DNA of 64,000 nt, taken from assembly GCA_950295325.1 (NCBI GenBank), contig OX485807.1, forward strand, positions 40,392,440 through 40,456,439. Direction: 5' to 3'. Made by a program: the position numbers and the translations under genes. Every line of letters begins with the position of its first letter. Position 1 is the stretch's first letter. Shown piece after piece: positions 1-64,000 of this stretch. This DNA comes from Polytrichum commune. Taxonomy: Eukaryota > Streptophyta > Polytrichopsida > Polytrichales > Polytrichaceae. Below the pieces are notes generated by a model. That model worked only from the letters and a program-made list of their open reading frames with translations. It ran no database searches and was not told the origin of the DNA.

Positions 1-1030
1 CCTTTGCTAGAAACGAAAATTGGCAAAATTGTTAGGGAGCTAGCAAGGGTTGCGACACTCTTGGATCAAAAGGGCAATGAATGAATACCGTTGGATTAAG
101 GGGTTTAGAAGAATGATATGTAAGTGAAGCCAACCATAAATGCTAATTGTTAGATTTAGGTACAACCAGATCTACGGGCGGTAGGCCATGTGGTTAAAAA
201 ATGGTGTTTGCGAAGGTTTGCGCTGGCCTTATTCTTACTATCTTTTTTCGGTTATGACACACTCTCTTTCTCCATCTCCATATAGTTAGCAATGGTCTTC
301 GTAACGTTTCATTTTGTAGAATGATAGTAAAATTAATGTTGAATAAAATAGTTTATAAATTCTATTAATGTTGATTAAAAGAGTTTGTAAATCATGTTGA
401 GGAATTGTTCTATGGATTTGTAGATGTTGGAATAAACTATTGTATAGATATGTGGTTACTAAAGTGAAGGCCACAATTGTTTGCCATTCAGGTTCCTCTG
501 ATTGTATTACTACTAATTGTAGTGATTTTGGTTGTAGTGTTGTTGGTTGCGGCGTTTGAGACTTAGAAACATGAGGTAGAAATATAGGTAGTGGTTAGAG
601 ATAGAATTAGTAGTTGGTGATGAAGTTAGTGGCTAAAGCTCTAGCTTTAGTCTTGATTGGAGTATTGGCTTGGAGGGTGGCAAAATGACATTCATCCAAA
701 TAACATTCTTTAAAAGGATGGTTTAATTCTCAATCCTTCCACTTCTCAACCAATCCAACCAAGGGTGGCTGGAGTAAAAATTGGTGGAAGTTAGGTACCT
801 AGAGCTAACCCCCACATTACGGTAGCAGATACTATGTATGATGGTTGAATTTTAGATGAAGTGAGAATGATTTAGGTTGGATGAAGATTTGTTTTCTAAG
901 GGATGAAATGGTGGACTTAAGATGGTTGCATGGATGAATAATGGTTGGATGAATGTGATGAAGTTGGATGATTGTAGGAGATAGAAGGTCATTGCTTAAA
1001 GGCACTAGAGTAGTCAATCCATCCGGCCAA
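1..1030. other. Unassigned AT-rich and GT-rich sequence
   Basis: No gene is recognised. From about 480 to 1000 the + strand is markedly G+T rich (many tgg, gtt and ttg triplets), a strand bias that returns at 14740-15720 and 58800-59180. The open frames here are short and resemble no family I know. Confidence 0.4.
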
Positions 1031-1126
1031 TCTTGTGGGTTGCTATTTTGATTGAAATAGCAATTGCCAGCACATAGTGTTTCTTATATAGCTTTATTAG
1101 AGATAATTTCAATTATTATTTGAGAG

Positions 1127-1954
1127 CAGGGTTGTCTATTGTGTCGTGATGGAGGCTAATCCCGACATAATGTCGTGGCGTCACGACACGTATCTGTCAC
1201 GACATTATGCTGGATGCTGTCTTTATCCTGACGAACTTGAATTTTACCGTATTTTTTTTGTGTAATTACATTACCCCAATCAGGACACGTAGGATTTACG
1301 ATGTCCACGTATGGTGCCATGTCAGCAAAGTAGAGGTAAAGTAGGAAAAAAATTACTAGCGCCCGTCCCCCCCCCCCCGTTCCCCCCGCTCCCTATGTTC
1401 CCCTCCCCCATCCGGCACCCCATCCGGCCCTCATCCGGCCTCCATCCGCCCCCCCCCACCCATCCGAACCCTCCCCCCTATCCGACCCGCCCCACCCCCC
1501 CCCCCATCCGAACCCGGCCCCCCTCCCCCCCCAATCCGAACCCCAATCTGGCCCCCATCCATACCCCATCCGGCCTCCATCCGGTACCCCATCCGGCCCC
1601 CATCCGGCGTTCCCCCCGTCCGCATCCGTTCCCGCCCCCGTTCCCGTCCCCGTCCGCTCCGTTCCCCTCCCCCCCACACCCTCATTTGTCATATTTTACT
1701 ACTTTGATTTAAACAGAATGATAAACACAAAGGCAAAATGATTTACATGGCAAGGGAAATATGCACATCCACGTTGGATTTTTCTGCCACATTGGATGCC
1801 ACCTTGGCAAGAAGGTAAGTATTTTACCCACCCTACTAGCTTCCCCCTAGTATGACCCTACGTGGACCCTATTATGTCGTGACGGAGGGGTCCGCCCCGA
1901 CACGACACGTCATGACGTCATGACGGTGGCAGGACGTCGCGATAGACAACCCTG
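1127..1954. mobile_element. Non-autonomous hAT-like element with 8-bp target duplication
   Basis: The ends are inverted: CAGGGTTGTCTATTG at the left and, on the opposite strand, CAGGGTTGTCTATCG at the right. Both flanks carry the identical 8-mer TTTGAGAG (1119-1126 and 1955-1962). CAGGG-type termini plus an 8-bp target duplication are diagnostic of the hAT superfamily. The 828-bp body has no transposase. It holds CpG-rich subterminal motifs such as GTCGTGA near both ends (1143-1205 and 1876-1942) and a long C-rich tract. The perfect target duplication suggests the insertion is younger than the LINE copy it interrupts. Confidence 0.85.
1366..1690. repeat. C-rich degenerate repeat (CCCATCCGG-type units) inside the hAT-like element
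   Basis: About 325 bases of nearly purine-free + strand built from varied copies of CCATCCGGCCCC. The minus strand is therefore a run of G3 to G13 tracts, many closely spaced, which is a dense G-quadruplex-forming pattern. The open frames on both strands here (Pro-rich one way, Gly-rich the other) are products of composition and are not genes. Confidence 0.85.
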
Positions 1955-2175
1955 TTTGAGAGTATAATATTATGGAGTCTCAAGTCTTCCTTTCAATTGA
2001 ACCATCAAGTTGATATTAGCCTCCAACTCACGGAGGCTACCGCACTCTGCCACTGTAGGACATTAGTTGGTTTGATAATATATCAATGTACTTTTAGCTT
2101 ATAAGCCTTCTAGCTTCCCGGACTTTAAAATCGATTTCATTTCATTCCCATTTAATGAGCTCAAGAATCTTCACT

Positions 2176-2930
2176 TTAATTATCTATAGGATGTTCATAC
2201 CAACTCCAAAATTCATGAAGTAAATGGCTATGGAAACGATTTGGAATTGGAAATCATGATTTATCTCACACTAATTATTTATCACATCTTACAAATATTC
2301 GTTAATTGGAGACTTTTTCATGATTTGGAGACTAATCAAGGACTTCAAGTCTAATATCGTGTTTAGTGCATGTTTTGATTATGATATAGATACTTATTAT
2401 ATTTAAAAATATATATACTCCTCATGCATGAATATGTAGAAAGTTCATTACCAATGTTCCCCACGTTCACAATATTGCATCCCAAACTATGAGGTAAGTT
2501 TATTTGGAGACTTTCCAAAGTCTCCAATTAGCGAATATAGTGATAAGAAGTGGATGCATAGCTAAATGTATCCATTTAAGGCCTATTTAACTTAATCAAG
2601 AGGGGTTCAATGAAGATCTGACCATGTTAAGATGTACGACTATGGATTTGAAAAGTTATCTATTCGTTACATTCTATAAGGACTCATGTTTGAAGCAATT
2701 AAATTAATGGTTAAGATTACCAGTTATTGATCAAATATGATGACCATTTTCATAAATTTATTGTGTCTTGATTATAAACCAATTACATATAGTTCAAAAT
2801 TAATTCATGATATATGTTTGAACAAGTGTCACAGATTGTGGAAAAATGGTGATATGTGACATAATTTGGGTACATCTTATTGTGGTTGGACCCGGAGCTA
2901 AGTGCTAAAAACCAACACCCTAAATTGTAC
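2176..2930. other. Unassigned AT-rich intergenic sequence
   Basis: No coding frame, RNA gene or terminal repeat could be supported here. Confidence 0.4.
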
Positions 2931-2984
2931 AATATAAGTGCAGATTGATGTCGAGAATGTCCACCACCTTAACATTAGGCTCCT

Positions 2985-3330
2985 ACTATGTTGGGTTTAG
3001 GTCATCTACTAATAAAATTTTGAACCCTTTAAATAACTTTAGCACACAAAATTCAAATAAGACATACTTTGGTGTTCTGGAATCCCCTTTCAATCGCTAG
3101 TGACAAATTTCTTCACTAATATGTGCAATTAAGTTGCCTCTTTACCCATAAATCTGCCTTGATTCAAAACCAAATCATAAACTTATTACTCCATTTAGTC
3201 ATTTGTTTAGTGACCACAATAGAGAAATAAAAACAATATCTTGTTACTATGGTTGTAAATACTCAAAATGAAGTGATCTGCTAATAAATTAATGTGGGGC
3301 AAACTAATCGTACACATCAATGTAGAACTT
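2985..3330 (+). repeat. Dispersed repeat family A, copy 1
   Basis: This stretch aligns, with many substitutions and small indels, to 4650-5010. Shared blocks in the same order include AAATAAGACAT, TTTGGTGT, ATATGTGCA followed by TTGCCTC, AACCAAATCATAAA, ACCACA, and TAATGTGGGG or TCATGTGGGG followed by CACATCAATGTAGA. I see no transposase and no clear ends, so the class is unknown. Confidence 0.6.
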
Positions 3331-4630
3331 TCTCATTCTAGTAGTAGTTTAAACACTCAATTGACGGTTTTAACTCCATCTACCTTAATTATGACATGTG
3401 CAATATTGTGGCATTAACTTACACTGTTGGCTTTAGGTCATCTTCCAATAAAGCTTGAGCCGTTGTCGTAATGTAAATGCGTACACTATATAGATGTGTA
3501 CTTATTTTGTGTTGCATTGTGATTCTTTGATTTGGAGGAAAGTAAAAGGGAATAGAAATATATTACCTTTTTGTTTACTCATAGTTTATTCTTAGTGACT
3601 TTTAGTTTATCCTTTTAATTTTAATTTTTTTAACTTTTAGTTTACTCTTAGCTTATCTCTTTTAGTCTTACTTCTAGTTTTATCCTTAGTTTATTTTTAG
3701 ACCAATGGATAATTAGAAGCCATGTGATGCGGATAAGAGGAGGATTTTTGGGCTTATCTCACATGTGTGGTTGGAGAGAAGACTCAGAGGGAGAGAAGAG
3801 GTTGGAAAGAGGAGAGTTTTTTTGTTGTTGTTGGAAGCTCATGGTGTGTGAGTGGATTTGACGAGAATCTTGAAATTAAAAAAATGCAGGAGTTGCGTTT
3901 CATGGTGTTGTTTTCTCGAGAGTGATCACTTGCTTGAATAGAAGTTAGCAAAAAAAAAAACAAAAGTTGTGCTAGTTTGAGTGGAGGGAGGTTTGTTGGC
4001 TCTTGCAAAGAAGAGTTGACTCAGACTTCGACTGACCATAGAAGACAGACAAGTCTTTTGTTTGCAACAAACCTTTGAGGAAGTGTATCACTTATCGTTA
4101 GTTTTTTTTTGTAAAGATATGATTCGATCAATTTGGTGTGCATGTGAAGATTTGAAGACTTGAAGAATTTCCTAGATTCAAGTGTATTGTGGCTTGTGGT
4201 TCGTTGTCATTTTTTTTTGTGATTCCCAGTCGGATTTGGAGGCTAGTTGTACTTGATTTTTTTTTGCATCATAAAATTGTTGCGGGTTTTTGTGGGAAAC
4301 CATAAGAGCCTCATTTCGTGTTTGTGACAACAAAGTGGGATTGATGACCCACAAGGGGGATTATATTCTGTTGTTTCCATTGGTGAGGCGCGATTGCTGG
4401 TCACCGTGGGTTTGAAAGTTTAGGAGCCAATCTGTCAGATGTCAACTCGTGTTCTAACGTCCCGTTTTACCCGTCCGAGGCCTGTGTTTTCTTATCACCC
4501 TACCCTTACCCTTAACCCGTTTAGAGCCGCAACAGGATAGGCCAACGTGAAAGAATTTAAAGTTTTGAAGAAACTGAAGACTGAGACTTTTGAAGACAAG
4601 AAGATTTGACGGTCCGGCAAGCAAATCTAG
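3331..4630. other. Unassigned intergenic sequence with T-rich tandem words
   Basis: At 3585-3700 the words TTAGTTTA and CTTTTAG recur in a loose tandem. The rest (3700-4630) has higher complexity but no frame that resembles a known protein. Confidence 0.35.
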
Positions 4631-4649
4631 TTGCAGCCAAAAGCCCAGT

Positions 4650-5010
4650 GCTTTCCCAAAGCGGACCCCTCTCTACCCGACACCGTTAAAACTTTTGCAT
4701 GCGGAATCCAAATAAGACATCCTTTGGTGTGTTCGAATCCCATTAGTCTAATCCCTCTTTCAAGTGCTAATGAGAACCATGTACATCAATATGTGCACTT
4801 AGGTTGCCTTCGCGAATAGGCTGCCTCTTGACTCATGCAAGTAACCAAATCATAAAACTTATCACTTTGTTTGTTTGTTCGTTTGACGACCACATAGTAA
4901 ATGTTGTTTTTGTTACTGTGCTACAATAAATATATTAAAAAAAACGTAATCATGTTGATAAATTCATGTGGGGTAACCTAATTGCACATATCAATGTAGA
5001 TCTTTATCAA
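4650..5010 (+). repeat. Dispersed repeat family A, copy 2
   Basis: Direct-orientation partner of 2985-3330, about 1.7 kb downstream, with the same block order. It is less AT-rich at its 5' part (for example GCATGCGGAATCC), so it may be the better-preserved copy. Confidence 0.6.
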
Positions 5011-5039
5011 TATATGCAACAACACACCACACTAAAAAG

Positions 5040-5480
5040 TTTTAATGTTGTGGGCCAAAATTATTATCTAGAGCTCACATTAATTTTCATGATGGGAATT
5101 AATGTAGGCCACATAAATTTTCAACCCATGCTAAATTTCAAGTAGAAAATTAAGGTGGGCCACATTACTTGTCTTTCTAGGAAATGAATGCGGGTGATTA
5201 TTTTCTTTTGTGCTACTTTTGTCCTAAAGCCGATATTGAATGTGTTGGTTGGAAGTAAGACTTCATGAAGACTTTGGCGAAAACCTGGGGTCTTGGACCC
5301 ACATTATTTCCACATCAACACTTGAAAATTAGTGTGGTGCACATTAATTATCTCCATCCTAATTTTCCACCTACAATAATAGGACTACATTGATTATCCA
5401 TTTAGTTAGGGTGGGCTAACATTGTATGTGGAAAATGAGTGTAGGTGATATTACATTTCTTTAGGCTATGAATTTAGTGT
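5040..5480 (+). repeat. Dispersed repeat family B, copy 1
   Basis: Matches 23690-23990 in the same orientation. Shared blocks include AATTTTCAACCCA, AGGAAATG followed by TGTGGGTGATTATTTT-like sequence, TACTTTTGTCCTA, CTTCATGAAGACT and ACCTGGGGTCTTGGA. No coding capacity is seen. The repeated GTGGGCCACA-like words suggest a non-autonomous transposon, but its ends were not resolved. Confidence 0.6.
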
Positions 5481-5499
5481 CACTAGAAGATATAGGGTT

Positions 5500-6770
5500 T
5501 TGGGAGCCCAAAGTGTCAGCATGCCGGAAACTTTCAACGCAATTAGCTCCCTTTAATCTCTTAATGTTAGGTTATGCCTCAGGATTGGGTGGTGCAGATT
5601 GAAAAGAAGAAGAAGTAGCCTCTTCCGAGCTCACCAAAACAAATTATGCACTCTATAAACACCTCAGAACATGCACTGATTTTCTTGAAAAGTAAGACAA
5701 ACGAGTGTGTATCAACGAATTTAGCATCACTCAGTAACCAGTGCAGGTTTCTCAAATGTTGAGATGTTGAAATGGCGATGTTATGTATGGAAACGTGGAT
5801 TACCGTGTTCGGTGTATGGAGATTCTAGTGAACGAGTAAGCGGTTGGACAACTTTCCACTTTGAAAAACTGTAGCATTTTTTGTATAGGGCAAAATAATA
5901 TGAAACAACTTGCATTCTTCATGAATCCTTCTCGTCTATCTTGGAAAATTATCTCATGATTGTCAGACCAGATCTTCGATGCGAATCACCTTCTCTTCAT
6001 GGGTTATGGTATTTCTACCTTAGTTAGTGCACTGATTCAATCCAGTTACAGTGTTATACACACACACACACACCAGACACACCGGAGTTGCTTGAGTGAC
6101 GGTTTTAGCACCACGATTCGACGCTTGATTGTGGCAGCAGGTGGCCAGTGGTGGTTGGAGGAGGGTGCCCTAGCTAGCTGAGCGAGGGCAGGGCAGGTCA
6201 CGGCGGAGTGAAGACAACACCTGGAGAGGAATATTGTACTGATGGTTGACAACACTGCAGCAACTGCAGCAGCAGCAGCAGTGAGCCCTGTGAGCTGGTT
6301 TGCATGTTACAAAGGCTCCCCTGCATGCCTTTGCCTTTGCCTGCAGCTAGCGGCGACGTTAATGGATACGTCAAGGCTCGTGACATCATCATCATCATCC
6401 CAATCTGTGCAATCTTGGGCCGGAACACACAAGCTGCGCTTCAATCAAGTCCCATCGCTCGGCAGTAAGCAGTGCATTTCATCACCTATCACCACTGCCT
6501 GCATGCGTTCCAAGACACTTTGGAGTTGTGAGGGCCAGGGGGACAAGGGTTGCAGCTGGGAAGCCTAGCTGCTGTTGCTGCTGCTGCTGGGAGCTGGGAA
6601 AAAGCAAGGAACCAAGAGCCCAAAAGGGGGGAGAATATTCGGGAGCCAAAGACTGTCCATGATTGCCAAAGCAACCAGAGAGAAAGAGAAGGGGGTAAAA
6701 AGAGACGCGGTGTCGCCTATCTCCGTCTCACCCAGACCAAAGACTAGTATATACAGTTTTTATTAGCTTT
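5500..6770. other. Relatively GC-rich island, unassigned; possible gene remnant
   Basis: From about 6080 to 6730 the sequence is richer in GC than its surroundings and contains CAG/CTG runs (6253-6282 and 6570-6592). An ATG at 6242 opens a 108-codon + strand frame ending at 6568 that begins MVDNTAATAAAAAVSP and is Ser/Ala-rich after that. I recognise no domain. The region resembles a plant 5' leader or decayed first exon more than a finished gene. A short (CA)n run lies at 6058-6072. Confidence 0.3.
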
Positions 6771-6771
6771 T

Positions 6772-7012
6772 GTTACCCTGAAAGTTGTATACTTACGTTC
6801 ACGAACATTACCCTGGAGGTTGTATACTTGAACAAAAAAGGAGGCCCGACAAAGGGCCGAATGTGCCGTCTAGAACAATACCTTATCTTTATTTGGAATC
6901 AGAATGACGAAGCCATATCTTTTTACGGGACCAGGCCGCTAAAATACCAATGATATACAGTCTCATTTTGTAGGTTCAGGAACATTACCCTGGAGGTTGT
7001 ATACTTAGGTTT
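6772..7012 (+). repeat. Three copies of a short motif, TACCCTGGAGGTTGTATACTT
   Basis: Near-identical motifs occur at about 6774 (with GAAAG in place of GGAGG), 6808 and 6990. Each is adjacent to a GTTCACGAACAT or GTTCAGGAACAT-like word. The first two are in tandem at about 35 bp and the third is 180 bp away. Function is unknown. Confidence 0.7.
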
Positions 7013-7563
7013 AGGAACTCTGAGCCTGAGTCCCAGCTCCCTGGCTGAGGAAGAAGGCTAAAGCGAGAGGTTAAGGGCCACTTCATACATGATGGGAGGG
7101 CTGTGACTGTGTAATGGTGAGGGCCCTTGATTCTCATCCAAAGGCCGTACCGTGGGTGTTGGGATAGTCATTTTGTGTAGTCACGGGCCCTCAAGCATAG
7201 TGTGAAGTGAGAATGGACTCACTAGAGGGACCGTTGTATATTTTATTGGTGGAAAAAGAGGGGCAATCCTACTTCACTCGTTGTATATCTTCGTTCTCTC
7301 TCTTTCGCTTTGTTTTTGAGTTTTATATTGGTGAGGAAGTAAAGAAGAGCACGATTGTTCCATTGGCTTTATGTCGGTGTTTGCACATGATTGTGTAACA
7401 TGTGCTTGATATGCAAGCGTTGGCACTCAATGGAAATTGGGAGAATGCCTTGATTTTAGCATTGGCTTTGAAAGTATGAACATGAGCAATCGTAGTGTGT
7501 GGGCATTTTAGAGAAATGTAGGGTTCACCAACCGATTATTATTGAGTTTTTTTTACAAGAAAA

Positions 7564-8438
7564 ATGTTCAAGCAAAGAATTCGTGTATCTCATAATACAT
7601 TCAAGTTTCTTTATGAGAGGTTAGGTCCGTATTTGCAAGGGAAGAATACACGTATGAAAAAGACAAGTTTCAACTGAGAGTAGAGTTGCAATGTCATTAC
7701 AAAGGCTTGGACCTGGAAAATCGTTGTGTGCCGTAGGAGAGGTATGTGGGTGGCTAGAAGTACAATTTAAAAAATTATTGTAGATTGATAAGAATTCATT
7801 TACAACACACTTTCATGCAATTTCCAAATCCAACTTGATTTAGGGTTCTAGTATAACTTGTATAAGAACTTGAGGGACATCATAAAATCCCTCGTATTAT
7901 CGGAGCAATTGATGGATCTCATATTCAAATTCTTGCACTTGTAATTGGAAGAGAAGATTGTTATTGTCGAAAGTCATTTTACTTGGCTTAATTGCAATGT
8001 ATTATTGACACAAAATATGTATTTTGGAATTACAAAAATCTGATAGACAAAAAAATGTATGACTAGACATTATTTCAACTAACTAAAGTAAAAAAAACAT
8101 TACATAAAAGATGAATTCTTATCTTATAAGCTGATCATAGATTGTACATATCTAGTGCGGCCACGGATTTACAACGCATTTGAAGGTTGTGTAGAAGGTT
8201 TAGAAGGTTATAAAACCAATTATGATTTTAATCAAAGTTCTACTCGCATATGTATAAAACGTGCCTTGGGGATTGTAAAAGAGGGTGGAGAATTATTATG
8301 AGATTGGTTTTTGTTCCTTTAAAAAATATGAATGATATAGTATTTACATGTATTGTACTACATTATCTATGTAAAGTTAGTAAAGAGAAATTTGATAGAG
8401 AAAAAATAGAAAAAATTGCAAAAAAAAGGAGAGAATAA
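7564..8438 (+). pseudogene. Decayed PIF/Harbinger-type transposase
   Basis: PIF/Harbinger transposases cut and paste DNA with a DDE nuclease. Pieces of one are readable in order over several frames: RVSHNTFKFLYERLGPYLQ (7576-7640), RVAMSLQRLGPGKSLCAVGE (7680-7742), LEGHHKIPRIIGAIDGSHIQ (7870-7930), YCRKSFYLA then IIDTKYVFWN (7960-8035), and GWRIIMRLVFVPLKN followed by NDIVFTCIVLHYLC (8287-8370). The GAIDGSH block holds the family's first catalytic Asp. The VEHAFGRLKGRWRI block of intact members is degraded here to TCLGDCKRGWRI, so the catalytic Glu is not visible. Frameshifts and in-frame stops between blocks show the copy is dead. Terminal repeats were not found. Confidence 0.85.
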
Positions 8439-8449
8439 GTCGTTGTGAG

Positions 8450-10090
8450 AAGAATAAAAAGTAAGGGCTGAAATGACAGCTATAGGCAAAATAAGAGGTA
8501 TCATTAGTATTGAAAATATTCTAGAGACATGTAAGGAAATTAACAAAGCGATAAAAATATTTTGATGAGAAGAAGTGAAAAAGGTGAAGATTTATTTCTC
8601 AAGGCCACAAAAATGCATGAAGCAATAGCTAGATCATTATGGCAACTGAAGCTTAAAAAAAATCAAACATTGAATTTAGGATTTAAGTATTGATTCTAAT
8701 ATGAATAAGTGACTAACTACAATTTCTATACTAATGCTATCATATGAGCATCCATATTCTTGAATAAATTTATTATAAAAAATTAGAAAAATACTATTCA
8801 TTATGTGTTCCAAACATTCTTATGTCTTGTTTAATTTTCTTTATTTATTTTTGTGTTTTGTAGTTTCTGCAGGTTAACTCCCCACATGTGAATTTTGCTG
8901 TGTATCTTGAGTACCTTATTGCTCATCATTCTTTTAAACACTTGCTGACATTCAATTGACCACACTTGTATGTTGTTAATTCTAGAGATCTATCTACTTA
9001 TAATATTGATGTTCACGTCTTTCATATCTTCAAATTTTATTTGAAAATTTATGAATTTTTTACTTAATTAGAATTATCTTATATTTCTTCTTCCAAGCTA
9101 GCCAAGTCTTTCCGAAATTACTCAAACTTAAAATTATATGAGCATGAAGCTTAATCCAAACATTGAATCATGCCTAGATAAAACAGTGAAAATAAAATTA
9201 GACTAATATTGGACAAAAAATAATATGTTTATAACTCTACCAACTTAATAGAAAATACTTGGTGTTTTAAGTCGTTATAAAGTTGTTGGCCTAGAGCCGT
9301 GATGTTACGAGTTTGTGTTCCCACTTGTGCACGGAGCATTAAGTGTATAATGGCCCAATTTGAATATGACCTTATGTATTTTTTTACATTTATATCTCAA
9401 CAAACTATTTTATGTTTTTTTTGCTGTGTTTTACAAAAAAAAATCATTTTATTGTGGATCGCAATGAGGGTTTCAATATCATAATCTCGACATCTATTAT
9501 AAACCTCATCTTTATTAAATTGTCCAATTCAATTGCCTCACTCTCTGTCTTTTTTTTGGGTGCTCCTTTCAGTTTTGAAATTAATGCTCTACCTTTTTTC
9601 TTCTTAACATGGTTTTTTTTGTAACTAATTTTTTCCATCTTTTCTCCCATGGTCACATCTCTACTACATTTGACATTTAGTAGCATTTGCAATGTAATTA
9701 TTTTTAATTTTGTATTATGAAACAATTGTAAATTGTATAAATTCCTACTTGGCAATGAGGGTCCATGCAATCCAAATTATGGTTGATTCCATATCATCCA
9801 AGGAGAATTTTGGTTCCATTGTTGGGTTTTGAAACCACTACTATCTTACCAGAGACTTGCCATTGAGGACTAACACATATTAAAATTTTATCAGTACAAA
9901 AATTATCTACTAAAAGGTACACACATACTAGCAAGTTCCAAAAACTCGGAGTTGTGTCAGTTGAGAGAGATGACCCTCTGTCATGTCTTTAATTATATGT
10001 CTTAGAAAAGATAGTGTCGGACAAAAATATTAGAATAACCCTAGCAACCAATGACAACTGCTTGGCTATTATGAACTACTGGAATTTGTG
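8450..10090. other. Unassigned AT-rich sequence downstream of the Harbinger remnant
   Basis: Possibly the 3' part of the decayed element. Open frames at 9299-9624 are hydrophobic and T-rich, and I do not think they encode a protein. Confidence 0.35.
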
Positions 10091-10104
10091 TCAAACCTAC
10101 CTCT

Positions 10105-10296
10105 TCGATTGGGCCTGATGCAAATTCCGATAAACCATAAGACCTTATCCATAGTCTTGCATGTAGAACTCCATGTAGACTTTTTGTCCACGGAATTTTG
10201 TTCTTTGGGCCTTCAGCATCTAATGTGAAGTGAACTTGAACGGTCTCCGGCTTGTGGTCATGGGCCTCCAGCCGTGTGTGCGAAGTGGCCCTAAGC
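10105..10296. mobile_element. Possible small inverted-repeat element (GGGCC...TTCACAC family)
   Basis: The right edge, read on the minus strand, is TTAGGGCCACTTCGCACACA followed by CGGCTGGAGGCCCATGACC. It matches the minus-strand reading of the right edge of the element at 41869-42019 (TTAGGGCCGCTTCACACAC, then GAGCCGTGACC). A weaker GGGCCTGATGC at the left may be the other end. No target duplication is clear. Confidence 0.4.
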
Positions 10297-10889
10297 TTGT
10301 GAAGCACGTGAGAGAGTAGCAAAGAGGAGCAATGGAGATGGTGGGCTCCATGAGGTAGTAGTACTGCAGACAGGCAGACCGAAGCCGTAACAATCTCAGT
10401 CTACTCGAATGTCTCCTGCAAGCGGAGAAACAGGACGCGGGCCACGGGCATTACTATGACGACAAGCCCGGCTCTAGATCTCTCCTGCAGAAATATTGCT
10501 AATTGCCTTCAGAATCGTTGTCCACGAGATCTACAACAGGAGGCAGCTAGTTCTCCTTCGCCTTGGGGGTCGGTTGCACCTAGTACTTAATTAGTGTGCA
10601 GGCACTCCCTTCGTCTTTTTTGGTGTTGGGGTTTGTACAAAATGCTTCCCGGGCGCAGGTGATGATGCGTGCGAATGGCAAGGTCGGGTACTTCGGAGAT
10701 TGCCAGCCGTGATCGCCTCCTGTGGGAAGCTGGGGAAAGAATATCCATTTTGGATTCTCTAATTTGTGTGGATGCAGGTTATGCTTGAAGTCGTGTAAGC
10801 ATCAAACTTCTGCAAGCCGAACCTTTGCAGCCTGATGATCGTGGTAGTTAGTTATAACCTTTCACTTTCCTTACAGATGCCAGTGCAGT

Positions 10890-10891
<2 letters not shown>

Positions 10892-10920
<29 letters not shown>
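10892..10920. repeat. (AC)n microsatellite
   Basis: An uninterrupted AC dinucleotide run of about 29 bases just upstream of the TATA-like box of the bHLH gene. Confidence 0.95.
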
Positions 10921-10925
<5 letters not shown>

Positions 10926-10935
10926 ATATACATTT

Positions 10936-10945
10936 CTATATATAG
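10936..10945 (+). promoter_or_regulatory. Putative TATA box of the bHLH gene
   Basis: CTATATATAG lies about 315 bases upstream of the first plausible start codon at 11259, in a GC-richer, non-repetitive region. Transcription would start near 10970. This is a motif match only. Confidence 0.45.
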
Positions 10946-11057
10946 GCGTAGTAAGTTGACACGAGGATTAAGATGTTGTCAATGGTTACGGCTTCAAGTT
11001 TTGTTCTGTATGTTTCGGGTTCAGTACTCACCTGTTAGAGTTCTCTGTGTCCTGTAG

Positions 11058-11117
11058 ATGATGTCAAATGAGCACAGTTTTGTGCAATCTCTTGGAGGTT
11101 CAAGAGCATCTGCCTAG
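11058..11117 (+). promoter_or_regulatory. Upstream ORF in the predicted bHLH leader
   Basis: ATGATG opens a 19-codon frame (begins MMSNEHSFVQSL) ending in TAG at 11115-11117, upstream of both candidate start codons. If transcription starts at the TATA-like box, this uORF lies in the 5' leader and could lower translation of the main frame. Its role is inference. Confidence 0.35.
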
Positions 11118-11258
11118 ACTGCTGGAATATCCTTCTGTCGTCAGGCTATCACCATCCAATCTAAAGATTAACCTTTTTGGGCCCACAATTGGTTGGAGCT
11201 CCTAACGCATCACCAACAGAGGTCCTGAAGAACCGAGTCCCGGGCACACCAGCACTCG

Positions 11259-14200
11259 ATGAACGCAATAGGGAGATTCAGTCGACCTTCAGACATAGTC
11301 GTGAGTTGCACTTTTGGGGTTAATTCTGGGGTTGGGGTATGTTTCTTATCAAATTTGAGGCTCCTGAGCAATCAGTCTCTAAGTACTGCAGCTGTGATGG
11401 GATTCAATGAACACTTCGACACCAAGATCATCATCAAGAGGTTTTAGAACATGATATCACTTGCAGGAAATTACTAACTGTCGCCGATCTTTGGTTGGTT
11501 AACTGCAGGCTATGGAAATACCTAGCAACAGCACAGCGGGATTCATCGCTCCTGCAGCGAACTTAAGGTATAGCTCGTGGGATCACACAGCTGGTGGGCC
11601 GATCTACCATTCACAAAATCTGCCCTCTTGCAGCCTGCAATCTCCTACTCCCATGGCGGCAGCAGCAGCAGGAGCTCCACCTGGATCATCATCAGGACAC
11701 ATTTTATTCACCGACCTTGCAGACGTGGACTACAGCATCGCCAAGATGCTCTTCGACGGCCTGCCTCCCATTGCCGAGGCCGGATCGCCACCTTCGGATG
11801 CAATTTCCACCATCTCAGAAATGGTAACTTCCTTCAAGCTCCCTGCTTCACCGATTGCTCATACTCCACAGCAACGACCTGCGCTGGATGTCACAATTCC
11901 AACATGCGGCGTATATAGCTCAGGGCAGGCTAGTACGGTAGGCGAGACGCAACCCAGCTCGAGGTTGGTGTCGACTGTGGGAGGAAAATTAGTTGGTGGA
12001 AAACGGCACCCCAGCTTGAGGGTGCAGAAATTGGCCAGCCGAGGAGTGCAGCATCAGTGTCGCAAGGTGGAAGCAGCGACGATTGATGAAGTGTTGCAAA
12101 TGAAAACCAGCAAATCGGCGATTCGTAGCAAAAATCGAACCAAGCTGACACCGTACTTCGATCAGACGGAGCATATCCTGCGAGAGCGATGGCGAAGGGA
12201 CGACTTCGCTTGGAAGTACATGAGTCTCGAGTCCCTGCTCCCTCCGTCGGCCTCTAAAGTATGCTTCTGAATCCTTTCAATTCCACAAAATCATTTTGTG
12301 AATCACTAATCCTCAAGTTCAAGACAGCTTCAGAAGTTGACAAATTCCGAATCACATAAGTGGAGCAAATTGAGTTATCTTGGAATTGAGCCATGTGGCT
12401 GGGGAGATCTCAATCCTCCGTAACTAGCCTACATACAGACTTTGGTAACAGCTTCGGAAACACTTCTCAAGTCCAAAGAAGCTCAATTTGCTACTCTCAC
12501 TTATATGATCAGTGACTGCCAGGTGTTTTTGGAGGTCAATACTGGATTCCAGTGAATTGAATGTCATATTCGTCTGTCAACTTTGTGACATTCTTAGTTT
12601 CCACTGAGAGAAAGTGTCATATTTGTGACATTATTGTGCTCAATAAGTTGACATTAACGCATTCAAAACGCATTAGTGGGTGTACTTATTGAGCCGACAT
12701 GTGGATAGTTTCCTGTAAGTAAGGTCATCGCGACACTTGAAATGCATGAGAATGGAAGGCGACCACCTGAATGAAACTGAAGCTGTAGGTTACCCAGCCT
12801 GCAGCACTTACGAGGAATGGTAGGCGGTAACGTTGCTCACACACATATAAGAGATCAACCTTCTTCTGAATCCAATGGTTCTCCTTTGCAGTAGTGTTGA
12901 TTGTAGGTTTGAATTTGAGCCATGTGACTAGGAAGTGCTTCACTTTGGCCATGACATGGATCCCTTGTTTCTTTTCCATTAGTCCAGATTTACTCAACTT
13001 CGGATAGGGTCCCAATGTGAATGGCTTTCAAGAAATTAAAAAAAAAATGGAGGGATCAAAAGAAGAGAGGAAACAACAGTGTCCCATTGGTCGAGGGTTC
13101 ATTGAACCATATGAACCACGGCGGGGATGGAGTGTGACCTTGAAGTGTCATTTCGTTTGAATGGTTGTCCATAGCGCATTCCAGGGTAAACGACCCCAAG
13201 TACGTAATAAATCACTACAACACTTCGATGCTTGGCAAATGGAAGGCGGTTGTGTACACATATATGTCTAAGATAGGTATAAGAAAGTAGACTTCGTCAG
13301 GAGGTACTAAGTGTCCTTTGCAAGTCAAGCCTAGTGGAATCATAAGTTTGCCACGTCAAGCCCGGCCAATATTTCACTTGTGACTTGCCGTGAATCCCTT
13401 GTTTCTCTTGCTTTTCCAAAATTGTTTGGGATGAAAGAGGGGTAACGATAGTGCTAACGATTTAAACAAACACAAGAAAGAATGGTCCCCTATCGAATTA
13501 AATCACTGGTTTTTGGGTTCCATGATTGTTTCATTTGCATGCAAATTGAAAATGAGGCACACTTTTTGTTGGAGTGTACCCTCTCCAATTCCATTAGAGA
13601 TACGTTCCTTCCTTATTTCAGTTATTTCAGAATGCAGTGCTTATAGGAAGTTTCAAATCTTTCTTCCAATTGAATCATGAGCTGATGATAGCCTATATCA
13701 AAAAGGCCAGTGCCTTTTTGACACCATCTAGATGTACTTCTAGTCCCATAAGCCTTTTGGCTTCCTGGACTTTCAAATCAATTTCATTCCGTTTCATTTC
13801 ATTTGTCTCCAAAACTAGAAGAAAGTCGAATAAACTGGTCTCTCTTCAAGTAATCGATGAATCAAAGAGTCGAATCACTGAATGCCATTATTGATAGCTG
13901 AGCCTACCTAGTGGTGGTGGCAGCGTGACAGGTACACCATTGTAGAGCAGGCCAGGAATTTGGTGAAGAGTCTGCAGCATAGGAAAGAAGTTCTGCTGAA
14001 ACGGCGGATCCAATTGGGGCAGGCAGTTGCAGCAGCAAGAGCAGCTAAGTCGAAGCTCAGCTGCCCCCCAAATCTGATGAAACTCGAGAACTCTCAGCTT
14101 GATTATGAAGTTCGAACATCATCACGGCAAGACTTGAACTCTAGTCTCGAGATTGATCAGCCGAAAATGGAAATGACGACAGTGGTGCCTAATTTGTCCT

Positions 14201-17023
14201 TGATCTCCAGGAGACTCATGCACGGCCCCATTGTCAACAAGTCTGGTCATCACAATTCACCCAAGCTGGGGAGTTCCAACCCAATGAGTACGTCTGAGAT
14301 TGCCATTACAAGCGGACTGCAACCCATGTTGGATCTCAAGAAATGTGTGAGAGCCTTGAAAGTTTATCCCAATGGGATGATGATAGCCATCGAGATGACT
14401 TGCCAGCCAGACCCTAGATTCCACAGCACTCTCTTCCGGACGTTGGAAAGCTTGCAACTGGAAGTGAGCAATTGTAGCATCTCTAGAACGCTCGACACAT
14501 TAGTTTGCAACATTACCGTGAAGGTATGTTTTACTATACTCTATACCTATTTTCTGGTTTCAATTGATTTCTGGAGATAAGAAGAAGAAAAAGAACTCTG
14601 GTCTCCGAAGGAGGCCAGAGTCAATAACGTGTATTTCCATAAAACATTCTTGGCCACATCCTAGAGGACAACGACTTTGGGTGTAGAATTACTTCAACTT
14701 TTACAAGGAGTGGACACTATGTTTGTGATCAGTAGCCTTAATAGTATCGAATATTCATAAACTTTTCAGTATAATTTATTGGCTTATGATGGTAGTTGTG
14801 TGGGTTATAAAGGTGAGTATTTGGAAGTGAGTGGACACTAGGTTATCGGCTCCTTGTTGGTTGGGAGTTGGTAGTATGGGGTTGTATTGTTGTTGTTTTC
14901 CTTTTGGCCGGTGTGGCCTATGGTGGGTCTTGGAAATCGGTGGTGGTTTGGTGGTTTGGTGGTTCTCTATTCTGTACTTGTGGATTGGTATAGAGTGTAC
15001 GTATTGTATGGCGATTATGTTAATTTGTTTGGATGTGTTTCTGAATTTTATAATCATGGTTATTAGTTGGAATTCAAGGCATTTCATTGATGGTATGTTT
15101 GTAGTTGCTCTAGTGGCAACTAAAATGACCATGAGTGGAGTTGCTTTACATCCTTTCTTAGTGAGGCTATTTATGAATGGTTGGTGTTTTGTAATTTTCT
15201 TGGTGATGGTTTCTTCAAAAAACATGTTGTTGCAATATGCGGAATCTAAAAATTGTGTGTTAAGTTCTAGGGTGGGAGTTACTGGTGGGGGGTCCTTATA
15301 TGGGTGGCTTATTATCCATAGTATGTCGGGTTTTAGTGTAGCATTGTTGTGGCATCTTCGAGCACCGGATGCATATGGTAGGAGCCAGGGTGGTATTGTG
15401 TTATCTTGAGGCAATTAGTTATGAGTCCCTACATTCATGAGTATATAATGTCTTGAGCTGGTATTTGAGATGACAAGTTTTCTTAGTTCCCATATGGCTT
15501 GGTTGCACCATTTTGTTATTTGTGCATGGATGTGTTGTTGTTAACGTTTTAGTGGTACATGTAGCCATGTGGTTGCATTGGGGGGGGGGTGCATAAAGGG
15601 CATGTTCTTGATGGGTAGGCTTCTCCACCAAAGAGTACTAGATGTTTTCATATTTGTCCCATGTATTAGCCAGTTTGAAATTTGATGGAATATGTTCTTT
15701 GTTTATTTATGATGGCCGGGTTTTACCATAAGTCATTTGAAAATGCATTATTGATGTCTGTGTTTGTGAGCCATCTTGATTTCATCCTCTTTAGAATAAA
15801 TTTTTATACTTACATATGATGCTCATAGTGAATTGACAATGGGTTGCTAGTTTACACTGGGGAGCAACATAAACCTAAGAAAATGGGCAATGGGCATGGA
15901 AAAGAAACCTTTGAGACCATGTGTGTTTGTAATAAAAAAGGTTTACACTTTGTGTTTTTTTTTTTTTTTTTTTTTTTTTTTTCAAAACTAATTAGAAACT
16001 ATCATGTCTCTAAAGCACCGTAGGTTTTTGTTTTTCACTTTCAAGAAAAACTATAAAGTTCACTAGAATCAAGTTTCAAATTACAATAGGGATTCCTACA
16101 ATGATCTAAAGATGTTGACCCCTTCGGGCGCAACAGATCATTACCACCCAAGGCATTGAATTCCAAAAACTACCAACGCCCATTAATAGTTTGAACTTTG
16201 TGCAGAAACTAGACTTGTACGCACTAGACTACAACATTTCCTTTCATAATGAATGAAGAATAAGTGAGTTACCCCGCATTCATGGAATGCAATATTCAGA
16301 TTTGTCTTAGTTGGCATCTCATGTATGGTTTGCATTCAATTCAATTACCTTAGAGCATCCTCAGTCGGTCTAGGTAAAGCTCACTACAAACCAAGACCTA
16401 TCTTGCTTAAAATTGCTCAAAATTTAGAGGGAGTGCACCAAATCTTGCTTAAAATGGACAGATCCTCCCACACTCCCTCTAAATGTCAAAAATTTGGAGG
16501 GAGTGTGGGAGGATCTTTCCATTTTTAAGCAAGATTTGGTGCACTCCCTCTAAATTTTGAAAATGTGGTGTTTTCAATGAGGGATTTCACCTACGTCAAA
16601 TTTTTACAATTCTTTTTTCTTGAGAAATATCTCACGTTTATTTAGGTGTGCTTCTAATGATGGTAATTTCAGTTTCTAATTTTAGGTCAGTCAGAAGATA
16701 GGTTTTGGTTTGCAGTGAGCTTTACCTAGGCCGACTGAGGATGCTCTTACACGGCACTCTGTATCACCTTCAAATACTAGTTCTGGATTCTAGATTTCCC
16801 CATGGAATCATGGGGTCTCAACCAATGTAGCAATGACACGTGGCAGAATGCAGGGGGGAAATTATATATTGTTTGTCAGAGTAGGAAGCCATCTACCATA
16901 GTAGTACTAATGAATGTGAGTTGGAAATCTGTGCAGTTATACCCTCCTCCTCCTAATTGCATGCAGCAGACAACAGAAGACATCACCACATTGCTGGTGT
17001 CAGCATTGGAGCCTGGCATGTGA
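11259..17023 (+). CDS. bHLH transcription factor with C-terminal ACT-like domain (spliced)
   Basis: Nuclear DNA-binding regulator that would bind E-box sites as a dimer. Exons joined in frame are 11259-11300 (optional), 11509 or 11512-12258, 13924-14523 and 16967-17023; introns begin GTGAGT, GTATGC and GTATGT and all end in AG. The product is 467 aa from the ATG at 11512, or 482 aa with the optional exon. Numbering from 11512, the basic region HILRERWRRDD has His221, Glu225 and Arg229, the H-E-R set for E/G-box contact. Helix 1 (YMSLESLLPP) and the loop SK|RDRYTIV cross intron 1, and helix 2 is ARNLVKSLQHRKEVL. About residues 385-467 look like the ACT-like dimerisation domain of plant bHLH proteins (ALKVYPNGMMIAIEMTCQ, FRTLESLQLEVSNCSI). 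The last exon supplies only QTTEDITTLLVSALEPGM and a stop. The N-terminal half is Ser/Ala/Pro-rich. Subfamily not assigned. Both large introns hold transposon remnants. Confidence 0.88.
12770..13440. repeat. Diverged direct duplication inside bHLH intron 1
   Basis: 12780-13020 and 13230-13435 share blocks in order: GGCGGT, ACACATAT, AAG followed by GACTTCGTC or AACCTTCTTC, TCCTTTGCA, and a 3' block ATCCCTTGTTTCT followed by CTTTTCCA. Spacing is about 430 bases. Origin unknown, probably transposon-derived. Confidence 0.45.
13490..13870 (+). mobile_element. LINE 3'-end remnant within bHLH intron 1
   Basis: The + strand reads CFICMQIENEAHFLLEC followed by SIRDTFLPYFS (13537-13630), a CxxC...HxxxxC zinc knuckle of the kind found at the end of LINE reverse-transcriptase proteins. 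After a frameshift it continues FKSFFQLNHELMIAY (13652-13695) and then a 3' tail shared with 2100-2150 (AGCCTT, TGGCTTCC, GGACTTT, TTTCATTTCATT). It lies in sense orientation immediately upstream of the exon-2 splice acceptor. Confidence 0.75.
14740..15720. other. GT-rich block in bHLH intron 2 with long frames open on both strands
   Basis: The + strand is strongly G+T biased. A 192-codon frame (14831-15409, GTG-initiated, hydrophobic, many Trp/Val/Gly) and a 212-codon antisense frame (15414-14776, Thr/Pro/His-rich) overlap almost completely. Neither resembles a known protein. TAA, TAG and TGA are scarce because of composition, so I do not call a gene. It lies wholly within intron 2. Confidence 0.5.
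15955..15982. repeat. Poly-T tract of 28 bases
   Basis: Could be the poly(A) tail of a retroelement inserted on the minus strand. The 3' flank shows no recognisable LINE or SINE, so this is only a homopolymer call. Confidence 0.85.
16353..16746. mobile_element. Tourist-like (PIF/Harbinger) MITE with internal palindrome, in bHLH intron 2
   Basis: The termini are inverted over about 50 bases: GAGCATCCTCAGTCGG then GGTAAAGCTCACT at the left, mirrored by AGTGAGCTTTACC then CCGACTGAGGATGCTC at the right. TTA flanks both ends (16350-16352 and 16747-16749), the 3-bp target duplication of PIF/Harbinger. Inside, 16428-16556 is a second large palindrome centred near 16490 (GAGGGAGTG...CACTCCCTC arms). 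The 394-bp element could fold into one long hairpin and has no coding capacity. Confidence 0.92.
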
Positions 17024-17715
17024 AAGTTGGAATAGAATTTAGGTGGGGTAACATACCCGCGTAGAAAAATGAAGTGCTTCACTTGTGACCATCTTCCAAA
17101 GGTACTGTATATAAATGGGGGAAACAGCCAGGACCCAAATGCAAGAAGTTGGCTCTCTTCATTATAGATTAGGAATCAAAGTATGTTTTCTTTACACATT
17201 TGTTATGTAAGGCAACCACATTCCCAAACCCAGAAGTTGGTGTTGCAATAGACATTCAGATCCTCTTACATCCCCCCCCCCCCCCAAGCAATTTCTAGTA
17301 CCCTTGAGAATGAGTTGATACCGGAAACATGCCTAAGTTTTCAAGTTAATGGCAAGTCACACATTGAGAAGCTTTTCCCGGAGCACTTTTCATTGGAAAA
17401 CTCGAACCATGGTTATAACCATGTTCAAATTGTTACTTATGATTTCAATTTAGTCATGTTTTTCTTGAGTCACTCCATCCTACCATTATAAATGGGTTGT
17501 TGATGTCCTATTGGTGTTGCATTCCCAAAGAGGTGCCTAGATCAAACTATGCAATAACATGGAGTCCTCTTTGACTCGAGAGGGTGAGACAACTATTTCT
17601 ATGACATTTTGCATAATACCACCTCCAAAAAGGTCCACTGAAATAAATGTTCCTACTTATTGAAGCTTGCCAATTGGAATGTATGTGTGTATTAGGGTCA
17701 AATTATTATGCGTTA
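17024..17715. other. Downstream flank of the bHLH gene, unassigned
   Basis: It presumably contains the 3' UTR. A poly-C run lies at about 17271-17285. No further exon or element was recognised. Confidence 0.35.
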
Positions 17716-17719
17716 TATC

Positions 17720-17992
17720 TTATGGATGAGAAAATGTTCAATGACTTTCTTGTTGGAAGTGAAAGTGGACTATATGTGTAATAAAGGCCTACTTATTTTA
17801 TTATTTATATATTTTTGTATGTAGTAAAGGCATTTATCACACTAAATTAAAAATCTTAGTATAAATATAGGAGTCCATTTTCTAGCATGTTTTTAGTATG
17901 TACTATACAATTTTTTTTTCTCCCTATAAATTTCTCGTATACTCAGGGTTTTATTTCATAGTCATCCACGCATGTCATTTAGGTTGCCAATG
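17720..17992 (-). mobile_element. LTR remnant (minus strand), partner of 44038-44300
   Basis: Read on the minus strand it matches 44038-44300: TTGGCAACCTAAAT against TTGGAAACATAAAT, ACTATGAAATAAAAC against ACTATGAAATTAAAC, and the block ATTTTCTAGC followed by TATAAATA shared in reverse order of the + strand. The purine-rich stretch upstream of the LTR start at 44 kb has a counterpart here (CCCCAGGAGTGAAC). The internal retrotransposon region was not found, so this is probably a solo or broken LTR. Confidence 0.6.
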
Positions 17993-17999
17993 AAGAGTT

Positions 18000-19045
18000 C
18001 ACTCCTGGGGTGATTGCACAAGTGCACATGAGAAATTCTCTTGATGAAGGTTAGTACTATCAAATACACATACCATGTGGTCCCCATATGGTTCAATCTT
18101 ATACACGTTCACACAATCACATTATATTTCTTGAGCATCTAGGTGTTATGATCATGACTAACCTACTTGGGAATCGTTTTTCCTAGTACTCGATACGCAC
18201 AAGTACCCACGTGGGAGGTAAAGTTTCACATGCAAGTGGCGCTTCCTCCGCGTGATTCACATGGTTAAATGAACAAGGAAACGGTAGAACCGTGAGGCTC
18301 TATCCTTTTCTTATGAAAGACTACAACTATAGTCGTCTAGTTTGCTCATTCCAGTCCATGGCTATGTTCTATACCTATAACGAAAACTTCTTGAATTTTG
18401 TGCACCATCTTCTCAAATGTGGGTTAACGACTAAAGCTACCAAAATAATTATACTTAACTAGGATTTTTTCAATACATTTTAGGAGAAAATATAATTAAC
18501 TATATATGTATATATATAAAAGTATAGTTAACATCCACATTAAATAAAATGGAGCCAAAAAAGCAAGAACAAGAAATGTCCAAGTGTGAACACAAAGTGG
18601 TTAGGAAATTTGCTCTTGAAACAAAAAAAGTCGTTGCATAGTCTCTGTCCTACAAACAGAGCCAACAAACAAGGTCAATAAAGTAGACATGGCTAATTTT
18701 GTAGTTACAAACGGACACCCAAGTCACATGTGTTTTGACAAGATTGGACAACGTGCTTGAATTATAGACACCAATTTGGGTCCAACAACGAACCAAAGTG
18801 GGAGGACTTGTGTGACCAAACAAGAAGAACTTGAGAATCTTCACTTTGGCTTATTTTAACTTTGCAACTCAACTTTCATTCTAAAATGTAGAATGGCAAT
18901 CTTTGCGCCCTCTTCGTGATTTGCAATTGCTTACTAGGATAATAAATATCCAAGTTGAAGGCCCATAAATGTCTATGGAGGTGTCCACATTAGCCATGTC
19001 TACCTGAGGAGATTATTTTTGTCCTCCACTCTTAGTACCCCGACC
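18000..19045. other. Unassigned intergenic sequence
   Basis: AT-rich, with a TATATA microsatellite near 18500-18525. No gene or element supported. Confidence 0.35.
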
Positions 19046-19049
19046 TTAA

Positions 19050-19436
19050 AAACCCCATCTCACATTGGGGGCCCCCTATTCCATGTATTATATTAAACCT
19101 GCTTTCTAAGAACAAAACACAACAATAGGTGTATGTGCCCTCATGCGCAACCTATGACTGTGTGTAAATGAAAACCCAATGAATTTGGAAAAGACAAAGT
19201 GGGTGTTGTAAAACTTAACAAGAAGGCTGATTGACCAATCAAATCAAAGGTGATCGGAGATGCATCCCAACAAACATAGATTGTTGCACAACCTCACCAT
19301 CGTTTTCATGGCTTTCACCACCACGGATAACTATCCACATGTGGGTTAACGGCTCACATGAAAATGTGACGTCCTCCCAATGGTTCACATAGTTATCAAA
19401 ATTCCACATTTGCACTCCACTCCAATACTCCATCTA
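19050..19436 (+). pseudogene. CpG-decayed tandem copy of the promoter and exon 1 of the small gene
   Basis: This stretch aligns to 19437-19730 at a spacing of about 385 bases. GATCGGAGATGCATCCCA is the counterpart of GATCGGAGATGGATCCCA at the start codon, and AACCTCACCATCG of AACCTCGCCATCG. Many differences are CpG to TpG or CpA: AGGCGCC became AGGTGTA, GACCGCGCGC became GACTGTGTGT, and GAGCGCAGC became AAACACAAC. That pattern fits deamination of methylated cytosines in a silenced duplicate. Exon 2 is not present in this copy. Confidence 0.75.
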
Positions 19437-19642
19437 CAAACCCCATCTCACATTAAGGTCCCCTATGATGCCGTGTTAATACACTAGCCCTACGTTCTAA
19501 GAACGGAGCGCAGCAATAGGCGCCTGTACCCAGCCTATGACCGCGCGCAAGTGGAAACCCAATGGATATGGAAGAAGCAGAATGAGTGCGGTCGAGCTGA
19601 GCAAGGAAGCGGATCGATCGATTGAAGCGAGAGTGATCGGAG

Positions 19643-20474
19643 ATGGATCCCAGCAAGGATCGATTGGTGCGGAACCTCGCCATCGCTGCCACGACTCTCA
19701 CTGCCGCATTGCTGCTCACTGCGGATTACGGCCCTCAACCCCACGCCCTCACCTCTGTATGCCATCATCCCTCAGACCCTCGAATTTGACCCCAAATTAC
19801 GTTTCTTCCATGGCCTCCAGATAATCGTTATATTACATTTTTGGCTTGGAGGCTTATGTCTAACGGAGATTGAGTGGAATGGAATGAATTGCATTGGTAT
19901 CTTGCGTTTTCTTTTGGTGTGGAATGTAAACCCTAGACGTAGGGTTTAAGAACTTGTTACAGAGTATTGTGGTTTGGTGGCGGAATTACTGAGTGCTGGA
20001 ACTGAGATTGAGAGGATTGAATTTTTTTTGTGTGGAACGGAAACCCTAGATTAGGGTGTAAGACCTTGTTACAGAGTATTGTGATTCGGTGGAAGAGTTA
20101 TTGAGTACTGGAGCTGAGATTGAGACGACTGCAATGTCTGTGTCCAAGTTGGGATTGAGGCCTTTCGTGTGAGATTTAAGGTGAAACATAAGGATATTGT
20201 GGTGTGCATGTACCGGCAGACCTTAAGATTATGTTTCGTTTGCTAGTAAAATTAACACTTTTTAGGAGGGGATTATGTGTTGGTAATGCGAAAATCCCTC
20301 ACGATTGTTGTTAACACATCTTTGGATTAGGATGTACTATATTTCTTATTGGAAGAATGGGTGCAGGTTTCTAGATCGTGGGAGGCTGCTAAGAACTGGT
20401 TTGGGACGCCAAGTGAGAAAGAAAAGGAGGAGCTACAGAAACGGCTGTCCATGAAGCAGAGTGATAAAACTTGA
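19643..20474 (+). CDS. Small two-exon gene, 73-aa putative single-pass membrane protein
   Basis: Exons 19643-19756 and 20367-20474 join in frame (donor TCT|GTATGC, acceptor GGGTGCAG|GTT, phase 0). The protein starts MDPSKDRLVRNLAIAAT, has a hydrophobic helix at about residues 10-28 (LAIAATTLTAALLL), then DYGPQPHALTS, then a charged, probably helical tail (SWEAAKNWF, then SEKEKEELQKRL). A short N-terminal basic stretch plus one helix fits an organelle or membrane anchor, but I cannot name the family with confidence. Support comes from consensus splice sites, preserved frame, GC-rich exon 1 and a duplicated 5' copy upstream. The stop at 20472-20474 is TGA, and the same frame continues open for 43 codons to 20606, so the true C-terminus is uncertain. 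Confidence 0.7.
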
Positions 20475-20606
20475 GTAGCATTACATGAAGTAGATAGTCG
20501 TTGGAAAATTGTTTCTGTCCATCCCCGCAAAGTTGGCATTCATTTCATCAGGTTTGAAGACTTAGGCTTAGAGTTTGTGCCTGATGTTATGGTTCCAAAT
20601 CTATGA
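20475..20606 (+). other. Open, coding-like frame continuing past the TGA of the small gene
   Basis: Directly after the TGA, in the same frame, 43 codons read VALHEVDSRWKIVSVHPRKV and then FIRFEDLGLEFVPDVM before the next stop. The residue mix looks like protein rather than 3' UTR. It could be the original C-terminus cut off by a CGA-to-TGA change, a stop-readthrough extension, or a fragment of another decayed gene. Confidence 0.45.
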
Positions 20607-20990
20607 TCATAAGACCATCAACGTGAGTATTATTGTCAGGATGCACTGAAGGCAAGGCACCTATGGTTAAGTATTGAGACACATTGGCAATTTCTTAAGC
20701 CTTCTAAATATTGAGATGGTCAATTGCTGAGAGTGCAGGTTAGTTTTTCTGTCCCCAAGGTTTAGGCAGAATCTTGCAGTTGGACAGTGTATTTCCTTTC
20801 CAACACAACATCCTCTACAATGTGCTGCATGGCAATACATTATCATTCTTGTCCTTTAGTACTTGACATGTTCTATTATAACTGTGCTGTCTCAATATTC
20901 AACATGATTTTCTTTGGACACTTCTCAGTTTCTGTCTCCTTTGCAATTTGGCATGCTGGATAGGTTAACCTTTTGATGATTACTTGTTAG

Positions 20991-21222
20991 ATTTATGAAT
21001 TTGAAAGAGCACCAACTCTGTCAGAACTGAGTGTGGGTGATAAGCTCTTAGTTTCTGTGCATATTTCCTAATATAATTTTGACAAGTGCCCAATGAACTG
21101 GAGCTAATGAGAAATGCAATTGCACTGGCGGGATTGAGTGAGGAAGAGACTGGCCATGCAATGAGGATCAACTGTTTTTTGCAACAAGAAGCATACTTAA
21201 CTGATTGCTTGTGCAAACATTG
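20991..21222 (+). pseudogene. Further coding-like fragments, possible decayed exons
   Basis: After a plausible acceptor (CTTGTTAG) the + strand reads IYEFERAPTLSELSVGDKLL (20991-21050). After a second possible acceptor at 21086 it reads PNELELMRNAIALAGLSEEE, then TGHAMRINCFLQQEAYLTD, to a stop near 21222. The two pieces would be split by an intron of only about 50 bases, too short for a normal plant intron, so either the model is wrong or the gene is decayed. Family not recognised. They may belong with the fragment at 20475-20606. Confidence 0.35.
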
Positions 21223-21229
21223 AGGACAT

Positions 21230-22890
21230 GTCTGAAACCGAATTATGCAGCCGATTCTGTAATTCTTAAGGTTTCCAGTTGCCCATTTGCAGCGTAGCAG
21301 AAGCTAACGAACACATTGTTTGGATATTGGGATGATCTGTTGAAGGAACTGTAGTGCTGTGGCTCTCTTCCTGTTGATACTTCTGAAATGACCCTAAGGC
21401 TTGCATAGTTTTAGAATCTGGAGCTTTAAAGGAGGAAGGGAGACAAAATGGCAGAATTTTTTTGTACTTATATCTCCGCCATCTTTGTAAAGGTATGTCT
21501 CTGTCTATCTATGTTTGAAAGAATCATCATTTCTATAAAACTGGAATTTGTACTTGTTTGGATTTGTGTGTGCTCTCAAGGTGGGGTGATCATTTGAGTG
21601 CCTTCTGGCTCATAAGCCATGGTATGTCACTCTGCACTTGATTTTGAATAGTCCGAGTGAATGCTTGCATTCAACTCTCTCCAGGGTGGTGTCATTTTTG
21701 CAAGGATTATTGGAACTACAGCTACAACGAGCTGCTTGTGCAGCCTAAGGTTATTTCCTTAGGCTGCAAGATTATTTCCTTAGAATGTTATGTTTCCTTA
21801 GAAGGTGGGAGTGGTGAAGCGACCTACTCATAGGGGGTTACAATGGTGCGTCTTTCATTAAACTAGATATGGGATTGAAAAATCACATTTATCTCTCTGG
21901 TCTATAGAGACTCCATCTCTGGTGCAATTTCTGAATTTGTGTATATTTCTCAACATGAATCTCTATGATATCCTGAAGTTGACTATATATTGCTTCTAAG
22001 CCATGCATGTGGAGTACCAAAGAGAACTGGTTTTCTGTCAAACCCAGCACAGCACCTATATAAGTTGAGATTTCAGGCCAGATGCTTAACCTGTTATAGA
22101 TTCAGGCAAGTTCCTTATTTGAAATGTAAGTTATTGTAAAAGATGTAAACAAATAGGTACAGTGAATGGAGAAATGTTCATAACAAAACCCTCAAAGTTT
22201 TGAGGGCACTTATGAGTAACGATTTCATGTGTGATGACTGATAGTCATAGAATAACTTATATTGAAATAGTTGTGTTGACTCACACAATTAGGAAGATCT
22301 GTGAAGTTATATGGTTGAATCAATTGTTGAAAATAGAAGAACCTTTCTCAAGGTGTTGAAATGAGTGTAACTGTCCAAATAATAAATGTACCAACACCCG
22401 TTGTTCATGTTGAAATTGACCTCCACATATGAATCGGTAGATCACGTGCCTAAGTGGAGGCATAGCCCTCATGCAGGTTGGAAATTGGAGTGAAAAGTCA
22501 GAAAACAAAAAAAAAAAACCTGAAAAGTGTGGGAAATAGAAGGCACGACAACTACACTATTTGTGGTAAACATTGTGGGCAGACTTTCATGTAAGGTACA
22601 TTTCACTGCACAATAGTTTGGGTCCACATATACACCATCACATTTGCAATAGTGTGGAACTTTATATTTGAGGGATTTTTTTTGCATCAACCGCTCCACG
22701 TAGAGTAGAATGTTTACTGCCACTTGACAATAGGTTTGTTATAGAAATTGACATTATTAATTCCAAGTAGTGAAAGTAACTAACCAAATAGATTTAAAAT
22801 AGCCTATGCAATACTCAAAGGTATGCTACCTTTGTAGAAAAATAGCATGAAACTGGCATGCTTATGTTTGATGCTCTTTTGAAGAGGTTA
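21230..22890. other. Unassigned intergenic sequence with one short palindrome
   Basis: A perfect 11-bp stem with 6-nt loop, GCAGCCTAAGG...CCTTAGGCTGC, lies at about 21740-21767, followed by two more CCTTAG words. Nothing else is recognised. Confidence 0.4.
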
Positions 22891-22894
22891 TTTT

Positions 22895-23262
22895 AAGCTT
22901 GCTACTTAATGAATGAAATTAATTTAAAGTTTGGGAAGCTAAAAAGGCTAATGAGATTTAAAGTGCATCAGGATATTCCAAACCAGTTAATTCTCTAGAG
23001 TGGTGGAGTGTGTGGTAGCCTATGTGAGATTGAGGCTAATGTCAACTTGATGGTCTACTTGAAAGAAAGACTTTAGACTCCTTGGGACTTTGTTCTCAAA
23101 TAATGATGGAAACTTATCTCTAATGGGGTTATACATGGGACAATCCAACACAAAATGTGCTTCGTTTTCAATTTCATCATAAGAGCAAAAGTGACTTAGT
23201 CTACTATCTCTAGAGATAGGGATAGTAATCCATTTCTCTAGTCTCAATGGCAAGTCTATGGT
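22895..23262 (-). mobile_element. LINE 3'-end remnant (minus strand)
   Basis: The minus strand reads LEKWITIPISRDSRL, SYDEIENEAHFVLDC, YNPIRDKFPSLFEN and LKSFFQVDHQVDISL from 23245 down to about 23025. This is the zinc-knuckle and C-terminal tail of a LINE-type reverse-transcriptase protein, the same family as 1031-2175 and 13490-13870. One knuckle Cys is lost. The 3' tail (TTTTTAGCTTCCCAAACTTTA on minus, about 22945-22925) also matches the other copies. Confidence 0.8.
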
Positions 23263-23269
23263 TAATAAT

Positions 23270-23688
23270 ATGTACCTACCCTACCTAAATGGCTTCAATA
23301 GAAGCCATATTATTAAATATACCAAAAAATGTTTAAAAAAAACTATTTCTAGAAGTCAACATTTCACAATAACACTTTTGAGAAAATACCGATTTTAAAG
23401 TGGCTTAAGTCTATATTTAGAAATGGATTAAAATTTTGAATCTTAGATTTGAATCCATTTGTGTAGGGCGGGTGTGAAATGGACCTTGCTTTGTTGGAAG
23501 TCTCTCAAGTATATCCTATTTTCCATCTAGAAGAAATATTGTAAACTATGACATAGACCTTCAATATACTATGTTGTGGATTGGAATATAGAAATACATC
23601 TAGAGTATTATCCTTGATGTTTTGAGTGTTGATTTCTTCATTTATAGTTTGGTCCACAATATATACCTCAATAATTTTCTAAAACCCA
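23270..23688. other. Unassigned AT-rich sequence
   Basis: No coding frame or repeat boundary was recognised. Confidence 0.35.
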
Positions 23689-23689
23689 C

Positions 23690-23990
23690 ACTAACTTTCA
23701 TAATTAGAATCAACATGGGCCAGATTAATTTTCAACCCACTCTAAATTTCTAGTGGACAATTAACATGGGACACAGTAATTTCTTTTTAGGAAATGTATG
23801 TGGGTGATTATTTTTTTTGGTGTTACTTTTGTCCTATAACTATTATTTAATGTATTGATTGGAAGTCTTCATGAAGACTGAGGAGAAGACCTGGGGTCTT
23901 GGAGCCCACGTTTATTCCACCTTGACTAGAACATTGATGTTCCCCACACTAATTTTTCCAAGCTTATTTTCCACTAGTTTCCACTAGAAA
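23690..23990 (+). repeat. Dispersed repeat family B, copy 2
   Basis: Same-orientation partner of 5040-5480, with the shared blocks AATTTTCAACCCA, TGTGGGTGATTATTTT, TACTTTTGTCCTA, CTTCATGAAGACT and ACCTGGGGTCTTGGA. Shorter and lacking the 3' third of copy 1. Confidence 0.6.
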
Positions 23991-24103
23991 ATCTAATAAG
24001 ACTATCTAGTGTCGTAAAAAACAAAGTGAAGACAGATGCAGCGGAAAAAAGACCTGAAAGGTAAAAGTGGCAAGCTACTATACGTAATAATTCTTACGAG
24101 TAA

Positions 24104-24480
24104 CTACACCAAATATGATATTTAGGGTCATATGGTATTTAATGTCACTATGGTAACTTTTCGGACGACACTTCTTGTCAATAAGTGAACAAATATTGTC
24201 ATGGATGATGGATGAGTTCATCCATTGGCCAAAACCCTACCTTCTCTTGTCAGCAACTTGTGATGAAATATTGTCATGCGTGATTGAAATTTGGATGAAA
24301 AATCACTTGGTAAGTGACAGTAATTGCAATACTGTAAATCTGTGATCCCCCAAAAATAAACAAGGAATGGCAAATAATGTTGGGTTAACTTTTAGTGTTG
24401 GTGACACTATATCGTGGTTTACAACTAATATTGAGCAACACAATTAGAATTGGTGACATTAAATATCATATTTAGTGTAG
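24104..24480. mobile_element. MITE of the CTACACTAAATAT family, copy 1
   Basis: Ends are CTACACCAAATATGATATTTA and, on the opposite strand, CTACACTAAATATGATATTTA. Internal sequence matches 39289-40521 and the inverted copy at 29081-29572. The CACTA start suggests CACTA-type ends, but I could not confirm a 3-bp target duplication. No coding capacity. Confidence 0.8.
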
Positions 24481-24832
24481 ACATCTTAAAACGTCCTCCA
24501 CTCTAAGGGGTTGATCACACCAATCACTTATGGCACCATCCGTCAACATCTCTAGCTGTAATAGTGTGAAGAGTGGTGGGCCAACATCTATTTCTGAACA
24601 TAATCCCCAACAATTTCACGATTGAAACCGGTTGGAAAGTTTGGTGTGATTGGGGCATGAGTACATTAAGTATGTATATAGCCCAAGCCATCAAAATGAG
24701 ATTATAATGGCCTGAATTAGCTTCAAGTGAGAAGGACTTGACATTGAATCCAATAAAAGCAAAGTTTGACTTCCAAATTGTTTTAGGTGTTGGGCCTCAT
24801 ATGCAAGTAACATTAAAAAAGGAACGCATGGT

Positions 24833-25932
24833 CAATGGTGATTTTTCACAAGGTCCCCAACATGTCCAGGGACATGTTCATAAAAATAAACCTTTCCAGT
24901 GGACGGGTTCTTAGAAAATGAACCGGTTTTTGGACGTGTCAAATTCACTTTGGACGGGTTCTAAAAATGACAATTTTTTAAAATAAAATTTTCCAAACAA
25001 TATAATTGGTACAAATATCAGTTACATTATGTCATATATGACATGTGAATATAAGCATAATGCAATCAAACCACTAATACCCAATCAAAATATCCATCTT
25101 GAAGTGCTTGATACACTTGCATACATTAATTCATCAACCACAAAATTTAGAACCTTTTTAACATAATGTCAAAGATTATAATTGAAGGTAAACTTAGCAA
25201 TTGAATAAGAATTAGTATATATAAACATGTTCAAAATTTTAAAAATAAAGAGCTACTCACCCTTCAAAGAAGTGGATGAATTCTCCTATCCTTCATGTTT
25301 CTCCAAACAAGCATCACTACATTCCAATTGATGTTTTCAACTGGAATATTTGCACATGAAATGCGCATCAAAGCATCTAAAGTCTCTAACTTCAAACTAG
25401 CACGTAGATGACTTTTGATTAGGTTTTGTCTAGAAAAACCCCTCTTGTGGAGGGAATGTGGGTGGTGACGGACGGGCGATAACGGTTGATGGAAACACCT
25501 TGAGGATAGAGTGTGGGGAAAGAAATGGAAGATTGAAGGACAAGAAATAAAAAGAAATGATGGTGGCAGAGGAAATTAGAATGGGGTGTACTGGAAAGAT
25601 GAGAATCGACAACAAAAGACAAATAACTGACGGGCATTGAAGGCATAATTTGTGAAGATCTTATTGTTTCCAAGTGCAAATAGTCACATGTCAACATCTT
25701 CTTCTTTTTTCTTCTTTTTTCCCAACATTGTAAGAGACTTATTTATACGTATTGCGGGACGGATATTTTCATTTCAAAACCGGTTTTGGGACGGGTTGTT
25801 TTTTCTTTAACCTTTCCATGGACGGGTTGGTTTAGAAACTACCGGTTTTGGGACGGGTTGCAATTTTTTTTGCCTTTCAATTCAAGGTTTTTGGACGTGG
25901 ACGGGCAAAAACTTTGTGAAAAATCTGCCCTG
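24833..25932. mobile_element. Deleted hAT element retaining the 3' end of its transposase gene
   Basis: The termini are CAATGGTGATTTTTCACAAG and, on the opposite strand, CAGGGCAGATTTTTCACAAA. The flanking 8-mers CGCATGGT (24825-24832) and CACATGGT (25933-25940) differ at one base, consistent with an old hAT target duplication. ACGGGTT and GGACGGG words recur near both ends (24900-24965 and 25755-25905) as candidate subterminal transposase-binding motifs. The element appears to have arisen by internal deletion of a larger autonomous copy. Confidence 0.85.
25264..25450 (-). pseudogene. hAT transposase C-terminal fragment
   Basis: The minus strand from about 25450 down to the stop TGA at 25266-25264 is open and reads RGFSRQNLIKSHLRASLKLE, TLDALMRISCANIPVEN, then NWNVVMLVWRNMKDRRIH. 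The SERGFSxxNLIKTxLRNxL...LDxLMRI pattern is the end of the hAT family C-terminal dimerisation region. Only about 60 codons remain, and upstream the frame is lost. It lies inside the terminal inverted repeats and so identifies the element independently of its ends. Confidence 0.85.
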
Positions 25933-25940
25933 CACATGGT

Positions 25941-28085
25941 CTTCCAACATCACATAGTCGGGGAAGTCAAATGTGGGCCCAAGTATGACAACAAACCGAT
26001 TGACCAAATTTATTAGAAAGAGAAAGGGTCAAATTTTGTCCTTGGTCATGGGAGGGTAAATAAGGAATAAAATTGTCCCTTTGTGATATAGAGACTTCCT
26101 TTTCCCTCACAAAGTTCACCATCCCCGGCCCGGCTATCTTTTGGCCAAAAGTGTCACCCTAGTAACCTCACGAATGTGTACGGACCCCATTTCTAAATGC
26201 CACGAGTGTGCCTTTTTATCTCCAAAGAGATGGGTGCCACCTCCCACTCTTGTAGCATGTGTTTAGAAAGTGGTCAAGAGCATTGAGCAAGTTTTCCGTC
26301 CTTAAAAATTGAAGTTAGAAGTGATTTGAAAATGCCGTGCGGTCAAACGATTCGTTCACAAACTATTGCATGAGCTTATGTGGCAAACGACCATCACATG
26401 GGTGCATTGAAAAAACCTTCCCCATGTTTGTGGCTGCTAATTCATTTGGTTCCCAAACTCTCACTACGGAGAATCTTACTTTTTGGAGGTTTTAAATGCT
26501 AAATTATAGAAACACACCCAATTTCGAGGATTTTATCCTCTCTCTTGATACACTCTTCTATGCATACCTTCATGGTGGCCCAACCTGAAGAGAATCTCAT
26601 TGGAGGTGCACTCTATTGAAATGGCATGTTTTTTGGCACATGTTTTGCACTAAACTATTCTTCTTCATACTGAAAGCACATTGAAATGTAGATGGTGCTA
26701 AAACCGTCATTTTTAACAACAAATTATCAAATACTATTATTATGTTGCTAAGGCTTATATCTTTTGAGTCATTTGAGATTGAAAGTGGATTCCAGTACAC
26801 AAAGTTTGCATTATTAAGAAAGTATGCGTCCAAAATTTAGTAGGGTTCAAAGTTTTATTGGTAGATGACCCAAAAGCAACATGGAGGCATGATGTTAAGA
26901 TGGTGGACATTATCCAAATGAAGATGTACTTGAAATGCGGGATTTGAGGAGTGTTGTTTTGGGTGGGTGTTGGTTTTCACATCACCCACAAGTTGTTAGG
27001 TTCCTATGTCTGAGTTAGAGCATGACATAGAATATTGATATTGGGTGCTTAGTTGATACTCCCATTAACAAGATGGAATAAAACAAGGGCTAAAGACTTG
27101 TCCAAATATGAGAATGTATTTAAGAGTATTTTTTGCACTATCAAGACATGCACAATGCAAATTTAATGATTAATTTGGAGGAAGAAACTAGAAGAATGTG
27201 ATGCATTCCATGATCAAATATTCTTGAGAAGCAATATTCTTGAGATATCATTTTAGATATATATGTTTTTTTAATAATGGAATATACATGCAACTAAAAG
27301 TCTAAAATAAATCTACAATAAGAGATTCAATCCACATCTAAGACTAGTAACTTCTACCATTTCTATCATACAATCCAACAATAAAAGTGCATGTATACAA
27401 TTTTCATTATGTCCAAAAATCACAAAAGAATCTAGATATACTGAAAACCTAATTTGGGACATGTGTATTTTCCTCCAGTTAGATTTTAATGGCCTACCTT
27501 ATAATTTTTGTCCAATGTGTTGTTTATTACAAATAGTGTATATTACTATTCAGAATTACATAATGATTATACAACTCATCACAAAGAATCCAAGTCACAT
27601 TTTCTCTTAAAGGTTTTGTTGTGATGTTCTATGAAGCATATGCTATCTATTTTGTGTTGTACTCGTAAAAACTGCATTTTTTGGTAAAGAGTTATAGCGA
27701 TTTGTAATTCCAAGTGGCAATCCACATCAATTGACATGAACATGTGTCGTATGTAAAGTAGTTTGGTTGTCCAGTGTCTTATTCAAGAAAAATATAGCCA
27801 AATCTATAACACTTGTCACGTTTGCAAGCTCCCCAGAACCACGATAATTTGGAGATGATGTTCAGCTATGAAAGAAAGAAAAGAAAAGAAAAAATACGCC
27901 CATACTCAGCTATGAAACATGTCTATGCATGATGCAAATATGTGATGCAAATATAACAAAAACGTGGTCTGAGCTTTGAGGCCCGGCATGGCATATGAGG
28001 CTTCATAAATTTAGCTTGTCCGGTGTTTATTTTCATGACGTATGTCTAGCATCATTCTCTACAAGTCTATGTACAGATCATAGTC
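25941..28085. other. Unassigned intergenic sequence
   Basis: Several short frames (for example minus 26833-26597) resemble no known family. No element ends were resolved. Confidence 0.35.
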
Positions 28086-28089
28086 CGCC

Positions 28090-29020
28090 AAGAGCCTAAG
28101 GCTAGTGTAAATGCAGCCTACAAAATTTGTGACTTAGCCTATAAATTTTTGAAAGTGTAGGACAAAGAGCCTATGGACAATTTAAAAACATAGGATATCA
28201 ACCTATGTGATAAAAAACATGTAGGAAATTTTGCCTACAAAGTTTTTAAAAGAGAGGATTTTAGCCATTCATCCTTCTTCAAATTGGGAAATTAGTTGAC
28301 CTAAGTACATATCTTTAGGCTAATACTCAGGGCTCTTGGGTGGCACATAGACGGATATCAATAATAGCCCTAATTCCCTTCCCGCCAATCTTTACAAATG
28401 CCATTCATCACAACTCCTCTCTCATCAGCTCCTCTCTCTCTCTCTCTGTGAAGCATCTCTCTCTCTCTCTCTCACTCGCTGTGTTGAAATTCAAGTGTCG
28501 CAGTCTCGCAGATCAAGCAACTCTCTCAATCTCTCACGCAAGCAGCGTTGAAATTCAAGTGTCGCAGATCAAGCAACTCTCTCCGTGTGTGTGTGCGAGG
28601 TCAACGATTTGAACTCTGTGAGCGATTTGAACTGTGTGTGTGTGTGTGTGCGAGGCTTTTGCTGGATAGTTCTGTGGTTACGAACCACATAACTCTTTAA
28701 AAAAGAGTTGGTTAATCCTTGGCCTTCAAATGTGGTGAAGGGCTTAGCCAGGTTCAATTCCTGCCAAGGATACCACTTAGTACTCAAATTTTGAATTTAA
28801 AGCCTACAACATTAAAAGATATGAAGGATTTTAACAACTAAAAATTAGTTTTGAAGGCAATTGGCCGGTAACTTAAAAACTCAAAAGGTTTTCAACTTAC
28901 AAAAATTTGATATTGTAGGATGCAACCTATGCCATGAGGGAAATAGCCTATGCCCTTTTAAAGAGGTAGGCAATTAACCTCAATAACTTCAAAAACTTTT
29001 CAGACACTGGTATAGATCAC
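28090..29020. repeat. Composite low-complexity region with (CT)n and repeated GCCTACAA/CCTATG words
   Basis: CCTACAAA and CCTATG-like words recur at both edges (28110-28250 and 28800-28985), around a CT microsatellite (28431-28475) and a duplicated segment AAATTCAAGTGTCGCAG (28488 and 28548). It looks like a non-autonomous element with degenerate repetitive ends, but no target duplication was found. Confidence 0.4.
28660..28775 (+). other. tRNA-like Pol III promoter box pair (possible SINE head)
   Basis: TAGTTCTGTGGTTA resembles a tRNA D-arm/A-box and GGTTCAATTCC (28751-28761) matches a B-box. The B-box sits between TCCTTGG (28716-28722) and CCAAGGA, which would pair as an acceptor-like stem. 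Box spacing is too long for an intron-less tRNA and no convincing anticodon arm is seen, so a tRNA-derived SINE or tRNA relic is more likely. Confidence 0.3.
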
Positions 29021-29080
29021 TTCTTGAGGTGACTCTCCAGCATCCAGCCAACTTTACACAGGTTCATTGAATTGCTACCT

Positions 29081-29572
29081 TCGAAATATTATATTTAGTG
29101 TCACCAATTCTATTTGTCTTGCCCAATACTAATTGTAACCCACCTGGTAGTGTCACCAACACTATTTGTGAGCCGAACATTATTTATCGTTCCTTGTAAA
29201 GAAATAGGGCATTTTAGATTTATTATGTTGTTAATTATTGTCACTTACTGAGTGACTTTTCATCCAAAATTTTATCATTCATATTAATATTTCATTCTAG
29301 AATTGTTAGGAGCAAAATATACCAAACTTTGTTTCAATAATTGGCATGGATTTCATGCATCATGTGACAGATTAGTAGGCGGACAAGAGCATGCACCCAA
29401 CTGCACATTAGCAGCCTTGCGAAGCATGTTGGATTTCGGATTGTGGAAGAACTAAAGAAAGAGTTGTGATGACAATACTTGTAAAAATCATTCATAAGAG
29501 GTGTGTTTTAAAAAGTTACCACAGTGACATAAACTATCATATGACACTGTACACAATATTTAGTATATTTTC
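29081..29572. mobile_element. MITE of the CTACACTAAATAT family, inverted copy with internal insertion
   Basis: ATATTTAGTGTCACCAATTCT at the left and GTTACCACAGTGACATAAAC then CATATGACACTG at the right match the opposite strand of 24104-24480. About 110 bases near 29300-29440 have no match in the 24-kb copy, so a second insertion or replacement is present. Confidence 0.7.
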
Positions 29573-29871
29573 ACAAAAAAACGATAAGGTTAATATGGTC
29601 AATACCTGAAAATACTCCTGTCATGACATATGGATTGAATGTCACAATTTGATACTAAAATGTGATCTAAGTTAGACTGATTTATGTCCTATGAACTTCC
29701 AAAATCGATAACCTAGAATATCAGCAACTTGGACAGAGTGAGCCTTTATAACTCTACATCTGCCACTGCCATTTGACACTTTTGCGTTTCATGTCAAAGT
29801 GTTTGTTACCTTTTTGGGAGTCAACCAGGTTGGGTATGGTGACCTACTGGGGAGGTCTGGCGATTAGAGTA

Positions 29872-30240
29872 GAGGCGCCTGTAACCGATCACTCGAGAGG
29901 TTTTGCGTCAACTCTGGAGAAGTATAAGGCGGTGCAAATTTTTCCCATGTAGGAAGATAGAAATCATGAGGACTAAATTTTTTTCTGATAATTTTAGTCC
30001 TCAATTGAAATTACCTATGAATATTTGAAGTCAAAAGTTGACCCGAACATATTACCAATGTTTAGAGTCTAGCATAACCACTCACTTCAACCGCTCATCC
30101 TCCTCACTCTAGCACTCGAAACCGGGGACATGTGTCATGGCATTATTGGTTTTGGCATGATCGAAATTGAGTCCCAGCCTTATCAAAATTGAGGTACCCT
30201 ATAAATCGCCAATGGGGTCTTGATCCGGAACAGGTGCCTC
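29872..30240. mobile_element. Mariner-like MITE (GAGGYRCCTRT ends, TA flanks), copy 1
   Basis: Ends are GAGGCGCCTGTAACCGATCA and, on the opposite strand, GAGGCACCTGTTCCGGATCA, both next to a TA dinucleotide. Four more copies lie at 37990-38332, 38401-38916 (inverted), 51622-52014 and 57295-57640. TA duplication fits the Tc1/mariner superfamily. No transposase. Confidence 0.8.
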
Positions 30241-30249
30241 TATAGTAAC

Positions 30250-33120
30250 AATGTCCGGGGAGATTTTTAGACTTTAATTGGTCAAAATCCTAGTGTTTCC
30301 AAGTCCAACCAGTTACATGTTGTGATCTTCTAGCTTTTCTTTAATACTTTTCTTCTTAATAATGTCTAAAATGACACCAACCAATGTCATTATGGACACT
30401 TTGTGTTAGATTGGCGTGTCATGTAGATCCACCTACCCTGGTAGTGATTGGAGGAAGAGGAGGTCCTACAAGGCTATATATAGACATATTATCTTGTTGA
30501 CGAAGCCGAATGGCAAAGACATCCTATGGACTTTGTAGAAAGGGAATATCGCGTGCAAGCACAAGTTCACACGAATCAAAGCCTCTGCAGTGGCACTTTC
30601 TGTTTGAATCAGGCGAATTCATCAATACCTCAGTCACAGGAAATTGGTCAGAAATATAATTAAGCTCTAAGTATCTCAAGATGACTTCGAAGGAAATTCT
30701 CATGGTAAGTAACTTGAGCATGTGATTAATCTTCTTATTTGGACACACATATTTGAGTGGTGCATGTCACCAAAAAGACATGTCTCATGATGAGATTGGG
30801 TTTGTGCTCAAAATGTAGACATTATTTTAAGTTCAATAGTTAACATATTGGAACATCTTAAGGTCGAGGCATTCATAGTCGACCGGGTTCATTTAACCGC
30901 TCATCAGAGTCATGTAATATTGACATAGATGAGATCTATATTTTTTAGGCAAACAAGGTTAAAAGTTATGTGATAGCGGCTTGTGATTGATTACCCTCAT
31001 AAGAGTTTTGACAACTATCTTAGTCAAGGAGTTACACTGAGATGAGCAGTTATGGGTTAACTTATAAATCAACTATGTGTAACCCTAAACTTTATGCTTC
31101 AAAATTTGTAGCAATTTCCATATTCATGATGTTTTAAGAATAATTTCATTCTCCTGAGAGTATGTTTATCTTCACAAGAAAAATAATTCACCACTATTAC
31201 TCCTCCTAAACAAATGCAAACACTCTTATTTTATCAGTCATAGATGCCTCAACCTTATGTGATCATTGAAAAAGAAAGAGAATCTTGGACACTGTGATTT
31301 CTTATATCTTTCGCATCGCAACTTTGAATTTTGAACCTTGAATTAACAATCTTCATGGTTTGTAAAGGCTAAGCGGATGCGACAATCCCAACCCGACCGA
31401 ACGACCGAAATTATCTGTGGAGTTGGAATTGCCTGCAAAGGGGCCACATACGTTAGGCTAGACTCTTAGAAATGTGTGCCATATGACCTAGTCTTTGGAC
31501 ACTCCTTATTCTCTTTGCATTGATTTACTTCCTTATGCAGACTCTACCTCTTGATGTGGCAGGCTATCTTCTTGAAACTCCAAAATGTCTTCTGGCAGGT
31601 CAAGATCAAGAGGCTTTAAATGCTTAAAGCCTAGTCCTCAAATATGGGAGGGCGGGCAGTATGGTATCTTTGCCTATAGTAGTTCAACTCCATTGTCAGG
31701 GTATTGTGAAATGTGTACAGTTTGTGGATTCCACAGACTTGGGTACTTTCCATTTATATCCCAAAATTCAAAAAATGTTCGATGGCTGCACTTACTTGTG
31801 AGCTTGTCGCAGCTGCCCGTGTATTGGCCGTTACTTGAATCTGAAAACTTGAAATCATGAAGGAAAGCAGTATATTACATTTCATTTCCAGTTGAAAAAT
31901 AAAGATAAACATAGAACTTCATTTAAGAAGAAGATGGTGATCTTCCATTATGAACTCTAGGCTAGTACTATACATAGATGTAACATATAATTTGTTTGTC
32001 AATGGCGTGTTACAGTTTGGGTTCCTGTTTGCTATCAGATAAATCAATTGGATTGAGATGCTTTGAAATATTATCTCAAGGTTAGGACTTCACATGTACC
32101 TTCCTCCTTGCATGCTCAACAGACCAACATGGTTTGAACTACATTCCAATACACTGGTGAACAAGACTTGGAGTGACTTGACCCTCAGATTGAGCCTGAC
32201 TTCCAGAGTGACTTTCATAAATTCTGGTTGAGAAGATTGTGGGTAAGTCGAAACTACTGAGAAAGACAAAGACCGACAAGTGATTTCACAAGAGCTTCAA
32301 CAGTCACTTTGGCTGAGTCAGAAGATACTCAATGACAACTGGATGTGTGAAGTATGCCACCTCATGAGGTCAAAATCACTGGGGTGGACACTACATGAAC
32401 ATTACTCTGATTCACCATTTAGAGCTACATAGTGCTATAACATTTTACAGAGTACTATGCAAAACTTTTTCCAATACAGAACAATAGGAACATATTCCTT
32501 GTACTGAACATAACAATACTCTTGACATTTGAGAGAAGTTGCAAGATTCTCTTCAAGAAGCTATATATGGCATCACCTAATTCCAATTCCAAGTCCTAAA
32601 TCCACACTAATTAAATTCAGAAAAATTACTAGTTCCGCATAGTGCAATACAACAGGCAAGCCAAGGCTAGATTCAATGAGTTCCTGCCATCTTTTATTAC
32701 CAATCTGCAATTTTATGACAAAATGGAGGTGACACCGCTCACGATTCATTGAGGGCGCCGTCTCTTCAAATCATGCAGGGGTATCAGGCCTGCAGAGAAA
32801 GAACGAGCCGTGGACATGACCATTCACCCAGAATTGAGGTGGAGGATCATGTTGCAGGTACCTTAGAAGAATGCTTATTTCAATCCATCCAAAATTTCGG
32901 ATCATCAACTACTAGGATCAGGTAGACAGTTGAGTACTCACTTCCAATCCTACTAACTTTTTCATACATCATGGTTTGCAGCAATCTGCAGGGCTAGCTC
33001 TGCAAGCTAGGTTTCATCTCAGCTACTTGAATTTTTAATATTTTCGATCTCCTCAGGTCTTCATTCTGTTGCGAACTCCTGCACCAAAATTCTCTGAGTC
33101 ATTAATTGACTGTAACTGCT
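30250..33120. other. Unassigned intergenic sequence 3' of the pectinesterase
   Basis: 30270-30345 resembles part of the repeat at 52250-52330 (TAGTGTTT, then AAGTCCAACCAGTTACATG). A 91-codon + strand frame at 31585-31860 (MSSGRSRSRGFKCLKPSPQ) is not recognised. 32000-33100 is of higher complexity and presumably includes the 3' UTR of the pectinesterase. Confidence 0.35.
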
Positions 33121-33131
33121 GCAGCTACTAC

Positions 33132-36100
33132 TTAGACCTTGCCAATCCAAGACGTGCCATCCACAAAAGACCAACTTAAAAATGGTTGGGCTTCGGGGGC
33201 AGTCAACTCCTTGGACCAAGACGCACGCCCAGTGGTGTTGGCGCCAATTCCTGTGCAGTTATACTGCCCGTAATACACCGTCCTGCCAAACCCAAAATTC
33301 AGAACCATCAGTTTGTAGATTTCACCTTCACACTTTGCAAATTTCACTAATTTATGTATAATTTGATACTCTGAATGTCCACTATCAAATTGCAGACTGG
33401 TTATGTCAATTTTCAAGAGCTTGTTGGACGCTCCATGTATAAAATTCAAGAATCGAAGTGTCAATCATCAAATTGCAGTCAGTCGACAGGTCGGTCTCGT
33501 CAATTTTCAAGAACTTTGAATCCTTCAACATGGGTTACTATTTTACAAATCTTCAAGAATCCTAGTGTTCACTGTCTGATTGCAGTTTGGAGTCTGGAGT
33601 GATCATCATAAGTCACGTACTTTTGTCTGGCAGCGATGCCCCAGTCAAACCATCCTGCTGGGTAGATGGGTGCATCAATTTGGGTGAGGAGGAAGACCAC
33701 CCTGGAGAAAGGACCCCAAGCACGGCCCAAGTAGATTGGTCCATTTCCGGTGACATGGCAGCTGACGAAGGAGAAACCGGTGAGCTCAGACTTCTTCATC
33801 CTCTTCTGTGCTGTTAGTGAGCCACTTCCGGGGTTGGCAATTGAGTTCAAGTGGCAGGTCTGCATGGGATCATCAGCCATACACGAAACATGATCATCAG
33901 CAAAGATACAAGTCAGGATACTTAATCCCTGACCCTTAACCCTTAACCCCTAACCCCTGCAGAATAGGGAATTGGATCCCAACCTGCGCGATAAAAAATC
34001 GTATAACATGAAATCTTGAGATATATGAATATATAGTGTCCATGAGACTTGATTACTGGCTCTGAGAATTTGAGATTGCAGAGATGCTTTCAGACTCTGT
34101 TACAGCAAGGCTAGCTACTACAAAACTTGTGTCATCACTTCCTTCATATACAGGACTCGTGAGTCACGATGTCATTCATCAAGCTTTTGCTGCAAGGTTT
34201 TGGTGGCGTTTACCTCATAGTACGACTGGCCATCTCCAAAGACGAAATCAATCGAGCCCTGGATGTAGCAGTCCTTGAAGTAATGCCTTCCTTTCTTGTC
34301 GTACAGGGTGTCTTGGGCTCCGTAGAAAGCCACGCGGTAGAATTGGGCCTTGTCTCCGTCAATTCGGAATGCCACTGCTTGCTTTCCCACTGCTCCACCG
34401 GCAGGCGCAGGGGCGGTGTTCTGATGGCAGCAAAAGATGGTTGTTGATTACACTTCCAACATCAATCCTACCACTGGAAATCTTATGAAAGTCTAGCTTC
34501 AAGCAATCAAGATATGGCAACTTGTAGGTGATGGAAGAATTACAAGTTAGGGATGATGTTCTGTTGCAGCAAAGGGTGGTTTCACTTCCAAGATCAGAAC
34601 TACTGGGAATTCTGTTCAAAGTTTAGCTTCAAGAAAATTGCAAATGGGCAGGTGGTAGGTGATCGAAGAATTACAAGGTGGGGATGTGGTTTTCTGTTGG
34701 AGCAAAGGGATGGTCATACTTCCAACATCACAACCACTGCAAATTTTGTTAAAGTCTAGCTTCAAGCAATCGAAATATGGCAACTTGTAGGATCGAGGAA
34801 TTACAAGATGGGGATGGTGTCCTGTTGCAAAAGGATGGTTTCACTTCCAAAATTGGAACTGCTGGGAATTTTATTAACGTCTAGCCTCAAGAAATTTGCA
34901 ATCAAAATGCGTAACTGGTAGGTGATCGAAGATTTACTAGATGGGGATGGTGTTCTGGTGCAGCAAAAGGATGGTCATACATTCAACATCAGAACTACTG
35001 GGAATTTTGTGACAGTGTAGCTTCAGTTGATCAAAATTTCACAATTGCTACTAGGTGATCGAAAAATTTCAACAAGGTGGGAATTCAAAGATTGTTGCTC
35101 GTCACTACTAACCTTGAACGCGATGTCCTCAGCAATGAAGAAGTCCGACAAGATGATGACCGAAGCGCTCTTGGCGGTGCTGCCAGCCTTGGCGGCGTCG
35201 TCTCCGTATTGGATGGTGGTGGAGTTTGCGCCGGCTCCCTTGAATGTGAGGTACGCCTTGGTAGCTGGCACCGTCACCTTCTCACTGTAACGTCAACATT
35301 ACATCACATTCTACTGTCAACTGCAAGTTCTTACAATGGGACGACGCCTGATCCAGGAATCACACAGGCTGCAGGAAGGTGGCCAAGCCAACTCGATATC
35401 GTGCCCAAATCGTGACCCAAAACATGTAAGTAATGTCTGTCTTACGGCGATCATTCCAGGTTGGTCACCATCAAATAACTTTCTAATTTTGGAGTGACCA
35501 ACTTGAGATGAGTTGGTCACAGCCGACCAAAACAAGAAGGAAAGAAAATTCATTAACTACCACAGGAGAGCTTGCCAACTTGAAATAATGTATAGCACAC
35601 GTCCTTAGCCTAGCCCTTTCAAGAACCATCAACAGACGAGTCACCATGCAATTGCACTCAATCGGCACTTGAAATTATAACTTCGAGCTCGAATTTGCAG
35701 GAACTCTGGAATGGCAATTATTCGGCAAATTGAATTGAAAAACATTGAGCACGAAGTTGCAGGGATTGGGAAGGCATGTAGTAATTGAATAGTATACTCA
35801 CGTATAAGTGCCAGCTGCGAAGCAGATGACATATCGCTTGCCGGTGCTGCCGTTGGGGATGGATTTGACAGCGTCCTTCACTTTTTGGTACTTGGCACCG
35901 GATCCCTTTGGCCCCACTGTGGTGTAGCAGGAGGCAGATGATGAAGCCGGTGGTGGAGGTGGTGAAGAGCTCGACAAAGTTGTCGATTGCTGCGACAAGA
36001 GAGCCTGCTTGGCATCGTACCGGGCTTTGTGAGCTGCCAACCAAGCCTGGTAGTCTGCTTCCGAGTCCGAGTCCACAGCCCAGGCTGAAACCACCAATCC

Positions 36101-36151
36101 TGCCACCAGGACCGCCAAACACAACATGGAGCTGAATCTGAAGTTGGCCAT
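33132..36151 (-). CDS. Plant pectinesterase (pectin methylesterase), secreted, five exons
   Basis: Removes methyl esters from homogalacturonan in the cell wall. Exons (minus): 36151-35802, 35284-35113, 34420-34214, 33859-33621 and 33282-33132. All introns are GT/AG and the exons sum to 1119 nt, 372 aa. The start is the ATG at 36151, followed by a signal peptide ([18 protein letters not shown]...AWA) and a Ser/Pro linker ([12 protein letters not shown]). There is no inhibitor-type pro-region, so this is the short class. The catalytic set is complete: Gln188 (KQAVAFR), Gln210 and Asp211 (YGAQDTLYD), Asp232 ([10 protein letters not shown]), and Arg289 and Trp291 (YLGRAWGPF). The last exon carries YYGQYNCTG and LSWSFVDG typical of the family end. 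FGDG replaces the common FGNG. The protein closely follows the plant PME53/PME8-like short type. Intron 2 is a tandem array. Confidence 0.95.
33370..33595. repeat. Diverged repeats in pectinesterase intron 4
   Basis: TGTCCACTATCAAATTGCAG (about 33377), TGTCAATCATCAAATTGCAG (33459) and TGTTCACTGTCTGATTGCAG (33563) are three versions of one unit. Two are followed by GTCAATTTTCAAGA. Spacing is 82 to 104 bases. Confidence 0.7.
34410..35085 (-). repeat. Five-unit minisatellite that fills pectinesterase intron 2 and duplicates its 3' splice site
   Basis: Units of about 128-140 bases repeat with marks GGTGTTCTGNTGCAGCAAAG, ATGGTTNCACTTCCAA, GTCTAGCTTCAAG and GTAGGTGATCGAAG. Unit starts are near 34415, 34555, 34688, 34816 and 34949. 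On the gene strand, each unit carries a pyrimidine-rich stretch, then CAG and the first bases of exon 3 (AACACC or near variants). The real acceptor is the copy at 34421, next to exon 3. If an upstream copy were used, in-frame stops would follow soon after in the case checked (AACACCATCCCCATCTAG). Confidence 0.85.
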
Positions 36152-36365
36152 CTTCACAATATGATGTCGCCTTCTTTGATCAATACTCTGAAGCAGCAGG
36201 AAAGTTGGTTGCCGGCTACTAAATTATGATCTCAAATTCCTGTGCATGCTGCTGGGTGTCCGAGGATCGTATGATCGTATGAGGAGTGGAGTGATCAACC
36301 TCCCTGCTGAGCTCCCGGTGAAGAGGGAGCTGCAAATTGTGATGTCTGTACCTGCAGCAGGGACA

Positions 36366-36376
36366 CCTTTATATGA
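36366..36376 (-). promoter_or_regulatory. Putative TATA box of the pectinesterase gene
   Basis: The minus strand reads CATATAAAGG here, about 215 bases upstream of the ATG, so transcription would start near 36335. Motif match only. Confidence 0.5.
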
Positions 36377-36499
36377 GATGCCACCTGGTCCGGTGGAAGT
36401 TTGATCCAGGAAGTCACCGATGAATTCTACTTACACAAGCCTCAAGGAGGTTCCGGTAAGAAGAAAGGTGCAGGAGTGACCTCTTGAATACTGTTGCAG

Positions 36500-37985
36500 T
36501 CGGAATTGGTCATTCGGTGAGCAGGGGTAAATTAAGAGGTATGTGGGGTGTCATTCGGTTAGTTTTTCCAAGGTCTCCAACCTCTATCGATTAGATATAA
36601 AGAACGAAATTTGTGTTGCATTAGGAAATCTAGGATTCAGCTTCAGCAAAAGTTGGATTGAGAATCGGGCCTCCCCCACTTTAGTTATCTTCTCAAAATT
36701 TCCAGGTTTGTTATTCCTTTACCTGAAGTATTCAGGTCCTCCCAGTTGTGTTCACTTGAGTGTAAAGTAGCTAATAAAATTTGAAGACATAATGAAATAT
36801 TTTTTAAACATGTATTTTTCAGGTGTTTGTTGTTTGAGCCTCACCTAACCACTCACCAATACTCAGATATAGGTGTCCGATTGAAAACGTAACCAAATAT
36901 CAACGTCATAGGTTAGGTAGAGTCTTTGGAGCCAGCTGGTTTGGTCTGGAGCTGCTAAAACAGTTTTAAGAAGTGCATTGTTTTGGAGCTGCTTTCGTGT
37001 TAATGGAAACAGTTGTAAAGTCTATAAATCCGATGAAGAAGTTTTTTTTTTTTTTTTTTTTTTTTTTGGTTTAAATTATGAGACAGAAGGCCAACACGGC
37101 CAACGCCAAAATGAATGAAGAAGTGTTGTTAGTTTTATGAATTTTCGTGGAAAAATTTACACCTATAAACCTAGAGGTGAATCTAAACGGTGATCCTTCC
37201 CTACTTTAAGAAAATCGCTTCGAAGTACTTCCTAAAAATGGGCATTAATCCTCTCAATGCCCATGCTTGTCCCAAGCATATTGCTCCGAGTCTTTGTGAG
37301 ATACTTGAACAACTTTTCAACCCATTCATTAGAAGTTGCATTCTAAGAAGTGGTTTAGAAATAGCTGTTGGTTGGAAAGGGGATGGTTACTGCTCTGGAG
37401 TACAAAACTGTCATGGCTGTAATTTGTGCGCAAATCCATCCACTTTGCTTTGCTTTGCTGTTCCTTAATCCAGCAGGCATCCTCCATGATCGGTGAAAAA
37501 TCGACGAAGCAGCTGTTACCGTCTTTTCATCCTGAAACGCCGGCCATGAAGTCAAAGCAAGGTAGTTTCAAAGGAGCCGCCGCGTGTTGTGGCCCACAAA
37601 GACCTTTTCTCCTTTCCTTTTGTGAGCTGGCCCCCACTTCAACTTTTTCATGTTGTTTTCATCTCTTTGCGAATGATCAAATCTCCTGCAAGCTAGCATA
37701 CTGATTGAGGAGTAATTAAATTAAGCTTGCTTGCCGCTTCAATTTATCTGCTTCCAAATGACCACCCAGCTGCCTGTACACTGATTCACAACTTGTGTTA
37801 CACAGCTGAAATCTCTTGTCATGGAATCGAATGCTTCAGAAAGTGCCGCTATGATATTGTTTCATGTCTCCGGATGCCGCACTTCTCCATCTTAATTGTA
37901 ACCGAGAATAAATCCATGCGTCAAGAACAATATGAGAGCCGTTTGATTGATGAACTAGGGCATGTCCGACCTGATTAATTAGCCC
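36500..37985. other. Unassigned intergenic sequence upstream of the pectinesterase
   Basis: The stretch 37190-37980 has somewhat higher GC and several 60-90 codon frames on both strands, none of a known family. It could hold a decayed gene. Confidence 0.35.
37042..37125 (-). mobile_element. Possible retroelement 3' end with A-tail (minus strand)
   Basis: A run of 26 T is followed by ACAGAAGGCCAACACGGCCA and ACGCCAAAATG. The word ACAGAAGGCCAACGCC also occurs at 58000-58015, after an AT-rich tract. Read on minus, both are a shared GGCGTTGGCCTTCTGT end followed by an A-rich or AT-rich tail, as in LINE or SINE insertions. Confidence 0.45.
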
Positions 37986-37989
37986 ACTA

Positions 37990-38332
37990 GAGCACAGGCA
38001 CCATAACCGATCACTTACGAGATTCTCCGGGGAAATTTAAGGCGGTGAAAAATTTTCCCATGGAGGAAGATAGAAATCAGGAGGATTGCAAAAATTTCAG
38101 TAGTTCTAATCCTTGAATTGAAATTACTGTGAATTTTTGAAGCCAAAAGTTGGTCCGAAAATATTACCACTATCTAGAGTTTGCACAATCGTTCATTCCT
38201 CCTCACTTAAAACTAGGACATGTGTAACGGCACTTTTGGTTCCGGCTTGATTGAAATTGAGTCCCAACCTAATCAAAATTCCAGTACCCTATAGATTGTG
38301 GATGGGGTTTTGATAAAAAAAATAAGCGCCTT
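37990..38332. mobile_element. Mariner-like MITE, copy 2
   Basis: Same body as 29872-30240 (ACCATAACCGATCACTTA, TTAAGGCGGTG, GAGGAAGATAGAAATCA, ATTGAGTCCCAACCT, then GCGCCTT). The left end has a 4-bp interruption. Confidence 0.75.
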
Positions 38333-38400
38333 TACTATAAATTATTGTCTAGTTTTCACAAATTGTCATGAATTGGGCTTTCCTACATACACTTAAAGTA

Positions 38401-38916
38401 GAACCCACCTATTCTTGATCAAGACCCCATCATGAATCTATAGGTGCCATAATTTCAATCAAGCTAGGATTGATTTCGGTAATTTCTTTTCGGTGTGGTT
38501 AAAATAAGGTTCCAAGTTTCACTATTTCTAAGGGTTAGTTTCCATCTATATTTTCCCTAGAATCTAGTGGGTGAAGGGACCTACATGGAAACTAATCCTA
38601 AGTCTTAAAACGTCAGTTATGGTATCACTAGAGAATCCATAATGCTATGACACATGTCCCTAGTTTTGATTGCTATGGTGAGAAGGAATTCGTCTCAAAA
38701 TGAACAGTTTTGACACACTTTAGACATTGGTAATGTGTTCAAGCCAACTTTTAGCTTCAAAAACTCTCAATAATTTCAAATTCAAGGAATAAAATTGCCG
38801 AAAAATGTGCAATCCTCCTAATTTCTATCTTCCTACACATAAAAAAAAATTTATACCACCTTATACTTCTCCAAATTTGGCGCAAAATCTCTTAAGTGAT
38901 CAGTCATGGGCACCTC
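38401..38916. mobile_element. Mariner-like MITE, inverted copy with a nested palindrome
   Basis: Opposite orientation to copy 2, which lies only about 70 bases away. It starts GAACCCACCTATTCTTGATC and ends ATGGGCACCTC, with TA on each side. A small inverted repeat (CTAAGGGTTAGTTTCCAT at 38528-38546 against ATGGAAACTAATCCTAAG at 38585-38602) lies inside extra sequence absent from the other copies. Confidence 0.75.
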
Positions 38917-39285
38917 TACTGTATCAATTTGGAATCTGAATTTACTTTGGAATCTGACACAGTGGTTCTCTTACTTTCACATACTTTTTTGTTCAATTTT
39001 GACAGCCCTAATTCCCTTCCAGTTAATTTTCATTATAATTCATCAGCAATGAATCTGCTGAGATGACATGCAATTACATTCTGGAAAATATCCACCTTCC
39101 TCTTTATGCACAGCCCGTCTCTCCTGTTTAATGCTTGCTAGATTGGATTGAAGATTATATCTTGTTGGAAATAAGTGAGACCTTTGATCAGTTGATGTGA
39201 ACCCTCGTGTGCTAGATTTCTACTGAGCTGAGTCCGTGATTTATGAACTCAATTTTATACTCTCTGTTATTTCTGGAAATCCAAA
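38917..39285. other. Unassigned sequence between MITEs
   Basis: Nothing recognised. Confidence 0.35.
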
Positions 39286-39288
39286 TTA

Positions 39289-40521
39289 CTACACTAAATA
39301 TGATATTTAGTGTCGTGTGGAATTTTATGTCACTTTTCGGATGACAATTCTTATAAATAAATGAACAAATATTGTAATGGATGATGGATGAGTTCATCCA
39401 TTGGACAAAACCTTGCCTTCTCTTGTCAGTAACTTGTGATGAAATACTGTCATGGATGGTTGAAAGTTGGAAGAAAAATCGTTTGGTAAGTGACAATGAT
39501 TGTAACATTGTAAAACTATAATCCCCCAAAACATTTACTAGGAATGGCAAAGAATGTTGGGTTAACATTCAGTGTTGGTGACTCTACACCAACACTAATC
39601 ATTGCTGTAAAAACCCAACTAGCTCGTACATTTCTTGCTCATGGTTGGGGTTGGGCTCCAGATTCTCCCCCAAAACTTGCAAACCAAAACAACAACATGT
39701 GTAACATATTATCAGTTATGCCTGAATTTGAGCAAGCCACTTTAAGTGGATCCATAAATATCTAGCTCCAGTTGGTATTCACAAGACAGGGTTCATTCGG
39801 TTGGGTAGTAACCTCATTGAAAGTCTCTTCTAAAATAAAGGATACTGCAATGGGCTCTTTAACCCTAAACTCCTACTATGGATTATTTTGCAAGTTGTCC
39901 CCATTGTGGATGTGTGGTTCCATAACGCAACTTCGAACAATTATGACTAATTTCAAGAAAACATAGTACTGATGTTTGCAAGGGATGTACGTCCCTTTCT
40001 TCACAATGCTAGAGAAGAACATCCTTCAAAAACCAAGGCAATTTCATATGGGGAATTCGTCTACTATCACAATCCATTCCATGGTAGGGTTTGTGTTGTT
40101 TTGGTTTGACAAAACATACAACCTCCTTGCACAAGAGACGTCCCACTCTTGATGGTTGTGACCATGAATCGTCTAAAATCCATTTTTGTGAAATGATCTG
40201 TTGTAGGTAGATTTCAACGAATTTCTTTATTGTCGCACATTGTGAGATGTGCATTGTCAAGCTTTCAACGAATTTCTTTATTGTCGCACATTGTGAGATG
40301 TGCATTGTCAAGCTTGGAGAGCGCATCCTGGGCGCGATCATCCACCTTAGTATGTGATAGTAATTGCAACACTGTAATTCTATAATCGCCCAAGAATTCT
40401 ACAAGGAATGACAAAACAATGTTGGGTTAACATTTAGTGCCAGTGACACTATACCCTCGTCTGCAATTAGTATTGAGCAAGACAATTAGAATTGGTGTCA
40501 CTAAATAACATATTTAGTGTA
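39289..40521. mobile_element. MITE of the CTACACTAAATAT family, interrupted by about 760 bp
   Basis: The left end CTACACTAAATATGATATTT and right end AACATATTTAGTGTAC frame sequence that matches 24104-24480, but the middle is interrupted. A segment of about 105 bases (39486-39592) is repeated at 40350-40453, with the foreign 760 bp between the two copies. The arrangement fits unequal joining of two family members or gap repair after an insertion. Confidence 0.7.
40212..40313. repeat. Perfect 51-bp tandem duplication
   Basis: TTTCAACGAATTTCTTTATT and the following 31 bases are repeated head to tail with no visible difference, so the duplication is very recent. The unit is a multiple of three and stays open on the minus strand (LTMHISQCATIKKFVES), but no known protein is encoded. 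Confidence 0.95.
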
Positions 40522-40529
40522 CTTATCTT

Positions 40530-41865
40530 ATTTGGATAAAAATTGATATTTTCAGTTAAATGTTATAGCAATGCGTAACTTTGAATGATAATCCACACTA
40601 ATTAGACAATTTAGTGTACTAGAAGTGTGTGCAAAGTTGAAAGTGACCATTTAACACATGCTTACCTTACATCCATAATAAGGTATGTTATACATCATGA
40701 CAATCCTATATTAATCAATTAAGTTAGTGGCCCAAGGGCCTAGGTCTTCTCGACGTGGAGCTCTCTTCAATTATTTGGATGCACATAGCCTAGGAGTCTC
40801 ATTGGAGCTCCATGGAAGTTAATTTCTCAAGTTATAATATCGTAGAGGACTCCCTATTTCATCTTTACATGTGTTGGGAATGTAGTTTCCACTTGGGATA
40901 CAAGTGGGTAGTGGTGAATGTAAGCACAACACGTGGTAAATTTTGAGGGGGAAATAATATATTTTATTGGAATAAAGAGCCCATTGCAGTAGTCAAGTTA
41001 GAACTAATTAAGATAGATGTGCCCATAAGGATTGGATTGTGTGTTCAAATATGATAACCATTCTAGATTTAGTAGACAACATAATTGGAGGGACCTATAC
41101 AACCATGTCATGAGCACTTTACATAACAATGAACAAGCAATTCATACGAGCTCCAAAAATTCAGAGGAAAGTGACTATGGCCCCGATTTGGATTTGCTAA
41201 TCATCTCATACTAAACGCATGTTTCGCATCCCAGGAAAAGTGGGATAATCATAATAGGTAACCTTGAAGCCTAACCTAAGCTGCAATGAACATGAAGAAT
41301 CGACTGCTAGTTACAAACGAACTGGTTGAGTTTGAAAAATAACCGGTTGAAGTTCAAGACTTCAAGAACATCACTGATCGTTTCAGAAGCATCTATGGAA
41401 CATACCTCGAATCAATAAAGAAGAAAACCGAAAGATCACAACATGTAACATGCTGGGCTGGGAAACCCTAGGATTTTGACTGATTATGCCCAAAACTCTC
41501 TCCCCAGACATTGACCCTAATGGCCACTTCACCCATGAGACTGACAGCCCTTGACCATTACACTTCAAGCATTCTCATTGGTGGAAAAGGCAGAGCCGGT
41601 CCAAGTTCACTTCACACTACACTTGAGGGACCAACGGAGTATATGAAAGCAAGATGGATGTAAGGTCTACATGGATTCTTTCATGGCATCAAATGGATCA
41701 TGCTTCATGGTCACTTGGACTAGTTTCATAAACCACCTCTCGGAGGTAGGCCTAACACAAAACTGGGAGATCATGGCACTCCGAATGCTCACAACCGTTG
41801 ATTTATTCTATTTTACCATGGTATAGGACCCGCATGAATAGAAATTCATTGAAATAGCAATTGGT
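40530..41865. other. Unassigned sequence with an AACCGGTTG fragment
   Basis: 41310-41370 (GAACTGGTTGAGTTTGAAAA, then TAACCGGTTGAAGTTCAAGA) is the inverse of part of the repeat at 52268-52812. Nothing else recognised. Confidence 0.4.
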
Positions 41866-41868
41866 TGA

Positions 41869-42019
41869 GGGCCCGGTCACATATGACTTCACACTACATT
41901 TGAGGGTCCGTGACCACACTACATGATGTTGGAGGTGTGTTGGGACGGCCTTTGGACACTTTCTTTTGGGCTCTCACAATTTCATGGTCACGGCTCTTGG
42001 CTCGTGTGTGAAGCGGCCC
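41869..42019. mobile_element. Possible small inverted-repeat element (GGGCC...TTCACAC family)
   Basis: The left edge is GAGGGCCCGGTCACATATGA then CTTCACACTAC. The right edge on the opposite strand is TTAGGGCCGCTTCACACACG. Part of the same right edge occurs at 10260-10296. The next element starts 2 bp away, sharing the TA. Confidence 0.45.
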
Positions 42020-42021
42020 TA

Positions 42022-43165
42022 AGGGCCGGTTTACACTACGGTGGAGAAGTCCACCGGTCATGAAAAAAAGGGCGTTTCTCAATTGTGATTGGTCGAAAAT
42101 GCAACTCTTAACCGGTGGGTGTTTACACTAGGTGAAGAAAACAATGGTGGTGAACTTTTCTCATGGATGATAAAATGACATGGCGGCACTTTTTGGAGTT
42201 GGGCTTCTCCAGAGGAGGAGTTTCTTGTCCGGCTTCTTGAGGCCGGACAAGAAACTCCTCCTCCGGAGAAGCCCAACTCAATAAAAAATTAATTTTCAAA
42301 AACAGATCTGGACCATAGATTTCAGATATGGTTTTTTTCAAAACCTAAGGTGTTGGCAAGCTTCTCTCTCTCTCTCTCTCTTTGCTGTAGTAGCTCCTTA
42401 GTGATTTGTTTTTGTGCAATTTTTTTTCGCAATGGCTGGTTACTCACAATTTCAGTTTGGTAGTAGCCAAGATGAGGATGACCAAACAAAAAATATGCCA
42501 TCATCATAATTGAAGCATTATGGTGATACATGATGGTTTTTTGTATCGCCATAGTTGAAACGATAAAATACTTCAAAACCATAAAGATCATAAGAGAGCA
42601 CAAAATCTCTCTTCTTCGATTATCCATGATTGAAGATCAAAGATAAGAAGAGAGAAATTGATGAGGATGATTAAGAGGAGAGCATGTCTTAAATAATACC
42701 AAAGAGTAGTGCTTTGTCCAATGTGTATGGGTTTTCCCCTCTTCATTCTTAAACACCCAATGAGACATTTTTTTCCTACATGGGCCAAACTTGACAATTG
42801 GCAATTTGGCAATTTTCATTATCTTTTGAATAAAATTGAACATTATATTACACAATTCTTATGAACACAATTCTTATGAACACAATTCTTGTTGAAATCT
42901 TTTGATACAATGTGAATGTAGAGAATTATGGTTTTTAATCACAAAAAATCTTCACCATTAGGTGAACTTCTCTTCACCGGTGGACTTCTCCGCTAAACTT
43001 CTCCTCTAGGTGTTTAGACTTCAACCGGTCAAGACTCCTTAAGAAATATTTTATTGCCTTTAATTCTTCTCCGGCACATCCACCATTTGCCTCATATAAC
43101 CATGTCTTGGCCAAGCATTCTTGACCGACCGGGAGGCCTTCTCCACCGTAGTGTAAACCGGCCCT
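42022..43165. mobile_element. 1.1-kb TA-flanked inverted-repeat element containing a 38-bp hairpin
   Basis: Both ends read AGGGCCGGTTTACACTACGG then TGGAGAAG (about 28 identical bases, inverted) and abut TA (42020-42021 and 43166-43167). Subterminal ACCGGT, GGTGAA and CTTCTCC words recur at both sides, extending the terminal homology in broken form. There is no transposase, so this is a non-autonomous element, by TA duplication possibly Tc1/mariner-like. It includes a CT microsatellite (42361-42381). Confidence 0.85.
42196..42279. repeat. Near-perfect 38-bp hairpin with 8-nt loop
   Basis: Left arm 42196-42233 and right arm 42242-42279 pair at 37 of 38 positions (one mismatch at 42211), with loop TTCTTGAG. 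Key piece: GAGGAGGAGTTTCTTGTCCG against CGGACAAGAAACTCCTCCTC. The arms are GC-richer than their surroundings. If transcribed it would form a small-RNA-precursor-sized stem. Confidence 0.95.
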
Positions 43166-43169
43166 TAGT

Positions 43170-44015
43170 GTCCGATGAGGTTCCCGTGGGAGAGTTGGCA
43201 CATTCCTCGAGGGCGGGCGGGGCCCTTACCAAACACTTTCTTGACCATGTGTTGCGCTCTCGAACCTCAAGGGCTTGTTCTCGCCCCCAATAATGGAGCT
43301 TTCCTAGAATTCGGGGGATGTGGTTCTTCGATCCTAGAGGCGGGCTTTGGCTTTCTTAGCACACATGTTTCCATTTTTGGTCTTCTCTTGCAAATCATTT
43401 AGCTTGTCTTGTCCTTCAAATTCGATCACCTTCACGCCACATGTTCCAAGGATTTGATGGGTTAATGTTTTGGCAATCTTGGGCACCCCCAATCATTCTG
43501 GCTTAAGAGGTGGGTGCCACCCAGAAAACCGAATCATTTGATCTAGTTAAATGGACTCATTAGGCTATGGACTTGCACAGTAGACGCTCTCGGGCTTTAA
43601 GTAGGTGCTCAAATGTTAGGTATCTCAACTTCATAGGCGCTCAAGTGAAGCAAGAGGAATTATTGCATGCAAGTGTACTACCTCCCATTCATCCTAAAGA
43701 AATGCCTTGAAAAAGAATGCACGTTTTTTGGTTGAGTTGTTTATACCAGACTTATCTTAAAGATCATGAATTAGTCTCGTCTAGTTCGAGATGCATCGAC
43801 GACAAACCTATATATAAGGAGTCAAGTTTATATGTTGGATGGACGAGAGTCCACTCATGTGTAATAATTCCAAACGTCTATTATTGTTAGGGGTTAGAGC
43901 ACACTAACTATCATTCAATTATTGTTGGTTGGTAAAACATCGTGGGTTGGTGAATGTTGGGGCACGCACTTAGAATAGTTAGGCAACACGGTGGACTAAA
44001 TCATAGGTTTTAATT
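43170..44015. other. Unassigned sequence upstream of the LTR
   Basis: Could be the worn 3' part of the retrotransposon to which the LTR at 44038 belonged. No gag or polymerase motif is readable. Confidence 0.35.
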
Positions 44016-44018
44016 TAT

Positions 44019-44300
44019 TCCCGGGGGAGGGACTATTTGTTGGAAACATAAATTACCCGTGTGGGTCACTATGAAATTAAACCTCTATATATGAGAAGTT
44101 TATATTAAAAAAACAAATGTTTGCGTATTAACAATTGGCTAGAAAATGTACTCATGTATTTATACAAAGCTTTTCAATCTAATGTGATTAATATCTTCAC
44201 TATATAAAATATGATTTCAATAGGCATGTATATCATAAAAAATCCACTTTTAGGTTCCAATGAGAAAGTCATTGAACATTTCTTCATTCACATCATGTAG
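44019..44300 (+). mobile_element. LTR remnant with polypurine tract
   Basis: CCCGGGGGAGGGAC (a polypurine-like tract) is followed by TATT and the LTR start TGTTGGAAACATAAATTACC at 44038. About 260 bases match the minus strand of 17992-17720. TG at the start and a polypurine tract just upstream are features of 3' LTRs of plant retrotransposons, here most like Copia. The LTR end was not resolved. Confidence 0.6.
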
Positions 44301-44309
44301 TTCAATGAT

Positions 44310-47300
44310 TGCATCAAACAAACACAGACAAGGAGCACAATGATTTCGTAATAGCTCTAGAGAGCAATCTCAAGGGAGCCCATGAGCATTCCAAGAGCCT
44401 CCAATTTGTTAAATCTCAAAACTCAAGTGCAACTTCTAACATCAATGAACAGGGTAGTCATTAAGGACTATTACCTCCACCTCAAGGTTTTTCTCAAATA
44501 CAAATGTGAATTGTACTTGAAGCAACCATTGACACCACCCCTATACCACCCCCACACCACCACAATGCAAGATCATCAATGCTTACCGCATCACTAAAAT
44601 TAGCCTTTGGCATCCTGGACTCTAAAATAAACTTCATGTCATTTCATGAATCATTACTATATGACAACAATGAATGAAACTGTGAATTGGATGAAACCTA
44701 CACATTTGTTATCAAATTTTCTCTAAACATTGCTTCCCCTTTTGTGCATCTACCTTTACTTCAAAATTCTTAATAACCTTCTTGAAATACACTCTACAGA
44801 GAAATAATACCTCTCCCTTATGTATACATGTTTGCTAATGCCTCAAATAATAACACTTGTTACACTCACATTAGTTTATAAATGGTATGAAGAGTCCACC
44901 TCCAAGAATTTATTCCTATGAGAAAAATGTTAGAAAACTTTAAGAGTGAATATTGGGTTCCTTATTAATGAAAATGACCGTTTATAAAAACATAGGGAGG
45001 TACTTAATACCTACCATTATGTTAGCATTAGAAGAAACAAATTACACCAGGAAAGAAGTCATGTGTATACCCTAGATCCAAAAGATGTTGTGCAGCTAAA
45101 TGACTTTGTGAAATCTCAACAATGAAATTTGACTAAAAGTATTCTACTGATATGCAAGTCAACAACTATGAATACATTATATGGAGATCTTTATGATGAA
45201 AGTGCATTTAATTATAGGGGGCAGGGGGGTCACTCCCTTGTATTTAGTGGGAAGACGTGAGAACACAAGGTGTTTTTTTGGGGGGGGGTAAATTTCATTG
45301 GAGAAGGTAAATGTTGTAGACCCTATTATTATGTAATTTTCTAACTTTCATTATTTTTTAGGACCCTAAGAGTAGGTTAACTTGTTAATATTCTTCTTTT
45401 ACATGGGCATATGGTTAAAAACTGTACTTATTGTTGATGTCACGTAAAATTAACACTTACACATACAAGATCATAATTCCCCCATCAAATTTTGACCACA
45501 ACATGCACACAATTTAGCTTCCTAGTATGCACTCTATCCATTCAAACATACACACATGGAAATGGTGTTAAAATGCTTGTGTTTAAAGACACATGCAAAT
45601 GCTTCCAAAAACATGTGTTTAAACATACATGTAGCATTAGAACACAACTAGTCAAAGCCAATCACAAAATGTGTTTAGTTTTTACACATTCAAATAAGAA
45701 GCAATTCTTGTCAAGTGGTTAAAACCACTCAATCCATAACATCTAACTTTTTGTGCTCAAGACTGAAAGTCCAAACCCTAACTCTAACCCCAATGCTCCA
45801 AACTATACAATCTGCCAAAAGCATTGCCACAGCCTCTACCTAAAGTCCTACCTAAAACAATTCAACAAGCAATTGTACTCTTGCATTTCCCATATTCACT
45901 AGTTACTAGGAGCGCGTTCTTCCTTATCTTGATCATGCTTTACCAAGTTTCGAGGTGAGGGTACTTCCTTCTTTTTGGAAGGTGGGCTTCATTAAGTAAT
46001 ATGTTTAACAAGAAGGGGGGGAGGGGAGAGGTGTCCTCATATGGTGAATTATGGTTATTGAGAGTATTTATTTCATTACTTTATATATATATATATTGGT
46101 CTCAATTGGGAGTGTTATCAGGTGCTTTGAAACTTTTATGGTGGGTCCACCGGTGCTTGGTTTATCTCGTTTACTTTTGTTTAGGACTAGGTATGTGAGG
46201 TGTTTTATGGCTATTTGATGTACACCCTATACTATGTAATATCAATTTCCGTAATGTCACTCGCTCTCTAATATCTTGAAACCCTAGAAAATAGATGTTC
46301 TCGGTTCAAATTGCACTCCTTATTGTCACATTTCTCTCCCTTACATCACATGTTTTGCCATCAATGGAAACCACCAAAGAAGTCAACCCATACCCTTGCA
46401 TTGCGCCACGTGTCTACACTTCTCAAACTAAATCAATTTTTTGAGAGGTTTAGAGATCACTAGTGTGTTGGGGTTTTGGTGATGCGGATGGTTTTGTAGT
46501 TTGGAGGTAGTTGGTGAGGAAGCTTGGATTGATCAAGTTTAGGAAGAATTTGAAGCTCAATACTTGTCCCAAAAAACTTGCAAGATTCCGACATGTGTTA
46601 AATTCTTTTACCACTGTAGCAATCATACATGATTTTAAATATGCAAAACAATTGATCGTGGGGAGTTTGGCGAAGAGAAATTGTGTTCTATTGTGCAATT
46701 GGTGCACAAAGTGCTCAATTGTTAGGGACTCCGTTGTACAATGTTGGCAGGGGTGTGAAGCAAAACCTCAAAATATCATCGATCAATTTGTCAAGGAGCT
46801 TTGAGATAGTGGGAGTGAGAAACTTAACAATTTGTGAAACTATGAATTTCAAGCTCCACATAAACCTCATGTACATTGGGGGGGTGCACACCATTTCCCA
46901 CTTCAAGAGTTTTAGCATTCAGGCAAGTCTAGATTCTAACACCAACAATGATATGAAATTACTCCTCAAATACATAATACATGGGTGCAGAATTCTCGTG
47001 GAAGAAACTTGAAATCCAAATTTTGTATAATGTCCATCCCAACAAATGACTTAATTTTTTGTGATATCCCAATGATGGGATTCATGAGACAAAATTTAGA
47101 GGTGACAACTGTGTTGGGCAAGGTTTTAGGGTTTAGTATGTGTTCATAAAGAGAGAACCATCGTCATTGTTATCCACAATGATCCAAGCACTCATAGTTA
47201 CCGGTGAATGTGGGACTAAGTTAAATGGGCAAGGAGGGAATGCACAACACCTAAACATTCTTTTTGGGATTTGGTGCCACAACATGGAACCAAGTCAGAG

Positions 47301-47540
47301 GAAAGTCGGAGCCAGCAGGTGTGGGACATATGAGTGGATGAAATGCAATAGGAGGCTATTTGTTTCCCATTACAACCATGGAGCCCGCCCTCCTCTCGTT
47401 TAGTCTCTAACACCTCCCAAAAAAATTTGTTGGGGGAGGTTTAATATCTGCCCAAGAAGTGGGTACCAAGCTAAAAGTTTCCATCTAAGGTTTTCTTACC
47501 TTACACTACTTTCACTTTAGATTTTGTTTTTAAAAGGAAA
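44310..47540. other. Unassigned sequence, two possible repeat fragments
   Basis: 44585-44640 (TTAGCCTTTGGCATCCTGGA then CTCTAAAATAAACTTCATGT) resembles the 3' tail of the LINE remnants at 13740-13790, so a fourth, tail-only copy is possible. A T7G9 run lies at about 45276-45291. Frames at 46511-47012 and 47140-47403 are 87-109 codons long but match no family I recognise. Confidence 0.35.
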
Positions 47541-47544
47541 AAGA

Positions 47545-48440
47545 TATCGTGGCATAAATTGAAACAAATTCAATTACAAGGAAAAAAAAAAAACAACTTG
47601 GAGGAACACTACGAGCTAAGGGGACTCAAGAAATAATGGCCATCCAGGGCTTAATCTTCCAAGTAACCACAAGATTGATATGAGTGGCAAGGAGACCTTG
47701 GACACATCAAACCTTAACAAAATCTCTAAGAAAATCTTCATAAGCAACATCCAAAGTTTTTTCCAAGTCCTAAAGGGTACGTTGCCACTCCAGTTTGCCA
47801 TAGTAAACCAAGGAGTCCCACACAATTTGATGTGTTTCTCCATAGGTCATTGAAGAGCATTGAACACTAAATTATTCCACTGATGCCAAATCATTCAAGG
47901 GAGACCACTCCTCAAAAAAAAACATTGCATCATTGAGAAAGACTTCTGAGGACCAAGGTTACTTCTTTTAGTAAAGAGTTACCAAATAATATTAGTCGTG
48001 TAGCACCAAACATGTTGAGCCAATGGGCAACTAAAGAACATGTGCTCCATCAATTCCACCAAAGACAAGCCACAATGGGACAACTCTTATCAATCTCCCC
48101 CAAAATATGCCCATGCCATTTGTTCATGGCCACCACATTGTGAATGACAAACCAAAGGAAGGCTGCTTCCTTTCGAGCCTTGTGGTTATGCCAAATAGTA
48201 TTCCAACTCGGAGAGGTGGAGGGAGGAATTATGTTTCTCCATTTGTCAAGGATGGACTTCTTGATAGTCTTTTGAGTAGTGATCCATCTCCGACCAAGCT
48301 TGGCAGAGTACGCAAGGAAAGGAGTTACCTCAAGCCACCATCGATGTGCCGGATCAAAAAAAAGTCGATCCAACTTCCCAAAGAACAAGGTGAATTGGGT
48401 CTATGCACCAGACATTGCTTATCAAGATGTTCTTAGAAAT
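47545..48440 (-). mobile_element. LINE 3'-end fragment (minus strand) with zf-RVT-type region
   Basis: From 48388 down, the minus strand reads FDPAHRWWLEVTPFLAY, GRRWITTQKTIKKSIL, WNTIWHNHKARKEAAFLWFV, IHNVVAMNKWHGH and then, after a frameshift, HCGLSLVELMEHMFFSC and AQHVWCYTTNIIW (about 48090-47990). This is the zinc-binding end region of plant non-LTR reverse transcriptases. It continues to WKKLWMLLMKIFLEILLRF near 47750 and a 3' tail at about 47550. Stops and frameshifts show it is dead. Confidence 0.8.
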
Positions 48441-48620
48441 TTTGATTTGATTTGGTATGTCAAAGGTCTTATTGTTACTCATAACAATTTAGTGGTTACT
48501 GTAAAAGGTTAGACCCCGGATGGCATTAATTCTTGAAGTCCACTTGATTCTCCCAAGGTGGTTGTACTATTTCCTTGCAACTGAATTTGTTTCAATTTGT
48601 GCCCCCTCCCAAAAAATCTA
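48425..48620 (+). mobile_element. Second LINE 3' end of the same family, in opposite orientation
   Basis: The + strand reads AYQDVLRNFDLIW and KGLIVTHNNLVVTVKG, then the tail TTGCAACTGAATTTGTTTCA. This matches, in inverse, the minus-strand end at 47765-47550. Two 3' ends of one LINE family are thus joined tail to tail around the reverse-transcriptase fragment, which requires a rearrangement or two insertions. Confidence 0.7.
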
Positions 48621-48789
48621 TAAAAAAAGAAAAAGAAAAAAGAGAATGCTACTTTTGATTCTGTTGCATACTGTAATTACAACACAATGATATTTTAGTA
48701 TCATTAATTTACGTAAATCTATTATCTATTTGATAAATATTATTATTTCATATCAGAACATTCCAGAGTGCAAAATAATACACTCAAAT

Positions 48790-49181
48790 CAATGTTCAAG
48801 ATTGAAGTCTTCAATGCCCTTCAAACGCGATTTGGCCCTTCAAAATATACCTCTTTTAAAACAACCCTTCAAAATGCAACCCCAAATTGAAAATGAAGAC
48901 GTCACTTGAAGTCCTCAATATACTCTGCCCACCACAAGAACCAACAAGCGTAGGGCACTGTCAGCACAAGAAGTGGAGTTAGATAGTTGATTCTTTAATT
49001 TTTACATTGTACTAGAAACATGTACCATATAATTCATGCACACGTTTAATATAAGTTTTGTATTTCATTTCTATATTCTTAGATTAACGTCTTGACTTTG
49101 AACAAGCCCTTCACCTGAAAGGCTGAAATTTGAGAGCCCTTCAAAATGAAACTCATATGAGGGCTTCAATCTTGAACACTG
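48790..49181. mobile_element. hAT-type MITE with perfect 8-bp target duplication
   Basis: The termini are CAATGTTCAAGATTGAAGTC and, on the opposite strand, CAGTGTTCAAGATTGAAGCC. The 8-mer ACTCAAAT flanks both sides (48782-48789 and 49182-49189). CCCTTCAAA words recur inside. No coding capacity. A related copy is nested at 59664-60076. Confidence 0.9.
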
Positions 49182-49189
49182 ACTCAAAT

Positions 49190-50705
49190 ACACATGCTTG
49201 TACTTGAAATGCGTGTTTCTGGCAACCCTGATGTAGACATATAACATACTATATTTAGTGAACCAAGGCACAAACACAGGCATATCACATGCATATCTTG
49301 ATTTCGAGTATTTGATCCTGTTCCGGCAGAAAGAGACCTACTTATGAAAGGAGCCTTTTCTATGAAACCCAAAGCCCCCTACACCAGTAAACTAAATTAA
49401 AATGAGCCCTCGTGCGGTGCAGCCTCACTGTGTTTCACACTGAGCACATAAGCTTATGCACATATATATATATATAAGCAACGGTTTTGTTGGATCATGA
49501 ATGGGTCTTAAATGGAGACTTTTTCTAACTAGCCTTTTTCTCCTATAATATGGACGTACCATTAGTAAGAGATGGTCACTGAATCCAAATTGAGGCCCTA
49601 GCCACTTTAATTCCTTACTATGTTCAGAGATCAAATGAATACATGTTTCATTATCAAAGTGAATATTCTTGTGCTCATTAAATGGTCCTATAGATCCCCC
49701 CACCATTATGTTAAGTAATGAGCCTAGAATGGTTATCATACGGAGGTGCATCAAGATCTTATTGATCTACTTCATATTGTGGCTAGGATCTTAGTAAATG
49801 TAGACTTCGATTGTAATGCAGTGAATAGGTAGACGGATGCATGCGATTGCAACCCATGAATGTGTCAATGAGGTATGTTGGGCCTATTGTCAGCACTTCC
49901 GACTCCACAAACAAGTTCGAATGTTGGATCGAATTGGGAAATGTCTCTTCCCGTTAGCGATTGCAAATCACATAGATAATCCATTCATGTTTTGAAATGA
50001 GAGTTATGCAAAACCTATAATTCAAAAAGAAGATTGAATTTTAAAAGTGATCAAATTGCCCTCCCAATGTTGTTCAAAACAATCTAACTCATATTTGTGT
50101 CAATTTTCAAACCCATAATCCAATCTCATTGTAACACATGTACTTCTTGATGTCATTTTTTAACTACAAGACTTGCCATACACATCTCAGATGTAGGTGT
50201 CCAATTCAAAAGAATAACCAGACAAAACTCACATTAACATGCATTTGTTTTTCAATGTTTTAAGATAAACACATTGGCAGCAAAAATTGGATCGATGAAA
50301 TCACATATGGTTGTTGATACAAAAGTTTTGTCCAAATGTGAGCATATTCCCACCAAATTTTACAATTTCATCCCGCTTTTGTGATTTTAGGAGATTTAAT
50401 CATAGACATCATATATACAAAAACGAAAGAATATATATATATATAGTGTTGGAATTTGGCGACTAGTTGCTCAAAAGAACACTGCTCACAAATATTACCT
50501 TTGAAATAATAATAGGATTTGAGTACCCATAGTTTAGAAGCAGAGGTCAATCAATGCACGGATTGCTTTTTATGGTTTGCTTTATAAATGGATGAATTGG
50601 ATACATAAAGAGCGGAAAATTCAGGGAAAAACCTGCCTAGGTACTCCTGCCTCAGCACATACCCGAATGAATGTATTTGCAATGTGTACCCGGAACAAGA
50701 CCAAT
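49190..50705. other. Unassigned intergenic sequence
   Basis: Contains TA microsatellites near 49460-49475 and 50430-50445. Nothing else supported. Confidence 0.35.
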
Positions 50706-50720
50706 CCAAAATTACCGTAT

Positions 50721-51391
50721 GCCAGATGCTAAAGGAGCCCCAATGAGCTTTTTAAGGAAGGGATCCCTTGATAGGATAAGGGCCGGGGCCCGAGGCTTAC
50801 AACCCTCGGGCAACCCCAGAAAAAAAACCCGATTGAAAGTGTCTTGTGTTGTCGACCGAAGATTAGGTATGTTTGATCATGTTTAATTAGTTTGATGGTA
50901 TATGAGTACATTTGAAAAGGGAAGACATTAATCAAATTATATAAAATTAGCATGTTATTTTGAGCTTAATATTTAAATGATAAAGGCCCTTTCAAATGGT
51001 AAGTCACAAAAAATTGTCACCTCAATGCTAATGAGGAATGTTTCATATCTTTAACTCCCAAATTGATTACATATTTTATTGTAAGTTTCACTTTGGGAAT
51101 GAAATCTCAATCAATAGCTTATTTACTAAGTGGAAGTGAACATATATATGGGTTTTGGGCCTTGAAGTTGAGGTGCACTCAATATGGGTTTTATGGACTA
51201 GATGGCCTTGACGAATGCAAGGACAACTTTTTTTTGAAGTCGTGCGGGGCGGGCATCGTTTTTCATTCGAGTTCAGATTTTCTTTCTTTCATCTGGGGTT
51301 GCTTCAGGGTTGCGGGTTGTGGGCCTTGGCCCTCATCCTATTAGGGGACCCCTTCCTTAAAAAGCTTGTTGGAGGTACTTTAGGGTCCAAC
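50721..51391. mobile_element. Mutator-like (MULE) non-autonomous element with long terminal repeats and 10-bp target duplication
   Basis: The identical 10-mer ATTACCGTAT flanks the element (50711-50720 and 51392-51401). Terminal inverted repeats run for about 110-130 bases at each side. They start GCCAGATGCTAAAGGAGCCC and GTTGGACCCTAAAGTACCTC and share AGCTTTTTAAGGAAGGG, TAGGATAAGGGCC or TAGGATGAGGGCC, and CAACCC. A 9-11 bp duplication plus long inverted repeats is typical of Mutator-like elements. The AT-rich interior (50890-51230) has no transposase. Confidence 0.88.
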
Positions 51392-51621
51392 ATTACCGTA
51401 TAGTCTGAGTGTAGATATCCCCAATTTAAGGGATAGGCCAATCCCAATTGTATTATTTGGGTGTTACTACTACTAGGGTTCACAACTTCATTGTTGTGTT
51501 GGCAACCTTGGGCCTCTAAGAATTAGATGGTGCCTTGTTGTCCCTATTGTTTTATAAAGAATTAAGAGTAACGTTGGTTCTCCATCTCCAATTTAATATC
51601 TTTCACCGACCACATAGAGTA

Positions 51622-52014
51622 GCGGTGGCCATAACCAATCACTTAAGAGATTTTGCGCCAAGTCTGGAGAAGTATAAGGGGGTGCAAAATTTTCTCATGT
51701 AGGAAGATAGAAATCATGAGGACTACCAAAATTTTGGTAAGTTTATTCCTTAACTTGAAATCATTATGGCTTTTTGAAGCCAAAAGTTGGCCTGAACATA
51801 TTACCAATGCCTAGAGACTGTCTATCATAACCGTTCATTCAACAACTCATTCCTCCGCACTTTAGCACTCAAAACTAGGACATGAGTCATGACACTATTG
51901 GTTCTGATCCAATCGAAATTTAGTCCCGACCTTATCAAAACTCAATCCGACCATGATCAAAATTCCGGTACCCTATAGATTACCAATGGGGTGTTGATCA
52001 GGAATAGGTGCCTC
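51622..52014. mobile_element. Mariner-like MITE, copy 3
   Basis: Full-length member of the 29872 family with TA on both sides: GCGGTGGCCATAACCAATCA at the left, ATAGGTGCCTC at the right. Confidence 0.8.
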
Positions 52015-52249
52015 TACTATAAAACTTAACTTAATCACGGTTGCAGGCATTATAAGGTAGCAAGAGTCAATTTGATTCTCTCATCCATGGAACACTTAAT
52101 TAGAGTCAAAACCAACCACTTTTGATGCATTATTCTGCACATGTGATACATGTGAACACGAAGGGACGAACAAATCCATGAATGATCCAGACTTGTGGAA
52201 TTCATTTGCAAAAGCTGTGTGCATAAGTTTCCAATGCGACCAGTGATGG

Positions 52250-52815
52250 GGGAGATTCTTGGGCATATTCAGTTGCGATCCTAGTGTTTGCAGGTCCAAC
52301 CAGTTACATGTTGTTGACATCCTTTGGTTTTTCTATATTAATTTGAGGTATATTCATTCATAAATTCCTCTAAAGTGACCGGTAATTCTCCTGAAGTCTT
52401 GAACTTCAACCGGTTAGTTCTTTCTCAAACTCAACTGGTTCATCTGTAACTAACTGCCGGTGATCCCCGATCATAGACCCACATGGGACATGACATTATT
52501 ACATGGCCAACAAGTTGTTATCAATAACAAAGTGCAGCATCATCCAGAGTCTACCATCTTTTTGTTCTATCTATACCAGTGCCTGGGAAGTTTTTGAGCA
52601 TATATAGTCGGTCAAGATGCTAGTGATTCTAAATCCAGCCGGTTACACCGTTACATGTTGACATCTTCCGGTTCTGCTTTCATTCATTTGAGGTATATTC
52701 TATAGATTCTTCTAAAGTGATCAATAATTCTCCTGAAGTCTCCAACTTCAACCGGTTATTTCTCAAACTCAACCGGTTCATCTGTAGCTAACCGCCGGTT
52801 CTTCCCGAGCAGTGA
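52250..52815. repeat. Direct repeat of about 205 bp rich in AACCGGTT
   Basis: 52268-52476 and 52607-52812 share GTTACATGTTG, TTTGAGGTATATTC, TCCTCTAAAGTGA or TTCTAAAGTGA, AATTCTCCTGAAGTC, AACTTCAACCGGTTA and AACCGGTTCATCTGTA-like blocks in order, spaced about 340 bases. Parts recur at 30270-30345 and, inverted, at 41310-41370, so it is a dispersed family. Confidence 0.75.
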
Positions 52816-52819
52816 TCTG

Positions 52820-53680
52820 TACAATAATTATTCAATATATGATGATTAGTGTTGTTTACCAGTATTTAAAGTTCCATAGTGTTGCTACCATGTGCTTATG
52901 AGGTGCCATTTCAAGGGTGTGGAAGAGGACGACTTTCTCATAGCTAAATCCTCATTATCTCACATTACATTTGATGTAGTGTGGGTCATCCTTATATTCG
53001 TCACCGACCCACGCCAATGAACATCGGATGTATTATTGTGGAGCACGTTGTCTTTCTACTAACATCTTGTGTCATAAATGGTTGTTGTATTGGACCACAT
53101 AATTTATCATGAATGTCATGGAGTTATGTGCGCCAATACTAGTAGATTAGAACAAATAAGTTGTCACTTTGAGAAGACGTCACATGAGTATTGAACAATT
53201 TGAATATCATTATGATCCTTAATAAATCTACTGCGCAATTAATTTCAATACCACACTAACCGGTTATTTGTTGTACGGTGCTCCTCATCATCCTAGTTTA
53301 GAGTGGTAGTTGAAACATAAACAATTTGGTTTACAAGTTTACAGGGATGGCTACACTCACAAATGTCTCCTATTCCGTATGTCGATACTTCAATTTTGGT
53401 GGGACGGAATTTATACTTGAATGCCGGTTAACGGTTTGATTCATGTTGCGAAATCTTCTCTCTACTTGACAGAGAAAAAGTAGCTAGATGGGTAGGAAAC
53501 CAAGAGCCTGCCCACCGCAAGGTAGATAATTTATCCCACCCTGCACCAAAAAAATTCTTGAACAAGGTAGGGCCAACATACTCAAATTCACGCCGAATTG
53601 CCCGATGTTGGTTATTTTTTAAATTTTTTACGTTTGAATGCCGAACTCCATATTGCAGACCTAAAGTGCAGACACACAAT
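52820..53680. other. Unassigned intergenic sequence
   Basis: The 83-codon minus frame at 53679-53428 is unrecognised. Nothing else supported. Confidence 0.35.
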
Positions 53681-53681
53681 C

Positions 53682-54093
53682 AGCTACACTAAATAGGTAG
53701 ATTAGTGTTGGAAACACTAATAGTCGATGAAAACGCTAAATGTCAATTGTCTTCATAGTGTTAGAACACTAAATGTCAACTCTAACACTATTTGTACCAA
53801 TTAGTAACTTTGAATATTTACAAAAGCGCATTTAGTGTTAGATGACATTTTTTTGTAGATCTTCAAATGAAGAATTGGAGGTAGAATATGTGAGCCTCAT
53901 AGAAAATGTAATATGCTAGGAATTTGATATTACAAAATTTAAACTTAATGGAACTCAACTTTGACAATGCAAAATAAAGACAAAGGAAATTGTAACACTA
54001 ATTGTACTTTCAAGTGACATTTAGTGTTTTGGGTAACTATTGGCTCTAACACTAATCTTCATCTAACACTAATCTACCTATTTAGTGTAGCTA
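53682..54093. mobile_element. CACTA-like MITE with 28-bp inverted ends
   Basis: AGCTACACTAAATAGGTAGA then TTAGTGTT occurs at the left and exactly inverted at the right. AACACTAA-type words fill the interior (53706-53810 and 54040-54075) as subterminal repeats. The start CACTAAA suggests CACTA ends, but the target duplication is ambiguous because the ends are flanked by AGCT on both sides. No coding capacity. Confidence 0.82.
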
Positions 54094-54094
54094 G

Positions 54095-57000
54095 GGTGCA
54101 ATTCCTACCTTCACTTTCTCTATACAATTGGACGGTGAGAATCCGTATGGAAGTTGGAACCTTCCCATTTCTTTCCACCCTCTTACACATGTCACAATAG
54201 GACTAAGAAATTGCAAGGCACACAATGAGCTGGTTCAAGTTTGCACATGTTGCAAAATTTAACTAGAGTACAAGGAAGGGGTGGTGGAGGCACTTTAGTC
54301 TTCCTTCGGGAACTCAACGACTTCTACAAAGAAAGAAAGAAAAGGGAAAAAAGAAGAAGAAACGGAATGTCAACCTTTTACATTGACATGCCATGTTTGT
54401 TCACTACCTCCAACCCACATGCAATTATAAAATGTATGTTCAAGCAATTCATGTAGTCACTAAAAATAATGCTCTTGAAAAATGGTTTCTAAGCTTTTAA
54501 AGGGCTAGGACCGCATGCTCATTCCACTCACAAAGTCTGATATGTTATGTCCGTCTTAAATAGAGTTATCCTTACAAGGTAAGACAAAGGTGACACACAA
54601 GAGAAGATCTCACATTTCTAGGTAGTTTTATTATTGTATAGTTTGTCCCTTAACATTTGTTAAAATCTGTAAATAGAAACATGTTCAAAGAGTGTTTCTT
54701 ACTTTCGGTCTTACATACTATAATTTAGTCTTGAGTTTGATTTTTTCCTTTTCTTTTAGGAACATGTAAATGAGCTTAAGAAAGTTTCTTGGGAGTTGCG
54801 AGGTTGGTGGGCCTCGTGTGTCTATGTCTGAAACATTTGTTGGAACCATAGAGTTTACAACTAGCACACCTAAGACAAGATGCACTTCCAATCACTAGAT
54901 CGTTGTCTATGTCTTGATAAAGATATTTATATTGACCATTTTTTATTGAGAGACTCAAGACATCTCTTGAAAATCCTTTGCAATTTATAATTTATATAAT
55001 TCAATGAAATATTTATTTTATATATATGGACTTTATATGTATGATGAACATACAACATTGATCCAAAGTATTTGAGACTGATTAGTGAGACAGTTTAATT
55101 TACAATGAACAACGTGGATGTACATGATGGTAGTGGTGAGGCCGTTGCCCCATTGTTTTGAGAATAGTGGACGGAAACATCAAGGTGGTAGGTGAGGAGT
55201 CAATTTTCTTTATTTTTGCCTCAGTTAAAAAAAGTGTGAAAAAAGCCAATTAAAACATAACATTTAATTGGCATGTGATAAATCAGTTCATAGACTAGGA
55301 GATATGAAGAAAATGAGATTGTAGAAGGCTATGGTTTGATAGGAGTAGTCACCACCATGCAAAATCCACACATGCCTTGTGTTGCTACATATAGGTAGTG
55401 GATTTCTCAAGACATAGTCTTAGACCATAATTTTATCTACTTCGAACCTTTGATGGAATGACAATTGACTTGTAAAAGCAAATAATTATGATAACATTAA
55501 GATCAAAAATTGATCCTTTGTAAATGAAATGCATCCTAGTTTGTGAAGGTTAGTGGTATTGTTGGACGGAGAGTGATTCTCCAGTCCATTGTTTGATTGT
55601 TTTTGTGTACGACTGAGATTTTACTTTCAAGTAAATTTTGTCAAAATTGTGTAGCAAATTCTATGTGCAAGGCATTGGTCTGTTATCTATGTTGTGAGTT
55701 GATCTTATTTATATTCGGAGAGGTTGAGTCAATGGCTTGTTTATGTTGTGAGAGATGACAAATAACGATGTGTATGTTGGGAGAAGAACAAAGTCATTGG
55801 TCTGTGACACCAAGAGAGCTAATAGAGAATTGTGTGAAGTGAATTATTGATAGTTAGGACTCAATATGTTGGGACAAGGCCACAAAGTGTACCTAGCACA
55901 TAAGTGGATTCATGGGCTACTAGAGGAAAAAATTCTTTGAGTCCATCAATCTTTGATATCATCATAGTCTCATATCTCAAAGGCAACTGTCTAATTGTTT
56001 GATAGGGTGCACATCATATGAAAGGACAAGTGGAGGAAAAACAAAGACGGATGCGTTCTCATTATGAGAATCTTTGATAATTACTAAGATCTAGGGAGAA
56101 CTGATTGAGAACAATTATTTGACCTTATTGTTAAGTAATGTTGAGAGAAACTTGAAGGATTCGAACATCGCGTCTTGAGTGCTAATTAGAGAAGGATTGA
56201 ATGAAGAATATGAGAAAACTGACATAGTGAAGACTATGGTATTGTAGAATCTAAGCGATGTAATTTGAGTGCAAAACCAATAAAAACAAGAGGAGATGAA
56301 TGCCTTAGAAGCCAAGAGACCATAGCATGGTGCTTGTTCGGTACCTTGGTGTTTTTTTTGTGACTATTGATAGGATAGAGAACTTGAACAGACAACAATT
56401 TGACAAAAATTTGGTTCCATTCATGTCCATATCTCCCAATCTATAAATCTCGTGCACTTAAGATTTTAACATAGATATCGCAATAGCTATCCTCTTAAGC
56501 TCTGGGTTTCAAAACTCTCTTGGTGTTGTAAGCACATATAAATCTATGATGTATCAATACATGAGGATGGATAATGATATGTTTTGGGATGATGGACCCC
56601 CCCCCCCCGCCCCCCCCCCAAAAAAACACAACAACGTTAGTTTGAAAGAATCTTTACTAAACCTAAAACCTGAGACCATTTAGGACTCGTTTAAACTTTA
56701 AGGTATCCAAACTTTATGACAATACATGTCTTTGTGTCACACTTCATTCAATTTTGTTGGATGATGTGCATATCTTATGAATTATGAATATTTAGATTAG
56801 TTAAATCCATTTTGAGACATTATAGGATCCAAGTCATATATAAACTGCATGAATGTCTTCTATAAATGTTAGCTTATAACTTCTTCCTTTTGTACATGAA
56901 ACTTGGACATAAGAACCTCTCTCTATCAATGATTTTGTGATTCCAATGCATTCAATTGATGCAAAACATTCTCTAGTAGAACATTGATTTCAACATATTC

Positions 57001-57290
57001 TTGACAAAAAAGAATAACTCCTTATAAGTTTGGTTTTAATTACTATTTTTTTAATCCACAAACATGTACTTAATGCCATCTTTTACCACAAAATTTTGAG
57101 CAAAATGGATTTTATTTGCATCCTTGATTCCTAACTCTCCCTTTCAAAAATTCTCCCTTCCAAATGTTCTCATTTGAACTAAGAGTGGCATATGGAACAT
57201 TAAAGTTTAAATCTTGATCAGATGATGCTAAATAATGATCTTGTGCGAGCAACAAGTGGGGAGTTAATGAATGCAACTCGGTAACAATAG
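54095..57290. other. Unassigned AT-rich intergenic sequence
   Basis: No gene, element end or RNA could be supported in these 3.2 kb. A C-tract interrupted by one G lies at 56599-56619. Confidence 0.35.
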
Positions 57291-57294
57291 AGTA

Positions 57295-57640
57295 GAGGTG
57301 CCCATAACCGATCACTTAAGAGATTAAGTGGAGAAGTATAAGGCGGTGCAAATTTTTTCCGTGTAGGAAGATAATTATCAAGAGGATCGCAATTTTTTCA
57401 TTAATTAAATTTTTTTAATTAAAATCAAAATGAATATTTCAAGCCAAAAGTGGGCCCGAACATAACACCAATGTCTAGAGTCTATCATAACCACTCGTTC
57501 CTCCTTCTTTTACCATAAAAAACCAGGGCATGTGTCATGGCATTATTGGTTTTGACCTAATTGAATCCAATCCCAACCTAATTGAAATTATGGCACCCTA
57601 TAGGTTCCCGATGGGGTCCTAATCGGGAATAGGTGCTTCG
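57295..57640. mobile_element. Mariner-like MITE, copy 4
   Basis: The left end GAGGTGCCCATAACCGATCA is next to TA. The right end AGGTGCTTCG is eroded. The internal blocks AAGTATAAGGCGGTG, GTGTAGGAAGATA and ATTGAAATTATGGCACCC follow the family order. Confidence 0.75.
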
Positions 57641-57814
57641 ACTACCGTAGGCTTATAACATGTTGGGCATAAAAAATTTCAAAATAATGAAGACTATTTT
57701 TTGAGGGGAAATTATCATGCTAGATGGCCTAAATGAAAGAAATACAAATCATCAAAACAACTAAACGTTAAGAAATTTGTTGCATTGGAAAGCTCAACCC
57801 AAAGTCACGAATGA

Positions 57815-58290
57815 GTTACAGTACATGGATTTGTATGTTGGATATATATGCTATGTGCCTAAATGAACAAATATACTTACATGCCTAATTTTCAAAAATG
57901 TTTTCACACACCCCCTTAGCCTTTAAAAAAAGTTTAATTATTGGAAAAAAAACATGCCAAATCTGCTATCATTTTATATTTTATAAATTTTTTGTGAAAC
58001 AGAAGGCCAACGCCAAATGCATTAAGACCAAGAACACACGCCCACATCGAGGGGAGACTGGGTCCCTCGGACGCGAAACACCGCCACGTACACTGAATCC
58101 GCTATCAACCTATGTATGTATACTTATTATAGCTCGTACAAGCACCAATACATGGATGTGTATATTGAATATGCTATGTGCCTAAATGAATAAACACACA
58201 TACTCTATATGCCTAATTTTTAGAAATGTTCTTATGGACCACCTAAGCCTTTAAAAAAACAACTATCGAACAAAATTTGCCGAATCCACT
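57815..58290 (+). repeat. Direct duplication of about 320 bp spacing
   Basis: 57825-57970 and 58143-58285 share ACATGGAT, TATGCTATGTGCCTAAATGA, ATGCCTAATTTT, AAATGTT, CTTAGCCTTTAAAAAAA or CCTAAGCCTTTAAAAAAA, and CTATC, in order. The shared retroelement-like word ACAGAAGGCCAACGCC and a GC-rich piece (58030-58095) lie between the copies. Confidence 0.7.
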
Positions 58291-58299
58291 ATCAACCTA

Positions 58300-59185
58300 T
58301 GGCATATATATAGAGAGAGATATAGAGATATAGAGATATAGGTATATATATATATAAACACACACACATACTTGTTATAGCTCTTTACAAGCACCGAGAT
58401 GGCGGCTTTACTGGGTATAATCTTATCTGCAAATGACATTTGGGTTGTAACGCAAGTGTCCACCTGGGGACTGCCTCCTCATCGGATGCGAATGAAGCAG
58501 TACAATTGAAGGTACTAAATGCTTTATTATGTACACAGTATATACTGAGCTCCCACACCTGAAAGCTCACCTGGCCAGGCTGGGTTTTAAGTAAGGTGCC
58601 AGGCCATGTTCAAGGCCGTGCCTTCATAACATTAAATAATAAAAGGAGAAACGTGTGTTTTATCAACCGACATGCGGCGACACCCCCTTCACCATCCCCA
58701 ATCCATGATCGTGTGATCATGGGGTTGGGGGGGGGGGGGGTGTGGGGCTTACTTCATATTTGTAGTACGTGGACCTCGGGTTAGTTTGATATTTAGTTTA
58801 GTAGTACTGGTTTTTGTTTCTTTTGTTTAGTATTCTAGTTTATGTTTGTTTAGAATGATGTGTGTCAGGTGTTTGGCAGCAATATGTGAGAAGGTCTTCA
58901 GTAGTTTATGGGTTTGGTGTTGTGGTATCTTGAGGTTAGTGAAGTGTTTGGTGGTTGGTGTGTGTATGGTGCTCCGTGTGTGTGTTGTGGTAATGAGGGG
59001 AGGGAGGACATTCTCCACCCTTGTTGTATGAGTAGGGGTAGTAGTATGGCGTATTGGAGGTTGTTTCTAATCAAGTGGATAAAGCTTGTAGGCCATGGTA
59101 GTGTTTGGGAGTTTTTGGCATTGACCTCAGTTGAATATCATTGTCAATTCATGAAGTATAGCATTATGGAACTATATGGTTTGTA
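58300..59185. other. Microsatellites, poly-G and GT-rich sequence, no gene
   Basis: 58300-58375 is a compound TA, GA and CA microsatellite. 58727-58740 is a run of about 14 G. 58800-59180 is G+T biased on the + strand, like 14740-15720. The overlapping short frames there are compositional. Confidence 0.45.
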
Positions 59186-59196
59186 GTGGTGTATAG

Positions 59197-59422
59197 TGCA
59201 CTAAATATCTTATTTAGTGTCACTTACTGTTTGGAATTATGCAATCCTTATTATAACTTCTTACTATTAATGCAAGTTTTACCAACTAAAGATGTAATGT
59301 TCTATAATGTCCAAACAACCAATTTGACCTTTGTTGACTTAAAAAAGAAGATATACAATAAACAATTATAGCATCACACAATTTTAAGTAGAAAGTGCCA
59401 CCAAATACAAGATTTAGTGTAG
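59197..59422. mobile_element. Short MITE of the CACTAAATAT family
   Basis: GCACTAAATATCTTATTTAG then TGTCACTT at the left and AGTGCCACCAAATACAAGAT then TTAGTGTAG at the right are inverted. About 225 bp, no coding capacity. Confidence 0.65.
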
Positions 59423-59540
59423 TTCCAAGAATGACAAATATACGGAAGCTAGGGCCTAGAAGAGTGACCTAACTTGGGGCGTGTTTTAGAGTTGAGCCTT
59501 CAAGGTGACCATAGAGAATTGTATGACCCTATGTCCTTTA

Positions 59541-60152
59541 GGGCATCTCCATCGGGATTGATATTTCATATGCCACCGTTCTATATGCAATATATGGGGC
59601 CCTTGGGTACGGAGTGGATGGGTCCACCGGATACGGAGAACACTAGGTATATATATCGAGGAGCAGTGTTCAAGTTTGACGTGTGCACATGCATTTCGAT
59701 GTGAAGGGCCATTTTGTATTGAATATGAAAATAATATGATATCTCACTATATTGAAGAAGAAATCCACGTTCACATATAGCTATGTTTGCCAAGCCCAAG
59801 TTGCAGTTAGGGCTGAGTCGAAGTTGCAGAGTCGAAATTGCAAGAGTTATTGGAATTTGGAAGTGTCTGCTAGGGTGATCAAATTGGATTCCAACTATGT
59901 TTTTATTTGCAAATTGCAGCCACAATATTTTGTGACAGGCAGGTTTTGGAGAGGCCTTCACTGTGAAAGGTGGAAACTTTGCAAAGCACATTTTTGTGAA
60001 GTGCCAAAAAATAAAAACTTTTTTGACGGCCAAAATGGCATTTGACAAGTGTTGAAGACTTCAATATTGAACACTGGCTCCAGCACCCTGTGCCCCATAC
60101 TAAAGCAAGCAATTTATGTAGTAAGGCGGTTCAGTGACGGGTGGAGATGTGC
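59541..60152. mobile_element. Tourist-like MITE (TTA duplication) hosting a nested hAT MITE
   Basis: GGGCATCTCCATCGGGATTG at the left and, on the opposite strand, GCACATCTCCACCCGTCACT at the right form eroded inverted ends, flanked by TTA (59538-59540 and 60153-60155). The ends resemble those of the element at 16353-16746. The interior holds 59664-60076. Confidence 0.7.
59664..60076. mobile_element. Nested hAT-type MITE (CAGTGTTCAAG family)
   Basis: CAGTGTTCAAGTTTGACGTG at the left and, on the opposite strand, CAGTGTTCAATATTGAAGTC at the right match the ends of 48790-49181. The interior has several AAGTTGCA and AATTGCA words. No 8-bp target duplication is visible, unlike the 48.8-kb copy. 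Confidence 0.65.
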
Positions 60153-60159
60153 TTAAACC

Positions 60160-60980
60160 TTAATTTGTGCAACATAGATTTAAGCTGGAAACACTATATT
60201 CGTTAAATTGAGACTTTCTCTAGTCTCAAATTAATATATGGATCAAACAACATTCCGTGTTCCGAAACTATATTGCGAACAATCTCAAATATATTATATG
60301 TTCTAATATCCCAAATCTATTATGTGTGGACATAAGCACATATGGTAGAGCACTCAACACCAACTTCATCAACAAAAACACTTTGGGTAGAGCACTCCAA
60401 ACTAGTTTCACCCAAGAAACATATAAAATGATTTCTATTATTAGCATGGTCAATAAAATATAGACATTGCAACATACAAAGTGCATGCAATAAATGCATA
60501 TTTCTTCAATGGAAAATTTAGTCCCAAACTTAATAAAAAAATGAACTTCACAATTGTATTGAAATATAGTAAATGGATATTCATCCAACCCCAAACAATA
60601 TAGCATTCGCAAGTTCTACCCAAACTTTGCCCCAAGTTTGAGGAGCACACATATGAGTAATATATATTCGTCGAATTACTGTTTACACTATAATCATGCT
60701 AACACAATCCTACCAACTTCTCATTCAACGTGGGTTGCTTCTTCTGCGATCCGAGCAAGGTTGTCTTTTGCAAAAGTTATGTACTTTTGAGGGATGGACA
60801 CTGATCCACTATGATTTTTCCGTGGTTTCCATGCTATGAATATGGAATCTGTATCTACCCAAGATGGACCGTGCTCAGAATCCACCTTCCACCAAAAGTG
60901 TTGGTTTGTATCCCAGCCTGTATAATGCCGAACAACATCTTCATTCCGTGCTGTCGGTCGGTAGTACTCTACTTGTATTT
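60160..60980. other. 3' flank of the DUF7869-like gene
   Basis: A 48-bp imperfect tandem pair occurs at 60337-60415 (GGTAGAGCACTCAACACCAA against GGTAGAGCACTCCAAACTAG). No terminal repeat of the downstream gene was recognised. Confidence 0.4.
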
Positions 60981-60981
60981 G

Positions 60982-63802
60982 TCAAAAATGAGGGCTGGAA
61001 GATACAAAATTTGGATTGGACAAAGCTCTTGCCACCCACAATGGCTTTGCATATGTCTCATCTCCAGGACGCAAAATGAGCATATAACCTTCATGACAAT
61101 CCACTGCAATGCGGAAAGATGGTGGGGGATGTTGACTAGCAGGCCCAACGTAATGGTCGTCCATATCAAACTCCTCACGAACCTCTCCATTACTCAAAAG
61201 ACTAGCCTCCGAAGCTTGTACATCGATACGAGTTTGTGGCCAAAATCCGTGCCTCAAAGTATGAGGGCTATCTTGGTGGAGGTCTGCCAAGGCCGCACGA
61301 ACACGTGTCCAATAATGTATCCAACTCCCATAACGATGCCAACATGATCCGCCAACATCCGCTATCTTCAAACTCTCCCAATATTGAATGAAGCCTGATA
61401 TACCTTTCAAAATATCCTCCAAATTCTTCATGGCTATTGGCTTGCAAGGCCTAGGCTCTCCATCCGGTAACATGGTCTTCCCATCCGCATCCACGCACCA
61501 CATAAGGAGACCCTCTGGCGGGCTCCAGTCTTGTGTCGTGCACAACAACTTGTATTGCATGGCCGGGACACCATCGTCACGCATGTAGAACCGGAATTGT
61601 TGTGCCTTCGTATGGCCAATCAATCGATGAGCTCCACTTCGAATATAAGGTTCTATAAATGCCTTGAAGTCTGGCACCTCCTCAATCATATGGGGGATGA
61701 CGGGAACGTTCTCCAAATCCATGTACGACTTCATCAATAACGGGATTGTAGGAAAATCCTCCTCCCGCAACTTCATGCTCCACCGTCCAAAAGATGCATC
61801 AATATCGTCGTGCGTGTGGCCTACCAATAGGAAGGACACAAAAACCTCCTTGAAAATGCCTTTCGCAACCAACAACGACCAATATGCAAATACATATCTA
61901 CTTTTATTGTCCTTGGCACAATTGTCCAATTGGACACGCAAAGTGGGGGACAACTTCTTGGCTATCACGGGTTCACTGGGTGGTGTGGACAACGAATGCA
62001 AGCATACATCTTTTCCATCCATCACTGCTTCATATAAAGGTGTTGAACTCGTATTTTCAAATAACAATCCTGAAGAATAGGCTGGCGGTTTCTCTAAATC
62101 ACGCAAAAGCCTTGCAAATGACCCTATCGTGTGGTTTGAATCTGCTGGATACAAATCAAGAGCATAATGGGCAAACTTGACATCACCGTGTCCATGTGCA
62201 ATCATTCCTACAATGCCAACCCAAAGTGATTAGTATCTATGTATGTCTAAATCGTTTTGAGTGAATCAATGTTCTCAAGTACATCACATAATAAAATACA
62301 ACAATATTTAGGGTATGTCAACATTGTTTCGAAGATCACCTGTAACCGATACATGCAACTTAAAAAACCCATCCGTGGCCTTGATTCGTTTTGCAAAACA
62401 TGGGGAGGCTGTCTTGGCATGGTCCATTTTGTCATGGATGACCGTAAGAACTTCCAAGGGCCTGGAGATGGACAACGCTCTATTTGTGTAGTAATCATTA
62501 CGGTGTGCCTCTTGCATGTTTACGTGCTTGAAATAGTTCAATTGATGCACCGCAAACGACTCGGTACCCATCGTGTGTGCATCCCGAAGGCGCTTCAACT
62601 TCTCGCAATTAGAGCACCTTGCAAATTTGTCCCCTCGTTTTTTTGTAATATTCGCTGAAGTTTGCTTTCTTGATTGCACTCAATTTTGACGATGAAATTG
62701 GCTCCAACCCAATCTTCTCCCCAACTGCATTTACATCCAACAATATGTCTTTCCATTTTGTGCCTGTGGGAAGAACTTTCTCCACAACCTTTTCACCAGT
62801 TGTGAGTGTGCGTGTTTTGTGCGGCATTGCATCGGCAAGTAGGACAATTATGGTTGCTAGAGTGGCCGTTGCTTGCCTTGTTGCTTCCCTAGGTTTCTTT
62901 AAACCCACGTTCCCATGGTGACGGGACCGGCAGCCTTCCTTGGCATAAGCAGCTTGTCTATAAAAATCCGCTTTCGACACACCATGAATGGTGTACCATG
63001 CCTTGCAACACACGTCTATGCTCTCAATGGTGATGACCTTGCGACCCGCCCCATTCACATGTATCGCCCTATGCACATCAAGTTTTTTGGTGGATCTTAG
63101 ACGGAAATCACCAAGCCACATTTCTTCGCGGATGGCCAATAATTTATCCTGGGGAAACAATTGGCAACAACGATGCACACAACAATCCTTTGTGGCAACT
63201 TCTCTAATGGACTCCTCCCCGAGCAACCTTTGACGTTTACAATCAGTTGCAGACGGAGCAGGACGTGCCAATGTATCGTACTTTCTTTGACCCTTGCGTG
63301 GCCGCATGTTTGATTGCTGCTCTTTTTGGATTTGCAAGTGTCGTTGCTCATGTTCACACAAACTAACTCCATCAATCGTGACATTCCTCAATGGCCACCT
63401 CCGGAGGGAGAACCTATGAGTGGGATCCACCTCGGAATGAACGAGCGACTCCAATATGACAACCCCAACGTCCTCGGTGCCAAGCGGGTTTTCATCAATG
63501 CAATCTTGTGGATGGGTGTTGCGACAAATCCCCTCCGCCACAACAACTCCACTGTCATTAAGAAGTACCACCTCCAAATTCACCCATGAAGCCCTTGAGA
63601 GTCCCGTACATTCAGCAATGGGACATTGCGGTACGGAAGGCGAAGGTAAATCCAAATGATCTTCATCTGCACTGTCAGCCAAAGTATCCTCCCCGACAAT
63701 GTCTATCTCATCCTCAGATGCAGATGGCCAAGTGGCCATATCTTCAGATGACCAATCCCCTCTTTCACTAAACCCATTCATTCTACCTACACACATGAAC
63801 AT
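60982..63802 (-). CDS. Large DUF7869-like, transposase-like protein gene (one intron, one frameshift)
   Basis: Exon A is 63802-62340 and exon B 62207-60982 (minus). The 132-bp intron begins GTGATC and ends TTGTAG, and the exons join as GTTACAG|GAATG (VTG-MIAHGHG). The summed length is 3n+1, and frames change once, at a 7-A run near 62636-62642, so one extra base breaks an otherwise complete frame of about 895 aa. The N-terminal third is acidic. The middle has a Cys-rich block (RCSNCEKLKRLRD) and VIHDKMDHAKTASPCF. The C-terminus has VQLDNCAKDNKSRYVFAYW and FLLVGHTHDDIDASF, the hallmarks of DUF7869 proteins. The Asp-rich blocks could form an RNase-H-like triad (inference). Start ATG is at 63802 or 63781. 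It may be a transposon gene or a retained host gene; its biochemical role is unknown to me. Confidence 0.8.
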
Positions 63803-63860
63803 TGAACCTTATCAAGAAACCACAAAAATTGTAGGTTCCAATCGAATAATACAAAAACCA

Positions 63861-63872
63861 TCTTATATAAAC
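63861..63872 (-). promoter_or_regulatory. Putative TATA box of the DUF7869-like gene
   Basis: The minus strand reads TTTATATAAGA about 60 bases upstream of the first ATG. Good match, but AT-rich context. Confidence 0.4.
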
Positions 63873-63969
63873 AATATTGCAAATACACAGTGTTCATACA
63901 TGTTCATATGAATGCTATGCCATTGGCTTTGTAAAGGTTTGGGTTGGCCAGTGGACACACTATCATTTA

Positions 63970-64000
63970 GAGCCCATCCACACGGTGGGTTTGGGTTTGG
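63970..64000. mobile_element. Possible Tourist-like MITE start, cut by the window edge
   Basis: TTA (63967-63969) is followed by GAGCCCATCCACACGG, resembling the GAGCATCC and GGGCATCTCC starts of the other TTA-flanked elements. The other end lies outside the window. Confidence 0.3.

Follow-up and report, generated by a model that had tools for sequence, protein, structure and literature searches.

The DUF7869 gene and its copies

The window, by which we mean the whole 64,000-nt stretch of the Polytrichum commune genome analysed here, contains two long minus-strand open reading frames of 415 aa (60982–62229) and 399 aa (62609–63808). A sequence-only reading had already pointed out these frames and assigned them to DUF7869, correctly in both respects: the Pfam profile PF25273 matched with 145.1 bits (E = 2.5e-42), above its curated cut-off of 26 bits, with the best stretch at 61537–61962 on the same strand. 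We aligned the window copy with seven relatives from the first nine own-genome loci (eight copies; locus L002, which holds two partial copies, was left out). On the minus strand, the gene consists of exon 1 with its ATG at 63802 (62340–63802), a 132-bp GT...AG intron (62208–62339) and exon 2, which as read in the relatives ends at the family stop 60723–60721 (60721–62207). The correctly phased intron at 62340/62207 that had been proposed was thus present, and its borders were kept in 8/8 copies, with a length of 132 or 134 bp.

The same reading had described a gene of 895 codons broken only by a frame discrepancy in a run of seven A, and here the alignment gave a different picture. Exon 1 is 1463 bp long in the window copy and 1465 bp in 7/7 relatives. 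The two-base deficit lies at approximately 62649–62651 (minus strand), upstream of the A-run by a few bases; the length of the run is the same in the window copy and the seven relatives. Since the deficit falls outside the run, it argues against a homopolymer sequencing error as well as programmed frameshifting, both of which had been offered as options and are contradicted. Furthermore, a second lesion was found, a premature stop at 60982–60984 (minus strand) that is a sense codon in all seven relatives and differs from them by a C-to-T change in a CpG. The 895 codons turned out to be a truncated length, as the family frame runs on to 60721 and the uninterrupted spliced protein, present in 4/8 copies, comprises 983 aa. 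Because of its frameshift and premature stop the window copy is dead, but full-length; the family is not dead, because half of the aligned copies encode the uninterrupted protein. The two remaining options, a recent transposon and a young pseudogene, therefore both hold, the former for the family and the latter for the window copy.

A search with the exon 2 protein in the moss's own genome (408 Mb, 64 contigs) returned at least 101 scored matches with 94–100% identity, the window copy included, most of them with a 502-aa open frame. So many matches at this level of protein identity exclude chance, and the proposed search for other copies was thereby answered. Of 1,491 candidates, 150 were scored with the DUF7869 profile, and all 150 matched. 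Near-identical copies exist as well, with 99.55% and 99.85% identity over more than 4 kb. No viral relatives could be confirmed in viral contigs, where 66 stretches fitted a pattern and none encoded a relative, and DUF7869 was not mentioned in the literature searched.

A giant transposon with inverted repeats and 4-bp target duplications

The DUF7869 gene lies close to one end of a much larger element. Right ends of the copies in the first nine loci (10/10) stop at the same base, after which ten different sequences follow. In the window, this base is 60190, where a 28-bp terminal inverted repeat (TIR) begins (60190–60217, minus strand). It agrees with the left TIR of the same element at 27/28 positions, and the two TIRs are identical (28/28) in two other copies. 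Next to it, positions 60186–60189 (minus strand) form the right side of a 4-bp target duplication, with the identical 4 bp at the far left end. The left TIR of the window copy was located at position 7439 of the joined stretch. The whole element thus measures 19,734 bp, from 60190 to about 79923 (C5:40472362), and extends beyond the window edge; about 3.8 kb of it, the right end, are inside the window (60190–64000, minus strand). Walking upstream in four copies, we found the left TIR in three of them (W, D and F), 16.0 to 19.7 kb away, and all three showed exact 4-bp duplications; the left end of copy C was not found within the stretch fetched. An early alignment had suggested 5′-truncated copies, an idea that was dropped when upstream walking showed a far larger element.

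Globally, the first 22 bases of the TIR (≤1 mismatch) had 402 genomic matches on one strand and 417 on the other, compared with 0 matches for the reversed control, and the element is one of hundreds in this genome. Among the matches listed, 20 plus/minus neighbour end pairs 3–25 kb apart were evaluated, all on contig C1 (one further eligible pair near 21.31 Mb, situated among other ends, was left out). Exact 4-bp duplications flanked 20/20 of these pairs and 5-bp duplications none, whereas wrongly paired ends gave 4/380. The targets are AT-rich (61/80 duplicated bases), and the next base beyond the duplication is C or G in 16/20 cases on each side. Element length had a median of 16.9 kb (n = 20 pairs), with most copies measuring 14–25 kb; two of the 20 are short (3.6 and 4.8 kb) and presumably non-autonomous. 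TIRs together with target duplications of fixed length in many copies are what defines a TIR DNA transposon, and the locus is the right end of a giant one. The prediction that it was the best candidate for an undescribed mobile system, and the suggestion to align flanks for terminal repeats and target duplications, were both borne out by these 28-bp TIRs and exact 4-bp duplications.

Some copies showed more complex surroundings. At L002 (C6:9690000–9699000) and L057, the end of one window-family element falls within the DUF7869 gene of a second copy. We considered the nested insertion at L002 as proof of an empty site and rejected it, since the sequences on either side of the inserted element differ and give no target duplication; the arrangement at the two loci is probably a rearrangement. 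In addition, an inverted repeat with arms of about 980 bp lies upstream of one copy (L011, about 799–1775 and 3215–4188), and the same repeat adjoins another copy, downstream of its element (L007, about 7180–9001).

Three further DUF7869 families were recognised. The 543 family has a 66% identical DUF7869 and a TIR whose first 17 bases are common with the window family (174 + 178 genomic matches, control 0). The 692 family gave tblastn segments with 36–49% identity to the window family; its TIR is a different one (45 + 44 matches, control 0), and the copy that was read spans 25.2 kb. Exact 4-bp duplications were present for 10/10 end pairs selected from among the matches listed, compared with 0/90 mismatched pairs, and the preference for C or G beside the target was absent (3/10 and 4/10). 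For SDIV, the fourth and distant family, ends were looked for and not found. A single relative (L072, positions 1–4327) was found outside the moss genome. Its frame of 963 codons has no intron and lies on a contig of 4.3 kb (CADCWO010000071.1) filed under the cyanobacterial metagenome-assembled genome AVDCRST_MAG81. The other contigs of that assembly gave no DUF7869 match. L072 resembles a fragment of a eukaryotic DUF7869 transposon and is probably a eukaryotic stray, present through contamination.

What the DUF7869 protein may do is suggested by several lines of evidence. It lies inside TIR-bounded elements of three families, with the ends and target duplications described above, it is intact in half of the aligned copies and it carries acidic motifs in a set order (IHDKMD, QLDN, GHTHDDID). 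We therefore regard it as a putative transposase, a plausible function for a Pfam family of unknown function. Its candidate catalytic residues would be the Asp of IHDKMD (62431–62433; IIDGMD in the distant family), that of QLDN (61924–61926; kept in 9/10 aligned rows, Ser in one) and the last Asp of GHTHDDID (61798–61800; invariant in 10/10 aligned rows), all on the minus strand. Merlin-type transposases have a comparable HT..IE motif. A PDB search with DUF7869 yielded no credible match, and the two AlphaFold models made with an RNase-H fold in mind had mean pLDDT values of 40.6 and 41.8, too low for use.

Gene B and family-private palindromes

Elements of the window, 543 and 692 families are all arranged as left TIR, phosphatase, gene B, palindrome arrays, DUF7869 and right TIR. 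The phosphatase and the multi-exon gene B lie on one strand and DUF7869 on the opposite one; exons of gene B were drawn from open frames only. The phosphatase is NLI/FCP1-like (PF03031, 56 bits in the window family). Phosphatases of this type usually have a DxD motif in which a second Asp is expected, and we observed Asn at this position in 3/3 families (L012 1119–1961 and its counterparts L102 and L104). When the window family was compared by tblastn with 543 and 692, phosphatase identity was 41 and 31% and gene B identity 23–48 and 22%, against the 66 and 36–49% given above for DUF7869. Gene B is thus on the whole the least conserved gene; in 692, tblastn detected its middle part alone, and the first part was located through a motif.

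Internal stops were absent from the first exon of gene B in 41/87 scored copies and from the phosphatase in 112/138, as counted from the listings; in the window copy, this exon aligns only in two frames. The dN/dS calculation that had been proposed gave a within-family value of 0.16 for DUF7869, alongside 0.21 for the phosphatase and 0.10 and 0.05 for two exons of gene B, with pairs that were not all made of the same two copies. The genes of the element are under purifying selection. The corresponding dS values were 0.15, 0.10, and 0.42 and 0.80. This spread between genes (0.10 to 0.80) suggests recombination between subfamilies and a mosaic element, which in turn weakens simple arguments from co-evolution. 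The differences were seen with the window-family copies W, C and D and with L003 and L008, as if modules had been exchanged between elements.

No credible match to gene B was found in the PDB, nor in Pfam, NCBIfam or PHROG for the frames scanned, and no helix-turn-helix was identified in its protein. A methyltransferase domain, considered by eye because of a glycine-rich stretch, received no support from the same three profile collections in the frames scanned, which might miss a divergent domain. By eye, we also noticed a [DN]GQH motif after a hydrophobic strand in gene B of four families, reminiscent of DGQHR proteins. We compared B by hhalign with a DGQHR set (8 proteins of the 12 loci found, after four near-duplicates were dropped) and a ParB_N set (6 of the 15 loci found). 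B matched the former with P = 6.7e-6 (probability 84.7, 88 aligned columns) and, weakly, the latter with P = 0.0085 (78 aligned columns). None of 199 column shuffles reached B's DGQHR or ParB_N score (200 were run, one without a result). Reversed B gave P = 0.63 and 0.70, and DUF7869 as a control P = 0.12 and 0.24, for the DGQHR and ParB_N sets, respectively. The DGQHR signal persisted when the window family and its near relative were left out (P = 4.5e-6) or when SDIV was omitted (P = 1.5e-5), and was weaker without 692 (P = 5.4e-4). The DGQHR and ParB sets themselves matched each other at P = 0.0045 only, which places B about as close to ParB as DGQHR is. In terms of profile similarity, gene B thus has a remote DGQHR/ParB-type domain. 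For SDIV, gene B was assigned visually on the basis of a single short open reading frame, and its GQH motif does not fall in line with the others in the alignment, so that its membership rests on visual inspection. A further, more diverged gene B with an internal stop, belonging to another element, was seen beside copy F (L016 1601–3941), with window-type palindromes nearby.

Each of the four DUF7869 families and L072 carries arrays of its own palindrome of 20–23 bp. That of the window family, GTTTGGGTCGNNCGACCCAAAC, occurs at 28, 37 and 32 sites in copies W, D and F, and the same counts were obtained at ≤2 mismatches; the others are TTACGGACG.. in 543, CCACGGGTG.. in 692, GGTGAGGCA.. in SDIV and GTTTAGCTCGANTCGAGCTAAAC in L072. 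A matrix of families against palindromes (≤2 mismatches) was strictly diagonal, with 28/37/32 for W/D/F followed by 22, 21, 51 and 3, and 0 in all off-diagonal cells, the other 60 kb of the window included. L072 is the weakest case, with three strong and several degenerate sites; its seven palindrome hits (three sites in two registers plus one other) compare with a mean of 2.1 in 30 randomised sequences. Family-private palindromes of this sort were not described in the papers covered by a limited literature search.

In copy D, the arrays have periods of 36, 57, 78 and 158 with spacers that look unrelated. Each of the 20 arm positions is kept in 34–37 of the 37 sites, and the two centre bases vary. 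Only 3/37 sites are in coding DNA, which makes up 8,015 of 16,439 bp with the exons as drawn. For the 78-bp array with the palindromes excluded, the CpG observed/expected ratio is 0.03. In the window, 543 and 692 families alike, sites are placed upstream of DUF7869, upstream of B and between the frames of B.

Genome-wide, the window-family palindrome has 9,231 exact sites and that of 543 has 1,310, with 0 in the control for each (the reversed palindrome, in the window family). Among the first 100 window-family sites listed, 61 lay between two pairs of listed TIR ends, 16 next to an end without a partner and 23 away from all listed ends. Outside the element, the flanks of copy F contain three window-type sites with a loose match, next to the diverged gene B of another element. 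The palindrome is accordingly not confined to elements with the exact TIR. Within the same 100 sites, clusters near no listed TIR were observed at C1:438279–478028 (13 exact) and C1:2154319–2159887 (10 exact), which may be diverged or related elements.

Possible functions and related systems

How might these parts work together? In the account that we favour, the locus belongs to a giant cut-and-paste element in which DUF7869 would recognise the 28-bp TIRs and make 4-bp staggered target cuts. The protein of the opposite-strand gene B would bind the family-private palindromes, which lie upstream of both transcription units and in introns, and thereby regulate expression of the element itself, most probably as an activator or as an anti-silencing factor comparable to VANC in VANDAL elements. 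The NLI/FCP1-like phosphatase would be a constant passenger or helper. Taken as a whole, a DUF7869 transposase combined with a B protein that binds private palindromes for self-control appears to us rather likely, and the palindromes probably serve each family as switch sites for its own control. Recognition by B is favoured because no palindrome is common to the window and 543 families, whose TIRs agree in part and whose transposases are similar, and because B belongs to a fold whose best-known member, ParB, acts at palindromic sites, the parS sites being palindromes themselves. Binding of the palindromes by a ParB-like protein and an anti-silencing outcome are both inferred, as is the catalytic role of DUF7869; the layout of the sites matches that reported for VANC targets, which makes control of silencing the first guess for the outcome. 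A bolder version, which we put forward tentatively and would not yet bet on, is that a ParB/DGQHR-type protein, possibly a nucleotide-dependent clamp, protects none but its own family's copies from silencing and finds them by a palindromic address that changes rapidly. Such a system would be a eukaryotic counterpart of ParB–parS, convergent with VANC through an unrelated protein.

The palindromes could instead be bound by the DUF7869 transposase, as internal enhancers or subterminal-type sites that help to join ends 16–25 kb apart. In favour of this, repeated internal motifs are often bound by the transposases of large elements. DUF7869 is also the gene that L072, again with private palindromes, has in common with the moss families, and in the 692 family a few sites lie within 0.25–0.6 kb of the ends or, at ≤3 mismatches, as close as about 0.24 kb on the left and 0.23 kb on the right. 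All 37 sites of copy D, however, are at least 2.8 kb from its left and at least 3.8 kb from its right end, and the window and 543 families, although the first 17 bases of their TIRs agree and their DUF7869 proteins are 66% identical, have no palindrome in common; we therefore find binding by the transposase rather unlikely. Another variant takes the ParB-like protein to be a true NTP-dependent clamp that is loaded at the palindromes, as at parS, and spreads for end synapsis, partition or repression of the element's own genes. The DGQHR/ParB profile similarity and the presence of palindromic sites in many copies would fit, as would the descriptions of ParB-type proteins as CTP-dependent clamps that are loaded onto DNA and slide along it and of a DndB-like protein that binds ATP and GTP (PMC12704722). 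Given the weak match to canonical ParB_N (P = 0.0085), we consider a clamp of this sort improbable.

Two simpler views deny the palindromes, or the element, any particular role. Tandem arrays expand and contract, and 28, 37 and 32 copies in three elements could reflect neutral minisatellites spread by slippage. Against this, the same arms recur across the four periods of copy D with unrelated-looking spacers and only the two centre bases varying, and each of the four families has a different palindrome in the equivalent positions, so that we attach very little weight to a neutral origin. One might also suspect plain debris of a decayed transposon from a known family and nothing more, given the broken DUF7869 gene of the window copy and its ParB-like exon 1, which aligns only in two frames. 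This view is already contradicted by the intact 983-aa protein in 4/8 copies, the 99.55% and 99.85% identical copies over more than 4 kb and the purifying selection, and it is scarcely credible. The private palindromes amount to a putative DNA-recognition code re-written between related transposon families within a single genome.

Among known proteins, gene B resembles the prokaryotic DGQHR/DndB and ParB-fold proteins (TIGR03187, PF02195) in its [DN]GQH motif and the surrounding profile. It differs from them in having no Pfam-level match, in being part of a eukaryotic transposon and in aligning over 88 and 78 columns only. A survey of the ParB fold includes eukaryotes, where sulfiredoxin is described as the commonest representative (PMC12704722). 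Also relevant are the ParB + methyltransferase proteins of algal transposons (Iyer 2011; Petroll 2025), which are cited as similar in PMC12477816 and, according to that paper, likewise place a ParB-like domain in eukaryotic transposons. The paper describes Sola1-1_Ec32 of Ectocarpus, a Sola-1 element of 21.5 kb in which a gene with ParB-like and methyltransferase domains lies on the strand opposite the transposase (PMC12477816). The moss element is alike in its giant size and in a gene with remote ParB similarity on the strand opposite the transposase. In contrast, the accessory protein of Sola1-1_Ec32 also has a DNA methyltransferase domain, while none was recognised in moss gene B, and the parts of the paper available to us mention no palindrome array or phosphatase gene. 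Sola2 elements have AT-rich 4-bp target duplications and an 888-aa transposase (PMC3627910); the duplication length agrees with that of the moss element, a feature not unique to Sola. Sola is therefore our best guess for the superfamily, on account of the ParB-like gene opposite the transposase in Sola-1 and the AT-rich 4-bp duplications of Sola2, and the moss element is probably a Sola-type giant transposon, likened to that group on the basis of published descriptions.

VANDALs are Mutator-like, and VANC is not known to be related to ParB. The moss element has a DUF7869 transposase and 4-bp duplications, and no MULE- or VANC-type Pfam match was present in the frames scanned, which sets it apart from VANDALs. 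What the two have in common are family-private motif arrays in noncoding parts. VANC targets are reported as arrays of motifs in introns and upstream regions (PMC5735166), and VANDAL21 and VANDAL6 have family-specific short tandem motifs, the private targets of an element-encoded protein, which diverged rapidly between related elements (PMC5735166, PMC10398659, in the parts available). The string 'palindrom' is absent from the main text of PMC5735166, whereas the moss sites are palindromes of 20–23 bp, with a free centre in the window family. If gene B reads these palindromes, the moss families would offer ready-made orthogonal protein–palindrome pairs for studying how specificity evolves, and they would represent a second, unrelated solution to the problem that VANC solves, namely a self-specific escape from silencing.
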